64,000 nucleotides of DNA, from NCBI GenBank assembly GCA_947631955.1, contig CANRNJ010000002.1, positions 1 through 64,000 on the forward strand, written 5' to 3'. Every line of letters starts with the position of its first letter. The stretch's first letter is position 1. This DNA is from an uncultured Lachnospiraceae bacterium (GTDB lineage: Bacteria; Bacillota; Clostridia; Lachnospirales; Lachnospiraceae). A model generated the notes under the pieces. That model had not been told where the DNA came from, ran no database searches, and was given only the letters and a program-made list of their open reading frames with translations. A program made the translations under genes and the position numbers. This document shows positions 1 through 64,000 of the stretch, in pieces.

Positions 1-20
1 AAGACCTCTCGAAAGTCTGC

Positions 21-43
21 AAACCCGCATAAATACTGGGTTT
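21..43 (-). terminator. Weak terminator-like hairpin after guaA
   Basis: A 6-bp stem (AAACCC/GGGTTT) with an 11-nt loop lies just past the guaA stop codon. On the minus strand it is not followed by a clean T-run, so termination here is uncertain; on the plus strand it is followed by T5. Confidence 0.3.
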
Positions 44-58
44 TTACGACTTCTCAAC

Positions 59-1600
59 TTATTCAAACTCAATCGTCGCCGGTGGCTTGCTCGTGCAGTC
101 ATACAGCACCCTGTTGACCCCCTTGACCTCATTTACGATCCGGTTTGCCGCCTTCGACAAAACCTCCCACGGAATCTGCGCGCAGTCTGCGGTCATAAAA
201 TCACTGGTACACACGGCGCGCAGCGCCACCGCATAATCGTATGTGCGCTCGTCGCCCATCACGCCCACGGAACGCATGTTTGTCAATGCCGCGAAATACT
301 GGCCCAGTTCCTTGTCCACGCCCGCCTTGGCGATCTCTTCACGATAAATATGATCCGCATCCTGTACGATCCGCACTTTTTCCGCCGTAACCTCTCCGAT
401 GATGCGGATGCCCAGTCCCGGTCCAGGGAACGGCTGACGGAAAACAAGATGTTCCGGTATGCCAAGTTCCAATCCTGCCTTACGCACCTCGTCTTTAAAA
501 AGCATCCGCAGCGGTTCAATGATCTCTTTGAAATCTACATGATCCGGCAGTCCGCCCACATTGTGGTGAGATTTAATGACCGCACTTTTTCCAAGACCCG
601 ACTCGATCACATCGGGGTAAATCGTTCCCTGAACGAGGTAATCTACCGCGCCGATCTTTTTGGCCTCTTCTTCAAAAACGCGAATAAACTCTTCGCCTAT
701 GATTTTCCGTTTCTGTTCCGGCTCAGTCACGCCTGCCAGTTTCTGGTAAAATCGTTCCTGCGCATTAACGCGGATAAAATTCAAATCATATGGGCCATCC
801 GGGCCGAATACAGCTTCTACCTCGTCGCCTTCATTTTTGCGCAGCAGGCCATGATCGACAAAAACACAGGTCAGCTGCCTGCCCACCGCTTTTGCCATAA
901 GCACCGCTGCCACAGATGAATCCACGCCGCCGGAAAGCGCGCAGAGCACTTTTCCGCCGCCAACTTTATTCCGTATCGTCTGGATCATCGTTTCCACAAA
1001 GGAGTCCATTTTCCAATCGCCCTTACAGCCGCATATCTTCAGGACAAAATTTTGAAGCATTTTGATGCCTTCTACCGTATGCATCACTTCCGGATGAAAC
1101 TGCACGGCGTATAATCTGCGCTCCGGGCACTCCATCGCCGCCACCGGGCATACCGGTGTATGCGCCGTCACCGTAAAATCCTGCGGCGCTTTTTCAATAT
1201 AATCGGTGTGGCTCATCCAACAGATCGTCTTGTCCGAAACGCCGGTAAACAGCTGCGTATGCTCGTCAACCGCCACCTCAGTTTTGCCATATTCGCTGAC
1301 AGGCGCCGTCGTAACTTTTCCGCCCAGCAGATGCGCCATTAGTTGAGAGCCATAACAGATACCGAGAATCGGTATCCCAATATCGAAGATCTCTTTTTCG
1401 CAAACGACCGCGTCCTTGCCGTAAACACTGTTCGGACCGCCAGTGAAGATAATCCCTTTCGGAGCCATTTCTTTGATCTTTGAAAGGCCGATATTATAAG
1501 GATGCACCTCGCAGTATACATTACATTCTCTGACTCTTCTCGCGATCAGCTGATTATACTGGCCGCCAAAATCCAACACGATGATCATTTCTCTCGCCAT
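59..1600 (-). CDS. guaA: GMP synthase (glutamine-hydrolysing)
   Basis: Converts XMP, ATP and glutamine to GMP in the cytoplasm, the last step of guanine nucleotide synthesis. The N-terminal class-I glutamine amidotransferase domain shows the nucleophile motif GICYGSQ (Cys at about residue 82). The ATP-pyrophosphatase domain begins with the PP-loop SGGVDSS at about 223, and the C-terminal dimerisation domain ends in TIEFE. I chose the ATG at 1600 because AAAGGTGGG lies 7 nt upstream; this gives 513 aa, the usual family length. A longer reading from a GTG at 1612 would put the start inside the ribosome-binding site. It is monocistronic with its own strong promoter. Identification is secure. Confidence 0.97.
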
Positions 1601-1695
1601 GTATTTTCCCACCTTTAGCTTAATGTCTTAATCCATCTCTTAAAAATCATCCTATATTATGATTTTCACAGCTATATAAGATTTACTTAATAGTT

Positions 1696-1725
1696 ATTAT
1701 AAGATACCCCCGAAAGCCTTGTCAA
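1696..1725 (-). promoter_or_regulatory. Sigma-A promoter of guaA
   Basis: On the minus strand, TTGACA (1720-1725) and TATAAT (1696-1701) are separated by 18 bp; both hexamers match consensus perfectly. The leader of about 90 nt to the guaA start shows no recognisable purine riboswitch core. Confidence 0.8.
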
Positions 1726-1951
1726 AATATATTTGCGCAAGAACGGCAAAAAGGGAAGTCATGCGGCCTTCAAAGACTGCAGAGCTGTTTTTGCGGCCCC
1801 GTCTAAAAATGTGCAATGGACTGTTTAACCATCTGTATCCCCAAAACGGCCACCTGTCAAAAAGCTGCAGCGGTTATCTGAAAAAATATATTGCACTATA
1901 TTTATAGTTTAAATAACATGAAGGGAAACCGTGAGAATTGAAAGTTGAAAT

Positions 1952-2009
1952 AAAAATCGACTCCGCCTGCAATGGATGCCTCGTAATATACTCGGAGCGC
2001 TCGATTTTT
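1952..2009. other. Long hairpin in the guaA-spoIIID gap, bidirectional terminator-like
   Basis: AAAAATCGA-CTCCG (1952-1965) pairs with CGGAG-CGC-TCGATTTTT (1993-2009), giving a 14-bp stem with a 3-nt bulge and A/T-runs at both ends. It could terminate transcription from either side. The rest of the gap 1726-2244 holds no convincing gene; a 76-codon minus-strand reading frame there has no ribosome-binding site or familiar composition. Confidence 0.4.
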
Positions 2010-2169
2010 CAAAATATTTTTTGCAGTTTACACAGTAATTTGGCTCTCTCAATATTGTGCCATCAAAAAACAGGTCAGCAGTTGAACAGCAAACAAAAAG
2101 AACAATAACATATGCGGCCGACTGACTTCCATTCCGCATCGCAGACGGCAGAAGAAGCAGGAAAACGGC

Positions 2170-2196
2170 AGGGCGGATCTTTCAGATATCCGCCCT
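2170..2196 (-). terminator. Hairpin downstream of spoIIID
   Basis: AGGGCGGAT (2170-2178) pairs with ATCCGCCCT (2188-2196), a perfect 9-bp stem about 50 nt past the spoIIID stop. A short T-run follows some bases later on the minus strand. Confidence 0.5.
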
Positions 2197-2244
2197 CAAA
2201 AACAGATTTTTATTGCGTAACAAATCACATTTTTTCGTATTGCT

Positions 2245-2502
2245 TCAACAGGTATGTTGGTGCAGATATTTCTCTCTTGTTGCCAGACCTCCCCGAATGT
2301 GCCTTTCCGATTTATTGATGTCAAGAACTTTCCTTGCTTCCACCGCAAGCGCTGGATTTATCTGGGACAGACGGTCGGTTACGTCTTTATGTACCGTGCT
2401 TTTGCTTATCCCAAATTCCTTCGCCGTCTGTCTGACCGTAGCATTATTCTCAACAATATAATTGGCAATCTGGATTGCACGTTCTTCAATATAATCTTTC
2501 AA
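2245..2502 (-). CDS. spoIIID: Sporulation transcription regulator SpoIIID
   Basis: Small DNA-binding protein that in Bacilli and Clostridia activates or represses mother-cell genes during sporulation. The 85-aa sequence is highly typical, starting KDYIEERAIQIANYIVENNA. It has the helix-turn-helix segment TVRQTAKEFGISKSTVHKDV (residues 22-41) and the conserved basic tail ending RHIRGGLATREKYL. The start codon is TTG at 2502: no ATG fits, and GAGGGG lies 6 nt upstream. A sigma-E-type promoter precedes it. The 5' part of this gene lies inside the duplicated block 2386-3191; a truncated second copy is at 17676-17807. Confidence 0.97.
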   Translation of the reverse strand: MKDYIEERAIQIANYIVENNATVRQTAKEFGISKSTVHKDVTDRLSQINPALAVEARKVLDINKSERHIRGGLATREKYLHQHTC

Positions 2503-2529
2503 AGGAAACCCCTCAGAACACTTTTTTAC

Positions 2530-2559
2530 ATTGTATGAACCGTTCTGAAAGCTTATGCC
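2530..2559 (-). promoter_or_regulatory. Sigma-E-type promoter of spoIIID
   Basis: On the minus strand, GGCATAAG (2552-2559) and CATACAAT (2530-2537) are separated by 14 bp. The second element is a perfect match to the sigma-E -10 consensus CATACAMT known from Bacillus subtilis, and the first is close to its -35 element. In B. subtilis spoIIID is transcribed by sigma-E, so the match fits the gene. Confidence 0.75.
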
Positions 2560-2644
2560 TTTTATATATAACTAGATCTGTAATCTTTCTGCGTCTGCGC
2601 CGACCAGGGCTTTTCCCGCTTTCCAAAAAAAGACGGTCTGCGTC

Positions 2645-3052
2645 CTACTTCTTTCCCTCCTGCTTTTTCCTGTCTGCCGTCCGGCGTTTTCGCTCTTCCG
2701 CTTCGTAATGCGGTACGGCCTTCAGGTAACTGATATATCTGACCAGATCTTTCCTGTTATCACGTCTTAATCTCTGAATGTCATACAGGACATCGTGAAG
2801 TGTAATATTATCCAGATACGGCTTCTTAAGATTCGTGCTCCCCAGATAGTCCGTTTCCACACCCAGCAGGTAGTCCGTGCTGACTTTATAGTACTTTGCC
2901 AGTTCCACGACCACACATACCGGTATATCCCGGTGCCCTCTCTCATAGTTTGAGTATGTCTGCTGTGAAACATTCAGATAGCGGGCGACTTCTTTCTGTT
3001 TCAGGTCATGGTCTTCCCGCAGATCCCTGAGCAGTTCGCGCAATTCTTTCAT
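2645..3052 (-). CDS. XRE-family transcriptional regulator (left copy)
   Basis: 135-aa protein with an N-terminal Cro/CI-type helix-turn-helix (about residues 6-60). The motif region LKQKEVARYLNVSQQTYSNY is followed by YYKVSTDYLLG, the usual end of this domain. The C-terminal half is basic and rich in charged residues, with no recognised ligand domain. It lies upstream of spoIIID on the same strand, 142 bp apart, but spoIIID has its own promoter. The right-hand duplicate at 17950-18357 encodes an identical protein. Target genes are unknown; a palindrome upstream suggests autoregulation. Confidence 0.85.
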   Translation of the reverse strand: MKELRELLRDLREDHDLKQKEVARYLNVSQQTYSNYERGHRDIPVCVVVELAKYYKVSTDYLLGVETDYLGSTNLKKPYLDNITLHDVLYDIQRLRRDNRKDLVRYISYLKAVPHYEAEERKRRTADRKKQEGKK

Positions 3053-3151
3053 ACAGCTTATCCTCTTGTGGGTTTGTTGTTTTTTTTATTATTTCACAAC
3101 ATTGGGCTGTATTTTTAAAATTACTCGTATAGGGATTTTTTAATGAAGCAA

Positions 3152-3166
3152 ACAACGTATGGTTGT
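3152..3166. promoter_or_regulatory. Palindrome upstream of the XRE gene, possible operator
   Basis: ACAAC-GTATG-GTTGT forms a 5-bp inverted repeat around a 5-bp centre, about 100 bp upstream of the XRE start. The other repeat copy keeps the arms and changes only the centre (GTATA) at 18457-18471. Its role as the binding site is inferred. Confidence 0.35.
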
Positions 3167-3348
3167 ATGCATAATCTTAAAATGTATCTTGGAACGTTTA
3201 CTTTATCCTGTCTGCCTTTTTTCATAAGGCTATGGTACTGCATTTCTGCTCGTTCTTTCATTCGTACTATTTATGTAGTCCTGTTGACAAAAACAGTTTG
3301 CGGCAATTACCGATATACATTTTTGTGTTTTATAGTTTCAAGCCCCAA

Positions 3349-3687
3349 TTATAGCAACAGCTTTTCTAATGTTTCTTTTAATGCCTGAATATCCTCCGCC
3401 AGGGTATTCCACACAATCTCCAGATCAACATTTTCATAATCATGTGCATGCAGATTTCTCATCCCCTTGATCGCACGCCACGGAATATCTTTATTGGCTT
3501 CTTTGACTTCATCCGATAATCTATTGGCCAGCTCTCCAATCTAAATAATGCACATATTACAGGCATATTGAAAAGAAAGATCCTTTTTATACAGTTCAAA
3601 ATCTTTGTCAAACCGAACCATAAGAGTATGAATATCATTTCAGTATTTAATCATTTTCTTAATGATCACAATATCCTCACTCTTCAT
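3349..3687 (-). pseudogene. Broken HepT-type HEPN toxin gene
   Basis: Reading from the ATG at 3687, the frame encodes a DUF86/HepT-like HEPN protein beginning MKSEDIVIIKKMIKY. It contains the HEPN RNase motif R-x4-H as RNLHAHDYENVDLE and ends ETLEKLLL. Two in-frame stop codons interrupt it: TGA at codon 16 and TAG just before IGELANRL. The start overlaps the end of the MntA-like gene by 11 bp, the usual arrangement in mntA-hepT operons. The toxin cannot be made as a full-length protein, which leaves the antitoxin gene as an orphan. Confidence 0.85.
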
Positions 3688-3970
3688 ACAAAAGCACTCC
3701 CTCTTGCATAATCCCTGACAAAAACTGCTTGTCCTCGATCCCTGTTGTGACAACATCCACATGGCACTCCAAGGCATCTTCCAATTCATCGACAAATGCA
3801 AAATACTGCAACAAGCTTTTCAGCTTGCCACGCTCTATATACAGATCCACATCGCTGTCATCGTTCGCTTCCCCACGGGCATAAGAGCCAAAAAGGCTCA
3901 TCCGCCCAATCCCATATGCCTTTGCGATAGGTGTAGTTCTGTTTTTTATCTCATCAATGCTGTAGCGCAT
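3677..3970 (-). CDS. mntA: MntA-like minimal nucleotidyltransferase antitoxin
   Basis: Member of the MNT family of the polymerase-beta fold, with motif GSYARGEANDDSDVDL giving the G-S and D-x-D metal-binding residues. In characterised MntA-HepT pairs the antitoxin AMPylates the HEPN RNase toxin. I take the start at 3970 (MRYSIDEIKN), giving 97 aa, the usual length; an upstream start at 4039 would add 23 residues without similarity to the family. Its partner gene directly downstream is interrupted by two stop codons, so this antitoxin has no functional cognate toxin in the window. Confidence 0.8.
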   Translation of the reverse strand: MRYSIDEIKNRTTPIAKAYGIGRMSLFGSYARGEANDDSDVDLYIERGKLKSLLQYFAFVDELEDALECHVDVVTTGIEDKQFLSGIMQEGVLLYEE

Positions 3971-4183
3971 ATTCTGCCGGTTTCCTTTCCAATCTTCATA
4001 AGCAGTTCCTACGACTGCGCCATAACTGTTCAAAATCAACTCTATACCATTATTCTACCCTAAGTTCCAATACTATATAATCAAAATTTGTTATATTACT
4101 CCGCCATCTCCCGCAGCTTTCTCTCCACCTTTCGTAACAATAATAACCCGCAGTTTCATCCGTCAATATCAGATAATCCCTTA

Positions 4184-4282
4184 TTTGCCGTTATCGGATT
4201 GATTTTGAACTGGTCCGCTAGCCACAAGCATCATCAATACAACTTTCTTATTCTTATTCTTTTTCTAATGCTTTATAATCTA
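4184..4282. repeat. Short direct repeat, copy 1 (covers the 3' end of the rloB-like gene)
   Basis: Matches 6925-7017 with a few mismatches and one 6-bp insertion (an extra CTTATT). Both copies contain the last codons of a minus-strand gene, so the RloB-like protein and the acid ligase end in the same residues, DYKALEKE. Confidence 0.85.
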
Positions 4283-4991
4283 AATGATTATTTATTATGA
4301 ATACATTCCTCATTTCCTCTGGCAAATACTTCGCCAGTTCCTCTACCAACTCGTACACCTTTGTCCCCGGTGCAATTTCCGCTGGCAATTTACCTTCTCC
4401 ATCTTTAATAATTCGCTTTGCATATCGTATTGCCAACTTCGGATTACCTTTTTCCATTAGTATTTCAAAAAGATTTGGCATATTTTTCTGATATTTTCCT
4501 AATCCCAATTCCTGAAACTTATTGTTTAAAAAATCTATGTACTCTGTTCGGTGATTATCAGCGGTATAATATGCAAAATGTAGGATAAACCAAAACTCGA
4601 TACACTCATTGCTCCACGCTGCATGATATTGTAATTCTGAGTTATCCTTATTTAACAAATCAGCTCGTTCCACAACACCATTAAAATGCTCTGTCGGAAA
4701 ACTGTCCTTATCATACACACACCAGATCTGACCCTTTTGTATGTTATTCTCTTTAACATATCTTTCCGCCATTCCTATGACGCGCATGGTTTCTGCAGCG
4801 CAAGGTTCAATCTCTATCAAAACCATATCTTTGTAAATAGGGTTGTCCTCAATCAACCGTTTAAAGCCGGCGAAATATTGGGGTTCCGTTTGTTTACCTT
4901 CACAGAAGATATAATACCGATACTCTTTGAGTTCCAAATAATGTTTCCGCCGCTCTTTCTTCCACTTTTCCATACCAGCTTTTTTAGGCAT
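4254..4991 (-). CDS. RloB-like protein (Toprim-type effector of an AbiL/RloAB pair)
   Basis: 245 aa, RloB family. The N-terminus KEYRYYIFCEGKQTEPQYF has the E-G-x-x-T-E-x-x-Y motif, and IWCVYDKDSFP supplies the acidic D-x-D that resembles the metal site of Toprim nucleases. It overlaps the upstream AAA ATPase gene by 8 bp, so the two are co-translated. The pair matches RloA-RloB (R-linked ORFs) and the AbiLi-AbiLii abortive-infection arrangement, and recalls the PARIS ATPase-Toprim pairing. A phage-triggered toxic activity is inferred. The last eight residues come from a repeat shared with the ligase gene at 6989, so the native C-terminus may have been replaced. Confidence 0.75.
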   Translation of the reverse strand: MPKKAGMEKWKKERRKHYLELKEYRYYIFCEGKQTEPQYFAGFKRLIEDNPIYKDMVLIEIEPCAAETMRVIGMAERYVKENNIQKGQIWCVYDKDSFPTEHFNGVVERADLLNKDNSELQYHAAWSNECIEFWFILHFAYYTADNHRTEYIDFLNNKFQELGLGKYQKNMPNLFEILMEKGNPKLAIRYAKRIIKDGEGKLPAEIAPGTKVYELVEELAKYLPEEMRNVFIINNHLDYKALEKE

Positions 4992-6210
4992 TGACTGTCC
5001 CCCAATCTATAATCCTTTGCAGATACGGGTCTGCGCCATATTTCCCCTCAAGATACTGTTTATCATATTTTGCATCCTTGCGGATTGACACGCCATTGCC
5101 ATCCTTAAACTCTACTAATGAATATAACTTGGTGTTTTGATCCCTCCCCTTTGCCACAAACCAGATTTCATCCCTTCGATAAACTTCATTGTTCATGGTT
5201 GACAGATCATGGGAGGTAAAAATCAATTGACCCTTTTCTTTATTTACATTCATGTCCGTATACAGTTCAATAATGTGTTTCAACAATAATGGATGAATTT
5301 TTGCGTCAAGTTCGTCAATTATCAATGTTGTTCCATAAATCAGGCTACTCACTATATAAGGCAAAAGTCCAAATAGCTTTTTTGTTCCGCTGGACTCCTC
5401 GGATAAAGTAAGTTCTGTACTCTCTCCATTCACAATATGTTTTGTATACACCTCCAGCGTATCCTCGTCCTTTTCTTCAACACGGAAATCTTCAATATCC
5501 AAGTCCATTTCCCGGATCATTTTCAGCACTAATTCTTTGATTTTATCAGATTTTGCTATTGCTGTTCTCATTTCCTGATAAGGATTTCCATAATTTAAAA
5601 AGTCTATGGATTCTTCAAACCAATTCAGCACATCATTCACTATTTCGTTCTTTTTATAAGTAATCCCAAGATATGACAATAATGGCAAAGTTTCCGACAG
5701 ATCTTCACTAATCTTAAATTTGACAAATGTACCTTTCAAATCTATTTTATTTTTTTCACGAACAAACAATGCCGAGCGCCGTCCTGTTTCCATTTTCACT
5801 CTATCAAGGCTTTCATAAATCACAGTGTCTTTCTGAATATGAAGAATATAACGATATTCCGCTGCCTGTGTCCGAAAGAAAATTTCAAACTCTGTAGGCA
5901 TATTTCTATTTTCTTCTGTAAAAGCAAATGGTTCTACAGGAATTTTCCTGGCCTTGTATGCGCAGTCGCTTTTATCGCAGGTCGCACAAAGAGGGCGCAG
6001 AATTTTAGAGGCCAATGTGTGAATTGCTTCAAGAACATTAGATTTTCCTCCGCCGTTTGGCCCATAGATAACCGCTACGGGCAGAAACAATTCCCCATTC
6101 TCATCTTTAATGATTTTATCGTTATGCTCCGAAATAGCTGCTGCCTGCATATCAAATGTAATCTCATCACGGATACTTTTATAGTTTTTAACAGTAAATT
6201 GACTTAGCAT
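4984..6210 (-). CDS. RloA/AbiLi-like AAA15-family ATPase
   Basis: ABC/SMC-like ATPase of the AAA15 group. It has Walker A GPNGGGKSN (about residues 50-58), a signature-like SEESSGTKK, Walker B TLIIDELDAKIH and a switch His in IFTSHDLSTMN. I chose the ATG at 6210 (MLSQFTVKNYKSIRDE); the frame extends five codons further upstream. It overlaps the RloB-like gene by 8 bp and would act as the sensor/regulator partner of that effector. A Cys-rich insertion (CATCDKSDC, about residues 85-93) may bind zinc. Family assignment is firm; the anti-phage role is inferred from relatives. Confidence 0.8.
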   Translation of the reverse strand: MLSQFTVKNYKSIRDEITFDMQAAAISEHNDKIIKDENGELFLPVAVIYGPNGGGKSNVLEAIHTLASKILRPLCATCDKSDCAYKARKIPVEPFAFTEENRNMPTEFEIFFRTQAAEYRYILHIQKDTVIYESLDRVKMETGRRSALFVREKNKIDLKGTFVKFKISEDLSETLPLLSYLGITYKKNEIVNDVLNWFEESIDFLNYGNPYQEMRTAIAKSDKIKELVLKMIREMDLDIEDFRVEEKDEDTLEVYTKHIVNGESTELTLSEESSGTKKLFGLLPYIVSSLIYGTTLIIDELDAKIHPLLLKHIIELYTDMNVNKEKGQLIFTSHDLSTMNNEVYRRDEIWFVAKGRDQNTKLYSLVEFKDGNGVSIRKDAKYDKQYLEGKYGADPYLQRIIDWGTVNA

Positions 6211-6347
6211 ATCATCAACCTCCACTTTATACTTTTATATTATATACCATTTTTTAATTTTGTAAACAATATTTGAGATTTTTTCTCATATTTTCCCGCT
6301 TATTTGAATTTGATCGTAGAAATATGTTTTTCACAAAATAATCAGAC

Positions 6348-6372
6348 AAAAAATCCCCGGACTCAACCGAGG
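6348..6372 (-). terminator. Intrinsic terminator, minus strand
   Basis: On the minus strand, CCTCGG-TTGAGT-CCGGGG forms a 6-bp stem followed by a T6 run. It lies more than 600 bp downstream of the acid ligase stop codon, so it either ends that transcript or belongs to a lost gene. Confidence 0.6.
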
Positions 6373-6622
6373 ACTTTACTTTCTTTCACTTCATCATACA
6401 GTGATTCTAACCTCCCTGCCTTTATAATCTTTGTCCACCTTATGAAAATCATCCTGAAATTATTAATCTTTTTAACAATCCATATAAACGTACAAAAAGG
6501 ACAATCAAGACATATGATCTGTATTTTTTAGGGACACATTTTCTTCATCCCCATTAATATAGTAAATGCTAAATATGCAAAAAATCTACCTATTTACTAA
6601 ATTTTTTCAATTTTTTGTCAGT

Positions 6623-6719
6623 ATAGGCAGCAATGCCCCTATTAGTTTTAAATGGCAGCCTTCCTATGCAGACTAAACCCACATGTATTCCGTTTTTCGG
6701 AATAGCAAGCGCTGCCTAT
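6623..6719. ncRNA. Candidate structured RNA in a gene-free stretch
   Basis: ATAGGCAGC (6623-6631) pairs perfectly with GCTGCCTAT (6711-6719), enclosing about 80 nt that contain a second strong hairpin, TATTCCG-T5-CGGAATA (6686-6704). Two more hairpins follow at about 6743-6775 (CCCAGCTTTT with AAAAGCT-A-GGG) and 6787-6806 (AAGGGAT/ATCCCTT). The gap 6211-6988 otherwise holds only the terminator and a repeat. The shape (closing stem, internal hairpins, AT-rich flanks) resembles my recollection of the abiF-type RNAs found beside Abi-family genes, but no Abi gene is adjacent. Strand and identity are uncertain. Confidence 0.4.
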
Positions 6720-6924
6720 GGATATCCACACGCAGAATTACCCCAGCTTTTCCTTCCGCAAAAAGCTAGGGCAATTGACTTGCATTAAGGGATTCCCTAA
6801 TCCCTTTTCAAAAAAATTTACAATGAGTTACTCTTCCTACTTCTTGCAGCAAGATCCACTCCGAAATAGGCACTTCTTTATTTACGCCACTTTAGAAAAT
6901 ACTATAAAACTTTAATATATCATT

Positions 6925-7017
6925 TTTGCCGTTATCGGATTGGTTTTGAACTGATCCGCCAACCACAAGCATCATCAATACAACTTTCTTATTCTTTTTC
7001 TAATGCTTTATAATCTA
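6925..7017. repeat. Short direct repeat, copy 2 (covers the 3' end of the ligase gene)
   Basis: Second copy of the 4184-4282 repeat. Here the repeat ends within codons expected for this protein family (KIGKVDYKALEKE), so this is the more likely source copy. Confidence 0.85.
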
Positions 7018-8707
7018 CTTTACCGATTTTAGTCAATGGAAAATGTTCAACAAACTCATATTTCTTAGGACAATATATGCTATCCAGATGCCTCTCACAA
7101 TAGCTTTTTATATCATCAACAAGATTATCTGTCAGTTTTACGTTCTCTTTTAATATAATAAATGCTCTCGGCACTTGTTCTGCCGTTTCATCCTCCATCG
7201 GAACAACTGCACAATTGTTAACCGCCGAGTGTGTAAGCAAAACTTTCTCTATATCTAAACTAAAAACCTTTTTATATATGTTATTATATTTAATGAGCAT
7301 ATATCTTTTTAATCGCCCGCTTATGTACACGAATCCATTTTTATCGACATAACCAAGGTCACCTGAATGAATCCATACCTTTCCGTCAGAATGTTTCCGC
7401 ATAATTGATTTTGTTTCTTCCGGATCGTTGATATATTCTGTCATCATAGATGGAGTATGTATACACAATTCTCCTTCCGCACCAACCGGCAATTCTTCCC
7501 CGGTTTCCACATCAAAAGCCGAAATAATTGTTTTTACAAAGGGAATCCCCACGCTGCCAAATTGATAGGCTCCCAAAAAGTTAGCCGAAACCGCCGCACC
7601 TACTTCTGTCATACCATAGCCGTTTAAAATAGGAGATTTACATCCATGCGATAACAAATATTTATTGATTTTTTCCTCTACCGCCCCAGGAAGTCTGTCA
7701 CCGCCCGATACTGCTGCTATCAAAAATGATAAGTTCATATTGCTATTTTCATCAACAAATGCTTCCCAAAACGCCGGTCCATATACGATATATTGCGGCT
7801 TGGATTTAAGCAACTCTCCGATCTTTGCGGAACCTACAATATGTAAATCCATCGTCATTCCTATCATCAACGGTATTTGAATAGAACACGTGATGCCATA
7901 AGCAATAAAAGAGGGTAAAATATTAACCCAATGAGAATCCCTGCTTACTTTTTTGCCTCTCCATATATATTGTTGCGCTACTGCAATAATACTTCTATTC
8001 GACAATACGACTCCTTTAGAACCTCCTGTTGTTCCTCCCGTATAGCAAATAACAGCTGCATCTTCAGAATTGCCAACCCAATTAATCGCCGTATTATTTT
8101 TATGGGATATAAAATTCTCCCAGCTTACGAATCTTTCATCTTTAGGCAATCTTTTAGGGCTCATCTTTTTAAATGTCCTTGCTGCAAATTTAATTGGTAC
8201 TGACATTGTCTGCGTCAAGTTTGAAACAACAATTGTCCTCAATGATGTCCGATCAATAATGGATTTGATTCTCTCGGCAAACAAATCTATTGTAAAAAGC
8301 ACCTGAGAAGTAGCATTGCCTATATGTTCAATAATCTCCTTATCACTATCTAATCCAGAAATCAAATTCGCAATTGCACCAATTTTATTTAACGCATAGA
8401 TCAGAAAAATTGTTTCCGGACTATTTAGCATACATATAGTTACTATATCTCCCCTTTTAATTTGTAAATTAATAAGGGCGGCAGCCACACTATCTATATG
8501 GTCAAAAAGATTTCTATAGGTAATTTGATTTTTATAATATTTAATTGCGCAACGTTCAAGATTATCCTGATTATTATTCCATATGACATCATATATACTG
8601 CCCTGTGGTAATTCTGCATTGATTGATTCTGTTGGATAGTATTTCAGCCATGGCTTGTCAATAGACGGATATCCTGTTTTAAGATTATCTGTTTTTTCCT
8701 TACCCAT
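6989..8707 (-). CDS. AMP-forming acyl-CoA synthetase / acid ligase
   Basis: 572-aa member of the adenylate-forming superfamily, which activates a carboxylic acid with ATP to an acyl-AMP. The P-loop CYTGGTTGGSKG is at about 221-232, then the NGYGMTEVG motif, WIHSGDLGYVDKNGFVYISGRLKR (hinge Asp and Arg) and the C-terminal catalytic Lys in KIGKVDYKALEKE. GGGAGG lies 9 nt before the ATG at 8707. No acyl carrier, CoA-transferase or condensing enzyme lies beside it, so substrate and product cannot be told. It is divergent from the XRE gene at 8921 across a 213-bp gap with repeated motifs, suggesting that regulator controls it. Confidence 0.85.
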   Translation of the reverse strand: MGKEKTDNLKTGYPSIDKPWLKYYPTESINAELPQGSIYDVIWNNNQDNLERCAIKYYKNQITYRNLFDHIDSVAAALINLQIKRGDIVTICMLNSPETIFLIYALNKIGAIANLISGLDSDKEIIEHIGNATSQVLFTIDLFAERIKSIIDRTSLRTIVVSNLTQTMSVPIKFAARTFKKMSPKRLPKDERFVSWENFISHKNNTAINWVGNSEDAAVICYTGGTTGGSKGVVLSNRSIIAVAQQYIWRGKKVSRDSHWVNILPSFIAYGITCSIQIPLMIGMTMDLHIVGSAKIGELLKSKPQYIVYGPAFWEAFVDENSNMNLSFLIAAVSGGDRLPGAVEEKINKYLLSHGCKSPILNGYGMTEVGAAVSANFLGAYQFGSVGIPFVKTIISAFDVETGEELPVGAEGELCIHTPSMMTEYINDPEETKSIMRKHSDGKVWIHSGDLGYVDKNGFVYISGRLKRYMLIKYNNIYKKVFSLDIEKVLLTHSAVNNCAVVPMEDETAEQVPRAFIILKENVKLTDNLVDDIKSYCERHLDSIYCPKKYEFVEHFPLTKIGKVDYKALEKE

Positions 8708-8839
8708 TTTGCATAACCTCCCAATCGCAAACTATTCAACCATTGATATTTATCACAATGCCTTCATGCAAACCCGTTTTTCTCTGATTTCTGCTTGAGG
8801 GTTTACTTTCATTTATCATATTATCACCATTTATTCATT

Positions 8840-8895
8840 TGAGCAATATATTTATTACATTTGAGTTCTATTTTATTGTTCTTATGAGCAATATA
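8840..8895. promoter_or_regulatory. Repeated 11-bp motif between ligase and XRE genes
   Basis: TGAGCAATATA occurs at 8840-8850 and again at 8885-8895, 45 bp apart, in the divergent intergenic region. The second copy is about 25 bp before the XRE start codon. This is a plausible operator pair for the 101-aa regulator; function is inferred. Confidence 0.4.
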
Positions 8896-8920
8896 ATGAA
8901 TACAAAATGGAGGTTTTCCA

Positions 8921-9226
8921 ATGGATGTGATAAAACGAATTGATATGTTAATGAAAGAGCGTAATTGGTCAGATTATAAATTATCTGCGGAGTCCGGTCT
9001 TTCTTCGTCCACCATCGCCAATATCCACCGCAGAAACACTGTTCCATCTATCTCTACTTTAGAAGCAATCTGCAATGCATTCGGAATCACTCTGGCACAG
9101 TTTTTTACAGAAAACAGCCATACTGTTCAGTTGAACAAAGAGCAGCAGGATTTGTTTGATCGTTGGATCTCTCTGACCGACCATCAGAAAAGACTTGTTT
9201 ATGAATTGATCAGTGAAATGAAATAA
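8921..9226 (+). CDS. XRE-family transcriptional regulator
   Basis: 101 aa. Cro/CI-type HTH at about residues 5-62 with DYKLSAESGLSSSTIANIHRR and the domain end LEAICNAFGITLAQFF. The short C-terminal tail QDLFDRWISLTDHQKRLVYELI is helical, probably for dimerisation, and is common in small Firmicute regulators. GGAGG lies 8 nt before the ATG. It is transcribed away from the acid-ligase gene and probably controls it and itself. Confidence 0.8.
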   Translation: MDVIKRIDMLMKERNWSDYKLSAESGLSSSTIANIHRRNTVPSISTLEAICNAFGITLAQFFTENSHTVQLNKEQQDLFDRWISLTDHQKRLVYELISEMK

Positions 9227-9264
9227 ACCTTCGTACTGTTTTTATTTAATATATAAATTTTCTA

Positions 9265-9492
9265 CTACAGATAACCGCACCCGCCTTTTTCAGGCGCGTC
9301 TTCTTCCCGAACGTACCTTGCATGAAACGCCATATTGATCTCCCGCAGTTCTTTCCTGCCTTCAATATAATCCTGATACATCTCAGCCAGTCCTGCCATG
9401 CAGCCGTCACAATTAGCTTCAATATTTCCAAGAGAGTCCCTGACGATCCGTTCCCGTTCCTCTCTTGTCGTTTCATTGATCAAATAGCCCAT
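9265..9492 (-). CDS. Small hypothetical protein
   Basis: 75 aa, highly charged and probably all-helical (TTREERERIVRDSLGNIEAN, then MYQDYIEGRKELREINMAF). GAGGG lies 7 nt before the ATG at 9492, supporting this frame over the overlapping one. The layout resembles short antitoxin-like (VbhA-type) proteins, but I do not recognise it and no toxin lies beside it. A diverged fragment of the same gene (AEMYQDYIDGRKELREINMA) survives at 18494-18569, next to the right-hand repeat. Confidence 0.6.
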   Translation of the reverse strand: MGYLINETTREERERIVRDSLGNIEANCDGCMAGLAEMYQDYIEGRKELREINMAFHARYVREEDAPEKGGCGYL

Positions 9493-9590
9493 AATCTTTC
9501 CCTCGTTATATTAACAACACAAAATTATTTCATGAAATGTAACGCGATATACTCATATGCAGGATTGCCGGATCTGCACTTATGGAAAAA

Positions 9591-9950
9591 TTAAAATCCT
9601 TCCTCTCCATCCCGGTATTGTTCTCCCTCTTCTGAAACGCTGCTGATTCCAAACAATATCTGCATAAAATCCTGTTTTCCGTTCAAAACACGGACAATCT
9701 TCACGATTTCATTTTCCATTCGATAAAAAACATAATCCGGCTTGACTGCCAGATAACGGTAATCCGTCGGATATTCTATCGTATTCCCCAAATCAAGTCC
9801 CTCATCAGGGAACATTTCCAACTGCTTGATAGTTGACAGGATATCCCGAAGGCATACTTTCGCTCTTTCTTCCCTGAACTGATCTGTCACATATCTTTTG
9901 ATTTCCTGCAGATCCTCTAATGCTTTTGGTGCATATTTTAACTTTGGCAT
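9591..9950 (-). CDS. RelE/ParE-family toxin
   Basis: 119 aa. The fold is recognisable from KYAPKALEDLQEIKRYVTDQ at the N-terminus, the central LGNTIEYPTDYRYLAVKPDYVFYRME strands and KIVRVLNGKQDFMQILFG at the C-terminus, the usual ParE/RelE pattern. It starts 1 nt after the antitoxin stop codon, the standard antitoxin-first operon. Such toxins block gyrase (ParE) or cleave mRNA on the ribosome (RelE); which applies cannot be told. The last about 15 residues are an acidic tail not typical of the family. Confidence 0.85.
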   Translation of the reverse strand: MPKLKYAPKALEDLQEIKRYVTDQFREERAKVCLRDILSTIKQLEMFPDEGLDLGNTIEYPTDYRYLAVKPDYVFYRMENEIVKIVRVLNGKQDFMQILFGISSVSEEGEQYRDGEEGF

Positions 9951-9951
9951 A

Positions 9952-10197
9952 CTATAACCCCAATGCAGCCTCCGCTTCCTCTGCCGCCAACCAACCTTGC
10001 TCTCTGGCTGACTGCTCTCCTTCCTCCAATTTCGCCATGAGCTGCAGCGCGGCTTTCAGCCTGTCCAATTCCCCTATCTCTACAATGGCGTATGCGCCCC
10101 TTCCATTTCGTGTCAGATATACCGGCTGATCTTTTTTCACTTCTTTCAGCACTTCCGTATAATTTCGCAAATCCGATATAGGCTTAATGTTTGGCAT
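9952..10197 (-). CDS. Phd/YefM-family antitoxin
   Basis: 81 aa. N-terminal Phd/YefM DNA-binding domain, NIKPISDLRNYTEVLKEVKKDQPVYLTRNGRGAYAIVEI, followed by a helical, acidic C-terminal region that would wrap the toxin. The start is set at 10197 because AAGGAG lies 9 nt before it; the upstream ATG at 10206 directly abuts that ribosome-binding site. It forms an operon with the RelE/ParE toxin and is expected to repress it. Confidence 0.88.
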   Translation of the reverse strand: MPNIKPISDLRNYTEVLKEVKKDQPVYLTRNGRGAYAIVEIGELDRLKAALQLMAKLEEGEQSAREQGWLAAEEAEAALGL

Positions 10198-10368
10198 AGT
10201 CTTCATCTCCTTTACATTATAGTATATGCGGTTCGAATATAAATAGCAAGGAAATTAACATGCGAATTTACAGCGTGATATGCAGTAAGAAAATATTGTA
10301 CTTTTTCTCAGAACATTGATATAAAATTCTTTCTGACACTATATTTAACAATCACAAAGGAGAAACTT

Positions 10369-11289
10369 ATGAACACACTACAATCGCAAATATCCGACTA
10401 CCTGCATTTCTGCCAGATCCACAGAAGACTTGATCTCAAAACACTGAAAGCATACCAGATCGATCTAAGGCAGTTCGCCGGTCAAGTCACTAAAAACGAC
10501 GCCCAAACAATCAGCCCCGGCGATTTAGAAAATTTTATTGCACACCTGCACCAAAACTACAAGTCTAAAACAGTAAAAAGAAAGATCGCATCTCTCAAAG
10601 CTTTCTTCCACTATCTCGAATACAAAGATCTGATCACAATAAATCCATTCAACAAAATCCAAATCAAATTCCGGGAGCCTTCCGTCTTACCCAAAACCAT
10701 ACCGCTTCCCATTGTTGAAGCTTTATTATCCACCATATACAGCCAACAGCTTACGGCTCCCACGCCCTATCAAAGGAAAAACGCTCTGAGAGATGCCGCT
10801 GTCATAGAAACGCTCTTTGCAACCGGAATGAGGATTTCAGAGCTGTGCTCTCTGCGGCTTCAGGATGTGAATCTCTACGAATATACTATCCTGATCCATG
10901 GAAAAGGCTCTAAACAACGTATGATCCAGATCGGGAACGCCTCTGTCATCCAGACTTTACAAAAATACCAGGAAATGTATGCCCGGCCGATCCACAACTC
11001 CGGCCATTTCTTCGTCAATCAGGACGGCAGCGTATTTTCCGACCAGTCAGTCCGGCGGATGATAAACAAATACGCCGCTCTTTCCGGCATAGAACAGCAC
11101 ATCACCCCTCACATGTTCCGTCATACTTTTGCCACTTCTCTGTTGGAAGCGGATGTGGATATAAGGTATATTCAGGAGATGTTGGGACACAGTTCGATCA
11201 ATATCACGGAAATCTATACGCATGTCGCAACGGCAAAGCAGCGGGATATCCTTGCGACCAGACATCCGAGGAACCGTTTTAAGATATAA
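10369..11289 (+). CDS. Tyrosine recombinase (XerC/XerD type)
   Basis: 306 aa. The N-terminal SAM-like core-binding domain (residues 1-90) is followed by the catalytic domain with the full set: Arg155 (TGMRISELCSL), Lys182 (GKGSKQR), His248 and Arg251 (HMFRHTFA), His274 (LGHSS) and nucleophile Tyr283 (EIYTHV). AAAGGAG precedes the ATG. Its terminator ends 2 bp before the left 22-bp inverted repeat of the neighbouring two-gene cassette, so it is the obvious candidate to recombine those repeats. Recombinases of this type in Clostridia are known to invert promoter switches. It could instead be a relic of island integration; the two roles are not exclusive. Confidence 0.92.
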   Translation: MNTLQSQISDYLHFCQIHRRLDLKTLKAYQIDLRQFAGQVTKNDAQTISPGDLENFIAHLHQNYKSKTVKRKIASLKAFFHYLEYKDLITINPFNKIQIKFREPSVLPKTIPLPIVEALLSTIYSQQLTAPTPYQRKNALRDAAVIETLFATGMRISELCSLRLQDVNLYEYTILIHGKGSKQRMIQIGNASVIQTLQKYQEMYARPIHNSGHFFVNQDGSVFSDQSVRRMINKYAALSGIEQHITPHMFRHTFATSLLEADVDIRYIQEMLGHSSINITEIYTHVATAKQRDILATRHPRNRFKI

Positions 11290-11296
11290 GGTGAGC

Positions 11297-11335
11297 GGGC
11301 AGCAATTTCGTTGGGGATTGCTGCCTGGTGTTTTT
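11297..11335 (+). terminator. Strong terminator of the recombinase gene
   Basis: GGCAGCAAT (11298-11306) pairs with ATTGCTGCC (11317-11325), followed by TGGTGTTTTT. It lies directly outside the left inverted repeat, so readthrough from the recombinase gene into the cassette should be blocked. Confidence 0.85.
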
Positions 11336-11336
11336 G

Positions 11337-11358
11337 ATGGATAATAAGGAATTATCCG
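11337..11358. repeat. Left 22-bp inverted repeat of the two-gene cassette
   Basis: Perfect inverse of 16727-16748. The element contains 7-bp arms GGATAAT and ATTATCC around a 5-bp centre AAGGA. This arm-spacer-arm layout is typical of a tyrosine-recombinase crossover site. No third copy was found in the window. Confidence 0.92.
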
Positions 11359-11388
11359 TTGGAATTAAGATTTATATGGGAGGAGCAT

Positions 11389-13758
11389 ATGAAAAATCTT
11401 TTAATCATTTCTCTGCATGCAGATCCTTCAATGCCGCCCGGAGTTGGTGAGTGGGGTGGCACGCACACTTATATGAGAGAACTTTTAACAGAATTATATG
11501 ATACTGATTATAATGTAATTTTAATAACAAGAAAAGTATATCCAAATGAGGAAACTGTCGAACAAATATCACCATTCTGTCGTATTTTACGGCTTACACT
11601 CGGCATTTTTGAAAATTTTGATAAACGTGACTTGTATGAATTACATGAAGTTACCTTTCTTCAAGTCCTTGATAAATTAAATGAATTAAAATTTATTCCA
11701 GATATTATTCATAGTGTATATTGGAATTCTGGACATTTGGCAATGCGCTTATCAAATCTATGGAATATTCCATATGTACATAGCGTAATTTCGAATGGAA
11801 AAGGAAGGAATGAGCATGGTGCCATCGGAACCGCCCCACATCGTATTGAGATTGAAACACAAGTATTTACTCATGCTTCTATTATTTTATGTGTAGCAGA
11901 AAGTGAAAAGGCCGAAATTTGCAAGTATTATGAAATACAACCTTCAAAAGTTGTTGTCGCAGGACAATATATCCATCCGGCTTTTATATCTGCGTCACAT
12001 GATTCTTTTGGTTCGCCGCGTAAATCAGGTATCCATTATAAAGTTGAATCCATTTATTTTTCTCCTTATCTCCAAACAGAAATAACCACCGGGGAATGGT
12101 GGAAAAAGCAAGTATTTACATATACAGGTAGACTTAGTATAGATAAGGGGATATCATATATTGTGCAGGCATGGTATCATCTTCAACAAAAATACCATAA
12201 ATCGTGTCCGCCTCTATGGATAATTGGAGGGAGCCCCGCAGATATAGAAAATATCCGTTTTCAGCTCGGAATATCAGAACGAGAACTATCAAGATTAGAG
12301 AATAACAGACAAATTATATGGTGGGGATTTTTAGATGAAAATGGTATTAGCACTATTTATAGTAAAACATTGGCATTAATAACACATTCAAAATATGAGC
12401 CGGGCGGACGTGTCGCAGTAGAAGCAATGTGTGAAGGAATACCTGTTTTAGCGACCCCTAATGGATTTGCACTAGATGTTATTCATAATTGGATTAATGG
12501 TTTTTTGATTCCGTACGGTGACATTTCTACACTCGAAGTACGAATGGAACATTTTATAAAACAACCTTACCTATCAAACTGTATGGGGCAACAAGCCCGT
12601 CAGACTGGGTTAGACACTTTAAGGAACTGGAACTTTAGAAATAAACATTTAGCTGCCTATGTAGCTGCAATTGAAGGCAATGCATTTAAGGAAGACTCTC
12701 ATAAAAAGCCTGAATTAAATCCTAATTTCAGAATACCATTAACTTATCCATTTAATATGTATTTGGTTGATAAATCTGATATTTTACAGATTATGCATGA
12801 CAACGGAATTACAGATGTTATTTCCATTGTGAATTGCTCAAATAGTTCTTCTGCAAGTTGGACTGTAGAATGTTCTGAGAGAAATTACTTTATAAAAATG
12901 CCCTATGACCGAATGAATTACTCTTCCCTTTGGTCAGAAGAAAAAGAACAACCACTAGTTATTAGTTCCTTAAAGCGTTACCGTGCCGAACTTGGAGCAA
13001 CTGCATTTCACGGAATTCCAACGCTGCTAGGAAAGCACGAGCCAAGACATGCACTCATTAGGGAGAAATATGAGAACATGGATATTCCTTTAGATCAGCA
13101 ATTAACTTATGCTCTACATGCGATAAATAATTTTTATGAGAGTAATCCTCTTTCTAACCCCCAATACATGCAACATCTAAATAAACTAATACAGCAAGAA
13201 ACAAATTATCAAAAAATTGATAATTTTTACAAAAAAATAGTATCCTCTAATTATCCATGGCAATATTATTATAATGATTATTCTCTCCGAGTAGAATTAT
13301 TGCGTTGGAACCATTATTACAACCTTTTATCCACAGTACAGCAGGAGCTTATTATGTCAATATATCCAAAAGCATTTCATGCAGCAAACACGCTCGCGTT
13401 GGAAGAATCTAATTTGCAACCAGTATTAAATCATGGTGGATTCGATTACAAAAATCTTATTTTCAATCCGCAGGTTATTTTATTGGATAACGAAAAACTT
13501 CACCCAGGTTGGCCTGGAATTGATTATGCCGACTTTCTTCTTGCTTTTGTAGTAAAAAACTATGTTTCAAAAGAATCAATAAATTTATGGGAAAATATAC
13601 TTAAATCAGTGCCTAATTTGCATATTTCGAACTCAATACTTGGAGGATGGCTCCTTTTAGGTATTTGCAAAGAATTGGTATCAGAAGCAGCACGTTTAAA
13701 CCCTATTTCCACATCATTAAAAAAGAGAAGTAACATCTTGTTGCAGATCTTCCAATAA
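11389..13758 (+). CDS. GT4 glycosyltransferase fused to a kinase-like domain
   Basis: 789 aa, cytoplasmic. Residues 1 to about 430 form a GT-B glycosyltransferase of family 4, with N-terminal GVGEWGGTHTYMRELL, TGRLSIDKGI and the donor-site E-x7-E in KYEPGGRVAVEAM. The C-terminal part (about 470-789) resembles aminoglycoside/choline-kinase folds: NHGGFDYKNLIFN aligns with the Brenner loop, followed by an Asp in ILLDNEKLHPGWPGIDYADFL. The usual catalytic Asp two residues after His is Gly, so it may be a pseudokinase. Start 11389 is set by GGGAGGA 6 nt upstream. No promoter is visible between it and the adjacent inverted repeat. Its stop codon abuts that of the convergent STAND gene. Substrate unknown; AT-rich, so probably acquired. 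Confidence 0.75.
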   Translation: MKNLLIISLHADPSMPPGVGEWGGTHTYMRELLTELYDTDYNVILITRKVYPNEETVEQISPFCRILRLTLGIFENFDKRDLYELHEVTFLQVLDKLNELKFIPDIIHSVYWNSGHLAMRLSNLWNIPYVHSVISNGKGRNEHGAIGTAPHRIEIETQVFTHASIILCVAESEKAEICKYYEIQPSKVVVAGQYIHPAFISASHDSFGSPRKSGIHYKVESIYFSPYLQTEITTGEWWKKQVFTYTGRLSIDKGISYIVQAWYHLQQKYHKSCPPLWIIGGSPADIENIRFQLGISERELSRLENNRQIIWWGFLDENGISTIYSKTLALITHSKYEPGGRVAVEAMCEGIPVLATPNGFALDVIHNWINGFLIPYGDISTLEVRMEHFIKQPYLSNCMGQQARQTGLDTLRNWNFRNKHLAAYVAAIEGNAFKEDSHKKPELNPNFRIPLTYPFNMYLVDKSDILQIMHDNGITDVISIVNCSNSSSASWTVECSERNYFIKMPYDRMNYSSLWSEEKEQPLVISSLKRYRAELGATAFHGIPTLLGKHEPRHALIREKYENMDIPLDQQLTYALHAINNFYESNPLSNPQYMQHLNKLIQQETNYQKIDNFYKKIVSSNYPWQYYYNDYSLRVELLRWNHYYNLLSTVQQELIMSIYPKAFHAANTLALEESNLQPVLNHGGFDYKNLIFNPQVILLDNEKLHPGWPGIDYADFLLAFVVKNYVSKESINLWENILKSVPNLHISNSILGGWLLLGICKELVSEAARLNPISTSLKKRSNILLQIFQ

Positions 13759-16707
13759 TCAGCCAGTTACTAATACTATGCCGTTACAGTATTTAACCTT
13801 ATTCTGAAAGCATTTTTTCCAATTTATTGCCTGACAAAGTTGGTTAAAATCATCCCGTATTGAAATACTTTCAAGCCGGATTAAAATGCTTTCTACATCC
13901 CCTTCTAACTCATGTAAATACATTAATATTAATAATAAACTCTGATAAGGCACTGATATGTTGTCTGATTTTATTTTCTTGGTAAAATCAGGCAACAAGA
14001 TATTTACAACCTGTAGAATCAGGGCTTTTGCTTTCTTTTTATCGCCTTGGTCTAATAATACACTTGCTTGGTTCAGTAGGACTCTCCATCTATAAATAGC
14101 GGCTTTTGAAAGTTCCAAATAAAAATCACTTTCTTTAAAAAGATTCAACCCCTCTATATATTTGCCATTAGCCACTTTACAGCAACCTAATATATTTAAC
14201 GCCCTTCCCATTTGAATATGAATACCTAGTGTAGAGGCAATGCTCAAGCTTTCCTCCGCCCATATTTTTGCAATGTCATATTCTTGTGCTAAGAAATTGG
14301 ACATAGCAATATCAATTCTTGTATGTATAATTTCCAAAAATGGATAGGCTTTCCCTTTTACAATATCTAAAAGTTCACTATATTTTTTTACTGCTTCTAA
14401 TGGTTTTTCTTTAAGTAGGCGATTTCCTTCCTGCGATAAATAGGCGGCGCGAGCGTTGTATGACTCAGGATATTTTTCAATTCCTTCTTTAAAAAAATTT
14501 GTGGCGGCATTCCCTCCTTCAAGCATTTTTAAAGATAAACCATGTGCAGAATATATACGCCCTACAATATCATCGTTCAAATTAAAAATACAAAATATAT
14601 TTGGCAAATTATCATATAGTTCTTTACTAATCCGATACGCGTCATCAAACAATCCTGCTATAAATTTTTTATGCCATGTAAATAAAGAATAATCATACCA
14701 TTCCTTGCAGGATGTATAATCAGGAGCGTGTAATATAATTGACTCTTTTGCTAGTTGATAAAAATATTCATATTCCTTTTCATTATCTGCATGAAGTTCA
14801 TATATACAATGTAAGATTTTTATCAAAACATGAACTTTCATACTTTTTTCGCTAGTTGAAAGTATCCTTTTATTATTTACTTTTTCAATATATTTTTTAC
14901 CAACTGCTATTGATTGTTTATATTGTTGCGAGTCTTCATACAGCGACATAACATACATTGTATAATCACCAATATTATTATCTTGTTCTAATATATATAG
15001 TAATTCTAACTGGATAAATGGATACTTGGCATCATTTTTTTCTTGTATAATGGGCAATAATTTTTGTGCTGCTTTCATTTGTTCCAATGGTTGCGATGTT
15101 GCTTTTATTGCTGATAAAAGCCGCAAATGGGAACACTGAAGATTATTATCTTTAAGCTTAAACAACCTACTATCAATGGCAATCTCATATATTTCATCTG
15201 TATGCGTTCCCCAATAATCGCTTAATAATATATAAGGAATTTCACCGTTTAAAAGCAATGTCATTTCTAGCAATTCTGAAATTAAAGAATTGGTTCTGTA
15301 TTTTGAAATCAGAGAAACTGCTTCTCTATTGGCATCAATACCTTGATCATTCCAAAAAATTTCGCGTTCCTCATTAGACATTTTCTTCAATTCCCTAACA
15401 TTTACTGAAATCTGTTTAAGATACTCTAATGCGTTTTTAATTTTAAGTGGATTGTTTTCTAGCATATCACCGAATTGTTTACAAGAATCCTTATCCATTT
15501 TTATGTGTTTTCTAATAAGTTTATATATCACATCTTCAGATAATGGCTCTACAGAATATACAAGTGTATTTTTCTTGATTATCTTGTAATAATCATTGGA
15601 ACATTTAATATCATCCGCCAGAATAAACGGTTTTCTGAGTTCAAGCAGAATCCGTATTCCATTTTTTCTCATTTGTTCAATAAGTTCTAAGAGAAAATCT
15701 ACACATTCTATGGTAAGTGAATCCACATTTTCAAAAAAAATCGCTAAATGAAAAAAATCGCTTTTATCTTGTAATATGGCATTCAAATATTTGAGCAGAT
15801 AATGACGATAAATATCATTTGCTCCTTCATACTCATAAGTATCCATTACCAAAATATGCTTAACAGCATTTGAGATATCTGCATCAACACAATCTCCATT
15901 TATCGCTATTAATCTGTCAATATACATATTTAAATTTATATCTTCTAAAACGGCATCTAAAGAAACACCCCAAACTGCTTCTAAAACTTTTAAATATAAT
16001 ATTCTGGAACTAGTACATAAACTCAAATTAATTTTTTGTGTATCAAATTTCTTTTTCTGTAATTCATCACATATCTTATCAATCAGAACGCTTTTCCCAA
16101 TTCCCTCTGTGCCAGAAATAATAATTTTGTTATTTGAAATAAGGACTTCATTCACTATATTTGATATAAGTTCCTTCCTTTGAGCATCAAGTAAACAAGT
16201 GTCTTTTGTTATGGTATTGTTTGATTGGTGAATTTCATGTGCATCCAGAGAGATAATTTTACTTTCTAAATTAGACAGGCAAGATTCGTTTGTCTTGCAG
16301 GCTTTTATTAAATATGATTTATTATTATGAATATAATCCTTGAGTTTTATATTATCTACGCTTACGATTGCTAATTCTGTTCGCTTATTGAAATTTTCAA
16401 TTTCTTTTTTTGTTTGTGGTGCTAATTCTATATTAGTAGCAATATACAATTTATTAGCAGAAGAATTAAAAGCAATAATAATCGCCTTTGCACAATCACT
16501 TAATGGTAATGAAGATTGTGATTCCCTGTATTTGGCTTCCATCATTATTTTTCTATATAGTGCTTTATTGTCAGAAGGAATGATCCATATGCCATCATAT
16601 CCTGAATCATGCGAATCTACGGTATGTTCACTTTTTATAGTTTTTTTATACAACTGTGAAACATACTCATAGGCTACACTCTCAAATAGTTTCCATGTTT
16701 TATTCAT
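13759..16707 (-). CDS. STAND ATPase with N-terminal PD-(D/E)XK nuclease domain and TPR-like C-terminus
   Basis: 982 aa. Residues 1 to about 130 look like an Mrr-type restriction-endonuclease domain: Asp38 in SGYDGIW and Glu57-x-Lys59 in MEAKYRES give the PD-(D/E)XK site. A STAND/NACHT-like ATPase follows, with Walker A GTEGIGKS (about 199-206), acidic LAIFFENVDSL in the Walker B position, and winged-helix-like regions. The C-terminal 400 residues are helical repeats with TPR character (ALNILGCCKVANGKYIEGLNLF). The architecture is that of bacterial NLR-like defence proteins, where the repeats sense phage and the nuclease is the effector; that role is inferred. ATG 16707 is preferred (AGGTGA 5 nt upstream) over a GTG at 16716. 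A promoter outside the right inverted repeat reads into it. Confidence 0.75.
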   Translation of the reverse strand: MNKTWKLFESVAYEYVSQLYKKTIKSEHTVDSHDSGYDGIWIIPSDNKALYRKIMMEAKYRESQSSLPLSDCAKAIIIAFNSSANKLYIATNIELAPQTKKEIENFNKRTELAIVSVDNIKLKDYIHNNKSYLIKACKTNESCLSNLESKIISLDAHEIHQSNNTITKDTCLLDAQRKELISNIVNEVLISNNKIIISGTEGIGKSVLIDKICDELQKKKFDTQKINLSLCTSSRILYLKVLEAVWGVSLDAVLEDINLNMYIDRLIAINGDCVDADISNAVKHILVMDTYEYEGANDIYRHYLLKYLNAILQDKSDFFHLAIFFENVDSLTIECVDFLLELIEQMRKNGIRILLELRKPFILADDIKCSNDYYKIIKKNTLVYSVEPLSEDVIYKLIRKHIKMDKDSCKQFGDMLENNPLKIKNALEYLKQISVNVRELKKMSNEEREIFWNDQGIDANREAVSLISKYRTNSLISELLEMTLLLNGEIPYILLSDYWGTHTDEIYEIAIDSRLFKLKDNNLQCSHLRLLSAIKATSQPLEQMKAAQKLLPIIQEKNDAKYPFIQLELLYILEQDNNIGDYTMYVMSLYEDSQQYKQSIAVGKKYIEKVNNKRILSTSEKSMKVHVLIKILHCIYELHADNEKEYEYFYQLAKESIILHAPDYTSCKEWYDYSLFTWHKKFIAGLFDDAYRISKELYDNLPNIFCIFNLNDDIVGRIYSAHGLSLKMLEGGNAATNFFKEGIEKYPESYNARAAYLSQEGNRLLKEKPLEAVKKYSELLDIVKGKAYPFLEIIHTRIDIAMSNFLAQEYDIAKIWAEESLSIASTLGIHIQMGRALNILGCCKVANGKYIEGLNLFKESDFYLELSKAAIYRWRVLLNQASVLLDQGDKKKAKALILQVVNILLPDFTKKIKSDNISVPYQSLLLILMYLHELEGDVESILIRLESISIRDDFNQLCQAINWKKCFQNKVKYCNGIVLVTG

Positions 16708-16726
16708 AATTCTCACCTGTTTCTAG

Positions 16727-16748
16727 CGGATAATTCCTTATTATCCAT
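16727..16748. repeat. Right 22-bp inverted repeat of the two-gene cassette
   Basis: Exact reverse complement of 11337-11358. It lies 19 bp upstream of the STAND gene start codon and within the predicted 5' leader of its transcript. Confidence 0.92.
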
Positions 16749-16772
16749 AATGTATCTACAAATATCGTTTTA

Positions 16773-16801
16773 ATATTACAACAAACCATAGACACTTTCA
16801 A
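16773..16801 (-). promoter_or_regulatory. Promoter outside the right inverted repeat, pointing into the cassette
   Basis: On the minus strand, TTGAAA (16796-16801) and TAATAT (16773-16778) are separated by exactly 17 bp. The predicted start site, near 16766, lies about 18 bp before the inverted repeat. Whichever gene stands next to the right repeat would be expressed from it. Confidence 0.6.
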
Positions 16802-16829
16802 CCTTTTTTTACAAGATAACTCTTTTTTT

Positions 16830-17058
16830 ACCCCCCCCCACATATCCTTCAATCTTCTGCACAAAATATTGTGCATTTCTCAGCTGTTCTTCTGCCTCTG
16901 CTTTTCTGCCGCATAAAAATCATCATAATCCGATTTTTCTCTGCAGAGCGAACTGTCTTTAATGATTGCCGCCAGTCCTCTATCCAGAACTTCTGTTTTT
17001 AAATATTCTTTGGCAAAAAAGGCGATCACTCTGCCAGTTCTTTCAGGCTGCCTTCCAT
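16830..17058 (-). pseudogene. Broken HEPN-domain gene, partner of the downstream MNT gene
   Basis: From an ATG at 17058 overlapping the end of the MNT gene, the frame reads MEGSLKELAE and then stops. Remaining sequence encodes RVIAFFAKEYLKTEVLDRGL and SDYDDFYAAEK, then after a frameshift EAEEQLRNAQYFVQKIEGYV, which is typical of UPF0332-type HEPN proteins. The N-terminal part is largely deleted. The remnant runs into a tract of about nine C near 16831. This is the second dead HEPN partner in the island. Confidence 0.75.
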
Positions 17059-17372
17059 AAAACGATCCCCTCCCTGCGGATATTCTGATAAAACGGCAAA
17101 ACCTTCTCCCATTTCATCATATTGCTTTCCTGTATATCTACAATGGAAAATACCCTCTCATAACGAATATCCATGTCTGCGACCCAGTTGACAAACCGGC
17201 TTTTTGTATCCTTATCCATCTGATCTTTTACAATAATCGCGACATCAACATCACTCTCGTCCGTCGCCTCATTTCTGGCCACCGATCCATACAGAATAAT
17301 CATAGATATATTATTTTGAAAAATATCTGTCAATCCCCGTATCAGTTCTTCTCTCATACTTTCAGGCAACAT
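17043..17372 (-). CDS. MNT-family nucleotidyltransferase (orphan antitoxin-like)
   Basis: 109 aa. Polymerase-beta-type nucleotidyltransferase with GSVARNEATDESDVDVAII supplying the G-S and D-x-D residues. ATG 17372 is preceded by GGAGG at 9-nt spacing; a TTG one codon earlier is less likely. In this family the gene is followed by a HEPN toxin gene, and here the HEPN remnant overlaps its 3' end but is frameshifted and deleted. The protein itself looks intact, so it may persist as a harmless orphan. Confidence 0.8.
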   Translation of the reverse strand: MLPESMREELIRGLTDIFQNNISMIILYGSVARNEATDESDVDVAIIVKDQMDKDTKSRFVNWVADMDIRYERVFSIVDIQESNMMKWEKVLPFYQNIRREGIVLWKAA

Positions 17373-17551
17373 CAAAGAACACCTCCGAAACCATACCGTT
17401 TATACTTCTATTTTATTATACTTAGTTTTATTATACCCTTAACCCACACATTCCGCAACGAGATGAAACGCACTTTGCAAGTTTCACTCATTATCACGAC
17501 ATTCGCTAAATTGACAAGCAGGTTTGTCAGCTTGGCTCATTGCCCACATAA

Positions 17552-17592
17552 ATAAAAAGAGCACCGAGAAACCCTTTTCGTTTCGCCGATGC
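17552..17592 (-). terminator. Terminator-like hairpin, minus strand
   Basis: The minus strand shows GCATCGGCGAAAC paired imperfectly with GTTTCTCGGTGC, followed by TCTTTTTATTT. It would end any transcript coming from the truncated spoIIID copy. The rest of the gap 17373-17675 shows no gene. Confidence 0.5.
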
Positions 17593-17675
17593 CCTTACAC
17601 ATCTTATACAATCGCTTTCACCTGCAATCCGCAATATTTACCTTATTACCCACACCACTTTCCCCTCGAATCGTT

Positions 17676-17807
17676 CTATTTTGTTACGACCGTATGTACC
17701 GTGCTTTTGCTGATCCCAAATTCCTTCGCCGTCTGTCTGACCGTAGCATTATTCTCAACGATATAATTGGCAATCTGGATTGCACGTTCTTCAATATAAT
17801 CTTTCAA
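17676..17807 (-). pseudogene. spoIIID: Truncated spoIIID copy
   Basis: The duplicate keeps the TTG start, ribosome-binding site and codons 1-38 of spoIIID. At the repeat boundary it switches to unrelated sequence, adding TVVTK before a TAG stop. The 43-residue product ends inside the recognition helix of the HTH and lacks the basic tail, so it should not bind DNA normally. The sigma-E-type promoter is retained. Confidence 0.9.
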
Positions 17808-17834
17808 AGGAAACCCCTCAGAACACTTTTTTAC

Positions 17835-17864
17835 ATTGTATGAACCGTTCTGAAAGCTTATGCC
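17835..17864 (-). promoter_or_regulatory. Duplicated sigma-E-type promoter
   Basis: Identical to the promoter at 2530-2559, with CATACAAT at 17835-17842 and GGCATAAG at 17857-17864. It would transcribe the truncated spoIIID copy in the mother cell. Confidence 0.65.
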
Positions 17865-17949
17865 TTTTATATATAACTAGATCTGTAATCTTTCTGCGTC
17901 TGCGCCGACCAGGGCTTTTCCCGCTTTCCAAAAAAAGACGGTCTGCGTC

Positions 17950-18357
17950 CTACTTCTTTCCCTCCTGCTTTTTCCTGTCTGCCGTCCGGCGTTTTCGCTC
18001 TTCCGCTTCGTAATGCGGTACGGCCTTCAGGTAACTGATATATCTGACCAGATCTTTCCTGTTATCACGTCTTAATCTCTGAATGTCATACAGGACATCG
18101 TGAAGTGTAATATTATCCAGATACGGCTTCTTAAGATTCGTGCTCCCCAGATAGTCCGTTTCCACACCCAGCAGGTAGTCCGTGCTGACTTTATAGTACT
18201 TTGCCAGTTCCACGACCACACATACCGGTATATCCCGGTGCCCTCTCTCATAGTTTGAGTATGTCTGCTGTGAAACATTCAGATAGCGGGCGACTTCTTT
18301 CTGTTTCAGGTCATGGTCTTCCCGCAGATCCCTGAGCAGCTCGCGCAATTCTTTCAT
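17950..18357 (-). CDS. XRE-family transcriptional regulator (right copy)
   Basis: 135 aa, identical in sequence to the product of 2645-3052, with the same HTH (LKQKEVARYLNVSQQTYSNY) and basic C-terminus. The nucleotide copies differ by a silent change. Two identical regulator genes therefore flank the island; both also keep the upstream palindrome. Gene dosage rather than new function is the likeliest effect. Confidence 0.85.
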   Translation of the reverse strand: MKELRELLRDLREDHDLKQKEVARYLNVSQQTYSNYERGHRDIPVCVVVELAKYYKVSTDYLLGVETDYLGSTNLKKPYLDNITLHDVLYDIQRLRRDNRKDLVRYISYLKAVPHYEAEERKRRTADRKKQEGKK

Positions 18358-18456
18358 ACAGCTTATCCTCTTGTGGGTTTGTTGTTTTTTTTATTATTTC
18401 ACAACATTAAGCTGTATTTTTAAAATTACTCGTATAGGGATTTTTTAATGAAGCAA

Positions 18457-18471
18457 ACAACGTATAGTTGT
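18457..18471. promoter_or_regulatory. Palindrome upstream of the right XRE copy
   Basis: ACAAC-GTATA-GTTGT. The arms are unchanged relative to 3152-3166 while the centre differs by one base, as expected if the arms are the binding site. Confidence 0.35.
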
Positions 18472-18493
18472 ATGCATGATCCTAAAATGCATC

Positions 18494-18569
18494 TTGCCCC
18501 AAACGCCATATTAATCTCCCGCAGTTCTTTTCTGCCGTCAATATAGTCCTGATACATCTCAGCTAATCC
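18494..18569 (-). pseudogene. Fragment related to the 75-aa hypothetical at 9265-9492
   Basis: The minus strand encodes GLAEMYQDYIDGRKELREIN followed by MAFGARC, matching the middle and end of the small protein at 9265-9492 with several substitutions. It begins abruptly at the edge of the right 0.8-kb repeat, so it marks a recombination junction. Confidence 0.8.
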
Positions 18570-18636
18570 TGTGCCAACAATACAGTGCTTTTATAAGAGC
18601 ATACTTAACATTATATTCTGTCGGCCCGGACTGTAT

Positions 18637-19608
18637 CTAGCGATCATATCCATACATCGCCAACACATCCTGCAGGAAAATATCTATCCCCGCCCGCTTT
18701 AAATCGCTGCATCGTTCCGCAAACAGCTTTTCAATCAGTTTATCCGCATCTGCGCCATAATGAATCTCATTATGACAGTTACTGCAAAGCGAAACGATAT
18801 TTTCTTCCACATCAAGCGACACTTCAAATCGATCCTGAAATGCCAGGGGAATCAGATGATGCGGTTCCGTATACGGCTTATCGGAATTCTTTCTTATAAA
18901 TGATAAATGGTCTTTGTCCGCCTCACACAGAAAATGAGCCTTAGCAAGTGCATTGGCTGCCGCCTGTCTGTCCCTCGGATATATTTTTACGCCATCTCTC
19001 ATTGTAAATGCTCTGACTTTACGCGGTTTTCCGGAATACGCAAAATCTTCCGCAAAGCCATCCAAGCCGCCATTTCTCAATTCAGTTATCAAATCGCTGT
19101 CTGCCTGTTCATTTATCTTTAAGGAAACAGCATCCGGCATATCAAAACCGTGTTCCCCATGATAACGGCAAAGATCAGCTTCCGCTGCGACCCGTCTAAA
19201 TTCCCAATGCCCTTTCCGGGTTCTGTCCCTGTCTACTTGAAAAATGCCTAAAAAAACATAGCCTTCTTTGGGAAAATATCCAAACGTATATCGGGGCAGC
19301 CCGCCTTTACCGTCAGCGGTTCCGGACCGGGAATCATTTTCCTTTTCTTCTATGATGATCCCGCCATCATCCGACAAAACATTCCGCCACCCTTTAGCAT
19401 TAGCCGGAACTTTGTACACGCCGTTTTTCTTTATTGTCATCTTCGGAAACCACACTGTATATTTCTGGCTTTCATCCACATACATAAAAGATTTTTGACA
19501 CCCTTTATAATGTTTCCCAAAGCAGCAGTTCATGACATCTGCAATACGCCGAAATTTATACCCATCATTCACGCTTATATGTTTGATCGATGTAGTTGTA
19601 TTATCCAT
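18637..19608 (-). CDS. HNH endonuclease, restriction-like
   Basis: 323 aa. The C-terminal HNH domain is clear: EPHHLIPLAFQ carries the first His pair, NIVSLCSNCHNEIHYG carries the Asn, the zinc Cys pair C-x-x-C and the final His. The N-terminal about 200 residues have no motif I recognise and may read DNA or a modification. It lies at the edge of the accessory island, next to regulator remnants, which fits a solitary (possibly modification-dependent) restriction enzyme. The ribosome-binding site (GAAAAGAAG) is weak. No methyltransferase gene is nearby. Confidence 0.75.
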   Translation of the reverse strand: MDNTTTSIKHISVNDGYKFRRIADVMNCCFGKHYKGCQKSFMYVDESQKYTVWFPKMTIKKNGVYKVPANAKGWRNVLSDDGGIIIEEKENDSRSGTADGKGGLPRYTFGYFPKEGYVFLGIFQVDRDRTRKGHWEFRRVAAEADLCRYHGEHGFDMPDAVSLKINEQADSDLITELRNGGLDGFAEDFAYSGKPRKVRAFTMRDGVKIYPRDRQAAANALAKAHFLCEADKDHLSFIRKNSDKPYTEPHHLIPLAFQDRFEVSLDVEENIVSLCSNCHNEIHYGADADKLIEKLFAERCSDLKRAGIDIFLQDVLAMYGYDR

Positions 19609-19628
19609 GTCAACACTTCTTTTCTAAA

Positions 19629-19736
19629 TCTCAATATGAAAGATATAACCCCTCTATTCTGTTGGCGTTCAAAATTGCAGAATACTTTGGAATGAGCATC
19701 GAAGGAATATTTATTTATGAGGAAAACACAAAATGA
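19629..19736 (+). pseudogene. 3' remnant of an XRE-family regulator gene
   Basis: The plus strand reads YERYNPSILLAFKIAEYFGM followed by SIEGIFIYEENTK and a stop, which is the characteristic end of a small Cro/CI regulator. The first half of the gene is missing; the HNH endonuclease gene starts there on the opposite strand. Confidence 0.75.
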
Positions 19737-19975
19737 AAGATAAGAAGTCTTTTATACTCCAAGAAGCATATACTAACAGTATCGATGAGCGAAAACAATT
19801 ATACCTTTTTTTCTCCCGAATTTCAGCTCAGATACCATATGATACTTCCAATTTAAAAGACTTCCATGCAGCGAGCGGAAAGAATCCGCCCGCTTCAAAG
19901 AACACCTTTACCGCACGATCTGATTACGTCCGTTATTCTTACCGTAATACAGTTTTTCATCCGCATCCCGGATAA
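19733..19975 (+). pseudogene. Small reading frame coupled to the regulator remnant
   Basis: The ATG overlaps the regulator's stop codon (ATGA), the usual coupling in regulator-plus-partner operons, and GAGG lies just upstream. About the first 43 codons look protein-like (FILQEAYTNSIDERKQLYLF). The frame then runs into the 3' end of the convergent diguanylate cyclase gene. It is most likely a truncated gene rather than a complete 80-aa protein. Confidence 0.3.
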
Positions 19976-21191
19976 TATGGTCGAGCAAGTCATCGCTCCC
20001 TTCCACTACGCCGAAGGTCATCGTGACTTTTACCTTTTGATCTCCGTATGTGATCGTCCTGCTCCGAATCACATTCAGCAGGTCTTCCAGACAATCCGCC
20101 GCCATTTCAAGGTGATAGCTTTCAAATATCAGCAGAAATTCCTCTCCGCCCCAGCGGGCAGCAAATCCTCTGCCTTTCATAAGTTCTTTCATACGTGCGG
20201 ACACATCCATAAGGACTGCATCACCACATTCATGCCCATATGTATCGTTCACGCGTTTGAAAAAATCGATGTCGCCGATGGCAACGCAGAAGGGAACATG
20301 GGATTCCAGACTTCTTTTCTGGACTTTCTCCAGTTTTGTCTGCACATATCTTCTGTTGTATAATCCGGTCAGCTGATCCAGTTCGATCAAATCTCTTAAA
20401 GAGCCCTGCATACGGACGACGTATCTTCCCATGTCGCCCAGTTCGTCCTCTCTGTCAAGGACTTCCTGCTCCAGTTCGGCTGCCAGATCTCCGCCGGAAG
20501 TCTTTTTCAGCAGCCCTTCGATCTTGATAAGCGTCTGCAGGAATCTATTGGAAAACAGAGTGACGATCAGAATCGTCAGGGCCGCTACAACGAGCGCTGC
20601 CAAAATGATGGGAAAAACGGATCTCCACACCAGTTTGTCCACTTCTTTGGCCGGTTTTGCAACGAACAGCATACCGGCGCCCGTTCCGTCAGAATTAACA
20701 AGCGGCGCATAATACGCAAAATAATTCTCGCCGTTTATCGATACTTTCGGATAGAAATGCCCTTCTTGGCTGCTCAGCACTTCCCGCGTGATCACATTGT
20801 TGATCTTGGTTCCTACAAGTCTGTTGTTTTTTTCATCCGTAAGCGTCGTTACCACGCGTTCATTCTGGTAAGAGAGCGTTATCTCTACACCGGTTTTCTC
20901 TTTGACCGCATCAACAACAGCGTAATCATCATTGATCAGATGATCGCCCTTATAGAAATATAAGCCGGTTTCGTCTTCCACCGCCGTATAATCTCCTGGA
21001 TACAGCATATCATAAGCGGCAGACACCGTGCTGTTAAGATCCTCAAGCCCGTTTTCCACCTCTCGGCGCAGGGTCCGTGCGAAACTGCCGGCAACAAAAG
21101 AAGTAACGATCAACGTAAACACGAAAATAGGTAAAAAACTCAGTTTTAAGAATGTCCACCTGAGTCCGCCGCCTCTGCTCCTCTTTTCCAT
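19908..21191 (-). CDS. Membrane diguanylate cyclase with extracellular sensor
   Basis: 427 aa. TM1 (about residues 11-35, FLKLSFLPIFVFTLIVTSFV), an extracytoplasmic Cache-like sensor (36-190), TM2 (about 193-215, VFPIILAALVVAALTILIVT), a HAMP-like linker, then a GGDEF domain with the intact active-site motif RWGGEEFLL. It should make cyclic di-GMP from GTP in response to an external signal. I see no clear R-x-x-D inhibitory site immediately upstream of the motif. The gene stands alone; a GC-rich hairpin at about 19872-19894 follows the stop. No cyclic di-GMP riboswitch was found in the window. Confidence 0.88.
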   Translation of the reverse strand: MEKRSRGGGLRWTFLKLSFLPIFVFTLIVTSFVAGSFARTLRREVENGLEDLNSTVSAAYDMLYPGDYTAVEDETGLYFYKGDHLINDDYAVVDAVKEKTGVEITLSYQNERVVTTLTDEKNNRLVGTKINNVITREVLSSQEGHFYPKVSINGENYFAYYAPLVNSDGTGAGMLFVAKPAKEVDKLVWRSVFPIILAALVVAALTILIVTLFSNRFLQTLIKIEGLLKKTSGGDLAAELEQEVLDREDELGDMGRYVVRMQGSLRDLIELDQLTGLYNRRYVQTKLEKVQKRSLESHVPFCVAIGDIDFFKRVNDTYGHECGDAVLMDVSARMKELMKGRGFAARWGGEEFLLIFESYHLEMAADCLEDLLNVIRSRTITYGDQKVKVTMTFGVVEGSDDLLDHIIRDADEKLYYGKNNGRNQIVR

Positions 21192-21287
21192 GAAGTCCTC
21201 CCTCTATAGCACACAACAATATGGTTATATTATGACACAATTCATTAAATTATGCAAATTTTACAAATACCGCGTAAAAGCAGCGTC

Positions 21288-21422
21288 TTACAAGTCTGTT
21301 TCTCCTTTGGCCGCAGCGCTGTAAAACGTACAGATCATCAGGATATAGCAGACTGTTTTCGGCAGCATCAGCATCCCCAGCAGCAGATATAATATGTCAA
21401 ATGCCGATTCTCCGTATTTCAT
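21288..21422 (-). CDS. Small hydrophobic protein
   Basis: 44 aa, beginning MKYGESAFDILYLLLGMLML, hydrophobic through most of its length, probably one or two membrane segments, with a charged end (AAAKGETDL). GGAGGG lies 5 nt before the ATG at 21422. The start resembles small Lachnospiraceae membrane proteins, so it may be a shortened version of one. It is divergent from the acyltransferase gene and has no known function. Confidence 0.5.
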   Translation of the reverse strand: MKYGESAFDILYLLLGMLMLPKTVCYILMICTFYSAAAKGETDL

Positions 21423-21552
21423 TTTTCCCTCCGTCAATTTATTGTTTTTACGGACAAAATGGATTATGCTGTCTTTAAGATCCTATTTACAATATCATTC
21501 TATCTGCCATATAATTCTATTTGCAGCGACTCACAAAAACAGGAGGAACAGA

Positions 21553-22581
21553 ATGAACAAAAACGCTTTTGATGTTTTGCGGATCTTTTCAGCCGTCCAA
21601 GTCATGCTTTTACATTTTAACGCCTTTTTCTATCAAAGTGCGCCCATCCCCGGAAAACATTCAGCCTGCCGGGAGATCGTACGCATGTTTCCGGGAGTTG
21701 TGATCCTGTTTACACTCAGCGGTTTTTTGATTGCCGCCTCCTATGAGAACAGTTCTTCCGTCAAGGAGTTTTTCCGCAAGAGGATCCTGCGCATTTACCC
21801 GCCCTTATGGTTATGCACGATCGTAAATCTGTTGGTTTTGTTTTGTCTGGGGCAGGATATTTTCAATAAAGGTATGCTGATCTGGCTTTGCACGCAGATC
21901 ATCGGAATAGCCAACACTCCCGCCGCGCTTAAAGGCTTCGCCACCGGGAGCATCAACGGCGCTCTGTGGACGGTCTTTACGGAGATACAGCTGTATGTGG
22001 TTCTTGCATTTACATACCGCAGGGTCAAGAAAATGTCCTTATGGGGCTGGGGAGCGGTCGGTTTCCTGCTCCTGATGTGCAATCTGGGGGCCTGTTATCT
22101 TCAGGATTTCGGACATGTCATTTCCAAGATCGTGGAACGGCTCTTCCTTCCGTATGCACTCTGGTTTTATATCGGCGTTTTTCTTTATATTTACCGTGAA
22201 AAGTTTATTTTGACCCCCCCCCACAAATGGGTGCTGGTTCTGCTGCTCCTGTTTATCCTGTATAAATGCGGCCCCATACAGGCGGTCGGATATTATACAG
22301 ACATCGTCACCAGTATCTGCCTGCCGTTTATAACGATCGGCATGGCCTATGCGTTGGGCGACATTCACATCAAACCGGATCTGTCCTACCATTTATTCTT
22401 ATATCACTGGATCGTGTTAAATGTACTGGTCCATTACGGCTGTTTCGCGGTATGGAGCCTGGCGCAGTCGCTGGCTGTGTTTTTCACCGCATCGATCGGC
22501 GTATCGCTTCTTTCCTATTACCTGTGCGCATATCTGACCAAACCGTGGAGGCGGCGCTTTATACGATCCTCCGCACGGTGA
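21553..22581 (+). CDS. Acyltransferase-3 family membrane protein (OafA/YrhL type)
   Basis: 342 aa, about ten membrane segments. The N-terminus NAFDVLRIFSAVQVMLLHFN carries the family R-x(10)-H pattern, and FTLSGFLIAASYE matches the next motif. These enzymes transfer acetyl or other acyl groups to surface polysaccharides or peptidoglycan. ATG 21553 is chosen because AGGAGGA precedes it by 6 nt; the open frame upstream is not coding. A run of nine C (22214-22222) lies inside the coding sequence, a possible slippage site. The 3' end overlaps the convergent NlpC/P60 gene by 23 bp. Confidence 0.85.
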   Translation: MNKNAFDVLRIFSAVQVMLLHFNAFFYQSAPIPGKHSACREIVRMFPGVVILFTLSGFLIAASYENSSSVKEFFRKRILRIYPPLWLCTIVNLLVLFCLGQDIFNKGMLIWLCTQIIGIANTPAALKGFATGSINGALWTVFTEIQLYVVLAFTYRRVKKMSLWGWGAVGFLLLMCNLGACYLQDFGHVISKIVERLFLPYALWFYIGVFLYIYREKFILTPPHKWVLVLLLLFILYKCGPIQAVGYYTDIVTSICLPFITIGMAYALGDIHIKPDLSYHLFLYHWIVLNVLVHYGCFAVWSLAQSLAVFFTASIGVSLLSYYLCAYLTKPWRRRFIRSSAR

Positions 22582-23824
22582 TGATGCTTCGATAGGTTGC
22601 GGACGTGATCTTGATGCCGGTGCGCTCGGTGCTCGCGTGCACGATCTGCCCATTCCCGATGTAAATGCCCACATGCCCGCCATAATATATGATATCTCCC
22701 GGCTGCGCCTCCGCGTAAGACACGCCTCTTCCCGCGCCGGACTGCGCATAGGAACTCCGCGGCAGGGAGATGCCAAACGCCTGATAGACCGCCATCACGA
22801 AGCCGGAACAGTCCGCGCCGTTGGTCAGACTGGTGCCGCCCGCCACATAAGGACATCCGACGTATTGGCAGGCAAAATCAGCGATCTGCTGCCCCTTGCT
22901 GCTGCCTGAGGAGGACGGCTGCGGCGCCGGCTGCTGTACCGGTTCCGAAGAAGTCTGCTGCGCCGACAGATCCGTTTGGCTTTCGGCCCCGGCCTCCGCG
23001 CTGTCCGCCGCTTGCGCATTTGCCTGAGCTTCCGCCAGCCTCCGCGCCTCTTCTTCCTTGCGCCTGCGTTCTTCTTCCTCTTTACGCCTGCGCTCCTCTT
23101 CCTCCAGTTTTTTGATCTGCGCGGTTTCCTGCTTGATCTTGGCCGTATACGCCGCCGCTTCCTGTTTTGCTTTTGCCAAAACTACATTATAATTCTCGTA
23201 CTCTTTCTTTTTCTGTTCCAGAACTTCCTCGACATAGGACTGTTCTTCCTGAAGTTCCGTCTTGGAAGTTTCCAGTTCGGACTTTTCTTCCTCCAGCGTA
23301 TCCTGAAGCTCCGACACTTTCTGAACGGTCGCCTTATATTCCTCCAGCAGGCTGCGGTCGTATTCATACAGGTCTTCCACATAATTTGCCTTATTCATCA
23401 TATCGCTCATGCTGGTTGCGCCGAAAAACATTTCCAGATAAGAGGCTTCTCCGCGTTCATACATAAACTTGATGCGCACTTTCATGGATTCATACTGCTC
23501 CTGCTGAACCGCCAGAGCTTCATCGTAGGCGGTCTGCGCCTCCGCAATATCCTCCTCCTTGTCGGAGATGGCTTCCTCGATCAGATTAATATCCGTCAGA
23601 AGCGCCACCATCTCCTCGTCCAGATTATCGATCTGCGTCTGAACTTCCTGCTGCTCGCCCTGATAGTCGGATATCTGCTGGTTCACATCGTCAAGCTGAG
23701 CTTGATGATTCTTCATTTCTTCCTGAAGATCAGAAATAGTGGTAGCCGATACCGAATCTACCACTAAGAGAAAACATATGAAAGATGCTGCAATACAGAG
23801 CGTCCGCTTATATCTCCTCTTCAT
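22559..23824 (-). CDS. Secreted NlpC/P60 peptidoglycan hydrolase with coiled-coil domain
   Basis: 421 aa. A signal peptide (about residues 1-28, hydrophobic IAASFICFLLVVDSVSA) precedes a long coiled coil (about 30-260) rich in Glu, Gln and Lys with an EEERRRKEEE repeat. A Ser/Gln/Ala linker follows, then a C-terminal NlpC/P60 domain with catalytic Cys (ADCSGFV), His (GGHVGIYIG) and His (IVHAST). This is the CwlO/PcsB layout, in which the coiled coil is controlled by FtsEX; it likely cleaves stem peptides during growth or division. Start 23824 is set by GAGGTG 6 nt upstream. It lies 33 bp after asnS, so cotranscription is possible. Confidence 0.9.
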   Translation of the reverse strand: MKRRYKRTLCIAASFICFLLVVDSVSATTISDLQEEMKNHQAQLDDVNQQISDYQGEQQEVQTQIDNLDEEMVALLTDINLIEEAISDKEEDIAEAQTAYDEALAVQQEQYESMKVRIKFMYERGEASYLEMFFGATSMSDMMNKANYVEDLYEYDRSLLEEYKATVQKVSELQDTLEEEKSELETSKTELQEEQSYVEEVLEQKKKEYENYNVVLAKAKQEAAAYTAKIKQETAQIKKLEEEERRRKEEEERRRKEEEARRLAEAQANAQAADSAEAGAESQTDLSAQQTSSEPVQQPAPQPSSSGSSKGQQIADFACQYVGCPYVAGGTSLTNGADCSGFVMAVYQAFGISLPRSSYAQSGAGRGVSYAEAQPGDIIYYGGHVGIYIGNGQIVHASTERTGIKITSATYRSIITVRRIV

Positions 23825-23857
23825 CCCGCTCACCTCATCTTCTGTAAATCAGGTCTT

Positions 23858-25258
23858 CTACAGATCACAATTATTGACCGTTCTCGGAAAAGGTATGACG
23901 TCCCGGATATTACTCATACCGGTCAGATACATCACACATCTTTCAAATCCCAGACCGAATCCCGAATGTCTTACCGAACCGTATTTCCGAAGGTCCAGAT
24001 AGAACTGGTAATCTTCCTTGTTCAGCCCCAGTTCTTCCATCCTCGTTTCCAGCGTCTTCAGATCATCCTCTCTCTGGCTGCCGCCGATGATCTCACCGAT
24101 CCCCGGCACAAGACAGTCCATTGCCGCCACGGTCCTGCCGTCCTGATTCAGTTTCATATAGAAGGCCTTGATCTCCTTTGGATAATCCGTCACAAAAACC
24201 GGCCGTTTAAATTCCTGTTCGGTAAGATACCGTTCATGCTCTGTCTGAAGATCGCATCCCCATGACACTTTATACTCAAATTCATCATTATGCTGCTCTA
24301 AGATCCTGACGGCGTCCGTATAGGTCACATGGGCAAAATCGGAATTGAGCACATGGTTCAGTCTTTCGATCAATCCCTTGTCCACAAACTGGTTGAAAAA
24401 GTTCATCTCCTCCGGCGCATGATCCAGAACATACCGGATCACATGCTTCAACATCGCTTCGGCCAGCATCATATCGTCCGTCAGATCGGCAAAAGCGATC
24501 TCCGGCTCGATCATCCAAAACTCCGCCGCATGTCTGGTCGTATTGGAATTTTCCGCCCGGAATGTCGGGCCGAACGTGTATACATTTTTAAATGCAAATG
24601 CATAAGTTTCCACATTGAGCTGTCCGCTGACGGTCAGATTGGTCGATTTTCCAAAGAAATCCTTTGTGTAATCCACCCTGCCGTCCTCCGTCTTCGGCAG
24701 ATCGTCAAGGTTCAGCGTCGTCACCTGAAACATCTCGCCCGCCCCTTCGCAGTCGCTGCCCGTAATAATAGGGGTATGCACATACACAAACCCTCTCTCC
24801 TGAAAAAAGGTATGGATGGCATAAGCGATAAGGGACCGCACCCGGAAGACAGCCTGAAACGTGTTGGTCCTCGGACGCAGATGGGATATCGTCCGCAGGT
24901 ATTCAAAGCTGTGCCGCTTCTTCTGCAGCGGATAATCCGCCGTAGATTCTCCCTCTACCGCGATCTGTGCCGCATGGATCTCAAACGCCTGCTTCGCCTG
25001 AGGCGTAGCCACGATCCGGCCTCTGACCACGATCGCGGAACCGACATTCAGTTTGGATATCCTGTCGAAATTGTCAAGCGTATCATCGTACACCACCTGC
25101 AGAGGCTCAAAAAAAGTTCCGTCATTCAGGACGATAAACCCAAAAGTCTTGGAATCTCTTATACTCCGCACCCATCCGCCTACCGTTATTTCTTTATCGA
25201 TATAGGCATCGGTATTGCGGTACAAGTCTTTTATATCCGTCAAATTCATACTGCTCAT
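23858..25258 (-). CDS. asnS: Asparaginyl-tRNA synthetase
   Basis: Charges tRNA-Asn. 466 aa. N-terminal OB-fold anticodon-binding domain ([20 protein letters not shown], about residues 22-41) and a class-II catalytic domain. Motif 2 is [21 protein letters not shown] and motif 3 is [15 protein letters not shown]. The ending [15 protein letters not shown] is typical. It sits between the trigger-factor-like lipoprotein gene (64 bp upstream) and the NlpC/P60 gene. No T-box leader is seen in the 64-bp gap. Confidence 0.97.
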
Positions 25259-25322
25259 ATTGTCTGCTGCTCCTTTTTTATCCCTTAGATCGTATCGTTT
25301 TTCTGTTTCGCACCGGCGGCCG

Positions 25323-26417
25323 TCAATCTTCCACGGCCTCGGTCGTTTCGATCACGCCGTTCTCTTTGATAAACTCCATGACCTTGTCGCGCATCAGCTG
25401 CTCACGGAGCAGTTCCGCGTCATTCTCTTCCTTATAGGCTTCTTCGGATTCATAATCACCGGCTTCCACCCGGAGATCGATCTGTTCCTGAAGTTCTTCG
25501 TCGGTAGGATTCAGTCCTTCCGCATCGGCGATCGCCTGATACAGGATATACTGCTGCGCCTCTTTTAACGCTTCATCCTTAAACTCCGATTCATACGCCT
25601 CCTTGTCCATCCCGAAATAATTCTTCATATAGACTTCCAGAGTCACATTCTGGGCGGCTGCCTGTTCGCCGACCAGTTCTTCTATATACTGATAGAAACG
25701 GTCCACCATATCGGCGGGAGGCTCTTTGAACGTACTGTTGGCCATGATCGTATCGACCATCGTTGTTTCAATGGTATTCTCATAGTTCTGCACCGCATTT
25801 TCGTAAAAGGCATTGTACAGAGCATCCCGCAGTTCTTCCTCCGTGCTGCATCCTTCGATGCCTAATGACTGTACGACTTCCTCGGTGATCTCCTTGCGGC
25901 TGATGCTGTTTATCGTAACGTCAAATACCACCGGCGCGCCGGACAGATCGGTATTGGCAGGATACGGATCCGGAAACGTCAGATCAAGCGATACCTGATC
26001 CCCGATATCAGCGCCGATCAGCCCGTCCTCAAAACCGTCGATGAACTGATGCGCTCCGATCGTCAGTTCATAGTCTGAGCCGGAGCCGCCCTCAAAGGCT
26101 TCTCCATCCAAATACCCGACGAAATCTATATTCACCGTGTCGCCTTCCTCGACCGCCCTGCCGCTCACTTCCTCCGCCTCGCACATCGGAAGGACATACA
26201 GGGCAATATAGGAATCCACTATGTTTTCATCCACTACAGGGGCCTCGGCCGATGCTTCGATCCCGATATAGTTTCCAAGCGTCACATAATCCGACGCCTT
26301 GATGTCCTTCAGATATTCCTTGCTGCCGCACGCCGTTGCAAGCACTGATACCGCCGCGGCCAATGCCAGTGCCGGTTTCTTTTTACCCCCTGCAAAGCTG
26401 CCAATATTTTTTTTCAT
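25323..26417 (-). CDS. Trigger-factor-like FKBP peptidyl-prolyl isomerase lipoprotein
   Basis: 364 aa. The signal sequence with lipobox LATAC (Cys at about residue 31) indicates a lipoprotein on the outer face of the membrane. An FKBP domain follows (about 100-190, [37 protein letters not shown]), then a trigger-factor C-terminal chaperone region (200-330). The ribosome-binding domain of true trigger factor is missing, so it likely acts on exported proteins, as PrsA does. ATG 26417 is chosen because GAGGAG precedes it by 7 nt; the frame upstream is not coding. It is probably the first gene of an operon with asnS. Confidence 0.88.
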
Positions 26418-26471
26418 ACATAATCTCCTCATATCTCTTTTGCTTTTCTTACTGCGCGTTCTGGTCCCCTC

Positions 26472-26495
26472 AGCGCAGATTGCTGAATCTGCGCT
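26472..26495. other. Perfect 10-bp hairpin in the leader of the FKBP lipoprotein gene
   Basis: AGCGCAGATT-GCTG-AATCTGCGCT lies about 55 bp upstream of the start codon, near the predicted start of transcription (a TACAAT -10-like element is at 26498-26503 on the minus strand). It may stabilise the mRNA 5' end; there is no T-run to make it a terminator. Confidence 0.4.
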
Positions 26496-26642
26496 TATTG
26501 TACCACAATTTGTACCGCGTTTAAAGAGTTTCGCCCGATAATTCATGGATAATTCACGGATGATCAGAAATTTCCTTGCTTAAAGCGCGAATCAATGATA
26601 AAATAAGCAATACATGCAGCAAATGCTTTCGGAGGTAATCTA

Positions 26643-27119
26643 ATGAGTAAAGTAGCAATCGTTTTGTTGGTTATCGCGGCAGTTTTGATCGTTGCCATAA
26701 TTGCACTGTATTTTCTTGGGAAAAAAGCGCAGAAGAAACAGAATGAGCAGCAGGCCCAGATCGATGCCATGAAGCAGACATTCTCCATGCTGATCATCGA
26801 CAAAAAGCGGATGAAGCTGCGCGACGCAGGACTTCCACAAGCCGTTATCGACCAGACCCCGAAATGGCTGCGCGGATCCAAACTTCCTATTGTCAAGGCC
26901 AAGGTCGGACCTCAGGTGATGTCGTTGATCTGTGATGAAAAGATCTTCGATTCCGTACCGATCAAGAAAGAAGTAAAAGCTTCGGTCAGCGGCATCTATA
27001 TCACGGACGTCAAAGGCCTGCACGGCAAACCGCTCGCAGCGGAAACCAAGAAAAAGAGCCGCTTTAAACAGTGGGTCGAGAGGGCTCAGGAAAAGGCCGG
27101 TGCAAAACCGATCAAATAA
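26643..27119 (+). CDS. Conserved hypothetical protein with N-terminal membrane anchor
   Basis: 158 aa. One N-terminal transmembrane helix (residues 4-25, VAIVLLVIAAVLIVAIIALY), a short coiled segment (KKAQKKQNEQQAQIDAMKQ), then a compact soluble domain of about 110 residues without recognised motifs and a basic tail. The topology suggests that the soluble part is cytoplasmic. GGAGGT lies 7 nt before the ATG. Monocistronic, ending in a bidirectional terminator shared with the DUF1934 gene. Confidence 0.65.
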   Translation: MSKVAIVLLVIAAVLIVAIIALYFLGKKAQKKQNEQQAQIDAMKQTFSMLIIDKKRMKLRDAGLPQAVIDQTPKWLRGSKLPIVKAKVGPQVMSLICDEKIFDSVPIKKEVKASVSGIYITDVKGLHGKPLAAETKKKSRFKQWVERAQEKAGAKPIK

Positions 27120-27158
27120 AAGACGGCACGATACCGCGCCGTTACCTATCGCAATACA

Positions 27159-27207
27159 AAAGGCAGCTGTTTCGTATGTTCCGCTAAGCGAGAGAAAAGC
27201 TGCCTTT
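27159..27207. terminator. Bidirectional terminator
   Basis: AAAGGCAGCT (27159-27168) pairs with AGCTGCCTTT (27198-27207), followed by TTC on the plus strand. It serves the hypothetical gene ending at 27119 and overlaps the last codons of the convergent DUF1934 gene. Confidence 0.65.
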
Positions 27208-27633
27208 TTCTTTGGAAGAGATATCGATCCGGATATGGCAGTCGGCCAGAAATTCATAGTTGATGTCCAGAGAATAATCCACATCTACAACGATCCTGTC
27301 CTCCCCTTCATCGATCCGTATTTTTTTGGTGTCGATCCCGATAAGGATCTGTCCGAACGGCGTATTATAATTGGTCAGGTTCTTTTTCTTTTCCTGAAAT
27401 ACCATATGCATATTAATCAGCCCGTGCCGCGACAGTTCCAGCATATCCCCATCAAATTTCAGCCGATTCTTGGTAGGCTGTTCAAAACCTTCCGTGATCT
27501 CCTCATAAACCACGTAATGTTTGCCGTTTCGTTTATAGTAGTCGCCGACCGTCACCGTTTCGATCTTGTCGGCGTCCTCCTCTCGCTGATCAAACTGCAG
27601 CCCCTGAAGAGTGAGCAATACTTCCTGTGTCAT
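27184..27633 (-). CDS. DUF1934 (YwiB-like) protein
   Basis: 149 aa, beta-rich calycin-like family. Typical features are the N-terminal VLLTLQGLQ strand, YYKRNGKHYVVYEE, and ending strands VDVDYSLDINYEFLADCHIR. The function of the family is not established. It lies 20 bp downstream of murI on the same strand, so the two are probably cotranscribed. Confidence 0.8.
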   Translation of the reverse strand: MTQEVLLTLQGLQFDQREEDADKIETVTVGDYYKRNGKHYVVYEEITEGFEQPTKNRLKFDGDMLELSRHGLINMHMVFQEKKKNLTNYNTPFGQILIGIDTKKIRIDEGEDRIVVDVDYSLDINYEFLADCHIRIDISSKEKGSFSLA

Positions 27634-27653
27634 ATGTAAGTTTCCTCTGTCTT

Positions 27654-28493
27654 TTAATACTTGTCGATCGCGATCACCTTGGCCGACAGGATTCCATAAG
27701 TCAGGATGGAATTGGCAAATTTCTGGAACTTATCCGCCGCATCGCTGACAAAGAATCGATACAGTTCGGTTCCCAGACCCGGTCTGTGGCCGCTTTCCAG
27801 TCCGTTGTCATGCAGAAGCTGCTTCAACTCCCGCGCCGTTTCATAAGCGGGATTGACCAGCGTTACGCTCTCTCCCATGATCCTTCCGATGGCGGCGCGG
27901 ATCATCGGATAATGCGTACAGCCCAGGATCAGCGTATCGATGCCCACGTCGATCAGTTCCGTCAGATATCTCTCGGCTATCTCGTCAGTTACCGGGTCTT
28001 CCCACAGCCCCTCTTCCACCAGCGGCACAAAAAGCGGACACGCCTTGCTGAGCACCGTTACATTCTCGTCATTTTCCTTTATGTATCGGTTGTATATCCC
28101 GCTGCTCACCGTCGCTTCCGTGGCGATCACGCCGATCTTTCCGTTCCGTGTCGCCTCGATCGCCGCTTTGGCGCCCGGTTTGACTACACCGATGATCGGG
28201 ACGTCCGTTTCCTGCTCCAGTTCATCCAGCGCATATGCACTGGCTGTATTGCACGCCGCCACGATCGCCTTGACGTCCTGTGTCTGCAGGAAACGAACGA
28301 TCTGTCTGGAATACTTCGTCACCGTATCTTTGGACTTGCTGCCGTACGGCACACGGGCCGTATCGCCGAAATACACGATCCGCTCGTTCGGGAGCTGGCG
28401 CATGATCTCCCTCGCCACGGTCAGGCCGCCTACCCCCGAATCAAAGACGCCTATAGGCCTGTTGCACAACTTTTCCTGTTCACTCATACCCAT
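27654..28493 (-). CDS. murI: Glutamate racemase
   Basis: Makes D-glutamate for peptidoglycan. 279 aa. Both catalytic Cys motifs are present: VAACNTASAYAL (about residue 81) and ILGCTHYPMI (about 192). The N-terminal substrate loop GVFDSGVGGLTV has the Asp-Ser pair. Probably in a transcription unit with the hypothetical gene upstream and DUF1934 downstream. Confidence 0.96.
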   Translation of the reverse strand: MGMSEQEKLCNRPIGVFDSGVGGLTVAREIMRQLPNERIVYFGDTARVPYGSKSKDTVTKYSRQIVRFLQTQDVKAIVAACNTASAYALDELEQETDVPIIGVVKPGAKAAIEATRNGKIGVIATEATVSSGIYNRYIKENDENVTVLSKACPLFVPLVEEGLWEDPVTDEIAERYLTELIDVGIDTLILGCTHYPMIRAAIGRIMGESVTLVNPAYETARELKQLLHDNGLESGHRPGLGTELYRFFVSDAADKFQKFANSILTYGILSAKVIAIDKY

Positions 28494-28576
28494 CTGTTCC
28501 CCGCTCTTTACCTGTCTTTCCTTTATCGGTCTTTCTTTGCCCGTTTTTTTACCCGTCTTTCTTTATCCGTGTTCCT

Positions 28577-28897
28577 CTATCGGCCCGGCTCTCCGCATTT
28601 TCCTGTAATCTTCTGCCCGATCCATTCGACAAGACGGCTCTTAATAACGATCTCGTCCCCGCCGGCCCGGAACAGATCCTGCCAATCCGTTTCTTCCTCG
28701 ATCTCTTTTCCATCCGAAACCGTGACGCACTCGTAAGTATTGTCCGTAAAACACAATTCCGGATACAGGATCCCCCACCACGCCAAAGCCGTCAGACCTG
28801 CTGCCGCCGCGTGGACGCGGAGATCCCTGCACGATCCATACCGGATATATCCCGCGGCCCTGGCCGCCTGCTGCGTTATTTTCCGAAACACTGTCAT
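28577..28897 (-). CDS. Hypothetical protein
   Basis: 106 aa. A hydrophobic stretch (AAAAGLTALAWWGILYPELCF, about residues 30-50) may anchor it to the membrane or form the core of a small domain; the rest is acidic and soluble (TDWQDLFRAGGDEIVIKSR). AAAGGAG lies 9 nt before the ATG. I do not recognise the family. It lies 83 bp upstream of murI on the same strand. Confidence 0.55.
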   Translation of the reverse strand: MTVFRKITQQAARAAGYIRYGSCRDLRVHAAAAGLTALAWWGILYPELCFTDNTYECVTVSDGKEIEEETDWQDLFRAGGDEIVIKSRLVEWIGQKITGKCGEPGR

Positions 28898-28995
28898 TTA
28901 GCTGCACTCCTTTACTTCCGACGCCGGGGATCCCGGCATTTCATCTCTTCTGTTAAGAAGTGTAACCGTTATTTTGTTTCGTATACGCAGCGGCT

Positions 28996-29691
28996 TTATT
29001 TCTTTCTGGCCGCCTGCTCCTGCTCCAGCCGTATCTGCCGGATAATGGATTTTTCCTGATTATCGATATGGAGTCTGGCGGTTTCGGCCGCCCTCTTTTT
29101 GTCCCCGCTGACAATACTTTGATAGATTATTCTATGCTCATTGACCAGACTGTCATGACGATTTTCATCTTTGATATACTCGAAACGATACCGATACATC
29201 TGTTCCGACAGGTTGTTGATCAGCTGGACCAATCTCTGATTGCCGGTAGCCTGAATAATGATGTCATGGAATTTAACGTCCGCCTTGGCGATAATAGTGG
29301 CGTCCTTTGTTCTGGTCGCGCGCTCAAACGCGCCGCACGCCTCTTTCAGCCGCCCCTGCTCTTCCTCCGTGATCCGGTCGCACGCCAGTTCCGCGCACAG
29401 AGCGTCCAGAGCGCGTCTTACTTCCAACACGTCCTTCAGGCCTTTTTCCGTGATCTGGGCCACCTCCGCACCCCGGCGGGGAATCATGATCACAAGCCCC
29501 TCCAGTTCCAGTTTGCGTATCGCTTCCCGAATAGGAGTCCGGCTGACGCCCAGACGATTGGCAAGATGAATCTCCATCAGCCGTTCACCCGGCTTCAGTT
29601 CGCCCGTAAGGATGGCTTTGCGCAGCGTATTGAACACTACGTCCCTCAGGGGAAGGAATTCATCCATTGACATCTCCAAGTTATCTCCCAT
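28996..29691 (-). CDS. GntR-family regulator (FCD/FadR subfamily)
   Basis: 231 aa. N-terminal winged helix (LANRLGVSRTPIREAIRKLE, about residues 46-65) and a C-terminal FCD effector domain (about 85-220) with the metal-binding Asp/His set in KADVKFHDIIIQATGN and LVNEHRIIYQSI. ATG 29691 is chosen because GAAAGG precedes it by 8 nt; a GTG at 29709 overlaps the ispE stop. It directly follows ispE. The palindrome TTTGTATACAAA at the ispE promoter is the type of site this subfamily binds, so it probably represses its own operon. The ligand is unknown. Confidence 0.85.
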   Translation of the reverse strand: MGDNLEMSMDEFLPLRDVVFNTLRKAILTGELKPGERLMEIHLANRLGVSRTPIREAIRKLELEGLVIMIPRRGAEVAQITEKGLKDVLEVRRALDALCAELACDRITEEEQGRLKEACGAFERATRTKDATIIAKADVKFHDIIIQATGNQRLVQLINNLSEQMYRYRFEYIKDENRHDSLVNEHRIIYQSIVSGDKKRAAETARLHIDNQEKSIIRQIRLEQEQAARKK

Positions 29692-29705
29692 ACAGATTAC
29701 CTTTC

Positions 29706-30578
29706 TCACAGTCCGTTATTCTTAAAAGTCGTCACAAAGATCTGCCCGGCAAGCCGTTGATCCTCTACTGCCCGCGCCGCCGTTTCGGCGGTCTTTCTCT
29801 CGGTAAAAATACCGAACACGGAAGGTCCGCTGCCGCTCATCAGCGCATTTTCCGCTCCTTCGCTGCGCAGCAGCCGCTTGATCTCTTCTATGACGGGATA
29901 CGCTTTGACGGTCACGGTTTCGAGCACGTTGCCCAGCCTGTCCGTGATCCCGCTCAGACTGCCGTCATAAAGCGCCCGGACCATACCGTCTATGTCCGGA
30001 TGCCCGGTCAGTTCATCGACATGAAGATTGCCATACACGAACGCCGTAGATACGTCTATATCCGGTTTTGCCACTACTAGAAAGCAATCCGGCGGCGGCG
30101 GCAGCGGCGTCAATATTTCGCCGATCCCTTCGGACAACATCGTGCCGCCCGCAAGACAATACGGGACGTCCGCCCCCAGTTTCAGTCCCAGTTCCTGTAA
30201 ATGTTCCAGAGAATGACCCATTTCAAACAGTTCGTTGATGCCTTTCAGAGCGGCCGCCGCGTCGGAACTTCCTCCGGCCATGCCCGCCGCGACAGGGATC
30301 CTCTTTGTCAGCGTGATCCTTACGCCTTCCGCATCTTCCCGCCCGTCAAGCAGAAGCCGGGCGGCTTTATAGATCAGATTGCTTCCGTCGGAAGGCACTT
30401 TATCGCAGTCGGTCCGCAGGACGATCCCCGGCTGTTTCGTCTTCTCCAAAAGAAGATCGTCGCAGATATCCACCGTCTGCATGATCATTTTCAACTCATG
30501 ATAACCGTCTTCCCTGCGGCAGAGAACATCCAGTCCGATATTGATTTTGGCGTATGCTTTTTGCAAGATCTTTTCCAT
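29706..30578 (-). CDS. ispE: 4-diphosphocytidyl-2-C-methyl-D-erythritol kinase
   Basis: Phosphorylates CDP-methylerythritol in the non-mevalonate isoprenoid pathway. 290 aa. GHMP-kinase fold with N-terminal KAYAKINIGLDVLCRREDGYH, the ATP loop PVAAGMAGGSSDAAAAL (about residues 90-106) and C-terminal LMSGSGPSVFG. ATG 30578 follows GAGGTGGGC; a start ten codons earlier is less likely. First gene of an operon with the GntR regulator. Confidence 0.95.
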   Translation of the reverse strand: MEKILQKAYAKINIGLDVLCRREDGYHELKMIMQTVDICDDLLLEKTKQPGIVLRTDCDKVPSDGSNLIYKAARLLLDGREDAEGVRITLTKRIPVAAGMAGGSSDAAAALKGINELFEMGHSLEHLQELGLKLGADVPYCLAGGTMLSEGIGEILTPLPPPPDCFLVVAKPDIDVSTAFVYGNLHVDELTGHPDIDGMVRALYDGSLSGITDRLGNVLETVTVKAYPVIEEIKRLLRSEGAENALMSGSGPSVFGIFTERKTAETAARAVEDQRLAGQIFVTTFKNNGL

Positions 30579-30643
30579 GCCCACCTCTGGCGATCCGTTC
30601 TGCCGCACGCCGCCGCGTACACGGCAAATGTTTTTAATTGTAC

Positions 30644-30699
30644 TTTGTATACAAAAAATGATTGTACTTCATTATATACAATCCGTATGGTTTCGTCAA
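30644..30699 (-). promoter_or_regulatory. Promoter and GntR-type operator of ispE-gntR
   Basis: On the minus strand, TTGACG (30694-30699) and TATAAT (30671-30676) are separated by 17 bp. Just downstream, at 30644-30655, lies the perfect palindrome TTTGTATACAAA; TTGTATA also occurs overlapping the -10 region. FCD-type GntR proteins bind TTGTATACAA-like sites, so repression at this position is plausible. Confidence 0.65.
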
Positions 30700-30752
30700 C
30701 ATGCTTTCCCGCCGTTTTTACTGCCGGAAAAGAAAGGGATAAGAAGCGCCCT

Positions 30753-32078
30753 TTAAAAAGCCGTTTTCGCGAGGACGTCCTCCACAAACTGCGCATCCGG
30801 GGTTTCCCTGACGACCTCCCGGATCCGGTCCGCCACCTCCGCGTATCCGGAATAAAGTTTCCCGCAGCCGTTTTCGCTGCCGCTGTCCGCCAGAAAGACC
30901 TCTTCCATGATCTTCTTATAAATGCCCGACACGTTCCAATCTTCCCATTTGCCACGGTATCTGCCGCTGTATACATACCGCAGATCAACGTCTTCTCCGT
31001 CCGGATCGATCCCGTATACGATCCTCAGCATGGCGATCATGAAAAGGCTTCGTCTTCTGATCCGGAAATTTATGCTGCCGCACAGATCGTCGATCTCCTC
31101 TTTCACGGGCAGGGCGGTCTTTGGATAGAGCTTCTTCGACTCGCGCTGTATCTCGAACTGCTTTTTGTGGGATCCGCACAACGGCACGGTTTCGTAATGC
31201 CCGTCCACATAATCCCACAGGAAAAAGGTATTGATGTAATGAATAAAACTATTTTCCCTCGCCTTCTCGTCTTTCCCCAAAAAGTGGCTGCCGTCCCAGT
31301 CGTGCCTCAGATTATCCAGCGATAGATCGAAGTAATCTTTCAGGCACGGATTCGTCCCCCGGTAGCCGTTGTACCGGGCCGGTACCAAGCTCATATTGCC
31401 CAGAGTATGCACCAATCCGGCAAATTCCACGACGGCTCTGCTGCCGATATGGTTCTTATCCTTTTCGATCAGTTCCCTGATCCGGTCCGCGCGGTCGCGC
31501 TGTCTGCCGTTTTCCCCATCGCGGAACTGCACCGTGTTTTTGAAATTGTTCCACTTATAGAGATCGCCGTGATTCAGGATCAGATAGGCGCTGAAAGTTA
31601 TCCAGAAAGAATTCATGGTATCCGGGCCCATACGCACGCCGTCCTCATAGCAGGAATCCCCGAACTGCCGGATCGTCGCGAGCCGGAGATCCTCGCTTTT
31701 TACCTCGCACAGATCTTTCCAGTTCCACAGGGTCCTGTATATTTCCCGTGCAAACCAAGAATAAAACCCCTGCCTCAAATAGTCTTTCCTGATCGTCCCG
31801 TCGCAGTCATAATCGCAGAATTTGGGCAGACTTTTGTACTTCAGCAGATTGATCAGGGCCGTATCGCCGTTTAACGGCCTCAGCGCGTTTATCCTGCTGC
31901 GGTAAAAATCCTCGTTGTTACTGTGGGACGCCCTTGCGCTGCCGATCAGCCGTTCCAGATTTGAACACCAGAGCGCTTCGTCAAACTGCTCTTTTATATC
32001 AAACAATTCTTTGTTGTCTTCCTTCGACTTGATGTAGTCGCGCAAACTGTCATATTTCGGTGTCTGTCGCTTTGTCAT
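30753..32078 (-). CDS. Hypothetical protein, 441 aa
   Basis: Soluble, charged, cytoplasmic-looking. ATG 32078 is chosen because GGAGAG lies 5 nt upstream; an in-frame extension of 23 codons is rich in Lys/Ala and not conserved-looking. The region VEFAGLVHTLGNMSLVPARY (about residue 240) faintly resembles the HTIGNLTLL segment of DUF1524/GmrSD-type nucleases, but the HNH His/Asn residues are not evident. No function is assigned. It stands alone upstream of the ispE-gntR unit. Confidence 0.6.
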   Translation of the reverse strand: MTKRQTPKYDSLRDYIKSKEDNKELFDIKEQFDEALWCSNLERLIGSARASHSNNEDFYRSRINALRPLNGDTALINLLKYKSLPKFCDYDCDGTIRKDYLRQGFYSWFAREIYRTLWNWKDLCEVKSEDLRLATIRQFGDSCYEDGVRMGPDTMNSFWITFSAYLILNHGDLYKWNNFKNTVQFRDGENGRQRDRADRIRELIEKDKNHIGSRAVVEFAGLVHTLGNMSLVPARYNGYRGTNPCLKDYFDLSLDNLRHDWDGSHFLGKDEKARENSFIHYINTFFLWDYVDGHYETVPLCGSHKKQFEIQRESKKLYPKTALPVKEEIDDLCGSINFRIRRRSLFMIAMLRIVYGIDPDGEDVDLRYVYSGRYRGKWEDWNVSGIYKKIMEEVFLADSGSENGCGKLYSGYAEVADRIREVVRETPDAQFVEDVLAKTAF

Positions 32079-32376
32079 TTGGTCTCTCCGTTTCTTTTTA
32101 TCCGCTGCCGCCGTCTTCTCTCCGGATGCATCCGGCAGACGCGGCACTTACATTTTAATATATTTTTTTCTTCTTTCCCAGTCCAATTCACATTTCCAAT
32201 AATGACAGATTCACATTTTCAACGGCTGCCGCCCGTATCCGCCCGCCTCTTACAGCGGCTTTTTGACCCGTAAAAACACCCTTTTGCGCCGTTTTGTCAT
32301 GAGCATCCCTTTTTTTGTAATAAAAAAGAAATTATTTTTATTTTTTACTCCTAATTTTTCCAAAGATATGGTACGA

Positions 32377-32411
32377 TATAATAAATAGACGTGGGGAGAT
32401 ATCCCCTTTTT
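32377..32411 (+). promoter_or_regulatory. -10 element followed by a short terminator-like hairpin in the leader
   Basis: A perfect TATAAT (32377-32382; no good -35) is followed about 10 bp later by GGGGA-GATA-TCCCC and T5 (32393-32411), upstream of the gene at 32453. The hairpin is placed where it would end transcription almost at once or cap the 5' end of the mRNA. The rest of the gap 32079-32452 shows nothing else. Confidence 0.4.
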
Positions 32412-32452
32412 GCAACCGTAAACATATAAACACATTCCAAGGAGGGATACCA

Positions 32453-33076
32453 ATGAGCGTAAACGGAGTTACAGGTGCTGCTAATACTTATGAAGCCTAT
32501 CCGGTGAATCAGAACGTTTCAACAAAGGCAGCCGAGGAAGACAGCAAGAAATCGAATTCTTCCGAAAGCAAAAACGATCAGGGGGTCGTCTACGAGGCAT
32601 CTAAGGAAGCCGGCACTTCAAAGACCCAGAAAACTTACACACAGAATACAAATTTGGTAAATCAGTTAAAGGCAGACGCAGAGGCGCACGCGCAGCAGCT
32701 GCAGAACATCGTATCACAGTTGATGTCCAAGCAGGGCCAGACCTACAATACCGCAAACGGTATCTGGTCGTTCCTTGCAAGCGGCGACTTTACCGTAGAT
32801 GCCGCTACGAAGGCACAGGCGCAGAAAGATATCGCAGACGACGGTTACTGGGGCGTTGAGCAGACGTCCGACAGGATCATCGATTTTGCGACCGCACTCA
32901 CGGGCGGCGATCCGGATAAGATCGAGGAGATGCGTGAAGCGTTCAAGAAGGGCTACAAGATGGCGGAGGATACATGGGGCGGCGAGCTTCCCGATATCTC
33001 CAAGAGGACCTACGATGCTGTAATGCAAAAGTTTGACCAGTTGGCGGAAGACGCCGGACTGACAACGTCAAACTAG
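32453..33076 (+). CDS. Conserved hypothetical protein
   Basis: 207 aa. The N-terminal 60 residues are low-complexity (Ser, Lys, Glu, Asn-rich: KAAEEDSKKSNSSESKND), followed by a Gln-rich helical region (LKADAEAHAQQLQNIVSQLM) and a C-terminal globular part ending with TWGGELPDISKRTYDAVMQK. No signal peptide or membrane segment. AAGGAGG lies 7 nt before the ATG. The composition recalls flagellum- or surface-associated Lachnospiraceae proteins, but I cannot assign a function. A strong terminator follows. Confidence 0.65.
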   Translation: MSVNGVTGAANTYEAYPVNQNVSTKAAEEDSKKSNSSESKNDQGVVYEASKEAGTSKTQKTYTQNTNLVNQLKADAEAHAQQLQNIVSQLMSKQGQTYNTANGIWSFLASGDFTVDAATKAQAQKDIADDGYWGVEQTSDRIIDFATALTGGDPDKIEEMREAFKKGYKMAEDTWGGELPDISKRTYDAVMQKFDQLAEDAGLTTSN

Positions 33077-33110
33077 GCTGTATTATCATATTTATCCTAC
33101 TTAGCTAAAC

Positions 33111-33135
33111 GAAGCCGGGCACATGACCCGGCTTC
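33111..33135. terminator. Bidirectional terminator
   Basis: GAAGCCGGG (33111-33119) pairs with CCCGGCTTC (33127-33135), followed on the plus strand by CTTTATTTT. It serves the plus-strand gene ending at 33076 and the convergent hydrolase gene. Confidence 0.75.
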
Positions 33136-33142
33136 CTTTATT

Positions 33143-34321
33143 TTAATCATCCAACGCCGAGAACATGACGTTGCGTATCTTTCTGGTGTACGCCGTGGTT
33201 CCGGAATCGACCTTCTGGTGCATGATAAGCAGCGTCAGCCCGTGTGCCGGATCATTCATCAGATAGGTGCCGAGCCATCCGTCCCATCCGTACTCGCCTC
33301 TGCTTCCCATTCCGGCCGCCGCGCCCGGATCTACCATGATACGCATCAGATTACCGTAGGTATAGCCCGCCAAAGACTCCCACGTTTCCACGCCCTTCTG
33401 CTGGGCGGGCGTAACATGCGCCGTGGTCATGAATTCCACCGTTTTGGGGGCGAGGATGCGCACGCCGCCGTACTCGCCACGGTTCATGAGCATCTGCGCG
33501 AAACGGGCGTAATCGTCGATCGTGGAACAAAGGCCCGCGCCGCCCGACTCAAACGCAGGAGGCACCTCCATTTTATTCTGTATGGCAAGGTTGTATCCGT
33601 GCTCTTCCACGAGTCCGCTCTCCCCGTCCCGGTACACCTTGGCCAGACGGTCCTGTTTATCCTTCGGAACATAAAATCCCGTATCTTTCATCCCCAGCGG
33701 CTCAAAGATCCGCTGCGCAAGGAACTGTCCGAAACGCATACCGGATGCCTCCTCCACTACCGCTCCCAGTATATCCGCCGAAAAGCCATACTGCCATGTG
33801 GTCCCCGGCACGAACGAAAGCGGCAGCTTGCCGGACCGATTGGCAATCTCCACCGTCGTCATTGCTTCTTTCGTAAACATCCTGCTCTTTACTTCCTCGA
33901 TCAGCCGTTCGCTCCGGATCTCGGCAGGATTTCCCTCGCCCGGATAGGCCGCTCCGGAAGTCATGTTAAGCAGATTCTGTATCGTCACAGGCTGTTTCAC
34001 CGGCACGATAACGCCTTTATCGATCACATACTGATTCTTAAATCCCGGAAGATATTCGGACACCGGATCAAGGAGATCGATCTTTCCCTCTTCCAGAAGG
34101 ATCATCACGGCCGCGGCCGTGATCGGCTTGGACATGGAATACAGACGGTGTATCGTGTCCCGCGTCATTTTCAGCTCCGCGGCGGTATCGCGGTAACCGG
34201 CCTCATAATAGCACTGTTCCTCGCCATCTTTCACTACCATACAGCTGACGCCGGATACATACTGCCTGTCCGTCATCACCTGAAGGATTTCCTGTATCCT
34301 CTTCAATTTATTTCGATCCAT
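33143..34321 (-). CDS. Beta-lactamase-fold serine hydrolase (class C / EstB-like)
   Basis: 392 aa. Nucleophile motif S-x-x-K in YSMSKPITAAAVMILLEEG (about residues 75-80) and Tyr in WQYGFSADILG as the second catalytic element. No signal peptide, so a cytoplasmic esterase or amidase is more likely than a beta-lactamase. ATG 34321 follows GGAGGG at 6 nt. Placed next to the glycan-degradation genes, it may remove an ester group from oligosaccharides; this is inference. Confidence 0.82.
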   Translation of the reverse strand: MDRNKLKRIQEILQVMTDRQYVSGVSCMVVKDGEEQCYYEAGYRDTAAELKMTRDTIHRLYSMSKPITAAAVMILLEEGKIDLLDPVSEYLPGFKNQYVIDKGVIVPVKQPVTIQNLLNMTSGAAYPGEGNPAEIRSERLIEEVKSRMFTKEAMTTVEIANRSGKLPLSFVPGTTWQYGFSADILGAVVEEASGMRFGQFLAQRIFEPLGMKDTGFYVPKDKQDRLAKVYRDGESGLVEEHGYNLAIQNKMEVPPAFESGGAGLCSTIDDYARFAQMLMNRGEYGGVRILAPKTVEFMTTAHVTPAQQKGVETWESLAGYTYGNLMRIMVDPGAAAGMGSRGEYGWDGWLGTYLMNDPAHGLTLLIMHQKVDSGTTAYTRKIRNVMFSALDD

Positions 34322-34560
34322 ACGCAACCCTCCGCTGCTGTCATTGTTACGTTTATCATACCACATCCTCTTCCCGTGGGAAATATCTGTTTTGCCTTTC
34401 GCAAGTTTTCCTCTTTCCCGGCGGCGGTTTCTGCCCCGCAGGGTTTTCCTGTTTCTTTCTTTCGAGGTTTTCCGATATTGAAACAGACAGACAGGTCTGC
34501 TATAGTATAGGTGAAACTATTGACCGTTCTCCGCTGCACGGCAGCAGAAAAAACAATCTC

Positions 34561-36045
34561 ATGAAAATAACGAGCAAAGAACAATATCTTGCACAGATCG
34601 ACAAAGTGATCGCCCAAGGACCGTATAAAGACGACTGGACGTCACTCACAGACTTCGAGATGCCCCGTTGGTTTGAGAAAGCGAAGTTCGGCATCTTCAT
34701 CCACTGGGGGCTCTACAGCGTTCCCGCTTTCAACAATGAGTGGTACTCACGAAACATGTATGTACAGGGCTCTCCCGAATACGAACATCATATCAAAACA
34801 TACGGGCCGCACAAGGATTTCGGCTACAAAGATTTTATCCCCCTTTTTACGGCGGATAGATTCGATCCCGACTATTGGGCGGAAACGTTTGCCGCCGCGG
34901 GCGCCAGATACGTTGTGCCGGTAGCGGAGCACCATGACGGCTTCCAGATGTACGAAAGCGCTTTTTCCGACTATAACGCTGCTCAGATGGGACCTAAGCG
35001 CGATATCATCGGCGAATTGAAGACCGCCTTCGAGAAAAAAGGTCTGGTATTCTGCACTTCCACCCACCGGGCGGAACACCACTGGTTTATGGGCGTCGGA
35101 AAGGAATTTGAGAGCGACATCAAAGAACCCCTGAAATGCGGCGATTTCTACTGGCCGTCGGAAAAACAGCAGCCGGATTTTCAGGATCTTCATGCGAAGC
35201 CGCATCCCAGCCGGGAATTTCTGGAAGACTGGCTGTGCCGCACCTGCGAGATCGTCGACCGCTATCAGCCCAGAGTGCTTTACTTCGACTGGTGGATCCA
35301 GCATGAGGCTTACAAGCCCTATCTGCGCAAGATTGCCGCTTACTACTATAACCGCGGCGCAGAACTGGGATTTTCCGCCGCGATCTGCTACAAGCATGAC
35401 GCGATGGCGTTCGGCAGCGCTATCGTCGATGTGGAGCGTGGAAAATTCGCCGACTGCAAGCCCTATCACTGGCAGACGGATACGGCGATCGCGCGCAATT
35501 CATGGTGCCACACGACGTCCCTGATGTACAAGAGCAGCCATGAACTGATCTGCTATCTCATAGATGTAGTCAGCAAGAACGGCAATCTGCTTCTCAACGC
35601 AGGCCCGAAAGCGGACGGCACCTTTGCGGAGGAAGATCTGGCGATCCTTAAAGATATCGGCGCGTGGCTCCGGACAAACGGTGAAGCTGTATACGACAGC
35701 AAGCCTTGGCGCTATGCCGGTGAGGGTCCCACCAAGGAGATCGAAGGCCAGTTCAGCGACGGCTCCGCCGTTTCCTATACTTCTGAAGATTTCCGGTTCA
35801 CGGCGGGACACGGCTGCATTTATGTTTTCTGCCTGAATTACCCGGAAAACGGCAGACTGACCATCCGCTCCCTCTCGGAGTCAACGGACGCCAACAAACC
35901 TGCTTTCCACGGCATCATCAAGGATCTCTCCATACTGGGCTTTGCAGAAACGCCCGACTGGTCCTGCGACACGGAAGGTCTTCACATCCGGACAAAAAAT
36001 GTACACAGCGATATGCCGGTGGTCATAAAAGCGGCGGTAGAATAA
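34561..36045 (+). CDS. Alpha-L-fucosidase, GH29
   Basis: 494 aa. Family hallmark KFGIFIHWGLYSVPAFNNEW near the N-terminus, substrate-pocket His pair in VAEHHDGFQMY, and the nucleophile Asp in RVLYFDWWIQHEA (about residue 243). The domain LLNAGPKADG closes the catalytic barrel and a beta-sandwich follows. No signal peptide, so it acts on imported oligosaccharides, for example fucosylated xyloglucan fragments. The ribosome-binding site before 34561 is weak. The 3' end overlaps the convergent esterase gene by 23 bp. Confidence 0.9.
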   Translation: MKITSKEQYLAQIDKVIAQGPYKDDWTSLTDFEMPRWFEKAKFGIFIHWGLYSVPAFNNEWYSRNMYVQGSPEYEHHIKTYGPHKDFGYKDFIPLFTADRFDPDYWAETFAAAGARYVVPVAEHHDGFQMYESAFSDYNAAQMGPKRDIIGELKTAFEKKGLVFCTSTHRAEHHWFMGVGKEFESDIKEPLKCGDFYWPSEKQQPDFQDLHAKPHPSREFLEDWLCRTCEIVDRYQPRVLYFDWWIQHEAYKPYLRKIAAYYYNRGAELGFSAAICYKHDAMAFGSAIVDVERGKFADCKPYHWQTDTAIARNSWCHTTSLMYKSSHELICYLIDVVSKNGNLLLNAGPKADGTFAEEDLAILKDIGAWLRTNGEAVYDSKPWRYAGEGPTKEIEGQFSDGSAVSYTSEDFRFTAGHGCIYVFCLNYPENGRLTIRSLSESTDANKPAFHGIIKDLSILGFAETPDWSCDTEGLHIRTKNVHSDMPVVIKAAVE

Positions 36046-36850
36046 CTTCTTTTATCCACCGATACGCCAATTCCATCCAGTTATCACATTCGGGCTCGAT
36101 ACCGCCGCCGTCGCGCCCCATAGTGCGCTCGTCCGCCAGCCCAAGCCCGTGGCTGCCTTTGGCGTATAGATGCAGTTCTACGGGGATACCGTGACGGCGC
36201 ATCTCAAGCGCTAACAGGAGAGAATTTTCGGCCGGGACCAGACCGTCCTCGTTCGTGTGCCATATGAAAGCTGGCGGCGTATCCGCGCTGACCTGCTTTT
36301 CCAGCGACATCTCCTCTTTGCACTCCTCATAACGTTCCGCCAAGAGCGCCCTGAACGAGTCTTCATGCGCATATACGCCCGAAGTGATAACAGGATAATT
36401 TAAGATCATGCCGGACGGGCGGAGCATATCCGGAGAGGTCCCCAGTTCTTCTGACAGAAAGGGCCTTTTCCAAAACATTCCGAGGCTTGCCGCCAGATGT
36501 CCGCCCGCCGAGGACCCTTCCACCAATATCTTATCCGCATCCACATGCCACTTTTCAGCATTTTCCCTGATGATCTGCATGGATCTTCCCAATTCCGTCA
36601 GGGCGGTCGGATAGACCGCCGGAGCGACAGAATAGTATAAAACCGCAGCGTGAAAACCGTATGCATTCCATTGCAGCGCAAACATCTCCGCCTCTCTGTC
36701 CGACACAAACCGGTAACCCCCGCCCGGACAGATCAAGATCAACGGACGGCTGACCGCCGCGATCTCGTCCGACGGCGAGATCAGATAGGTGTTAAGTCTT
36801 GCCTGACCGCCCGAACCGTTTACATGAATCTCATAAGTTTCACAGATCAT
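36023..36850 (-). CDS. Alpha/beta-hydrolase, acetyl-esterase-like
   Basis: 275 aa. Oxyanion loop CPGGGYRFVSDREAE (about residue 43), nucleophile elbow EGSSAGGHLAAS (Ser at about 113), Asp in WHTNEDGLVP and His in KGSHGLGLADE. This is the pattern of small cytoplasmic carbohydrate esterases of the BD-FAE/Axe type. It is followed by no other gene on its strand until after the fucosidase. Its place beside GH29, GH31 and GH74 genes suggests deacetylation of plant glycan fragments. Confidence 0.85.
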   Translation of the reverse strand: MICETYEIHVNGSGGQARLNTYLISPSDEIAAVSRPLILICPGGGYRFVSDREAEMFALQWNAYGFHAAVLYYSVAPAVYPTALTELGRSMQIIRENAEKWHVDADKILVEGSSAGGHLAASLGMFWKRPFLSEELGTSPDMLRPSGMILNYPVITSGVYAHEDSFRALLAERYEECKEEMSLEKQVSADTPPAFIWHTNEDGLVPAENSLLLALEMRRHGIPVELHLYAKGSHGLGLADERTMGRDGGGIEPECDNWMELAYRWIKEVILPPLL

Positions 36851-36940
36851 TTTTTACTCCGTCCTTTCATCCAACACATTCCGTAAGAGCCGCGGCGCGG
36901 CACCGGCTGCCGCAGACAGCGCCCGGCCCGGCCCAATGTT

Positions 36941-39019
36941 TCAGTCTTGTGCGCCGTATATCTCGTACTGTTTTCCTTCCCGGATCATGACCGGGATCAC
37001 GGAAAGCGGCGCGGGCACCGTCACATAGTTTCCGCCCTCGTATACTTTCTTCGTGTACGCATCCGTCCAACGGCATCCTTCCGGCAGATATACCCTGCGT
37101 TCTCTCGCGCCCTCTTCCATCACCGGCGCGACCAGAAGGTCGGGACCGAACATATAGGCATCCTCGATCTCCCAGCTGGTCTTATCCTGCGGGAAATCAA
37201 AGAACAGCGGACGCATGACCGGAGCCCCTTTCTCGCTTGCCTGCCGCATACATTCCCGGATATAAGGCCGGAGCCTTTCCCGGATGAAAAGGAACCGTTT
37301 CAGGATCTCATAATTATCCTCCCCGAAACTCCAGACCTCGTTGTCCTGTCCGCTTGTAAGCTGACGCACGCCGTTTATATATTCCTGCTCTCTCTCGTAC
37401 CACGGCGAGCGCTCGCCGTGCATACGGAATACCGGACAGAAAGCGCCCCATGCAAACCACCGCACCAGAAGTTCCTTAAAGTGCGGATCGGAGATATCGC
37501 CTCCTAAGAATCCGCCGATGTCGCTGGTCCACCACGGGATCCCTGCCATTCCCATATTCAATCCTGCCTGAAGCTGTTCCCGCATGGAACGGAACGAGGA
37601 GTGGATATCTCCCGACCACGTCAGCACGCCGTATTTCTGGCTCCCCGCCCATGCGCAGCGCACCAGACTCAAAACTTCTTTCTCGCCCTCCGCGCGCAGG
37701 CCGTCGTAAAACCCTTTCGCATATCCCACCGGATAACGGTTGGAACATTGCAGGGCGCTTCCTTCGTAATAGCGGTAATTGTCGAAATCGTACGGCCCGT
37801 ACTCCGGCTCCGCCTCGTCTAGCCAGAAGCAGCGGATCCCCTTGCGGTAGTAATGATCTCTGCATTTTTCCCAGACATACTTCTGCGCGCCGGGGTGGGT
37901 CGCATCATAAAACACCGTGTTCCCCATCCATGTCATGTGGTTGGAATTGCCGCGGTCAGCGCTTACCAGATAACCTTTCTGCGCCATCTCGCCAAAGTTC
38001 TCGCTCTGTTCGTCAATGGTCGGCCACACCGACACGACCGTTTCGATGCCCATCTCTTTTAATTCCCTGACCATAGCCTCCGGATCCGGCCAATCTCTCG
38101 GCTCGAATTTGAATTCGCCCTGTCTGGTCCAATGGAAGAAATCGACCACGATGGCGTCCATCGGCAGCCCTCTTCTCTTGTGCTCCCGCGCCACAGCCAG
38201 CAGTTCGTCCTGACTGCGGTACCGCAGTTTGCATTGCCAGTAACCCATACCGTATTCCGGCATCATCGGCGTCCTTCCCGCCGCCAGAGAATACTGCTCC
38301 TCGATCTGTGCCGGCGTTTCTCCTGCCGTAATAAAATAATCCAGTTTTTTGGTGCTCTCCGCCGTCCACTCGGTTTTGTTGGTGCCGAACGCCGCCGTCC
38401 CGATGGCCGGATTGTTCCACAAAAAACCGTATCCCCGGCTCGATACGAAAAAGGGGACGCTTGCCTGACTGTTGCGGTGCGCCAGTTCCAAGACCGCACC
38501 TTTCTTGTTCATATGCTTCTCCTGATACTGCCCCATACCGAAGATCTTTTCATCGTCATAAGCCTCGAACCGCGCGCACAGCTTATAGTCGCTGCGGCCG
38601 GGATATGGCTTTAATTCTCTGGCATCCACCCGGAGCGGCACGCAGTAGCGGTTGATCCGGTTACGGTTACGCCAGTACTCTTCCGTCAGAAGTTCTCCTT
38701 TCCGGTTATAGAAGCTGATCCACCCTTCATGGGAGACCTTCGCCGTAATATTGCCGTTGGTCAGGCTGGCCTGTGTCCCGGTCTGATGATATTGGGCATA
38801 TTCTTCCGACCGATACCACGGATCCGTGACATCAACGGTTTCAAAAGCGATCTGCGCTTCGCAGTACGGCACTTTCTCCGTAAGCGCCCAGTCATTTGCA
38901 TCCATCACAGGCTCTTTCGTCATCCGGACGCGCAGGGAATTAGGACCCCACGGTTCGATCCAAACCTGACTTACGCCATCTCTTATGATCAGTCTGTTAT
39001 CCTGCTGTTCCAAATACAT
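36941..39019 (-). CDS. GH31 family glycosidase (alpha-xylosidase/alpha-glucosidase)
   Basis: 692 aa. N-terminal beta-sandwich, then a (beta/alpha)8 barrel with the nucleophile Asp in IRCFWLDEAEPEYGPY (about residue 420) and the acid/base Asp in GVLTWSGDIHSSF (about 480). No signal peptide. It lies 57 bp downstream of the GH74-like gene and is probably cotranscribed with it. Removal of alpha-linked xylose from xyloglucan oligosaccharides would fit this context, but the substrate cannot be read from sequence alone. Confidence 0.88.
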   Translation of the reverse strand: MYLEQQDNRLIIRDGVSQVWIEPWGPNSLRVRMTKEPVMDANDWALTEKVPYCEAQIAFETVDVTDPWYRSEEYAQYHQTGTQASLTNGNITAKVSHEGWISFYNRKGELLTEEYWRNRNRINRYCVPLRVDARELKPYPGRSDYKLCARFEAYDDEKIFGMGQYQEKHMNKKGAVLELAHRNSQASVPFFVSSRGYGFLWNNPAIGTAAFGTNKTEWTAESTKKLDYFITAGETPAQIEEQYSLAAGRTPMMPEYGMGYWQCKLRYRSQDELLAVAREHKRRGLPMDAIVVDFFHWTRQGEFKFEPRDWPDPEAMVRELKEMGIETVVSVWPTIDEQSENFGEMAQKGYLVSADRGNSNHMTWMGNTVFYDATHPGAQKYVWEKCRDHYYRKGIRCFWLDEAEPEYGPYDFDNYRYYEGSALQCSNRYPVGYAKGFYDGLRAEGEKEVLSLVRCAWAGSQKYGVLTWSGDIHSSFRSMREQLQAGLNMGMAGIPWWTSDIGGFLGGDISDPHFKELLVRWFAWGAFCPVFRMHGERSPWYEREQEYINGVRQLTSGQDNEVWSFGEDNYEILKRFLFIRERLRPYIRECMRQASEKGAPVMRPLFFDFPQDKTSWEIEDAYMFGPDLLVAPVMEEGARERRVYLPEGCRWTDAYTKKVYEGGNYVTVPAPLSVIPVMIREGKQYEIYGAQD

Positions 39020-39076
39020 ATAAGTACCCGCCTTTTTTCATCGTAGTAGTGTTTACCGACCCTCTCCAAGGTCTGC

Positions 39077-41455
39077 TTACGCCTGCCGCAGGATCCTGCG
39101 GCTAATGCCCTCATCCGCTGATCCGCCGCCGGACGGTTCCCCGTACAGCACGCCCCGGCTTCCCGTGCCGAGATAAAACCGTCCGTACACTCTGCTGTCG
39201 CCGTCCATACTGTTGATCTCTCCATACATCTGGCTGTCCGTGTTCAGACGGACATAGGTCTTCCCGTCGTCCACGGAGCGGTAGAATCCGTATACGCCGT
39301 CTATGACCGCCGCCGTATAGACCGCTTTATTTTCCGCCGCATAATCACCGCCCGGACGCCCTACGCCGAGTCCCATACGGTAAAAGATATCCCCCGGCGC
39401 GCTCAGCTTTAAGGCATGCACACTGTCGCTGCCTTTATCATAGTGAAGCTTCCAGAGGCCGCCCTCCTTTAACGCCATATAGAATACGCCCTGTCTGCCG
39501 CACTCTCCGCGCACCTCCACCTTGCTGGCGCAGTCGATAAGCGCCAGATTCACGTTGGGAAATTCCTGCGGAAGTTCACGCTGTATGTAGGTGAGCCCTC
39601 CGTCGACGCTCACATACAATTCCGCGTGTTCTCCGAACCCGTAGAAAAGGCTGCTGTCCATCCGGTCGGAAAAGACCTTCATGCCGCCGTCCGTTACAGG
39701 ATCCCCTTTTAGATCCATGACCCGGACCTGTTGGAAAGAGCGGCCGCCGTCCTTACTCACCACGACCATATCCACCGGAAGCCGTATCCCTTCCGCTACA
39801 GACCAGACGATCGTACTTTCATCCGGGGACAGCGCCGCCCATCCGCTGTTCACGTTGGGCTGCTCAATAGCGTGCAGCGCCGCGTCCAGTTTCGGAGTGA
39901 GGCCGAACGGCATAGGCAGCCTCTCAAAGGTCCTGCACTGGTCTTTCGACAGGATCAGTCCGCCCTTGGTCTTTCCCTTCCAGTTGCCCCTCGGCGTGAC
40001 CACCACGCAATTGGGATTTCGGTCGGAGTAGTCCGCGTTGATACAGGTGATATAACGGTTGCCCTCCGCATCGTCAAAGGAATTGTCGCAGGGCGTATCC
40101 AGATCCCGAAAAGCGAATCCGCCCAAATCTCCCAGTATATCGATCAGTTGGACTTCCCCTGACGGCGGACTGTATACATTGAGATGCACGGTCTCCTCCA
40201 GTCCGTCGCACCAGTCGCTGAAAACGACCGTGTCCTTTGTCAGGTCCGTCGTCCGAAAAACGCCCGTCCCGGTGTTGAACCACGCTTCCTTTGCATCAAA
40301 CGGATCGATCTTCAGATCGCTCAGCCAGTGGAGGATGGAATGACCGCCGTTGTAACAGGGTTTCATATAGGAAGCGCGAAAGTCCAGTCTGCCCACTTCC
40401 AGATCGTACAGGATCTCCTCCCATGTCTGACCGTAATCGAATGACCGGTATACGCTGTCCCCGTCTTCTTTGCTGATCGTGGAACAGGCGACAAGACCCG
40501 ACATCCCGGCAGCCGCATCGATACCGCCGAATCCGTACTCTAAGATCACGTTTCCGGAGCCTTCCATCATGCCGCTGAGTCCCGGCGTGATATCTTCCCC
40601 GGCGCCGAAGCGGATACCGCCGTCTTTCCGGATCGGATAGCGCACCACGCGCCCGCCGATCACGCTTCCGCCGTCACAGCTGTAGCCGTTCTCCAGTACA
40701 TAGGCGTTTCTGCCCATCACGGCAAATGTGACATACAGATATTTGTCGTCCATGGCATAGCGCTGTGCTACCAGACCCGCCATCTTAACACCATCGATCT
40801 CGCCGTCCGCAGGCTGCCACAGTTTTTCAAAAACCGCGCCTCCGTCATAAGACACATACAGGCTGTGGCCCCGCAGCCGCCCGCTGCGCCTGCTCGTCAC
40901 CCCGGCGCTGCCGATCAGAAGCGCTCCGCCGTCGTCGCTCATCCCTGCAAAAGTCAGATATTCTTCCGGGCACCCTTCGCATTTCTTCCAATGGGCCCCT
41001 CTGTCGCCGCTGACCCAGAGTCCTTCCTGCTGGCTTGCATAGTACAGCCTGTCGCTGTCTTTCTTATCCACGATCAGTCTGTCCGCGGTTCCTCTGCCGT
41101 TTAAGTTTCCGTGGATCAGGATCGGGAAATCATGGCACACGAAATGCTCGCCGTAATCGTCCGATACGGCGATCTTTCCCGCTCTCTCCTTATTGATCCC
41201 GCATGCGGCGTAGACCCTTTCGGGATGTTCGTCGTCCAGAGCCAGCGCGATTGGGAAAGTTTCGCTGATATCTTCCATCGTCACATGATCGATCAGGCTC
41301 TTCCACCGCTCGCTGTCCCGGTCAAACCGATAGATGCCTCCGATATCCGTCCTGAGGTAAAACACGTCCCGCGCCTTCTTATGGAAAAGAAACCCTGTCA
41401 CATAGCCGCCGCCCGGTATCGGCAGATTCCTGTATCGGTACTTTTCATGCTCCAT
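39077..41455 (-). CDS. GH74-like beta-propeller glycosidase (xyloglucanase-type)
   Basis: 792 aa. The start, NLPIPGGGYVTGFLFHKKAR and then YLRTDIGGIYRFD, is the family signature with a candidate catalytic Asp. Repeated S-x-D-x-G-x-x-W/F propeller motifs occur throughout (SVDGGLTY, SRDGGRSF-like, SVDDGKTYVRL), giving two seven-bladed propellers. There is no signal peptide, which is unusual because known GH74 xyloglucanases are secreted. ATG 41455 is chosen over a GTG three codons earlier; GGAAGG lies 10 nt upstream. It likely heads an operon with the GH31 gene at 36941 and the esterase. Confidence 0.82.
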   Translation of the reverse strand: MEHEKYRYRNLPIPGGGYVTGFLFHKKARDVFYLRTDIGGIYRFDRDSERWKSLIDHVTMEDISETFPIALALDDEHPERVYAACGINKERAGKIAVSDDYGEHFVCHDFPILIHGNLNGRGTADRLIVDKKDSDRLYYASQQEGLWVSGDRGAHWKKCEGCPEEYLTFAGMSDDGGALLIGSAGVTSRRSGRLRGHSLYVSYDGGAVFEKLWQPADGEIDGVKMAGLVAQRYAMDDKYLYVTFAVMGRNAYVLENGYSCDGGSVIGGRVVRYPIRKDGGIRFGAGEDITPGLSGMMEGSGNVILEYGFGGIDAAAGMSGLVACSTISKEDGDSVYRSFDYGQTWEEILYDLEVGRLDFRASYMKPCYNGGHSILHWLSDLKIDPFDAKEAWFNTGTGVFRTTDLTKDTVVFSDWCDGLEETVHLNVYSPPSGEVQLIDILGDLGGFAFRDLDTPCDNSFDDAEGNRYITCINADYSDRNPNCVVVTPRGNWKGKTKGGLILSKDQCRTFERLPMPFGLTPKLDAALHAIEQPNVNSGWAALSPDESTIVWSVAEGIRLPVDMVVVSKDGGRSFQQVRVMDLKGDPVTDGGMKVFSDRMDSSLFYGFGEHAELYVSVDGGLTYIQRELPQEFPNVNLALIDCASKVEVRGECGRQGVFYMALKEGGLWKLHYDKGSDSVHALKLSAPGDIFYRMGLGVGRPGGDYAAENKAVYTAAVIDGVYGFYRSVDDGKTYVRLNTDSQMYGEINSMDGDSRVYGRFYLGTGSRGVLYGEPSGGGSADEGISRRILRQA

Positions 41456-41539
41456 GCCCTGCACACCTTCCTTTCTTTGTCCTGCGGCAAAAATATATCC
41501 GTCCGGCTTCTCAAATTACACTTTCTTTTTTGCTATTTT

Positions 41540-41578
41540 TATAATAGTATAGAAATTAGAAATTGCATATAGAAATTT
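41540..41578. promoter_or_regulatory. Divergent promoter region with repeated motif
   Basis: A plus-strand TATAAT (41540-41545) precedes the yicI-like gene. TATAGAAATT occurs at 41549-41558 and again at 41569-41578, 20 bp (two helical turns) apart, between the divergent GH74 and GH31 genes. A binding site for an unseen regulator is plausible. No catabolite-response element is evident. Confidence 0.4.
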
Positions 41579-41599
41579 TTAATAGAATGGAGGGTCACT

Positions 41600-43942
41600 A
41601 TGAAATTTAACAACGGATGCTGGCTGTTAAAAGAGGGAATGGCGCGCTTTTCTCCTCAGGAAACAGCCGAGATACAGATTACGGACACGGAAGTGAGGAT
41701 CTGCGCTCCCACCCATAAGATCGTCGAGCGCGGCGACATGCTGGGCGGAGCCAATCTTACACTCCGCATCTCCTCTCCCATGCCGGACGTTATCCGCGTG
41801 CAGACCGATCATTATATGGGCGCGGTGCAGAAAGGACCGTCCTTTGAACTGAATCTGGCCGATCCCCAGAAACTTCAGGTAGAGGACACGGAGGACACGC
41901 TTACCGTGGCCAGCGGCTCCCTTTCTCTTGCGATCGGCAAGAAAAATTGGTGTATGCGCTATATGCGCGGCGGCGAAACGATCACCCAGAGCGCCGACAG
42001 GGATCTGGCCATGATAAAGACCAACTGGACGGGCGACTGCTACGACCTTGACGGCGACCTTCAGGATACCTTCATGCGCCAGCAGCTCTCCATCGGCGTG
42101 GGCGAACTGCTCTACGGCACCGGGGAACGTTTTACGCCGTTCGTCAAGAACGGTCAAACGGTCGAGATCTACAACGAGGACGGCGGCACAAGCACCGAGC
42201 AGTCCTATAAGAATATTCCTTTCTATATTTCCAACAGAGGTTACGGCGTTCTGGTCAATCATCCGGAGCGGGTTTCTTTTGAGTTTGCCACCGAGAATGT
42301 GACCAAGGCGGCCTTCAGCGTGGAGGGCGGGCATCTGGACTACTTCTTCTTCAACGGCCCCACGATGAAAGAAGTGCTGATGCGCTACACGGATCTGACG
42401 GGCAAACCTTCGCTCCCGGCGCCTTGGACCTTCGGCCTGTGGCTTTCCACATCGTTTACCACCGATTATGACGAGGCCACCGTCATGAGTTTTATCGACG
42501 GTATGCTGGACCGCGGTATCCCGCTCCGCACGTTCCATTTTGACTGTTTCTGGATGAAGGGCTTCCACTGGACGGATTTCATCTGGGATGCGGACGTCTT
42601 CCCCGACCCGGCCGGTCTTTTGTCCCGGATCAAGGCAAAGGGGCTGAATATCTGCGTCTGGATCAATCCTTATATCGGACAGGAGTCCGCGATCTTTGCA
42701 GAAGGAATGGAAAAAGGCTACTTTATCAAACGCCCGAACGGCGATGTCTGGCAATGGGATATGTGGCAGCCCGGCATGGCGCTTGTGGACTTCACGAATC
42801 CCCACGCATGCAGATGGTATCAGGACAAACTGCGCGGCCTTCTCAAGATGGGCGTGGACTGCTTCAAGACGGACTTTGGCGAGCGCGTCCCCGTCAACTG
42901 CGTATACTATGACGGTTCCGATCCGAAGAAGATGCACAACTATTATACATATCTTTATAACAAGACGGTTTATGATCTGTTGGAAGAAGAGCGCGGCAAG
43001 GGAGAAGCGGTGCTGTTCGCCCGTTCCGCTACGGTGGGAGGACAGAAGTTCCCCGTTCACTGGGGCGGCGACTGTTGGTCCGACTATGAATCCATGGAAG
43101 AGAGCCTGCGCGGCGGCCTGTCCCTGCTGATGTCAGGTTTTGGCTTCTGGGCGCACGACATCGGCGGTTTCGAGCACACTTCGACAGCCGACGTCTACAA
43201 GAGATGGGTGGCTTTCGGCTTACTGTCCTCCCACAGCAGACTGCACGGAAGCAGTTCCTACCGCGTACCGTGGGTATACGATGAAGAAGCGGTGGACGTA
43301 GTGCGTTCGTTCACCAGATTAAAGGCCGCTCTGATGCCGTACCTGTATAAGACCTCCATTGACACCTCCCGCTCCGGCGTACCTGTCATGCGCAGTATGG
43401 TGTTGGAATTTACCGGCGATAAGAACTGCAGTTATCTCGACAAGCAGTACATGCTGGGCGATAACCTGCTGGCCGCTCCGATCTTCAACGATAAGAGCAT
43501 CGGCTCCTTCTACCTTCCCAAGGGCACATGGACGGACTTCTTCACCGGAGAAACCGTTCAGGGCGGTGTATGGATCGAGAAAGAATATGACTATCTGCAT
43601 CTGCCTCTGATGGTCCGTGAAAACTCCATCGTGGCAATGGGCGCCCATGACGACAGACCGGACTATGACTATGCGGACGGCGTACAGCTCAATGTATACG
43701 CCCCGGTTGACGGACAGGCCGCCGAAACCGTTGTCTATGGCATGGACCAGAACGCGGACCTGCATGTATCTGTCTTAAAAGAAGGTTCCCGCATCACGAT
43801 CCAGGCAGACGGTTCGGGCAAGCCTTACACGGTATGTCTTGTCAACATGCAGGCAAAAACCGCTGAGGGCGCTTCTATCCGAGCAGAAGGAAACAATACG
43901 ATCCTGATGCCTGCCGCTTCCGTAATCGAAGTGACGCTGTAA
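41600..43942 (+). CDS. yicI: Alpha-xylosidase, GH31 (YicI-like)
   Basis: 780 aa, close to the family's usual 770-780. Nucleophile Asp in DCFKTDFGERVPVN (about residue 430), acid/base Asp in HWGGDCWSDYESM (about 493), and MSGFGFWAHDIGGFEHT. Releases alpha-xylose from the non-reducing end of xyloglucan oligosaccharides such as isoprimeverose. Cytoplasmic, no signal peptide. GGAGGG lies 6 nt before the ATG. Divergent from the GH74-like gene, with a shared regulatory gap. Confidence 0.93.
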   Translation: MKFNNGCWLLKEGMARFSPQETAEIQITDTEVRICAPTHKIVERGDMLGGANLTLRISSPMPDVIRVQTDHYMGAVQKGPSFELNLADPQKLQVEDTEDTLTVASGSLSLAIGKKNWCMRYMRGGETITQSADRDLAMIKTNWTGDCYDLDGDLQDTFMRQQLSIGVGELLYGTGERFTPFVKNGQTVEIYNEDGGTSTEQSYKNIPFYISNRGYGVLVNHPERVSFEFATENVTKAAFSVEGGHLDYFFFNGPTMKEVLMRYTDLTGKPSLPAPWTFGLWLSTSFTTDYDEATVMSFIDGMLDRGIPLRTFHFDCFWMKGFHWTDFIWDADVFPDPAGLLSRIKAKGLNICVWINPYIGQESAIFAEGMEKGYFIKRPNGDVWQWDMWQPGMALVDFTNPHACRWYQDKLRGLLKMGVDCFKTDFGERVPVNCVYYDGSDPKKMHNYYTYLYNKTVYDLLEEERGKGEAVLFARSATVGGQKFPVHWGGDCWSDYESMEESLRGGLSLLMSGFGFWAHDIGGFEHTSTADVYKRWVAFGLLSSHSRLHGSSSYRVPWVYDEEAVDVVRSFTRLKAALMPYLYKTSIDTSRSGVPVMRSMVLEFTGDKNCSYLDKQYMLGDNLLAAPIFNDKSIGSFYLPKGTWTDFFTGETVQGGVWIEKEYDYLHLPLMVRENSIVAMGAHDDRPDYDYADGVQLNVYAPVDGQAAETVVYGMDQNADLHVSVLKEGSRITIQADGSGKPYTVCLVNMQAKTAEGASIRAEGNNTILMPAASVIEVTL

Positions 43943-44007
43943 GACAGGGCGCTGAGAATAAGATCAGCCAAGAACAGGATCCTCCCGCCAAAATCTCAGG
44001 AGATCCG

Positions 44008-44049
44008 ATAAAAAACGGATCCGGCCGTCGTTGACAGCCGGGTCCGTTT
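44008..44049. terminator. Strong bidirectional hairpin
   Basis: AAACGGATCCGGC (44013-44025) pairs with GCCGGGTCCGTTT (44037-44049). On the minus strand a T6 run follows, making it the terminator of the spermidine-synthase-like gene; it also lies downstream of the yicI-like gene. Confidence 0.8.
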
Positions 44050-44095
44050 CTGCTGTAAGCCGGACAGCGCACATCCGGCCGGTTCTTCATTTTTA

Positions 44096-45697
44096 TCACA
44101 GAGCGTCGATCACACCCTGCACGCCCCTCTCCTCATAGATCTTTTTATAATATACCACTTCATTCCGGATCAGTTCATCGATCATGCGCATACCCAAAAG
44201 TTCCACCGGCGCTTTATCGTCCGTCATAATGCAGCCGCCCGCCTCGTATGCGGCCAGATTTTCGGAAACCCTCTCCATCATCGCATACAGACCATCGTCT
44301 GTGATCCTCTCTCTGTTCTGTTCAAAATCGGCGATCATTTCCGGATCGTCGGAAGCAAACAGTTCCCTGTTGGTGGAACCCTGCACATCCACTGTATAGA
44401 CTTGGCCGAACACGCTCCCGATAGTGTCGGCGAGATATTGATTGATGCTGCCCTCGCTGCTGCCGCGCATATTCATGTTGACGACCATCACGCCGCCCTC
44501 ATTCAAATGTTCTTTGACAAGGGTAAAAAATTCCACCGAAGACATCTGAAAAGGTATGGTGATATCCTGATAGGCATCCACCATGATCACGTCGTATTTC
44601 CCGTCGATGGCGTTCAGATAAGCCCGCCCGTCATAGGTAGTCACTTTGACATCCTCCGGCAGTTCAAAATATTTCCGCGCAAGAGCGGTGATCCTGTCGT
44701 CGATCTCCACACCCTCGATCTCCATGCCGCCGTAATAATTGCGGCATTGATGCGCGTATGTTCCGGTTCCCATTCCCAAGATAAGAGTGCTGCAGTCACC
44801 CGGCCTCTCTTTTGGGGTCATAAGGGGCGCAGCCATGGCATAATCATAATACATTCCGGTCAGCCCGTCTTCTTTCATCAGCATGGACTGCACGCCGAAC
44901 AAGACGTTGGTAGATAATATGACGCTCGTGTCGTTTTCTTTGACCTGAAGGTAATTATAAACAGACTCTCCTTCATAGGTCAGATCCGGTTCCCAGAAAG
45001 CAAAACTGTCCGATCTGCCGAATATACAGCACAGAACAAAAAGCGCCGCCGCCGTGACGCTCTTGGCTCTCCCTCTTCTGCCGCTGATAAAATACGCCAA
45101 GGACAGGATCAGCAGGATCGCCGCAAAGATCAGGAACGTGACGGAGGTCCCCACCATGGGTATGGACACAAAAGTCGGCACAAACGTACCGATGATGCTG
45201 CCTATGGTATTAAAGGCGCCCAGTGTCCCCACAATCCTGCCGCTGTCGTCAAGACTGTCCACGGAGTATTTGGCCAAAGACGGCGTCACGGTCCCCAGAA
45301 GAAAGAGCGGGAACACAAAAATGACCATGCAGGCTGCAAAAGCCGCCCATATCAGAAAATTGGTGCTGACGGTAAAAATCAACAGGGCGGATATCCCCAA
45401 GACGATATATTTTCCAAGCACCGGGATCGCCGCGATCCAGACTGCCGCGATCAGTATCCTTCCGTACAGCCTGTCCGGATCCGGATTCTTATCCGCGCTC
45501 CTTCCGCCGTATATGTTGCCGAGAGCCATCGCGATCATGATCGTTCCTATGATGATCGTCCAGACGATCTGCGAGGAACTAAAGTAAGGCGCCAGAAGCC
45601 TGCTGGCGCCCAGTTCTACTGCCATAACGGACATTCCTGCAAAAAACTCCGTCAGGTACAGGTACATTTTATTTTTTAATATCGGCGTTCTGTTCAT
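44096..45697 (-). CDS. Membrane-fused spermidine-synthase-like protein
   Basis: 533 aa. The N-terminal half has about seven to eight transmembrane helices (LYLTEFFAGMSVMAVELGAS and on to about residue 215). The cytoplasmic C-terminal half has a Rossmann methyltransferase fold of the spermidine-synthase type: TLILGMGTGTYAHQ for SAM-like binding, GVEIDDRITALARKYF, and YDVIMVDAY. This fusion is common in bacteria but its reaction is not established. It lacks clear polyamine gatekeeper residues that I can verify, so I do not assign speE. No adjacent polyamine genes. Confidence 0.75.
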   Translation of the reverse strand: MNRTPILKNKMYLYLTEFFAGMSVMAVELGASRLLAPYFSSSQIVWTIIIGTIMIAMALGNIYGGRSADKNPDPDRLYGRILIAAVWIAAIPVLGKYIVLGISALLIFTVSTNFLIWAAFAACMVIFVFPLFLLGTVTPSLAKYSVDSLDDSGRIVGTLGAFNTIGSIIGTFVPTFVSIPMVGTSVTFLIFAAILLILSLAYFISGRRGRAKSVTAAALFVLCCIFGRSDSFAFWEPDLTYEGESVYNYLQVKENDTSVILSTNVLFGVQSMLMKEDGLTGMYYDYAMAAPLMTPKERPGDCSTLILGMGTGTYAHQCRNYYGGMEIEGVEIDDRITALARKYFELPEDVKVTTYDGRAYLNAIDGKYDVIMVDAYQDITIPFQMSSVEFFTLVKEHLNEGGVMVVNMNMRGSSEGSINQYLADTIGSVFGQVYTVDVQGSTNRELFASDDPEMIADFEQNRERITDDGLYAMMERVSENLAAYEAGGCIMTDDKAPVELLGMRMIDELIRNEVVYYKKIYEERGVQGVIDAL

Positions 45698-45874
45698 CTT
45701 CCATTCCTCTTCATGTTCTTCCTTTTCGCCGCCCGTGAAAGCGGTTTTCCAACTATCCTATAGTATATATAATATCCCGGCGTTTTACAATCTGTAATAT
45801 TTCACCGCCGTCCGGCATGGCAGAACAGAACGCGGCGCAGGCGCTTTTCTGCCGTCTGCAGGTGCTTTTGCCGG

Positions 45875-47431
45875 TTACAGACTTCCCTTTACCACCAGTA
45901 TCTTATCTCCTGCACTGATCTCCTCGGAAGTCAGTTCGTTCACTTCTTTCAACTGCGCGATCGGCACATAATAGCGCTTGCCGATATCCCACAGGGTATC
46001 TCCCGGTCCGGCAATGCAGATAACCATCCCCGGCAGTTCGCTGAGTTTGTTGATATCCAGCTGTTCCACTTTGATATCCGTGATCAGATTGCTTTTCTGT
46101 ACGGCAAAAACAACCGCTTTAAACTGCAGGGCCGCTTTTATATCCAATTCATCGTTATCCAGCATCGTCACCGTCAGCTGCTCGATACTGTAATGCAGCC
46201 GGAATATACTGGTCGGCATGACATTATCCGCTTCTATCACATACTGGAACGGGATCCTGTTTTTCGTTGAGTAAATGGACTTTGAACCGCTGCCGCACAG
46301 ATACAGTGTGGTCACCTGAAGCGATCCGGTAATGGCGATCCCGTTCTCCACTATGCTCTGCTCGTCGATCTGTATGTCGCCCTCGGAATGGATCAGCTGA
46401 TACATCGGCATTTCCGCATTTTGTATCTTAGCATGTTCTGCGATCTTGCACTTGCCGCCGCCGTTCAAAAGCAGGCTCTTAAGCTGCACTTCCGTGGTCA
46501 GCGCCTCGATTTCCTTGTCTACGCCGTAAATGTCGGAAAGCACTTCCAGATTTTCTTCTTCATACAGATGAATATCCAGATCCAGAACCGGTTCAACGCA
46601 GAAGACCCTTTCTTCTCCGTCGAAATCCTGCCGCACCTCCACATTGCACTGTCCCAGATCATAACTGATATCCGGGATCATATTCTCCCGGCAGCCATGA
46701 CATTCGATGATGCCGCTGAAAGGCACGGTATTCTCATACCAGAGCGTCCTGTCGTTGTCCCCTTCGCCCTCATACAGGAAAAAAGCTTTCATCTCGCCCT
46801 GCACCGAGATCTTTTCCTCCAGAGCCTTAAACTCTACATGGTCAAAGGTAATGTGATGCCATATGGTCTGGAAGACGTTAGGCAGATTGCCCGACAGTTC
46901 CATCTCCTCTTTCAGGCGGAAAATGTCTTTTTTCTGCAACACGAGCTGCACCACCGGAAATACCCGTTTGCGGTACTCTACCGGCTCATCATGATAGATG
47001 TCCACCGCTGCATCCTGCTCCATATGTTCTTCCATTTCCAGATCGATCGACACAACCGCCTGCACGCTGAGCTTTCTGGAATTGATCAGCCCTACTGTCA
47101 GATCTTCGATCGCAGAGTCGGCCAGTATGGTATCCCCGTTGTTCACGCCGTCCATGTTGACTTTCTCCTCAAAAGGAATGACCGTTTCCATACTGGCGCA
47201 GGACGCCTCCATATCCGTCAGGTACAATATGGATACGATCAGTCTTCCTCTCAGATTGACCGTATTTTCGCCTGCGCGTATCTCCTCCATGATGATCTCA
47301 CCCTTGCTGTTCAGCAGGTGGCTGGCGTCCGGTTTGTTATCTGAAATATTGACGTCTTCTTCCAATACCGTCTGTGTACCGGCTCTGCCGCTGATCCGGT
47401 CCATATGTATCTTCTTTTTTACGAGTTCCAC
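45875..47431 (-). CDS. sipL: SipL-like spore morphogenesis protein (DUF3794 repeats plus LysM)
   Basis: 518 aa. Three or so DUF3794-type beta domains (for example LRGRLIVSILYLTDMEASCA and TGSLQVTTLYLCG) precede a C-terminal LysM domain, GPGDTLWDIGKRYYVPIAQL. In Clostridioides difficile SipL, of nearly the same length and domain order, binds the coat morphogenetic ATPase SpoIVA through LysM. The start is GTG at 47431, with GGAGG 9 nt upstream. It should be made in the mother cell. Paralogous DUF3794-LysM proteins exist, so the symbol is tentative. Confidence 0.75.
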   Translation of the reverse strand: MELVKKKIHMDRISGRAGTQTVLEEDVNISDNKPDASHLLNSKGEIIMEEIRAGENTVNLRGRLIVSILYLTDMEASCASMETVIPFEEKVNMDGVNNGDTILADSAIEDLTVGLINSRKLSVQAVVSIDLEMEEHMEQDAAVDIYHDEPVEYRKRVFPVVQLVLQKKDIFRLKEEMELSGNLPNVFQTIWHHITFDHVEFKALEEKISVQGEMKAFFLYEGEGDNDRTLWYENTVPFSGIIECHGCRENMIPDISYDLGQCNVEVRQDFDGEERVFCVEPVLDLDIHLYEEENLEVLSDIYGVDKEIEALTTEVQLKSLLLNGGGKCKIAEHAKIQNAEMPMYQLIHSEGDIQIDEQSIVENGIAITGSLQVTTLYLCGSGSKSIYSTKNRIPFQYVIEADNVMPTSIFRLHYSIEQLTVTMLDNDELDIKAALQFKAVVFAVQKSNLITDIKVEQLDINKLSELPGMVICIAGPGDTLWDIGKRYYVPIAQLKEVNELTSEEISAGDKILVVKGSL

Positions 47432-47550
47432 AAAATAAAACCTCCATGCGTATACTTGGTATAAGTATATGCCGCATGAAGGCTGTATATGATCCGTATT
47501 TTTGGAACTGCCGCCGGGTCCGTTCCTTCCGGCGCGGACCGCCTCTCCCT

Positions 47551-48456
47551 TTATTCGCTGACCGCGCCGATCAGGTCCGTCACATTCTCAACGCCGAAGC
47601 GCTTCATATAGGCTTCTATGCCTTCTACGACCTCCACCGTCGTATACGGATCAACAAAATTCATCGCGCCGACCGCCACGGCGCTTGCACCGGCAAGCAG
47701 AAATTCTATGGCGTCCTCCGCATCTGCGATGCCGCCCATTCCGATAACGGGGATCTTTACCGCGTGCGACGCCTGATAAACCATGCGCACCGCCACCGGT
47801 TTGACCGCAGGCCCGGACAGCCCGCCCGTCTTATTGGCAAGGGCAAATCTGCGCTTGTAGATATCGATCTTCATACCCGTGATCGTATTGATCATCGACA
47901 GCGCATCCGCTCCTGCCGCTTCCGCCGCTTTGGCCATCTCCGTGATATCGGTCACGTTTGGGCTGAGTTTCATGATGATCGGCTGTTTTGCCTTATTCTT
48001 AATGCGCGAAGTAATGTCGTACAGGCAGTCGGCTTTCTGGCCGAAAGCGATCGCGCCCTCTTTAACGTTCGGGCAGGATACGTTGATCTCCAGCATATCG
48101 ACCGGCTCGTCCGAGAGTCTTTCCACCACTTCCAGATAATCCTCTGCCGTCCTGCCGCACACATTGACGATGATCTTCGTATCGTACTGCTTAAGAAAAG
48201 GGATATCTCTCTCGATAAAGACATCGATCCCCGGATTCTGCAGACCTATGGCGTTGAGCATGCCGCCGTACGTTTCCGCCACACGCGGAGTCGGATTGCC
48301 GGGCCACGGCACATTCGCGACCCCCTTTGTCACAACCGCTCCCAAACGGTTTAAGTCCACGAAATCACAATATTCCATACCGGAACCAAAAGTTCCCGAA
48401 GCCGTCATAACGGGATTTTTCAATGTCACTCCTGCAATCGTCACTTCCGTATTCAT
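47551..48456 (-). CDS. pyrD: Dihydroorotate dehydrogenase B, catalytic subunit
   Basis: 301 aa. Class 1B enzyme oxidising dihydroorotate to orotate with FMN. Seen: KNPVMTASGTFGSG (FMN loop), MLEINVSCPNVKEGAIAFG with the catalytic Cys in the active-site loop, and IPVIGMGGIADAEDA. Its ATG shares one base with the pyrK stop codon, so the two subunits are translationally coupled and form the PyrD2-PyrK2 heterotetramer that uses NAD. Confidence 0.96.
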   Translation of the reverse strand: MNTEVTIAGVTLKNPVMTASGTFGSGMEYCDFVDLNRLGAVVTKGVANVPWPGNPTPRVAETYGGMLNAIGLQNPGIDVFIERDIPFLKQYDTKIIVNVCGRTAEDYLEVVERLSDEPVDMLEINVSCPNVKEGAIAFGQKADCLYDITSRIKNKAKQPIIMKLSPNVTDITEMAKAAEAAGADALSMINTITGMKIDIYKRRFALANKTGGLSGPAVKPVAVRMVYQASHAVKIPVIGMGGIADAEDAIEFLLAGASAVAVGAMNFVDPYTTVEVVEGIEAYMKRFGVENVTDLIGAVSE

Positions 48457-49244
48457 CAGATATCCACCTCTCTTGCGTCAAACACCGGTCCGTCGGTACA
48501 GATACGCGCATTGTGCACATGCGAATGTGCATCCACGTCCCGCGTCCTGCACACGCATCCCAGACAGGCGCCTACGCCGCACGCCATCCGCTCTTCTAAG
48601 GAAATATACGCTTCTATGTCATGCTGCTCCGCATACTGCTTGACTGCACGAAGCATCGGCATCGGTCCGCACGCCATGATAACGTCCGCGCGCAGCCCGC
48701 TGACCCGCAGCACATCCATCACATTGCCCTGTACCCCTGCGCTTCCGTCCTCCGTAGCGATATATACTTTTCCGTACCGCGCCAGATCTTTCTTAAGAAA
48801 AAGTTCCTGATCCCGGTATCCCAGTACGATATGCTTCTCCGCATCCAGTTCCTTGGCAAGCTGCAGCATAGGCGGTATGCCGATACCTCCGCCCATAAGG
48901 AGGACTTTTCTGCCCGACGCGCGCTCTATGGGAAATCCGCTCCCAAGTACGCCCAGCACATCCACCGGATCGCCGCTTTCGTAGGATGCGAACTCCGCCG
49001 TTCCTTTTCCTGCGATACGATACACCAGCCGCAGTCTTCCCCCGCTCTTATCCGCCTCGCATATACTGATCGGTCTGGGAAGCAGGGTAGACGCATTGTT
49101 CGGGTACAAGGCGACAAACTGTCCCGCGTGCGCGTCCCGCGCAAGCTCCGTTTCCAGCCACATGTCATAGATCTGACCGGCGATCTGCTCCTGCGATATG
49201 ACCACCGCTTTTTCCTTTTTTTTGAAAACCTTCTGACCGTCCAT
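48456..49244 (-). CDS. pyrK: Dihydroorotate dehydrogenase B, electron transfer subunit
   Basis: 262 aa. Ferredoxin-reductase-like: FAD-binding segment LLPRPISICEAD, NAD-binding loop LLMGGGIGIPPML, and a C-terminal [2Fe-2S] site with the Cys pattern MACGVGACLGCVC plus a further Cys in ARICTDGPVF. Passes electrons from PyrD to NAD. Middle gene of pyrC-pyrK-pyrD. Confidence 0.96.
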   Translation of the reverse strand: MDGQKVFKKKEKAVVISQEQIAGQIYDMWLETELARDAHAGQFVALYPNNASTLLPRPISICEADKSGGRLRLVYRIAGKGTAEFASYESGDPVDVLGVLGSGFPIERASGRKVLLMGGGIGIPPMLQLAKELDAEKHIVLGYRDQELFLKKDLARYGKVYIATEDGSAGVQGNVMDVLRVSGLRADVIMACGPMPMLRAVKQYAEQHDIEAYISLEERMACGVGACLGCVCRTRDVDAHSHVHNARICTDGPVFDAREVDI

Positions 49245-49351
49245 TCTTACCGTTCCTGCTCCTTCCGCAGATCTTTCGTCTGCATGTTTCCTCCGTCATA
49301 AATGCCGGACGCGTTTCCCTGCATAACCGCTTATCACATCCGCCGGACCGT

Positions 49352-50674
49352 TCAGCAGTCAGCCGACAGACGTCCGTCATACACGATCCGGCCGCCGCAG
49401 ATCGTATGACTGATCACGCCGGACATTCTCTGTCCTGTGAACGGCGAATTGGAAGATCTGGATACAAAGTTTCCCGCCGTCCACTCTCTGCCGGGATCGA
49501 ACACTACCAGATCGGCAGGGCCGCCCTCCGCTATATAACCGGCGTCCAGATGATACAATCTGGCAGGCGCCGCGCTCATTTTGTACAGCAGTTCTTTCAT
49601 CGTCAGATATCCCTTGTCCACCAATTCTCGTATGCCAAGGGACAGGGATGTTTCCAGTCCGATGATGCCGCTGGGAGCCTCCGTCAATGGCTTGGATTTC
49701 TCCTCCGCGGTGTGGGGCGCATGATCGGTGGCAATCATATCGATCGTGCCGTCCTTCAATCCTTCGATCACGGCAAGCCGGTCCGCTTCTTCACGCAGAG
49801 GCGGATTCATCTTGGCCAAAGTACCGTATCGGATAACGGCGTCTTCCGTCAGCGTAAAATGATGCGGCGCTGCCTCCGCAAAGATATGGCTGCTTTTCTT
49901 CTTGGCCTGCCGCACCAGTTCCACGGCTTCCTTCGTGCTGATATGCTGAATGGACAGGTCGGCTTCCTCCTCCACGGCGATCTTCAGATCCCGCTCCACC
50001 ATGGAGATCTCCGCTTCTCTCGGCGACCCGCCTATCCCGTAATAAGCCGAAGCCTTTCCCGCATGGATACCGTTGTTTTGTATAAACGCCGGGTCTTCTT
50101 CATGCAGACTGACGGGCCTGCCGCACGCCGCAGCACGCCGCAGCGCTTTCCGGAGAAGATCCGCGTCCGTCAGCGGGATCCCGTCGTCCGTAAATCCCAC
50201 GGCGCCCATCCCGCTCAGCGTTTCCATATCAGTAAGCTGCTTTCCTTGGAGCCCTGTCGTGACACTGGCGCAGGTATACACATGAACAGCCGTTTCTTTT
50301 CCTTTGTCGATCACATAACGCAGGGTATCAGGATTATCCACCGCCGGTTTGGTGTTGGCCATCAGCACCACTGAGGTAAAACCTCCTCTGGCTGCGGCCC
50401 TTGCTCCCGTATGGATATCTTCCTTATGGGTAAAGCCGGGATCCCGGAAATGTACATGCACATCCACCAGTCCCGGCGCAACGATCTGTCCGTGCAAGTC
50501 TATTTCTTCCACAGACGCGTCTGCCGCCGCACCGGGATCGGCTTCCCTCTGCTGCTTTGCGGCATATCCGCCTTGGGGCATGATGCGCGCTATTTTTCCG
50601 TCTTTTATGAGAATATCTCTGTATCCTTCCGTCCCCGACAGCGGGTCGATCATATATCCGTTTCTCAGTAACAT
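49352..50674 (-). CDS. pyrC: Dihydroorotase
   Basis: 440 aa. Third step of pyrimidine synthesis. Metal site DVHVHFRDPGFTHKED (about residues 60-75), carboxylated or bridging region, SLHEEDPAFI, and the catalytic Asp in MIATDHAPHTAEEK. Class I type, like the Bacillus enzyme. ATG 50674 follows GGACGGG; the frame continues 14 codons upstream through a tandem repeat that is not expected to be translated. First gene of the pyr cluster; pyrB, pyrE and pyrF are not in the window. Confidence 0.95.
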   Translation of the reverse strand: MLLRNGYMIDPLSGTEGYRDILIKDGKIARIMPQGGYAAKQQREADPGAAADASVEEIDLHGQIVAPGLVDVHVHFRDPGFTHKEDIHTGARAAARGGFTSVVLMANTKPAVDNPDTLRYVIDKGKETAVHVYTCASVTTGLQGKQLTDMETLSGMGAVGFTDDGIPLTDADLLRKALRRAAACGRPVSLHEEDPAFIQNNGIHAGKASAYYGIGGSPREAEISMVERDLKIAVEEEADLSIQHISTKEAVELVRQAKKKSSHIFAEAAPHHFTLTEDAVIRYGTLAKMNPPLREEADRLAVIEGLKDGTIDMIATDHAPHTAEEKSKPLTEAPSGIIGLETSLSLGIRELVDKGYLTMKELLYKMSAAPARLYHLDAGYIAEGGPADLVVFDPGREWTAGNFVSRSSNSPFTGQRMSGVISHTICGGRIVYDGRLSADC

Positions 50675-50702
50675 ATTTTCCCGTCCTATAGACTGTGTCC
50701 AC

Positions 50703-50786
50703 GTTTGATGATCCAACAGACTGTATCCGTGTTGATCGTCTTATGTTTGATGATCCAACAGACCATATCCATGTTTGATCGTCATG
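50703..50786. repeat. 42-bp tandem repeat, two copies, upstream of pyrC
   Basis: GTTTGATGATCCAACAGAC begins at 50703 and recurs at 50745. The rest of the unit is similar but diverged (TATCCGTGTTGATCGTC versus TATCCATGTTTGATCGTC), and a partial third unit precedes the first. It lies in the pyrC leader; no PyrR-type anti-antiterminator was recognised. Confidence 0.8.
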
Positions 50787-50864
50787 TACATATTATCATA
50801 AATACGGCCGTACGCCAATTTTTTATTTTTGCAGAGCGGACGAAAAATTTTTGCAGAACGGACG

Positions 50865-50895
50865 AAAAAAAGGGATCGGCTTCCCGGCCGGTCCC
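50865..50895 (-). terminator. Terminator of the PrcB-like lipoprotein gene
   Basis: On the minus strand, GGGACCGGC pairs with GCCGATCCC (one mismatch), followed by T7. A 20-bp AT-rich direct repeat (GCAGAGCGGACGAAAAA and GCAGAACGGACGAAAAA) lies just beyond it. Confidence 0.8.
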
Positions 50896-50914
50896 TGCAC
50901 AGAGCCGCGCGCCC

Positions 50915-51343
50915 TTAATCAAACACTACCGGCTTATCGATAAATTCCGTTTTGATGACTATGTACGGATAACTCGCCACAGGATTGCTTTTTTCTTCGG
51001 GCGACGGACCGATCAGGTTCGTGTCCACATAGATCGCGTTGGATGTTTCATACAGATCGTTTATGGCGATGCTGTATCCTCCTGTCTGCTGGGTTCCGTA
51101 CCCGACGCAGATATAGAGGAATCCCTGATCTTCAAATGTTATCTTAAAGGCGCTTTCCTTTTTCTGTCCGATCGTATCAAGCAGTTCCGCCGGAAGTTTG
51201 TCTTCCGGTATGACTGTGCACTCCAGATCTTTTATCTTTTTCATCGTATCCTGTTTCTGCCCGCACGCGAACACGGCAGCGCACATCAGACACACCAAAC
51301 AGATACTTACGATCCTCATCCGATACTCATGCAGTCTGTTCAT
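50915..51343 (-). CDS. Lipoprotein with PrcB-like C-terminal domain
   Basis: 142 aa. The signal peptide has lipobox VFAC (Cys at about residue 27). The extracellular domain ends with GYGTQQTGGYSIAINDLYET and then a P-rich segment and ASYPYIVIKTE, the pattern of the PrcB C-terminal family, known from a component of a spirochaete protease complex. Function here is unknown. ATG 51343 follows GGAG at 10 nt; the frame reads six codons further upstream. Monocistronic. Confidence 0.7.
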   Translation of the reverse strand: MNRLHEYRMRIVSICLVCLMCAAVFACGQKQDTMKKIKDLECTVIPEDKLPAELLDTIGQKKESAFKITFEDQGFLYICVGYGTQQTGGYSIAINDLYETSNAIYVDTNLIGPSPEEKSNPVASYPYIVIKTEFIDKPVVFD

Positions 51344-51520
51344 ACGTTTATCACTCCGCAATAAATCTCTTATTACTTAATTTATTATGAAAAAGTGCAG
51401 TCTATTCCTATTGATTATTGCGGCGGTAAACTATATACTAAAAAGGTATCTTGGATAGTCTTCACACATCTGCGTGTCCGCAGGACGCGCAGAACAGCAA
51501 AGCATCAGAAAGGTTAAAAT

Positions 51521-52255
51521 ATGATTCGTGTTACTTTGGTTGCAATATTTGTAGGGATTTTTTTGATCGTCAGTCTTCCGATCCAGTTTGTGGAATTTCT
51601 CATTGGAAAATTCAACCCCGGCGTCAAGGACCGCAGTTCTCTGGCGATCGTCAACTGGGCGTTCCGCGTCGTCCTGTTTCTGTCCGGCGTTTCCGTAACC
51701 GTACTGGGGGAGGAAAACGTCCCCAAGGATGAAGCGGTATTGTATATCGGAAACCACAGAAGTTATTTTGATATCATCATGACCTATGTGCGCGTTCCAA
51801 GGCCGACCGGCTATATGGCAAAAGTGGGGATGCTGCACGTTCCGTCCCTCAGCACATGGATGAAGTACCTGCACTGTATCTTCCTTGACCGAAGCGACAT
51901 CAAATCCGGCCTGCAGTCGATCCTTGACGCTGTCGAACAGGTGCGGTCCGGCGTTTCCATCTGCATCTTTCCGGAGGGAACGCGCAACAGGACCAGTGAA
52001 CCGCTCCTTGATTTTCACGACGGCTGCTTTAAGATCGCAGAGAAGACCGGCTGTCCCATCGTTCCCATGAGCATCAACAACGCCGCCGAGATCTGGGAAA
52101 ACCACCTGCCGAAGATCAAAAAGACCCATGTGGTCATTGAATATGCCAAACCGATCTATGTAAAAAATATGGATAAAGAACAGAGGCGCAGTTTAAACTC
52201 CATGGTAAAAGGAATCATTGAAACGAATTATCTCAAAAATCAGGAACTGGTGTAA
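51521..52255 (+). CDS. plsC: 1-acyl-sn-glycerol-3-phosphate acyltransferase
   Basis: 244 aa. N-terminal membrane helix (TLVAIFVGIFLIVSLPIQFV), catalytic H-x4-D as GNHRSYFDII (about residues 76-84) and the FPEGTRNR motif (about 150). Makes phosphatidic acid from lysophosphatidic acid at the membrane. GAAAGG precedes the ATG. The last 16 bp overlap the convergent GH9-like gene. Confidence 0.9.
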   Translation: MIRVTLVAIFVGIFLIVSLPIQFVEFLIGKFNPGVKDRSSLAIVNWAFRVVLFLSGVSVTVLGEENVPKDEAVLYIGNHRSYFDIIMTYVRVPRPTGYMAKVGMLHVPSLSTWMKYLHCIFLDRSDIKSGLQSILDAVEQVRSGVSICIFPEGTRNRTSEPLLDFHDGCFKIAEKTGCPIVPMSINNAAEIWENHLPKIKKTHVVIEYAKPIYVKNMDKEQRRSLNSMVKGIIETNYLKNQELV

Positions 52256-53832
52256 TTTCCTCCGATAAGGTTCAGTTCTTCCATAATGGAGCTGAGCATC
52301 AGAATCAGCTCGGAATTCCGCTCCACCTGATTCATAATGCCCTGACTCATATTGACATCCGCATAACTGCGGCTTCCCGTATCGTCCAGATAGCTGATCG
52401 ACTGGAGATTGCGTCCCAGAAGGTAGTGGAGATGGTTCTGCAGGACCGTGGCATACTCGTGGTTCGTGATGATATGGTCCACCACGGCAAGGCGCGTTAT
52501 CTCCCTGAGCAGCTGTTCACTTCCGTTCTGCTGTTCAGACGCGCTGACAAGAAACTTGGAATTCTTGGACGCATAGGATATCCTCTCACCCTCCAGCATC
52601 AGCACTTTGATCAAAGCGCCGCACAGATTCATATCTACTTTCTGCTTGGTGGAAAGGTACGTCACGCTGCCCCAGAAGACAAAATCGTTCTGCATATCCT
52701 CCACCGGATTCTGCTGGAGATAGTTTTTGACCGCACTGTGGTATCTCTGTTTCCCTGTGGCGCGGTACAGTTCCGCGGCGGCATAGAAATATTCCTCCGG
52801 CGCCACATCTTCCAGATACTGCTCGGCATAGCGGCAGGCTCTGTCCGCCGCCTGAAGGCATTTTGTCGCGAACGCTCTGTCATAATCCTGATACAGATAA
52901 CTGAATTTGGCCATGGCGGCCGCGAACTGAATGGTAGCGTCCATCGTGACCGGATCGATATAGAGCAGATAACCGAGGGTGATGCTGTCCGCGCTGCTGA
53001 CCGAGGAATAAACGGCGCCGCTTCTGGCATCCTGCATTTTGAGAAGCCAGTCGATCTCGTACTTGACCTCGTCCAACACGTCCGGGATCCCATTTCCGCT
53101 CTCCGGAATCCCTGTATTATCGTCAAATACATGTCCGAAAAGTTCATACGCCAGCAACAGATAATCGACGGTAGCGCATCCTATCGTCACGCTGCGCGTG
53201 GACGCCTCGTCCACATGCCATCCGCCCGACACATCCAGCTTGACGGAAGCGTCTTCCTTCATCTGCGCCTCTCTTGTATGACAGGCATTGTGCGCCGCGT
53301 CGCCCGCCAGTTCCGAGGACAGTGTCAGCCCGCACCGATTGTAATAATATTGCTTCAGCGCCGCATCGTACAATTCTCCGTACGGATTGTGCGCTATCCT
53401 GAACGTATAGGACTGTCCGATGACCGATGCCTCTATGTAATAAGTCCCGTAGATCCGGAACGACGTGAAATCGCCGTAACTGATATAGACTCCCGTTTCC
53501 TCGTCATAACCCTTCTGCTCGATCTTGCCGGTATATACGCTCTCCCCGCTCTCCGCGTCGATGATCGTAAAGGTCTCCGGAAGCGATTCGCCGCAGAAGA
53601 CCGCGATCTTACTGCTGTCCGCAGCGTAGCCGAGCTGATCCACCAGAATACTCGGAAGGCTCTCCGGCACTTCGTAATCAAATTCCGGAGCAAGTCCTAA
53701 TGTGGTAAACGAACTGTCGCCGTCATTCTCCGGCGGACTGTCAAAAGACAGCTCGGACGCATACGCGCACCCCGTCAGCAGAATGACCGACAACAATATG
53801 CAGATAATCGATTGACCGCGTCTTTTTCTCAT
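52240..53832 (-). CDS. GH9-like lipoprotein lacking the usual catalytic Asp motif
   Basis: 530 aa. Signal peptide with lipobox LLTGC, an Ig-like CelD_N domain (about residues 60-145, ILVDQLGYAADSSKIAVFCG) and a GH9 (alpha/alpha)6 domain. In GH9 enzymes the base sits in a G-G-W-Y-D-A-G-D motif; here the position reads GGWHVDEASTRSV, so the D-A-G-D pair is lost. The C-terminal Glu region (QVERNSELILMLSSI) is recognisable. The barrel-lining NGIPDVLDEVKYEIDWLLKM is retained. Surface-anchored; it may bind glycan without cutting it, or use other residues. Confidence 0.78.
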   Translation of the reverse strand: MRKRRGQSIICILLSVILLTGCAYASELSFDSPPENDGDSSFTTLGLAPEFDYEVPESLPSILVDQLGYAADSSKIAVFCGESLPETFTIIDAESGESVYTGKIEQKGYDEETGVYISYGDFTSFRIYGTYYIEASVIGQSYTFRIAHNPYGELYDAALKQYYYNRCGLTLSSELAGDAAHNACHTREAQMKEDASVKLDVSGGWHVDEASTRSVTIGCATVDYLLLAYELFGHVFDDNTGIPESGNGIPDVLDEVKYEIDWLLKMQDARSGAVYSSVSSADSITLGYLLYIDPVTMDATIQFAAAMAKFSYLYQDYDRAFATKCLQAADRACRYAEQYLEDVAPEEYFYAAAELYRATGKQRYHSAVKNYLQQNPVEDMQNDFVFWGSVTYLSTKQKVDMNLCGALIKVLMLEGERISYASKNSKFLVSASEQQNGSEQLLREITRLAVVDHIITNHEYATVLQNHLHYLLGRNLQSISYLDDTGSRSYADVNMSQGIMNQVERNSELILMLSSIMEELNLIGGNYTSS

Positions 53833-53879
53833 GAGATATCCGACTCTTTCCGCAAATAAAAGATCCTTACCTGATTATC

Positions 53880-55064
53880 TTAACACAAAAGTCCACATTC
53901 TTCATCATAATATACGATTTTTCCCTCGATGATCGTGCAGAGTGTCCTCGTGAAAACTTCCATCGGATTCCCGTTATAGATCGCAATGTCCCCGTCTTTT
54001 CCGACCGCAAGACTTCCGATACGGTCATCGACGCCGCATATCTTCGCCGCATTGATCGTGATCGCGCGGAAGCCGTCTTCCATGGACATTCCTTCCTTGA
54101 CAGCCAGTCCCGCACAGATGGGCAGGAACTGTATCTTGGATACCGGGTGATCCGTCGTCACCGCGGTAAGGATACCGTTACGGCTCAGCAGTCCGGCCGT
54201 CTTAAAAGCCATGTTGCGGACTTCGATCTTGTTGCGGCTTGCCATATCCGGCCCGACGATAGCCGGAAATCCGGCTTCTTTCAGTTCCTCTATGATCAGA
54301 TGCCCTTCGCTGCAATGGTCAAGCGTCATTCTCAGCCCGAACTCCTTGGCGATACGCACAGCGGTGAGAATATCGTCCGCCCTGTGAGCGTGCGCTTTGA
54401 TCGGGATCTCGCCTCTCAACACGGGCAGCCAGCACTCATAGCGGAAATCCGGCTCCTGATCCGGATCTTCGCGCCGTTTCTTTTCGTAGGCCTTCGCCTT
54501 ATAGAGTTCTTCCCGGAGCAGCGCGGCGATAGACATGCGGGTGGCCGGTGACATATTCCGGCCGGAGTAATTGACTTTGGGATTCTCTCCGAACGCCGTC
54601 TTCATGGCGGCGGGAGCCTTGACGATCATGCGGTCGATACATCTTCCGTGGGTCTTGACAAAGGCAAACTGTCCGCCCACCACATTGGAACTGCCGGGGC
54701 CGATCATTGCCGCGGTGATACCGGCTTTTAACGCATCGTGGAACGCGTCGTCCATCGGGTTGATGGCATCGACGGCGCGCAGGCAGGGAGTGACGGGATC
54801 CACTGTTTCATTGCAGTCGTCACCCTCCATGCCCTTTTTTTCCTCCGTGATACCCATATGACAGTGCGCTTCAATGATACCGGGCATAACAAGATTTCCT
54901 CTGGCGTCCAGTATCCGGACCCCGCCGCCGGACGGCTGCGCGTCGGCGTCATATTCCTTCATGTCGCCGACGGCCGTGATCTTTCCCTGTTCTATCCGGA
55001 TATAGCCGTCCTCGTATTCGCGGTCTTCCATCGTCTTTATATTTCCATGAATGATAACCAGCAT
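53880..55064 (-). CDS. Amidohydrolase (imidazolonepropionase/dihydroorotase-like)
   Basis: 394 aa. Metal-binding IIEAHCHMGI near residue 65, KAHAHRADDILTAVR, LDHCSEGHLI, and the catalytic Asp in LTAVTTDHPVSKIQ. Flanking beta-sandwich halves are present (ILDARGNLVMPG and GDIAIYNGNPMEVFTRT). This is the cytoplasmic amidohydrolase group often annotated as imidazolonepropionase-like; the substrate cannot be told. ATG 55064 follows GAGGGG. It starts 23 bp after the spoIIQ-like gene and may be cotranscribed. Confidence 0.82.
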   Translation of the reverse strand: MLVIIHGNIKTMEDREYEDGYIRIEQGKITAVGDMKEYDADAQPSGGGVRILDARGNLVMPGIIEAHCHMGITEEKKGMEGDDCNETVDPVTPCLRAVDAINPMDDAFHDALKAGITAAMIGPGSSNVVGGQFAFVKTHGRCIDRMIVKAPAAMKTAFGENPKVNYSGRNMSPATRMSIAALLREELYKAKAYEKKRREDPDQEPDFRYECWLPVLRGEIPIKAHAHRADDILTAVRIAKEFGLRMTLDHCSEGHLIIEELKEAGFPAIVGPDMASRNKIEVRNMAFKTAGLLSRNGILTAVTTDHPVSKIQFLPICAGLAVKEGMSMEDGFRAITINAAKICGVDDRIGSLAVGKDGDIAIYNGNPMEVFTRTLCTIIEGKIVYYDEECGLLC

Positions 55065-55087
55065 ATTCGATCCCCTCTGTTCCGATA

Positions 55088-56161
55088 TCATTGCAGCTGA
55101 CTCATCGGATTGATCGCCACGCCGTCTTTCGTCAGCTTGAAATACACGTTCGTGCCTTCCAGACTGTAATACTTGGTCGGCGGCGCCACGGTCCCGATAG
55201 GGTCCCCCACGCTCACATAGCTTCCTTCGGAAACCGTGATGTTTTCCAACTGTCCGTAGGTAAGTTCATACCCGTTCCCCAGATCTGTCACAACATTATT
55301 GCCGATGACAGGATCGTACCCGACGGCGCTCACGCGTCCGTCCGCCGCCGCCGTGATGCCTGCTCCCTGCGCTGCGGCAATGACGATGGCCGGATTGTAT
55401 TTATACTGCTTCAAGGTAGGGAAATAAATCGTCTTGTCCATGCTGTAATTGATCAGGACATCTCCCACGATCGGCCATACCAGACCGTCCTCTTCTTGAA
55501 AATCCAAGGTCGGCTGCACCGTTGTGGAGATGGCTTCCTCCGCCGCCGGTTCCGTATTGTTCCGGGCGGTATCCACCGTTTCGTCGAACATGCCTTCCTG
55601 ATCTTCCTCCGATTTCTGCGCGGCCGGTGCGGCTGTACCGTCCGCCGGTTTCTGCGCGGTCGTTGCAGCCGTACCGTCTGCCGCCGCAGTATCCGCCGCT
55701 CCTATATCCGCGGTATCTTTTTTGTCCGTATCAGTTGACTGCTCTCTGGCCGTCTGCTCCGTCTTAGACTCTGCGCCGGTTTCTTCTCCGGTTTTGGAAC
55801 CGTTGTCCGCCGCGGAACCGTCAGCTGCCGGATCCTGCCCCGTCCGGGCTGTCCCGGTCTTGTCCACCGTATTCTCCACATTCTGGGAGTTGGCTTCTTG
55901 GAAACTCGGATCATAATCAAGATCATCCGTTCCCACATCCGCAAACAAAGTATCCATCTCATCTCCGGTCAGCATGTTCTCAGCGGTCAGGTCGGCGCCC
56001 TGTTCGATCGCATCGAAATCCACCACATAATTCTCGCGCTCCGCCTTGTTGCTGCGCCTTACAAAGATCCCCGTCACCGTCAGCGCCGTCAGGACAAGCA
56101 CAGACGTTGCCAGCATGACGATCCGTTCTCTTCTAACACCATTTCTATTTCTTCTTCCCAT
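55088..56161 (-). CDS. spoIIQ: SpoIIQ-like M23-family protein without visible zinc ligands
   Basis: 357 aa. N-terminal transmembrane helix (about residues 16-36, VMLATSVLVLTALTVTGIFV), an unusually long Asp/Thr/Ala-rich linker (about 60-235) with AADGTAA-like repeats, and a C-terminal LytM/M23 fold (VWPIVGDVLINYSMD to KDGVAINPM). The Zn ligands of active M23 peptidases (H-x3-D and H-x-H) are not present: the expected last motif reads VYFKLTKDG. In sporulating bacteria SpoIIQ in the forespore pairs with SpoIIIAH. Position next to spoIID supports the call. AGGAGG lies 9 nt before ATG 56161. Confidence 0.75.
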   Translation of the reverse strand: MGRRNRNGVRRERIVMLATSVLVLTALTVTGIFVRRSNKAERENYVVDFDAIEQGADLTAENMLTGDEMDTLFADVGTDDLDYDPSFQEANSQNVENTVDKTGTARTGQDPAADGSAADNGSKTGEETGAESKTEQTAREQSTDTDKKDTADIGAADTAAADGTAATTAQKPADGTAAPAAQKSEEDQEGMFDETVDTARNNTEPAAEEAISTTVQPTLDFQEEDGLVWPIVGDVLINYSMDKTIYFPTLKQYKYNPAIVIAAAQGAGITAAADGRVSAVGYDPVIGNNVVTDLGNGYELTYGQLENITVSEGSYVSVGDPIGTVAPPTKYYSLEGTNVYFKLTKDGVAINPMSQLQ

Positions 56162-56248
56162 GAAATCCTGCCTCCTACTTTTCATGTTTGTTTGATAAGC
56201 TGTTTCATCAAAGTTTACATGGTGTTAGTCTTACCCATTTTTGACAGG

Positions 56249-57238
56249 TTATTCAATTTTTGCTAACTCTGTCCCGAAAAAAAAATCTTTCAGGATCTGA
56301 TCGTAAGTTTCGCCGTTTACAGCTTTGCAGTCAGCCGCATACTGGCTCATTCCGAAACCGTGACCCACGCCGGATACATGAAAAATGATCTGCGTCTGTG
56401 TTTTTTCGATCTCAAAAGATGCGGAAGGCAGCGAAAACATATGGCGGAAGGCCTCCCCGTCTATTTTTAAGACTTCCTCCGAATCTACAACAAACGACAC
56501 GCTTGTCACATATTGGGCGTCGTCATAGACGGTTTCTATGCCGTCCCACAGCTGCTGTCCGGAATATCCGGCGTCCGTGCATCCCTGTATCCCGCTCAGG
56601 AAGTTCGCTTTCGATACCGCCACGTCGCTCCTAAAGTCTTGTGCCGCCTTGTCCTGATCGCAGGATACGCTTTTGATATAAGGGAGTTTGTCTGTCTGCC
56701 ATACCTGCCCGGCATCCCTTGTCCGCCCGTTGCTCACTTTAAAATACGAGGCCTGTATCGGCTCTCCTTCATAACTCAGATACAGACCGTCCGTGTCCTC
56801 CACAGCCTGTCTGTACGGCAGAAGTCCTTCCGTTTCTTCTGCACCGGCCGCATACCATTTTTCCATCCCGCCGCCCGCCACGCGCAGGATCCGGGTGTCT
56901 TCCTGCTGCATGATCTGCACGATCTCCGTCCGTATCAGGACAGCCTGCGCCTTCAGCGCCTCCGCCTCATAATCGCCCGGCATGACCGTTTCCAATTTGT
57001 ACACCAGATACTCTTCCATAGGGATCGTCCAAGTCCCCCACGCCATATCCACATCGACATACCGCACATCTTCATCCTGCGCCGTCTTATTTCCGCGATA
57101 CGGGCGCAGCGCTTCTTTTTCCACTCCCACATGCCCCCACAGGCATGCGCACACATAAGGCAATAAAAAAACAAACAAAAGAAAGCCTCCGGCATCTCTT
57201 TTGTTTGTTCCTTTTAAGACGATTCTGTTTTCTTTCAT
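56249..57238 (-). CDS. spoIID: Stage II sporulation protein D
   Basis: 329 aa. N-terminal membrane anchor (about residues 15-34, AGGFLLFVFLLPYVCACLWG), SpoIID/LytB domain with MEEYLVYKLETVMPGDYEAE containing the catalytic-type Glu, and C-terminal GVGHGFGMSQYAADCKAVNG. A lytic transglycosylase of the engulfment DMP complex. ATG 57238 follows GGGGTG at 4 nt; the frame reads 13 codons further upstream. The spoIID-spoIIQ order is common in Clostridia. Confidence 0.92.
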   Translation of the reverse strand: MKENRIVLKGTNKRDAGGFLLFVFLLPYVCACLWGHVGVEKEALRPYRGNKTAQDEDVRYVDVDMAWGTWTIPMEEYLVYKLETVMPGDYEAEALKAQAVLIRTEIVQIMQQEDTRILRVAGGGMEKWYAAGAEETEGLLPYRQAVEDTDGLYLSYEGEPIQASYFKVSNGRTRDAGQVWQTDKLPYIKSVSCDQDKAAQDFRSDVAVSKANFLSGIQGCTDAGYSGQQLWDGIETVYDDAQYVTSVSFVVDSEEVLKIDGEAFRHMFSLPSASFEIEKTQTQIIFHVSGVGHGFGMSQYAADCKAVNGETYDQILKDFFFGTELAKIE

Positions 57239-57298
57239 GAAACACCCCGCATACAACATACTATGTGGGTGTTTCATGCGATATTCCTGCAGCGCTTG

Positions 57299-58405
57299 TT
57301 ATCTTGCCAGATCCAAATGCTGCACCGTAGACACATTCCCGTTTTCATACAGGAATATGCCCGTATTTCTGATCATGGCGTTGTTGTGATTATCCTGCGC
57401 GGAATTCAGGGCAAACTCTGTAGACACATTGCCAAGCCCTATGGCTCCCACGCCCAGATCGGATAAATGATAGAGGGTGTCCTGCCCTTCCTCGTCTTTT
57501 ACCCATATCAACAGCTTATTCCATATCTCATCCGCTTCATCGATCCATCCGTTTCCATCCGAATCATATGCAGCCAGATCCGCGAACCCGTTCCCGGATT
57601 TCGTTCCGAACAGTTCTCCGCCGTCGTTGATCCTTCCGTCGCCGTTCAAATCAAGCGCCAAAAATCCGCTGCCGGACTTCAGTTCGGATATCTCTTCCTC
57701 CGTGCCGTCCTGATCCAGATCGAAGAAAAATTTCTGATCGGAAACCTGCGCGATATTCGTGTCCAGATTGATCACCAGAGGGTCACAATACGTCAGACTG
57801 CCGGTCGCATAGGTTTCCTCATAATACTCTTCAAACCTGCGGCTCATGGAAAGTTCAAGGTTAAAGGATAACTCCCTTCCGTCCGCCGTCCTTACCGTTC
57901 CGGTCGTAGAAAACGCCGTCTGCTCCTGCTCCATATGATAGTACTGGTTGGTAATGATACCGGCCTGATAGACCTTTTTGCCCGAAAACGCACTTTCATC
58001 GGCGGCACGGTCCTGCACGCGGTCCCATGATCCCGGATCATAAGGTTCTCCCCGGAAGGAAAACAACAGCTCCATCAAGAACTGTATGCACCGCTGTCTA
58101 ATAGTGTACAAAGCGTTCTCCGGCGTTCTTCTTGCCGAGATCCTTCCCGGATTGGATACATTTCTGAAGTGTGTCGTGATATCTTCCAAATCAGCGGTAT
58201 TCTCTTCGTTTTCTCCTTCTTCCCCGCTCTTCTTGGTCTGACCGGCATCGTTATCATCCGAACTGATCAGATCTCCGAAAAGACTTTCCAAGCTTTCGTT
58301 GGATCCGCCGAAGCGCCGCACATTAGAAGCTCTCACTGATTTTTCCGTCACAGAAGTATAACTTCTGGTCGATTCCATCGCAACTGCTGCGGAATCTATT
58401 CTCAC
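57299..58405 (-). CDS. Hypothetical protein with EF-hand/dockerin-like calcium loops
   Basis: 368 aa. The C-terminal 150 residues contain repeated D-x-D/N-x-D-G loops: DLDQDGTEEE, LDLNGDGRINDGGELFG and YDSDGNGWIDEADEIW, followed by GVGAIGLGNVST. This is the pattern of calcium-binding segments found in RTX-like and other exported proteins, yet there is no signal peptide. The N-terminal part is acidic and low-complexity. The start is GTG at 58405, with AGGAGG 5 nt upstream. Function unknown. The leader 58406-58600 contains inverted GGACGG/CCGTCC elements. Confidence 0.65.
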   Translation of the reverse strand: MRIDSAAVAMESTRSYTSVTEKSVRASNVRRFGGSNESLESLFGDLISSDDNDAGQTKKSGEEGENEENTADLEDITTHFRNVSNPGRISARRTPENALYTIRQRCIQFLMELLFSFRGEPYDPGSWDRVQDRAADESAFSGKKVYQAGIITNQYYHMEQEQTAFSTTGTVRTADGRELSFNLELSMSRRFEEYYEETYATGSLTYCDPLVINLDTNIAQVSDQKFFFDLDQDGTEEEISELKSGSGFLALDLNGDGRINDGGELFGTKSGNGFADLAAYDSDGNGWIDEADEIWNKLLIWVKDEEGQDTLYHLSDLGVGAIGLGNVSTEFALNSAQDNHNNAMIRNTGIFLYENGNVSTVQHLDLAR

Positions 58406-58627
58406 TACTGCCTCCTTTTGTACAAACCACCATCCATGCCTGTCTGTGCCACCGACTACACCCTCCCTGATGTATGGCAAATAGAAAGGACGGCATCCCC
58501 AAAGTAAATCCTTTTCCCTTGAAAACACCGTCCATGGTCTGTACATCATTCAGATTCAAGAAACAGCCGTCCGGCCAAGATCAGCTATCCCTTGTACCCT
58601 ATATATCGTCCGCTTGGCGAAATAAGT

Positions 58628-60925
58628 TTAGTCCACTCTGTTATAATTGATCAAACAGCCTTTTAAAATGATCTGCCGTTCCTCGTCCGTCAGTTCGCCC
58701 AGACGCAGATCGAATTCTATAAGCCGGTCTTCCTCCACGGACACTTTATACGCTTTGATCACATCCGCTTTCTCCTCCACGGCTTTCCGGATGCCGGGGA
58801 AGAACAGGTAATCCAGATTTTTAAAAGGAAGTTCGCCTTCCGGGATCAGGAACGGAAGCATGCCCCAGTTGATCAGATTGGAGCGGTAACGTTTGGTCGC
58901 ATACTCGTTTGCGATGTTCGCCCAACCGCCCAGTACTTTCTGGCAGCTCGCCGCCTGCTCTCTGGCCGATCCGTCACCCGGCTTCACCGCGAAGATCGTG
59001 GAACCGAAGCCGGTATTGACATGGGACGCTTCGGCGAACGTCTTCTTGATCACGCTCATTACCGGCTTAACGTCCGGATGTGCCTGACACGGATGCTCTC
59101 CCTTCATCCTTGCCTTCTCCGCTTTCTGGATATCCTTGGCGCGTCCCACATACTCCGGATCTTTTCTGGATAAAGCAAACTCTGCCAGTCCCAGAGGATT
59201 GGAGCGGTAAGAGGAAGTTTCGCCGGAAGGGATCAGTTCATCCGTCGTCGTGACCGGATCATGGATCTCGGATACGACACGAAGCACCAGATTATCGGGA
59301 AGTTCTCCCATAGCGGGCCAGTCTTTGATATTGGGGCCGAACTGGATCTGCACGCTGTCATCCGCCACGCCCTTGGAATCAAATACCCTGTTCTTGTAGA
59401 TATCCGCGTCAAAATGATACCGATACTTTCCGATCTCCCCGTCAAACTCCGTAGCAGGCGTCAGCATACCTTTGTTCGCCGCAGTCGCCGCGATCGAGCG
59501 GGCATCCATAAGCGCCACGGAAGCGATCTGCCCGTTCTGCAGCTTGGATCCCTCTCTGTTCGGGAAGTTTCTCGTTGAATGGCGGATGCTGAACGCATTG
59601 TTGGACGGTGTGTCACCGGCGCCGAAACAAGGCCCGCAGAACGCCGTTTTCAATACGGCGCCCGTTTCCAGAATGGCTGCGGCGCATCCGTTCTTGATCA
59701 GTTCCATATAGATCGGCATAGACGCCGGATAGACGCTTAAGGTAAATCCGTCGGAACCGATATAGGAACCTTTCAGGATATCGGCCGCGGCGCAGATATT
59801 CTCAAAACCGCCTCCGGCGCATCCCGCGATGATCCCCTGATCCACCATGAACCTGCCGTTTACTATCTTATCCTGAAGCGAATAGGGAACGGCTCCGTCC
59901 AGACTCACTTTGGCGCGCTCCTCCACATCATGAAGGATATCCTTCAGATTCGCATTGACTTCGTCAATGGTATATGTATTGCTGGGATGGAAAGGCATGG
60001 CGATCATCGGTCTGATCTTCGACAGATCGACCGTAATCATACCGTCGTAGTAAGCCACATCGCCAGGCTTTAACTCCTTATATTCCTCCACCCTGCCGTG
60101 GATGTCATAGAACTCCCGGATCTGCTCGTCCGTCTGCCAGATAGAGGACAGACATGTCGTTTCCGTAGTCATAACGTCTATTCCGATACGGAAATCAGCG
60201 CTTAAGGATGCCACGCCGGGTCCCACAAATTCCATGACTTTATTCTTTACATAGCCGTTGTTGAATACCGCGCCGATAATGGCGAGCGCTACGTCCTGCG
60301 GCCCCACCCCTTTGATGGGAGAGCCGGTCAGATATACACCCACCACGTCCGGCATATTGATATCATAGGTCTGCGATAAAAGCTGTTTTACCAGTTCCGG
60401 TCCGCCTTCTCCCATCGCCATAGTGCCCAGAGCACCGTAACGGGTATGGGAGTCGGAACCGAGGATCATCTTTCCCCCGCCGGCCAGCATCTCCCGCGCA
60501 AACTGGTGAATGACCGCCTGATGCGGCGGTACATAGACGCCCCCGTACTTCTTGGCGCAGGTCAGACCGAACATGTGATCGTCTTCATTGATCGTGCCGC
60601 CTACAGCGCACAGGGAGTTATGACAGTTGGTCAACACATAGGGGATCGGAAATCTCTTCAATCCCGAAGCCCTTGCCGTCTGAATAATGCCTACAAAAGT
60701 AATATCATGAGAGGTCAGCTTATCAAACCGGATCTTCAGCTTCTCCATATTCCCCGAAGTATTGTGGTCGCGTAAAATACCGTAAGCCATGGTATTCTGC
60801 GCCGCTTCGCTCTTAGATACCTCTCTGCCCGTCTTATTTTTGATCTGCGCCGCCGCATCTGCGGTATCGGGAACAATCTCCGTACCGTTTACCAGATACG
60901 CGCCGCCCTGTGTCAGTTGAATCAT
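58628..60925 (-). CDS. Aconitase-family hydratase
   Basis: 765 aa. Four-domain aconitase architecture with substrate-binding [22 protein letters not shown] (about residues 155-176), [11 protein letters not shown], and a [4Fe-4S] site that includes the Cys pair of [17 protein letters not shown]. The C-terminal swivelling domain carries [15 protein letters not shown]. This is the clostridial/YbhJ-type branch often labelled only hydratase; aconitate hydratase is the likeliest activity. ATG 60925 follows AAGGAGG at 7 nt. No citrate synthase or isocitrate dehydrogenase gene is adjacent. Confidence 0.85.
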
Positions 60926-61059
60926 TCTGGTTCCTCCTTTTCCCGTTGCCTCTGAATAGTATAACACACTTCAAAAACTCTTCCAACCCTTTCGGGAACT
61001 CTAAAGACACGCAAAAGCGCATCCTGCGAAAGTCCCGTCAAGAAAACGCCGCGCTGTTT

Positions 61060-62385
61060 TTACTGCACATATTTTCTATAGTAACGGTGATCCCGCTCTC
61101 TGCAGCTGACCCGCATCCGTATCCCTTCTTCGAGATATTCCGTTTCATACACCACGGCATTTTCATTCATATAGGAAACCGCACGCCCGTCCGTATACGG
61201 GATAAACAATGTACACTCCCGATATCCTCCCGACAGCTTCTTTTCCATCAGACAGATCAGCTCTTCCATGCCGATCCGCTCCTTTGCCGACAGATAGATG
61301 CCGTTCTCTGTCACGACCGGCAGATTCTGTTTCATCCTCTCCGGCGTCATTCCCGCAAGCCCCGGCACCTCGTCCGGCGCCGCCAGATCGGTCTTATTGT
61401 ATACATAGATCATGGGGATCCTGTCTGCGCCCAGTTCCTTTAACGTCCGGTTCGTGACCGCGATCTGCTCCCGGTAATGCGGATCGCTGTAGTCCACCAC
61501 CTGAAGCAGGATGTCCGCTTCTTTTGTTTCCTCCAAGGTAGACTGAAACGCTTCCACAAGATGATGGGGCAGCTTATGGATGAAACCGACGGTATCCGAC
61601 AGCAGGAAGGCATGGTGATCGGGCGGTTCTATCCTGCGCACGGTCGTGTCCAGCGTGGCAAAAAGCATATCCTGCTCCATCACTTTCTTCTGCTCCGCAT
61701 CGGTTCCTTCGCTTCCGTACAGATCCAGCATCACATTCATCAGCGTGGATTTTCCGGCATTGGTATATCCCACCAAGGCGGCTCGCGGCATACCGGATCC
61801 GGCGCGGCGCTTGCGCTGCGTTTCCCGTTCCGATTTCAGACTTTGAAGCTCCCTGCGAAGTTCCGCCAACCGTTTTTCCAACACCCGCCGGTCGAGTTCC
61901 AGTTTTGTTTCGCCCGCTCCCTTATTGCTCAACGGGCCGCTGCCGCCGCCCTGCCTGCTGAGCGCCGCATGCAGCCCTGCCAGTCTTGGCAGCATATACT
62001 GTAATCTGGCGGTTTCCACCTGAAGCTTGGCTTCACGGGTCCGCGCGCGTCTGGCAAAGATATCGAGTATCAGCGTGCTTCTGTCCAGAACCGGTCTGCC
62101 AAGGCGCTCCTGAAGGTTGCGAAGCTGCATCGGAGAGAGCGCATTGTCAAAGATAACGATGTCGGCGCCGCAGTCCTGCGCCATATCCCGGACTTCATCC
62201 ACCTTGCCCGTGCCGATGTAATAGGCCTTGTTGATTTCGGGAAGACTCTGGCTGATCCTGCCCGTCACTTCCATGCCGCAGGCCTGCGCAAGCGCGCCAA
62301 GTTCTTTAAGAGAAGCAAGGTGATCTTCCCCGTCATTGACGCTGACTCCCACCAATATCACTTTTTCCGCTGCCTCATTTGCCAT
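61060..62385 (-). CDS. hflX: GTPase HflX
   Basis: 441 aa. Ribosome-associated GTPase that splits or rescues stalled 70S ribosomes. N-terminal HflX domain, a conserved glycine-rich linker (LSRQGGGSGPLSNKGAGETK), then the G domain: G1 GYTNAGKST (about residues 207-215), G3 DTVGFI, G4 NKTD. The start is taken at 62385 (MANEAAEKVILVG); an upstream ATG at 62439 overlaps the preceding gene. Cotranscription with the phosphotransferase gene is likely. Confidence 0.92.
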   Translation of the reverse strand: MANEAAEKVILVGVSVNDGEDHLASLKELGALAQACGMEVTGRISQSLPEINKAYYIGTGKVDEVRDMAQDCGADIVIFDNALSPMQLRNLQERLGRPVLDRSTLILDIFARRARTREAKLQVETARLQYMLPRLAGLHAALSRQGGGSGPLSNKGAGETKLELDRRVLEKRLAELRRELQSLKSERETQRKRRAGSGMPRAALVGYTNAGKSTLMNVMLDLYGSEGTDAEQKKVMEQDMLFATLDTTVRRIEPPDHHAFLLSDTVGFIHKLPHHLVEAFQSTLEETKEADILLQVVDYSDPHYREQIAVTNRTLKELGADRIPMIYVYNKTDLAAPDEVPGLAGMTPERMKQNLPVVTENGIYLSAKERIGMEELICLMEKKLSGGYRECTLFIPYTDGRAVSYMNENAVVYETEYLEEGIRMRVSCRERDHRYYRKYVQ

Positions 62386-62425
62386 GACCGCCGCCTCTTT
62401 ATCAAACCGTTTCGTCTTCCGGCTC

Positions 62426-63466
62426 TCACATGCCGCCAAGCCCGCCGTTTACATATCGTTCCGCCAATTCGGCCGTACCGGCCGCAAAATCATCCTGTGG
62501 GATCCGTGACGCGGCCGCGTCAAAATCCCCACGGCTCGTCACCCATGCCAACAGCTGCAGCCGCCTCATCATGATAAACGTCGGAATCATGCGCTTATCT
62601 TCCGGCTCCAGTTTCGTGACCGTTTCGTATCCGGCCAGCCACTCGGCAGCCAACTGAGGCACAATGTCCTGAGTTTCCATGAAGCTGAGCGATGCGGCAA
62701 GGTCTTGGATATACCACCCATATCCGCAATCGTCAAAATCGATGATCTTAAGCCGGTCTTTCTCCGTCAGAAGATTGGACGGCCGCAGATCCCCGTGGAT
62801 CAGCCCGTACTTTTTCCGGCTCATACCGTATCCTTCCAGATTTCTGCGGATCAAACCGTCCGCCGCCGCAAGCACATCCCGCATCCGCGCGGTAAGGGAC
62901 GGCGTCCTGCGCCAATCGCCCCATTCGGCATGTTCCCCGGCCATCGTTTCGTAAGTCCAATGAAAACGCCGCAGATCGTCCGCGCCGGGCCATCCGCGTA
63001 CCTGCCTGTGCAGTATTGCCGCCGCTTCCCCGATTCTGCCAAACCATGATCTCTGCTGATCCAACGGCATATCTTCCAGCAATGTGCCGCTCAGATACCC
63101 AAACATCACGCCATAATATTGGTTTCCGCCACCGCCGGGCCAGACGCTGAGATCTCTCCCGCAGTCGTCCGCGATCGGCACGGGAACCGTAAGGCTTTGC
63201 GACACGGGATCCCGATGGATCTTGGAAAGCCACCGGATCTCCGCGCGCAGTTCATCCGCCGTATGGTAAAAAGGCCTGCAAAGGCGCAGGACCGCCCGGT
63301 CGTTTCCCGCTGCGTCCTTCACACGATAGATCCGATTCTCGGAAAACTGCATCAGTTCCAACGAACAGCCCTTTCCCAAAACACGCTCATAATGATCTAA
63401 TATCTGTTCGGCGATCCTGAAACATTCGTCTTCGTTTTTGAAAAGTGCACCGCTTTTATCATCCAT
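62426..63466 (-). CDS. APH-fold phosphotransferase (SrkA/CotS-like kinase)
   Basis: 346 aa. Kinase fold with Brenner motif YGLIHGDLRPSNLL (catalytic Asp at about 234) and the metal-binding Asp in LKIIDFDDCGYGWYIQDLA, which is typical of the stress-response kinase SrkA and homoserine-kinase-II-like group. The N-lobe has RVLRLCRPFYH-like strands. The substrate is uncertain: sugar, choline or protein Ser/Thr. It lies 40 bp upstream of hflX. Confidence 0.8.
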   Translation of the reverse strand: MDDKSGALFKNEDECFRIAEQILDHYERVLGKGCSLELMQFSENRIYRVKDAAGNDRAVLRLCRPFYHTADELRAEIRWLSKIHRDPVSQSLTVPVPIADDCGRDLSVWPGGGGNQYYGVMFGYLSGTLLEDMPLDQQRSWFGRIGEAAAILHRQVRGWPGADDLRRFHWTYETMAGEHAEWGDWRRTPSLTARMRDVLAAADGLIRRNLEGYGMSRKKYGLIHGDLRPSNLLTEKDRLKIIDFDDCGYGWYIQDLAASLSFMETQDIVPQLAAEWLAGYETVTKLEPEDKRMIPTFIMMRRLQLLAWVTSRGDFDAAASRIPQDDFAAGTAELAERYVNGGLGGM

Positions 63467-63478
63467 TCCGTTTTCTCC

Positions 63479-63582
63479 GCCGCTCTCCGGGCAAGGTTTT
63501 CACGCTGCTCTGCAGGAAAAGGCTTCCACGCTGCCCGGCAGGACAGGCTTCTATACCGCCCGGCCGGGGCAGACTTTCTGGC
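63479..63582. repeat. 26-bp imperfect tandem repeat, four copies
   Basis: Units begin at about 63479, 63505, 63531 and 63557, each resembling CTGCCCGGCAGGACAGGCTT followed by CTATAC. The array fills the gap between the phosphotransferase start and the glgP terminator. It is not coding in any convincing frame. Confidence 0.7.
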
Positions 63583-63593
63583 ATACCGGCTGC

Positions 63594-63624
63594 AAAAAAG
63601 CTGCTGCCCTAACGGACAACAGCC
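63594..63624 (-). terminator. Terminator of glgP
   Basis: On the minus strand, GCTGTTGTCC-GTTA-GGGCAGCAGC forms a 10-bp stem followed by T6. It lies 12 bp past the glgP stop codon. Confidence 0.85.
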
Positions 63625-63635
63625 TTCTTCGCCTG

Positions 63636-64000
63636 TTATTTGCTTCCGGATTTTTTCTCACTGACGACCGGCGCCTTAGGGATAACGACTTTATCCAGTT
63701 TCCAGATCTCGTCGACATACTCCTGAATGGTTCGATCCGACGTGAACTTACCGGAACATGCCACGTTCAAGATCGCGCTCTTCGCCCAACCGCTCTCGTT
63801 TCTGTATGCCTCTTCCACCTTCTGCTGCGCTTCCGCGTATGCTTTGAAATCCTTCAGGATAAAATATGTATCAGCCTTGGCGGTACTCTGCGTATTCAGC
63901 AGGGAATTGTACAGCGGTCTGAACAGATCGGGATCATTGGGCGCATAGGTTCCGTTGATCAGCTGCATCAGGATCTTGCGCACATCGGGATCGTTGTTGA
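63636..64000 (-). CDS. glgP: Glycogen/starch/alpha-glucan phosphorylase, C-terminal part (runs off the window)
   Basis: Only the last about 121 codons are in the window; the frame continues past 64000. The sequence NDPDLFRPLYNSLLNTQSTA and then DTYFILKDFKAYAEAQQKVE, followed by SGWAKSAILNVACSGKFTSDRTIQEYVDEIW, is the typical end of the GT35 phosphorylase family. An Ala/Lys/Pro tail (PKAPVVSEKKSGSK) follows. The pyridoxal-phosphate lysine is outside the window. Confidence 0.93.
   Translation of the reverse strand, partial: NNDPDVRKILMQLINGTYAPNDPDLFRPLYNSLLNTQSTAKADTYFILKDFKAYAEAQQKVEEAYRNESGWAKSAILNVACSGKFTSDRTIQEYVDEIWKLDKVVIPKAPVVSEKKSGSK

Follow-up and report, generated by a model that had tools for sequence, protein, structure and literature searches.

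The best-known examples of phase variation concern surface structures and restriction specificity. In the G segment of phage Mu and the C segment of phage P1, a serine recombinase inverts tail-fibre cargo, and the switches controlled by RecV of Clostridioides difficile are small regulatory segments. Tail-fibre inversion in P1 and Mu is named in the accessible part of PMC5903667. According to the accessible part of PMC11892184, inverton group 139 with invertase group 35 of hCom2 gut Clostridia comprises 33 invertons (32 in Clostridia) called from reads; their repeat motif is novel, and a tyrosine recombinase is tightly linked to them.

Here we describe a locus of an uncultured Lachnospiraceae bacterium which, judged from sequence comparison, would be a two-headed invertible cassette: an adjacent recombinase would flip the segment, and an outer promoter would serve whichever arm adjoins it (estimated probability of roughly three in four). 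Inversion of this 5.4-kb segment is probable, and it would place either an antiviral-type sensor or a sugar-transfer enzyme behind a single promoter outside the repeats.

Organization of the locus

The window, that is, the whole stretch of DNA that was analyzed, comprises 64,000 nucleotides (contig CANRNJ010000002.1, positions 1 to 64,000). The features that concern us are listed by window coordinates and strand:

10369..11289, + strand: tyrosine recombinase, 306 aa, complete; proposed invertase (Phage_integrase Pfam 2.8e-42)
11296..11334, + strand: terminator-like stem and T run, from the recombinase to the left site (14-pair stem at 11296-11327)
11337..11358, + strand: left inverted repeat, proposed crossover site (28 nt at 93%, reaching 11364)
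11389..13758, + strand: family-4 glycosyltransferase, 789 aa from ATG (Glycos_transf_1 5.3e-22)
13759..16707, - strand: nuclease-like, STAND ATPase and TPR protein, 982 aa (AAA_7 and weak TPR Pfam matches)
16727..16748, - strand: right inverted repeat, proposed crossover site (inverted copy of the left)
16773..16801, - strand: promoter-like TTGAAA-17-TAATAT outside the right repeat, pointing inward (sequence match)
16831..16839, - strand: run of nine G, upstream of the promoter-like site

As a preliminary description of this DNA had stated, perfect 22-bp inverted repeats enclose two convergent genes. The 22-mer occurs in the window as these two inverted copies, against an expectation of 0 in shuffled sequence, and a 20-mer of the repeat is confined to the same two places in the 3.11-Mb genome when up to two mismatches are allowed. 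Similarity extends to 28 nt at 93% identity (11337-11364 and 16721-16748). The proposed 7-bp arms and 5-bp centre can be read directly in the repeat (GGATAAT-AAGGA-ATTATCC, i.e., 7-5-7), and the stop codons of the convergent genes do abut, at 13758/13759. The 5.4-kb segment holds only the two cargo genes and is flanked by inverted repeats as an inverton is. A transposon with terminal inverted repeats was considered and rejected, since the recombinase lies outside the repeats and the two cargo genes alone lie inside. Stretches with the exact 19-bp site numbered five in the genome_contigs collection and one in the viral_contigs collection, with a single match in each. A ParE/Phd-type toxin-antitoxin pair is located at 9591-10206, just 5' of the recombinase.

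The left arm encodes the glycosyltransferase, which had been described as a glycosyltransferase-kinase fusion. The kinase half of this claim found no support, as the C-terminal half of the protein has no Pfam match at E 0.01 and its predicted fold (pLDDT 41.5) is unusable.

The right arm adjoins the outer promoter-like site in the present orientation, and the prediction of a nuclease-STAND gene agrees with what we found there. The D..ExK and Walker motifs of its product are invariant in seven aligned sequences, and the F-E, D, ExK and Walker motifs are common to the window protein and six cassette homologs. The nuclease assignment rests on this shared motif: one of the seven aligned sequences matches Mrr_cat well, and the window protein has no nuclease Pfam match. 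The best PDB matches of its model (pLDDT 67) were a STAND-TPR protein and phage-portal-bound Avs4 (8dgf), both with low TM-scores. The protein thus presents the nuclease, STAND NTPase and TPR sensor parts of an Avs/STAND protein, and it falls outside the catalogued defence models of PADLOC and NCBIfam, with no match at E 0.001.

The recombinase and its site family

The complete tyrosine recombinase that had been noted outside the left repeat is indeed intact. Besides the Phage_integrase model it fits a SAM-like Pfam model, and residues R155, K179, H248, R251, H274 and Y283, which we take to be the catalytic residues of a tyrosine recombinase, are invariant across 12 aligned sequences; as in an inverton, an intact site-specific recombinase is linked to the sites. 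Identity as XerC or XerD was rejected because the protein scores under the NCBIfam cut-offs (XerD 247 vs. 330 bits, XerC 246 vs. 335 bits). An excising mobile cassette was also rejected, as inverted sites give inversion and the plasmid matches are below 60% identity (14/14 records), and an integron was set aside because the sites occur as inverted pairs. The top of 10 records in a phage collection was an unannotated fecal scaffold (61%).

Homologs of the recombinase are present in 34/60 genomes of a genus sample (E <=1e-40), 39/299 genomes of a family sample (1e-60) and 24/295 genomes of an order sample (1e-70), with the genome of the window counted in each. Near these genes we sought the site pattern [AG]ATAAT-N5-[AG]TTAT (GATAAT-N5-R-TTAT). 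Within the genus, where 34 of 36 recombinase matches were counted (a contig-edge partial match and one at 34% identity were excluded), a site lies within 200 bp downstream of the recombinase in 21/34 homologs and within 700 bp upstream in 0/34 (over a shorter span where the contig begins sooner); 13/34 have no site within 700 bp. Within the family, for the 29 of 41 non-window matches that were given loci, a site lies within 1500 bp downstream in 19/29 and upstream in 1/29.

Together, 43 distinct recombinase-proximal sites yield the consensus TGAYGGATAATNNNNNRTTATCCGTY, in which the letters within the search pattern were fixed by the search and the flanking T, G, A, G, C and T (70-91%) were free. 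The arms are symmetric about a variable centre, as those of a tyrosine-recombinase crossover site would be. A relaxed pattern (GGATAAN7TTATCC) had matches in at least 36 of 60 genomes and its reversed control in at least 7, among the matches listed; several recurring matches that resemble ordinary gene sequence were not counted as sites.

Five loci (L053, L094, L103, L099, and L100) have double sites about 34-46 bp apart with differing centres, and those of L094 form two nested inverted pairs. On a 126-kb IMG/VR contig (L186), a recombinase of the same family (63%) adjoins inverted sites at 10320 and 13673, one of them within an ORF; by eye, this could be tail-gene switching. On another IMG/VR contig (L190, 1946-5479), the inverted repeats beside a distant recombinase (39%) enclose two genes, one of them convergent and NTPase-like, which extends this design to a more remote case.

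Two-gene segments in related genomes

Our search identified 33 segments bounded by two inverted sites, 25 of them with an adjacent recombinase and eight with no recombinase of the family on the examined stretch. These loci were reached through the recombinase or the site, independently of their cargo; the locus of genome G040 (L112) was met first through its glycosyltransferase and again through its recombinase. The ORFs are mechanical calls, and L163 was identified by its repeat. The arms are convergent in 33/33 segments, with stop codons at most 50 bp apart in 24/32; L050 carries one further gene that points outward and L161 a short additional ORF between the arms.

One arm encodes a STAND/AAA, SIR2 or TIR protein in 23/33 segments, as judged by Pfam (match at E 0.001) or by homology to a protein so matched; for L053, L103 and L104 the matches do not exceed Pfam's curated cut-off. 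The other arm mostly encodes an enzyme, belonging to an ATP-grasp cluster in 13/33 segments and to a family-2 glycosyltransferase cluster in 7/33 (c0, c1); SHMT-like, carbamoyltransferase, OTCase and radical SAM proteins are further types. The 10/33 segments without immune-type evidence comprise four with a TPR/unmatched family and an ATP-grasp protein, three with a pentapeptide protein and three with a larger protein without Pfam match. The family of an 805-aa NTPase is found in 1/299 genomes, namely in cassette L176 itself, and the X family (L055) in 0/391 of the class sample, a count that is not informative. Of 15 order-level stretches, three (L208, L209, and L213) show a site-bearing repeat pair around two convergent genes, and most of the others show no such pair.

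Promoter-like and terminator-like elements

Two elements had been predicted to frame the segment. The terminator before the left repeat is present as a terminator-like 14-pair stem followed by a T run, in a region with nine terminator-like sites vs. 3.3 in shuffles. The inward promoter with 17-bp spacing is present as a site outside the right repeat, although its strength is ordinary: it matches the promoter pattern at 9/12 positions and the region has 53 such sites vs. 33 in shuffles, so that it proves nothing alone.

We therefore consider the frame across relatives. Among 24 recombinase-bearing loci with a site pair, a main class of 15 has the site 43-118 bp past the recombinase. When the best promoter-like scores within 130 bp are compared, the far side outscores the recombinase side in 14/15 of these loci, with a tie in the remaining one (Wilcoxon p 0.0005); the best score tops 95% of single-base shuffles in 7/15 far-side flanks and 1/15 recombinase-side flanks. 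Conversely, a fold energy of -16 kcal/mol or lower in 60 nt is reached by 7/15 recombinase-side flanks and 0/15 far-side flanks. In the loci compared, the main class thus repeatedly combines stable stems next to the recombinase with a promoter-like site at the far outer end; exceptions lie outside this class. Six other loci have their site 160-620 bp away from the recombinase; four of them have the higher score on the recombinase side (clearly L060, L173 and L174, slightly L169), one is tied (L176) and one favors the far side (L112). The recombinase gene reaches or enters the site in L058, L163, L164 and L165, where the near arm could therefore be co-transcribed and both arms could be expressed.

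The nine consecutive G upstream of the window's promoter-like site have counterparts in L041 and L042, whose far flanks contain runs of 8-9 G. The locus is apparently syntenic in the three species, and slippage at these runs might add another layer of variation. L093, L094 and L095 have repeated GGCAAAAATTGTAG-like elements in the far flank, upstream of the promoter-like site and with a spacing of about 21 bp in L093; by eye, they are possible regulator sites. Also by eye, a Sir2-HerA-like gene pair lies upstream of the segment in L096 and L112, reading towards it.

Comparative evidence for inversion

Among the 21 genus contigs with a recombinase and a site, 11 end within 111 bp past the site (10 of them within 44 bp), where 0.13 would be expected. 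None of the 13 contigs without a nearby site ends within 250 bp of the recombinase; two of them (G319 and G335) have sites further out, again at the contig end. In the family, the contig ends no more than 105 bp beyond a site in 6/19 loci that have one; among 10 loci lacking a site, one ends 127 bp past the recombinase. Since repeats this short should not break an assembly, such ends would reflect two read-supported continuations; it is possible that contig breaks at sites have causes other than inversion. Two contigs, G324:C69 (4822 bp) and G346:C66 (5006 bp), consist of one segment each with a site at both ends.

Orientation differs between homologous segments. In 12 pairs of recombinase-bearing segments with the same families on both arms, seven have the same and five the opposite orientation with respect to the recombinase, and the five opposite cases trace to three gene pairs, namely the window type, the Thoeris type and X/ATP-grasp (L110 and L167). 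It had been suggested that genomes be searched for the window's gene pair between inverted repeats, and two such cases were found. G040, which belongs to another genus, has homologs of the two window genes (identities of 41% and 27% over the best tblastn stretches) inside a pair of inverted sites; there the STAND gene adjoins the recombinase, whereas in the window the glycosyltransferase adjoins it. In G323, a third homologous pair (30% and 22%) is likewise located between inverted sites. Both orientations thus occur in nature, as homologous pairs across species and not as one segment within one species. Opposite orientations across species could also stem from independent captures. Overall, these comparisons make inversion well supported.

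Proposed mechanism and alternative explanations

In the mechanism that we propose, the tyrosine recombinase would recombine the two inverted sites (about 10-bp arms and a 7-bp centre) and flip the 5.4-kb segment. The main entry of transcription would be the promoter outside the right site, the left site being shielded by the terminator. In the present state the nuclease-STAND-TPR arm would be expressed and the glycosyltransferase off, and inversion would swap them; given convergent arms with abutting stops, an antisense transcript would run through the silent arm. From these sequences we infer that inversion takes place within a clone, that the recombinase catalyses it, that expression depends on orientation or is exclusive, and that the cassette has an antiphage function. 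The frame of recombinase, terminator, sites and promoter would be a platform that has received many AT-rich gene pairs in this bacterial family.

An alternative that is possible, if short of probable, is that the arms together make up a single two-component immune system (an enzyme or sensor plus an effector), in which case inversion would set which component is strongly made, or would arm the system only during the transition, instead of choosing between unrelated programmes. L042 encodes Thoeris ThsA (PADLOC 1.1e-59) and ThsB (5.6e-12) on opposite arms, its TIR protein scoring better on PDC-S66 (6.3e-21) than on ThsB; arms can therefore belong to one system. The two families of L042 recur in opposite orientation in L165, and L208 and L209 have similar-looking TIR and SIR2-type proteins on opposite arms, recognized by eye. 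Thoeris needs both ThsA and ThsB, so strictly alternative expression would be a paradox there, except if the near arm carries a promoter of its own or splitting the system is the purpose. Partners are also faithful, as 19 segment pairs share both arm families, whereas 1000 shuffles gave 3.2 such pairs on average and 12 at most; as far as family membership tells, the arms travel together, which is silent on joint action. However, the glycosyltransferase, carbamoyltransferase, SHMT-like and OTCase arms look to us like surface or metabolite modification, and a single promoter would leave at most one arm strongly expressed. For the switch as first proposed, inversion is supported by the contig ends, the one-segment contigs and G040, whereas the Thoeris cassette speaks against the simple choice between defence and glycan.

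A second alternative, which we regard as unlikely, is that the sites serve the capture or exchange of cassettes between loci, with inversion a by-product that has no regulatory role. Exchange is suggested by the window, G353 and G324, where a common recombinase and, by eye, NlpC/P60-like and AsnRS-like neighbours mark an apparently syntenic locus with three different cassettes; all three have a run of 8-9 G in the far flank. In addition, AT content is above that of the flanks in 27/30 segments, by a mean of 10 points (30 of 32 were compared), and the window glycosyltransferase has homologs in one other of 298 family genomes and one other of 76 genus genomes, both inside inverted sites. Against a role in capture alone, inverted sites do not excise, the one-sided frame of promoter and stem recurs in the main class, and start codons lie mostly within about 130 bp of the sites.

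A static locus, in which an old inverted repeat lies beside an unrelated recombinase and no inversion takes place at present, would fit with inversion being known here from assembled sequences alone, but is very improbable in view of the perfect repeats, the intact recombinase, the contig breaks of relatives and the opposite orientations.

Comparison with known systems

The window's STAND protein shares the nuclease-STAND-TPR architecture of antiphage sensors of the STAND type such as Avs4 (8dgf). To our knowledge, no Avs gene is known in an invertible segment.

The invertible two-headed cassette that we favor also extends to a wider and more tentative reading, to which we would give less than even odds: a family-wide platform of exchangeable immune flip-cassettes, with dozens of two-part systems of which one half at a time is strongly expressed. 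If so, a STAND/SIR2/TIR effector arm would be set against an enzyme arm that makes a signal or a modification, Thoeris included, and DNA inversion would divide immunity among sister cells or time its arming. A shared frame switching many NLR-like immune genes vs. partner enzymes would make bacterial immunity a coin-flip trait, and would provide a rule for finding unknown immune pairs, namely to inspect the DNA between sites.

DNA inversion has been linked to phage resistance, as we propose here, for the e14 P segment inverted by PinQ, which differs in being a cryptic prophage segment acted on by a serine recombinase (PMC12529663, accessible part). With the flagellar and cwpV switches of RecV, the locus has in common a tyrosine recombinase, short inverted repeats and a host among the Clostridia (PMC5903667, accessible part); our segment differs in containing a whole gene pair, and it is likened to these switches by description and not by the RecV sequence. 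The recombinase linked to inverton group 139 may be of the same family as that of the window, and if the group 139 motif is GATAAT-N5-R-TTAT, inversion in the family has already been observed from reads; the accessible text of PMC11892184 names no two-gene immune cassettes. Invertible two-gene immune cassettes were likewise not described among the literature matches listed, which covered titles and abstract openings, with supplements and most subscription journals outside.

The closest likeness is to the Mu G and P1 C segments, in which facing alternative gene sets are served by one outside promoter that reads the adjacent set. The window has the convergent genes and the one outside promoter (promoters here being sequence matches), but in place of a Gin/Hin serine invertase it has a tyrosine recombinase, its cargo is an immune-type gene plus an enzyme gene, and many gene pairs occupy the segment among relatives. 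The logic of the cassette would be that of the alternative-gene segments of Mu and P1.
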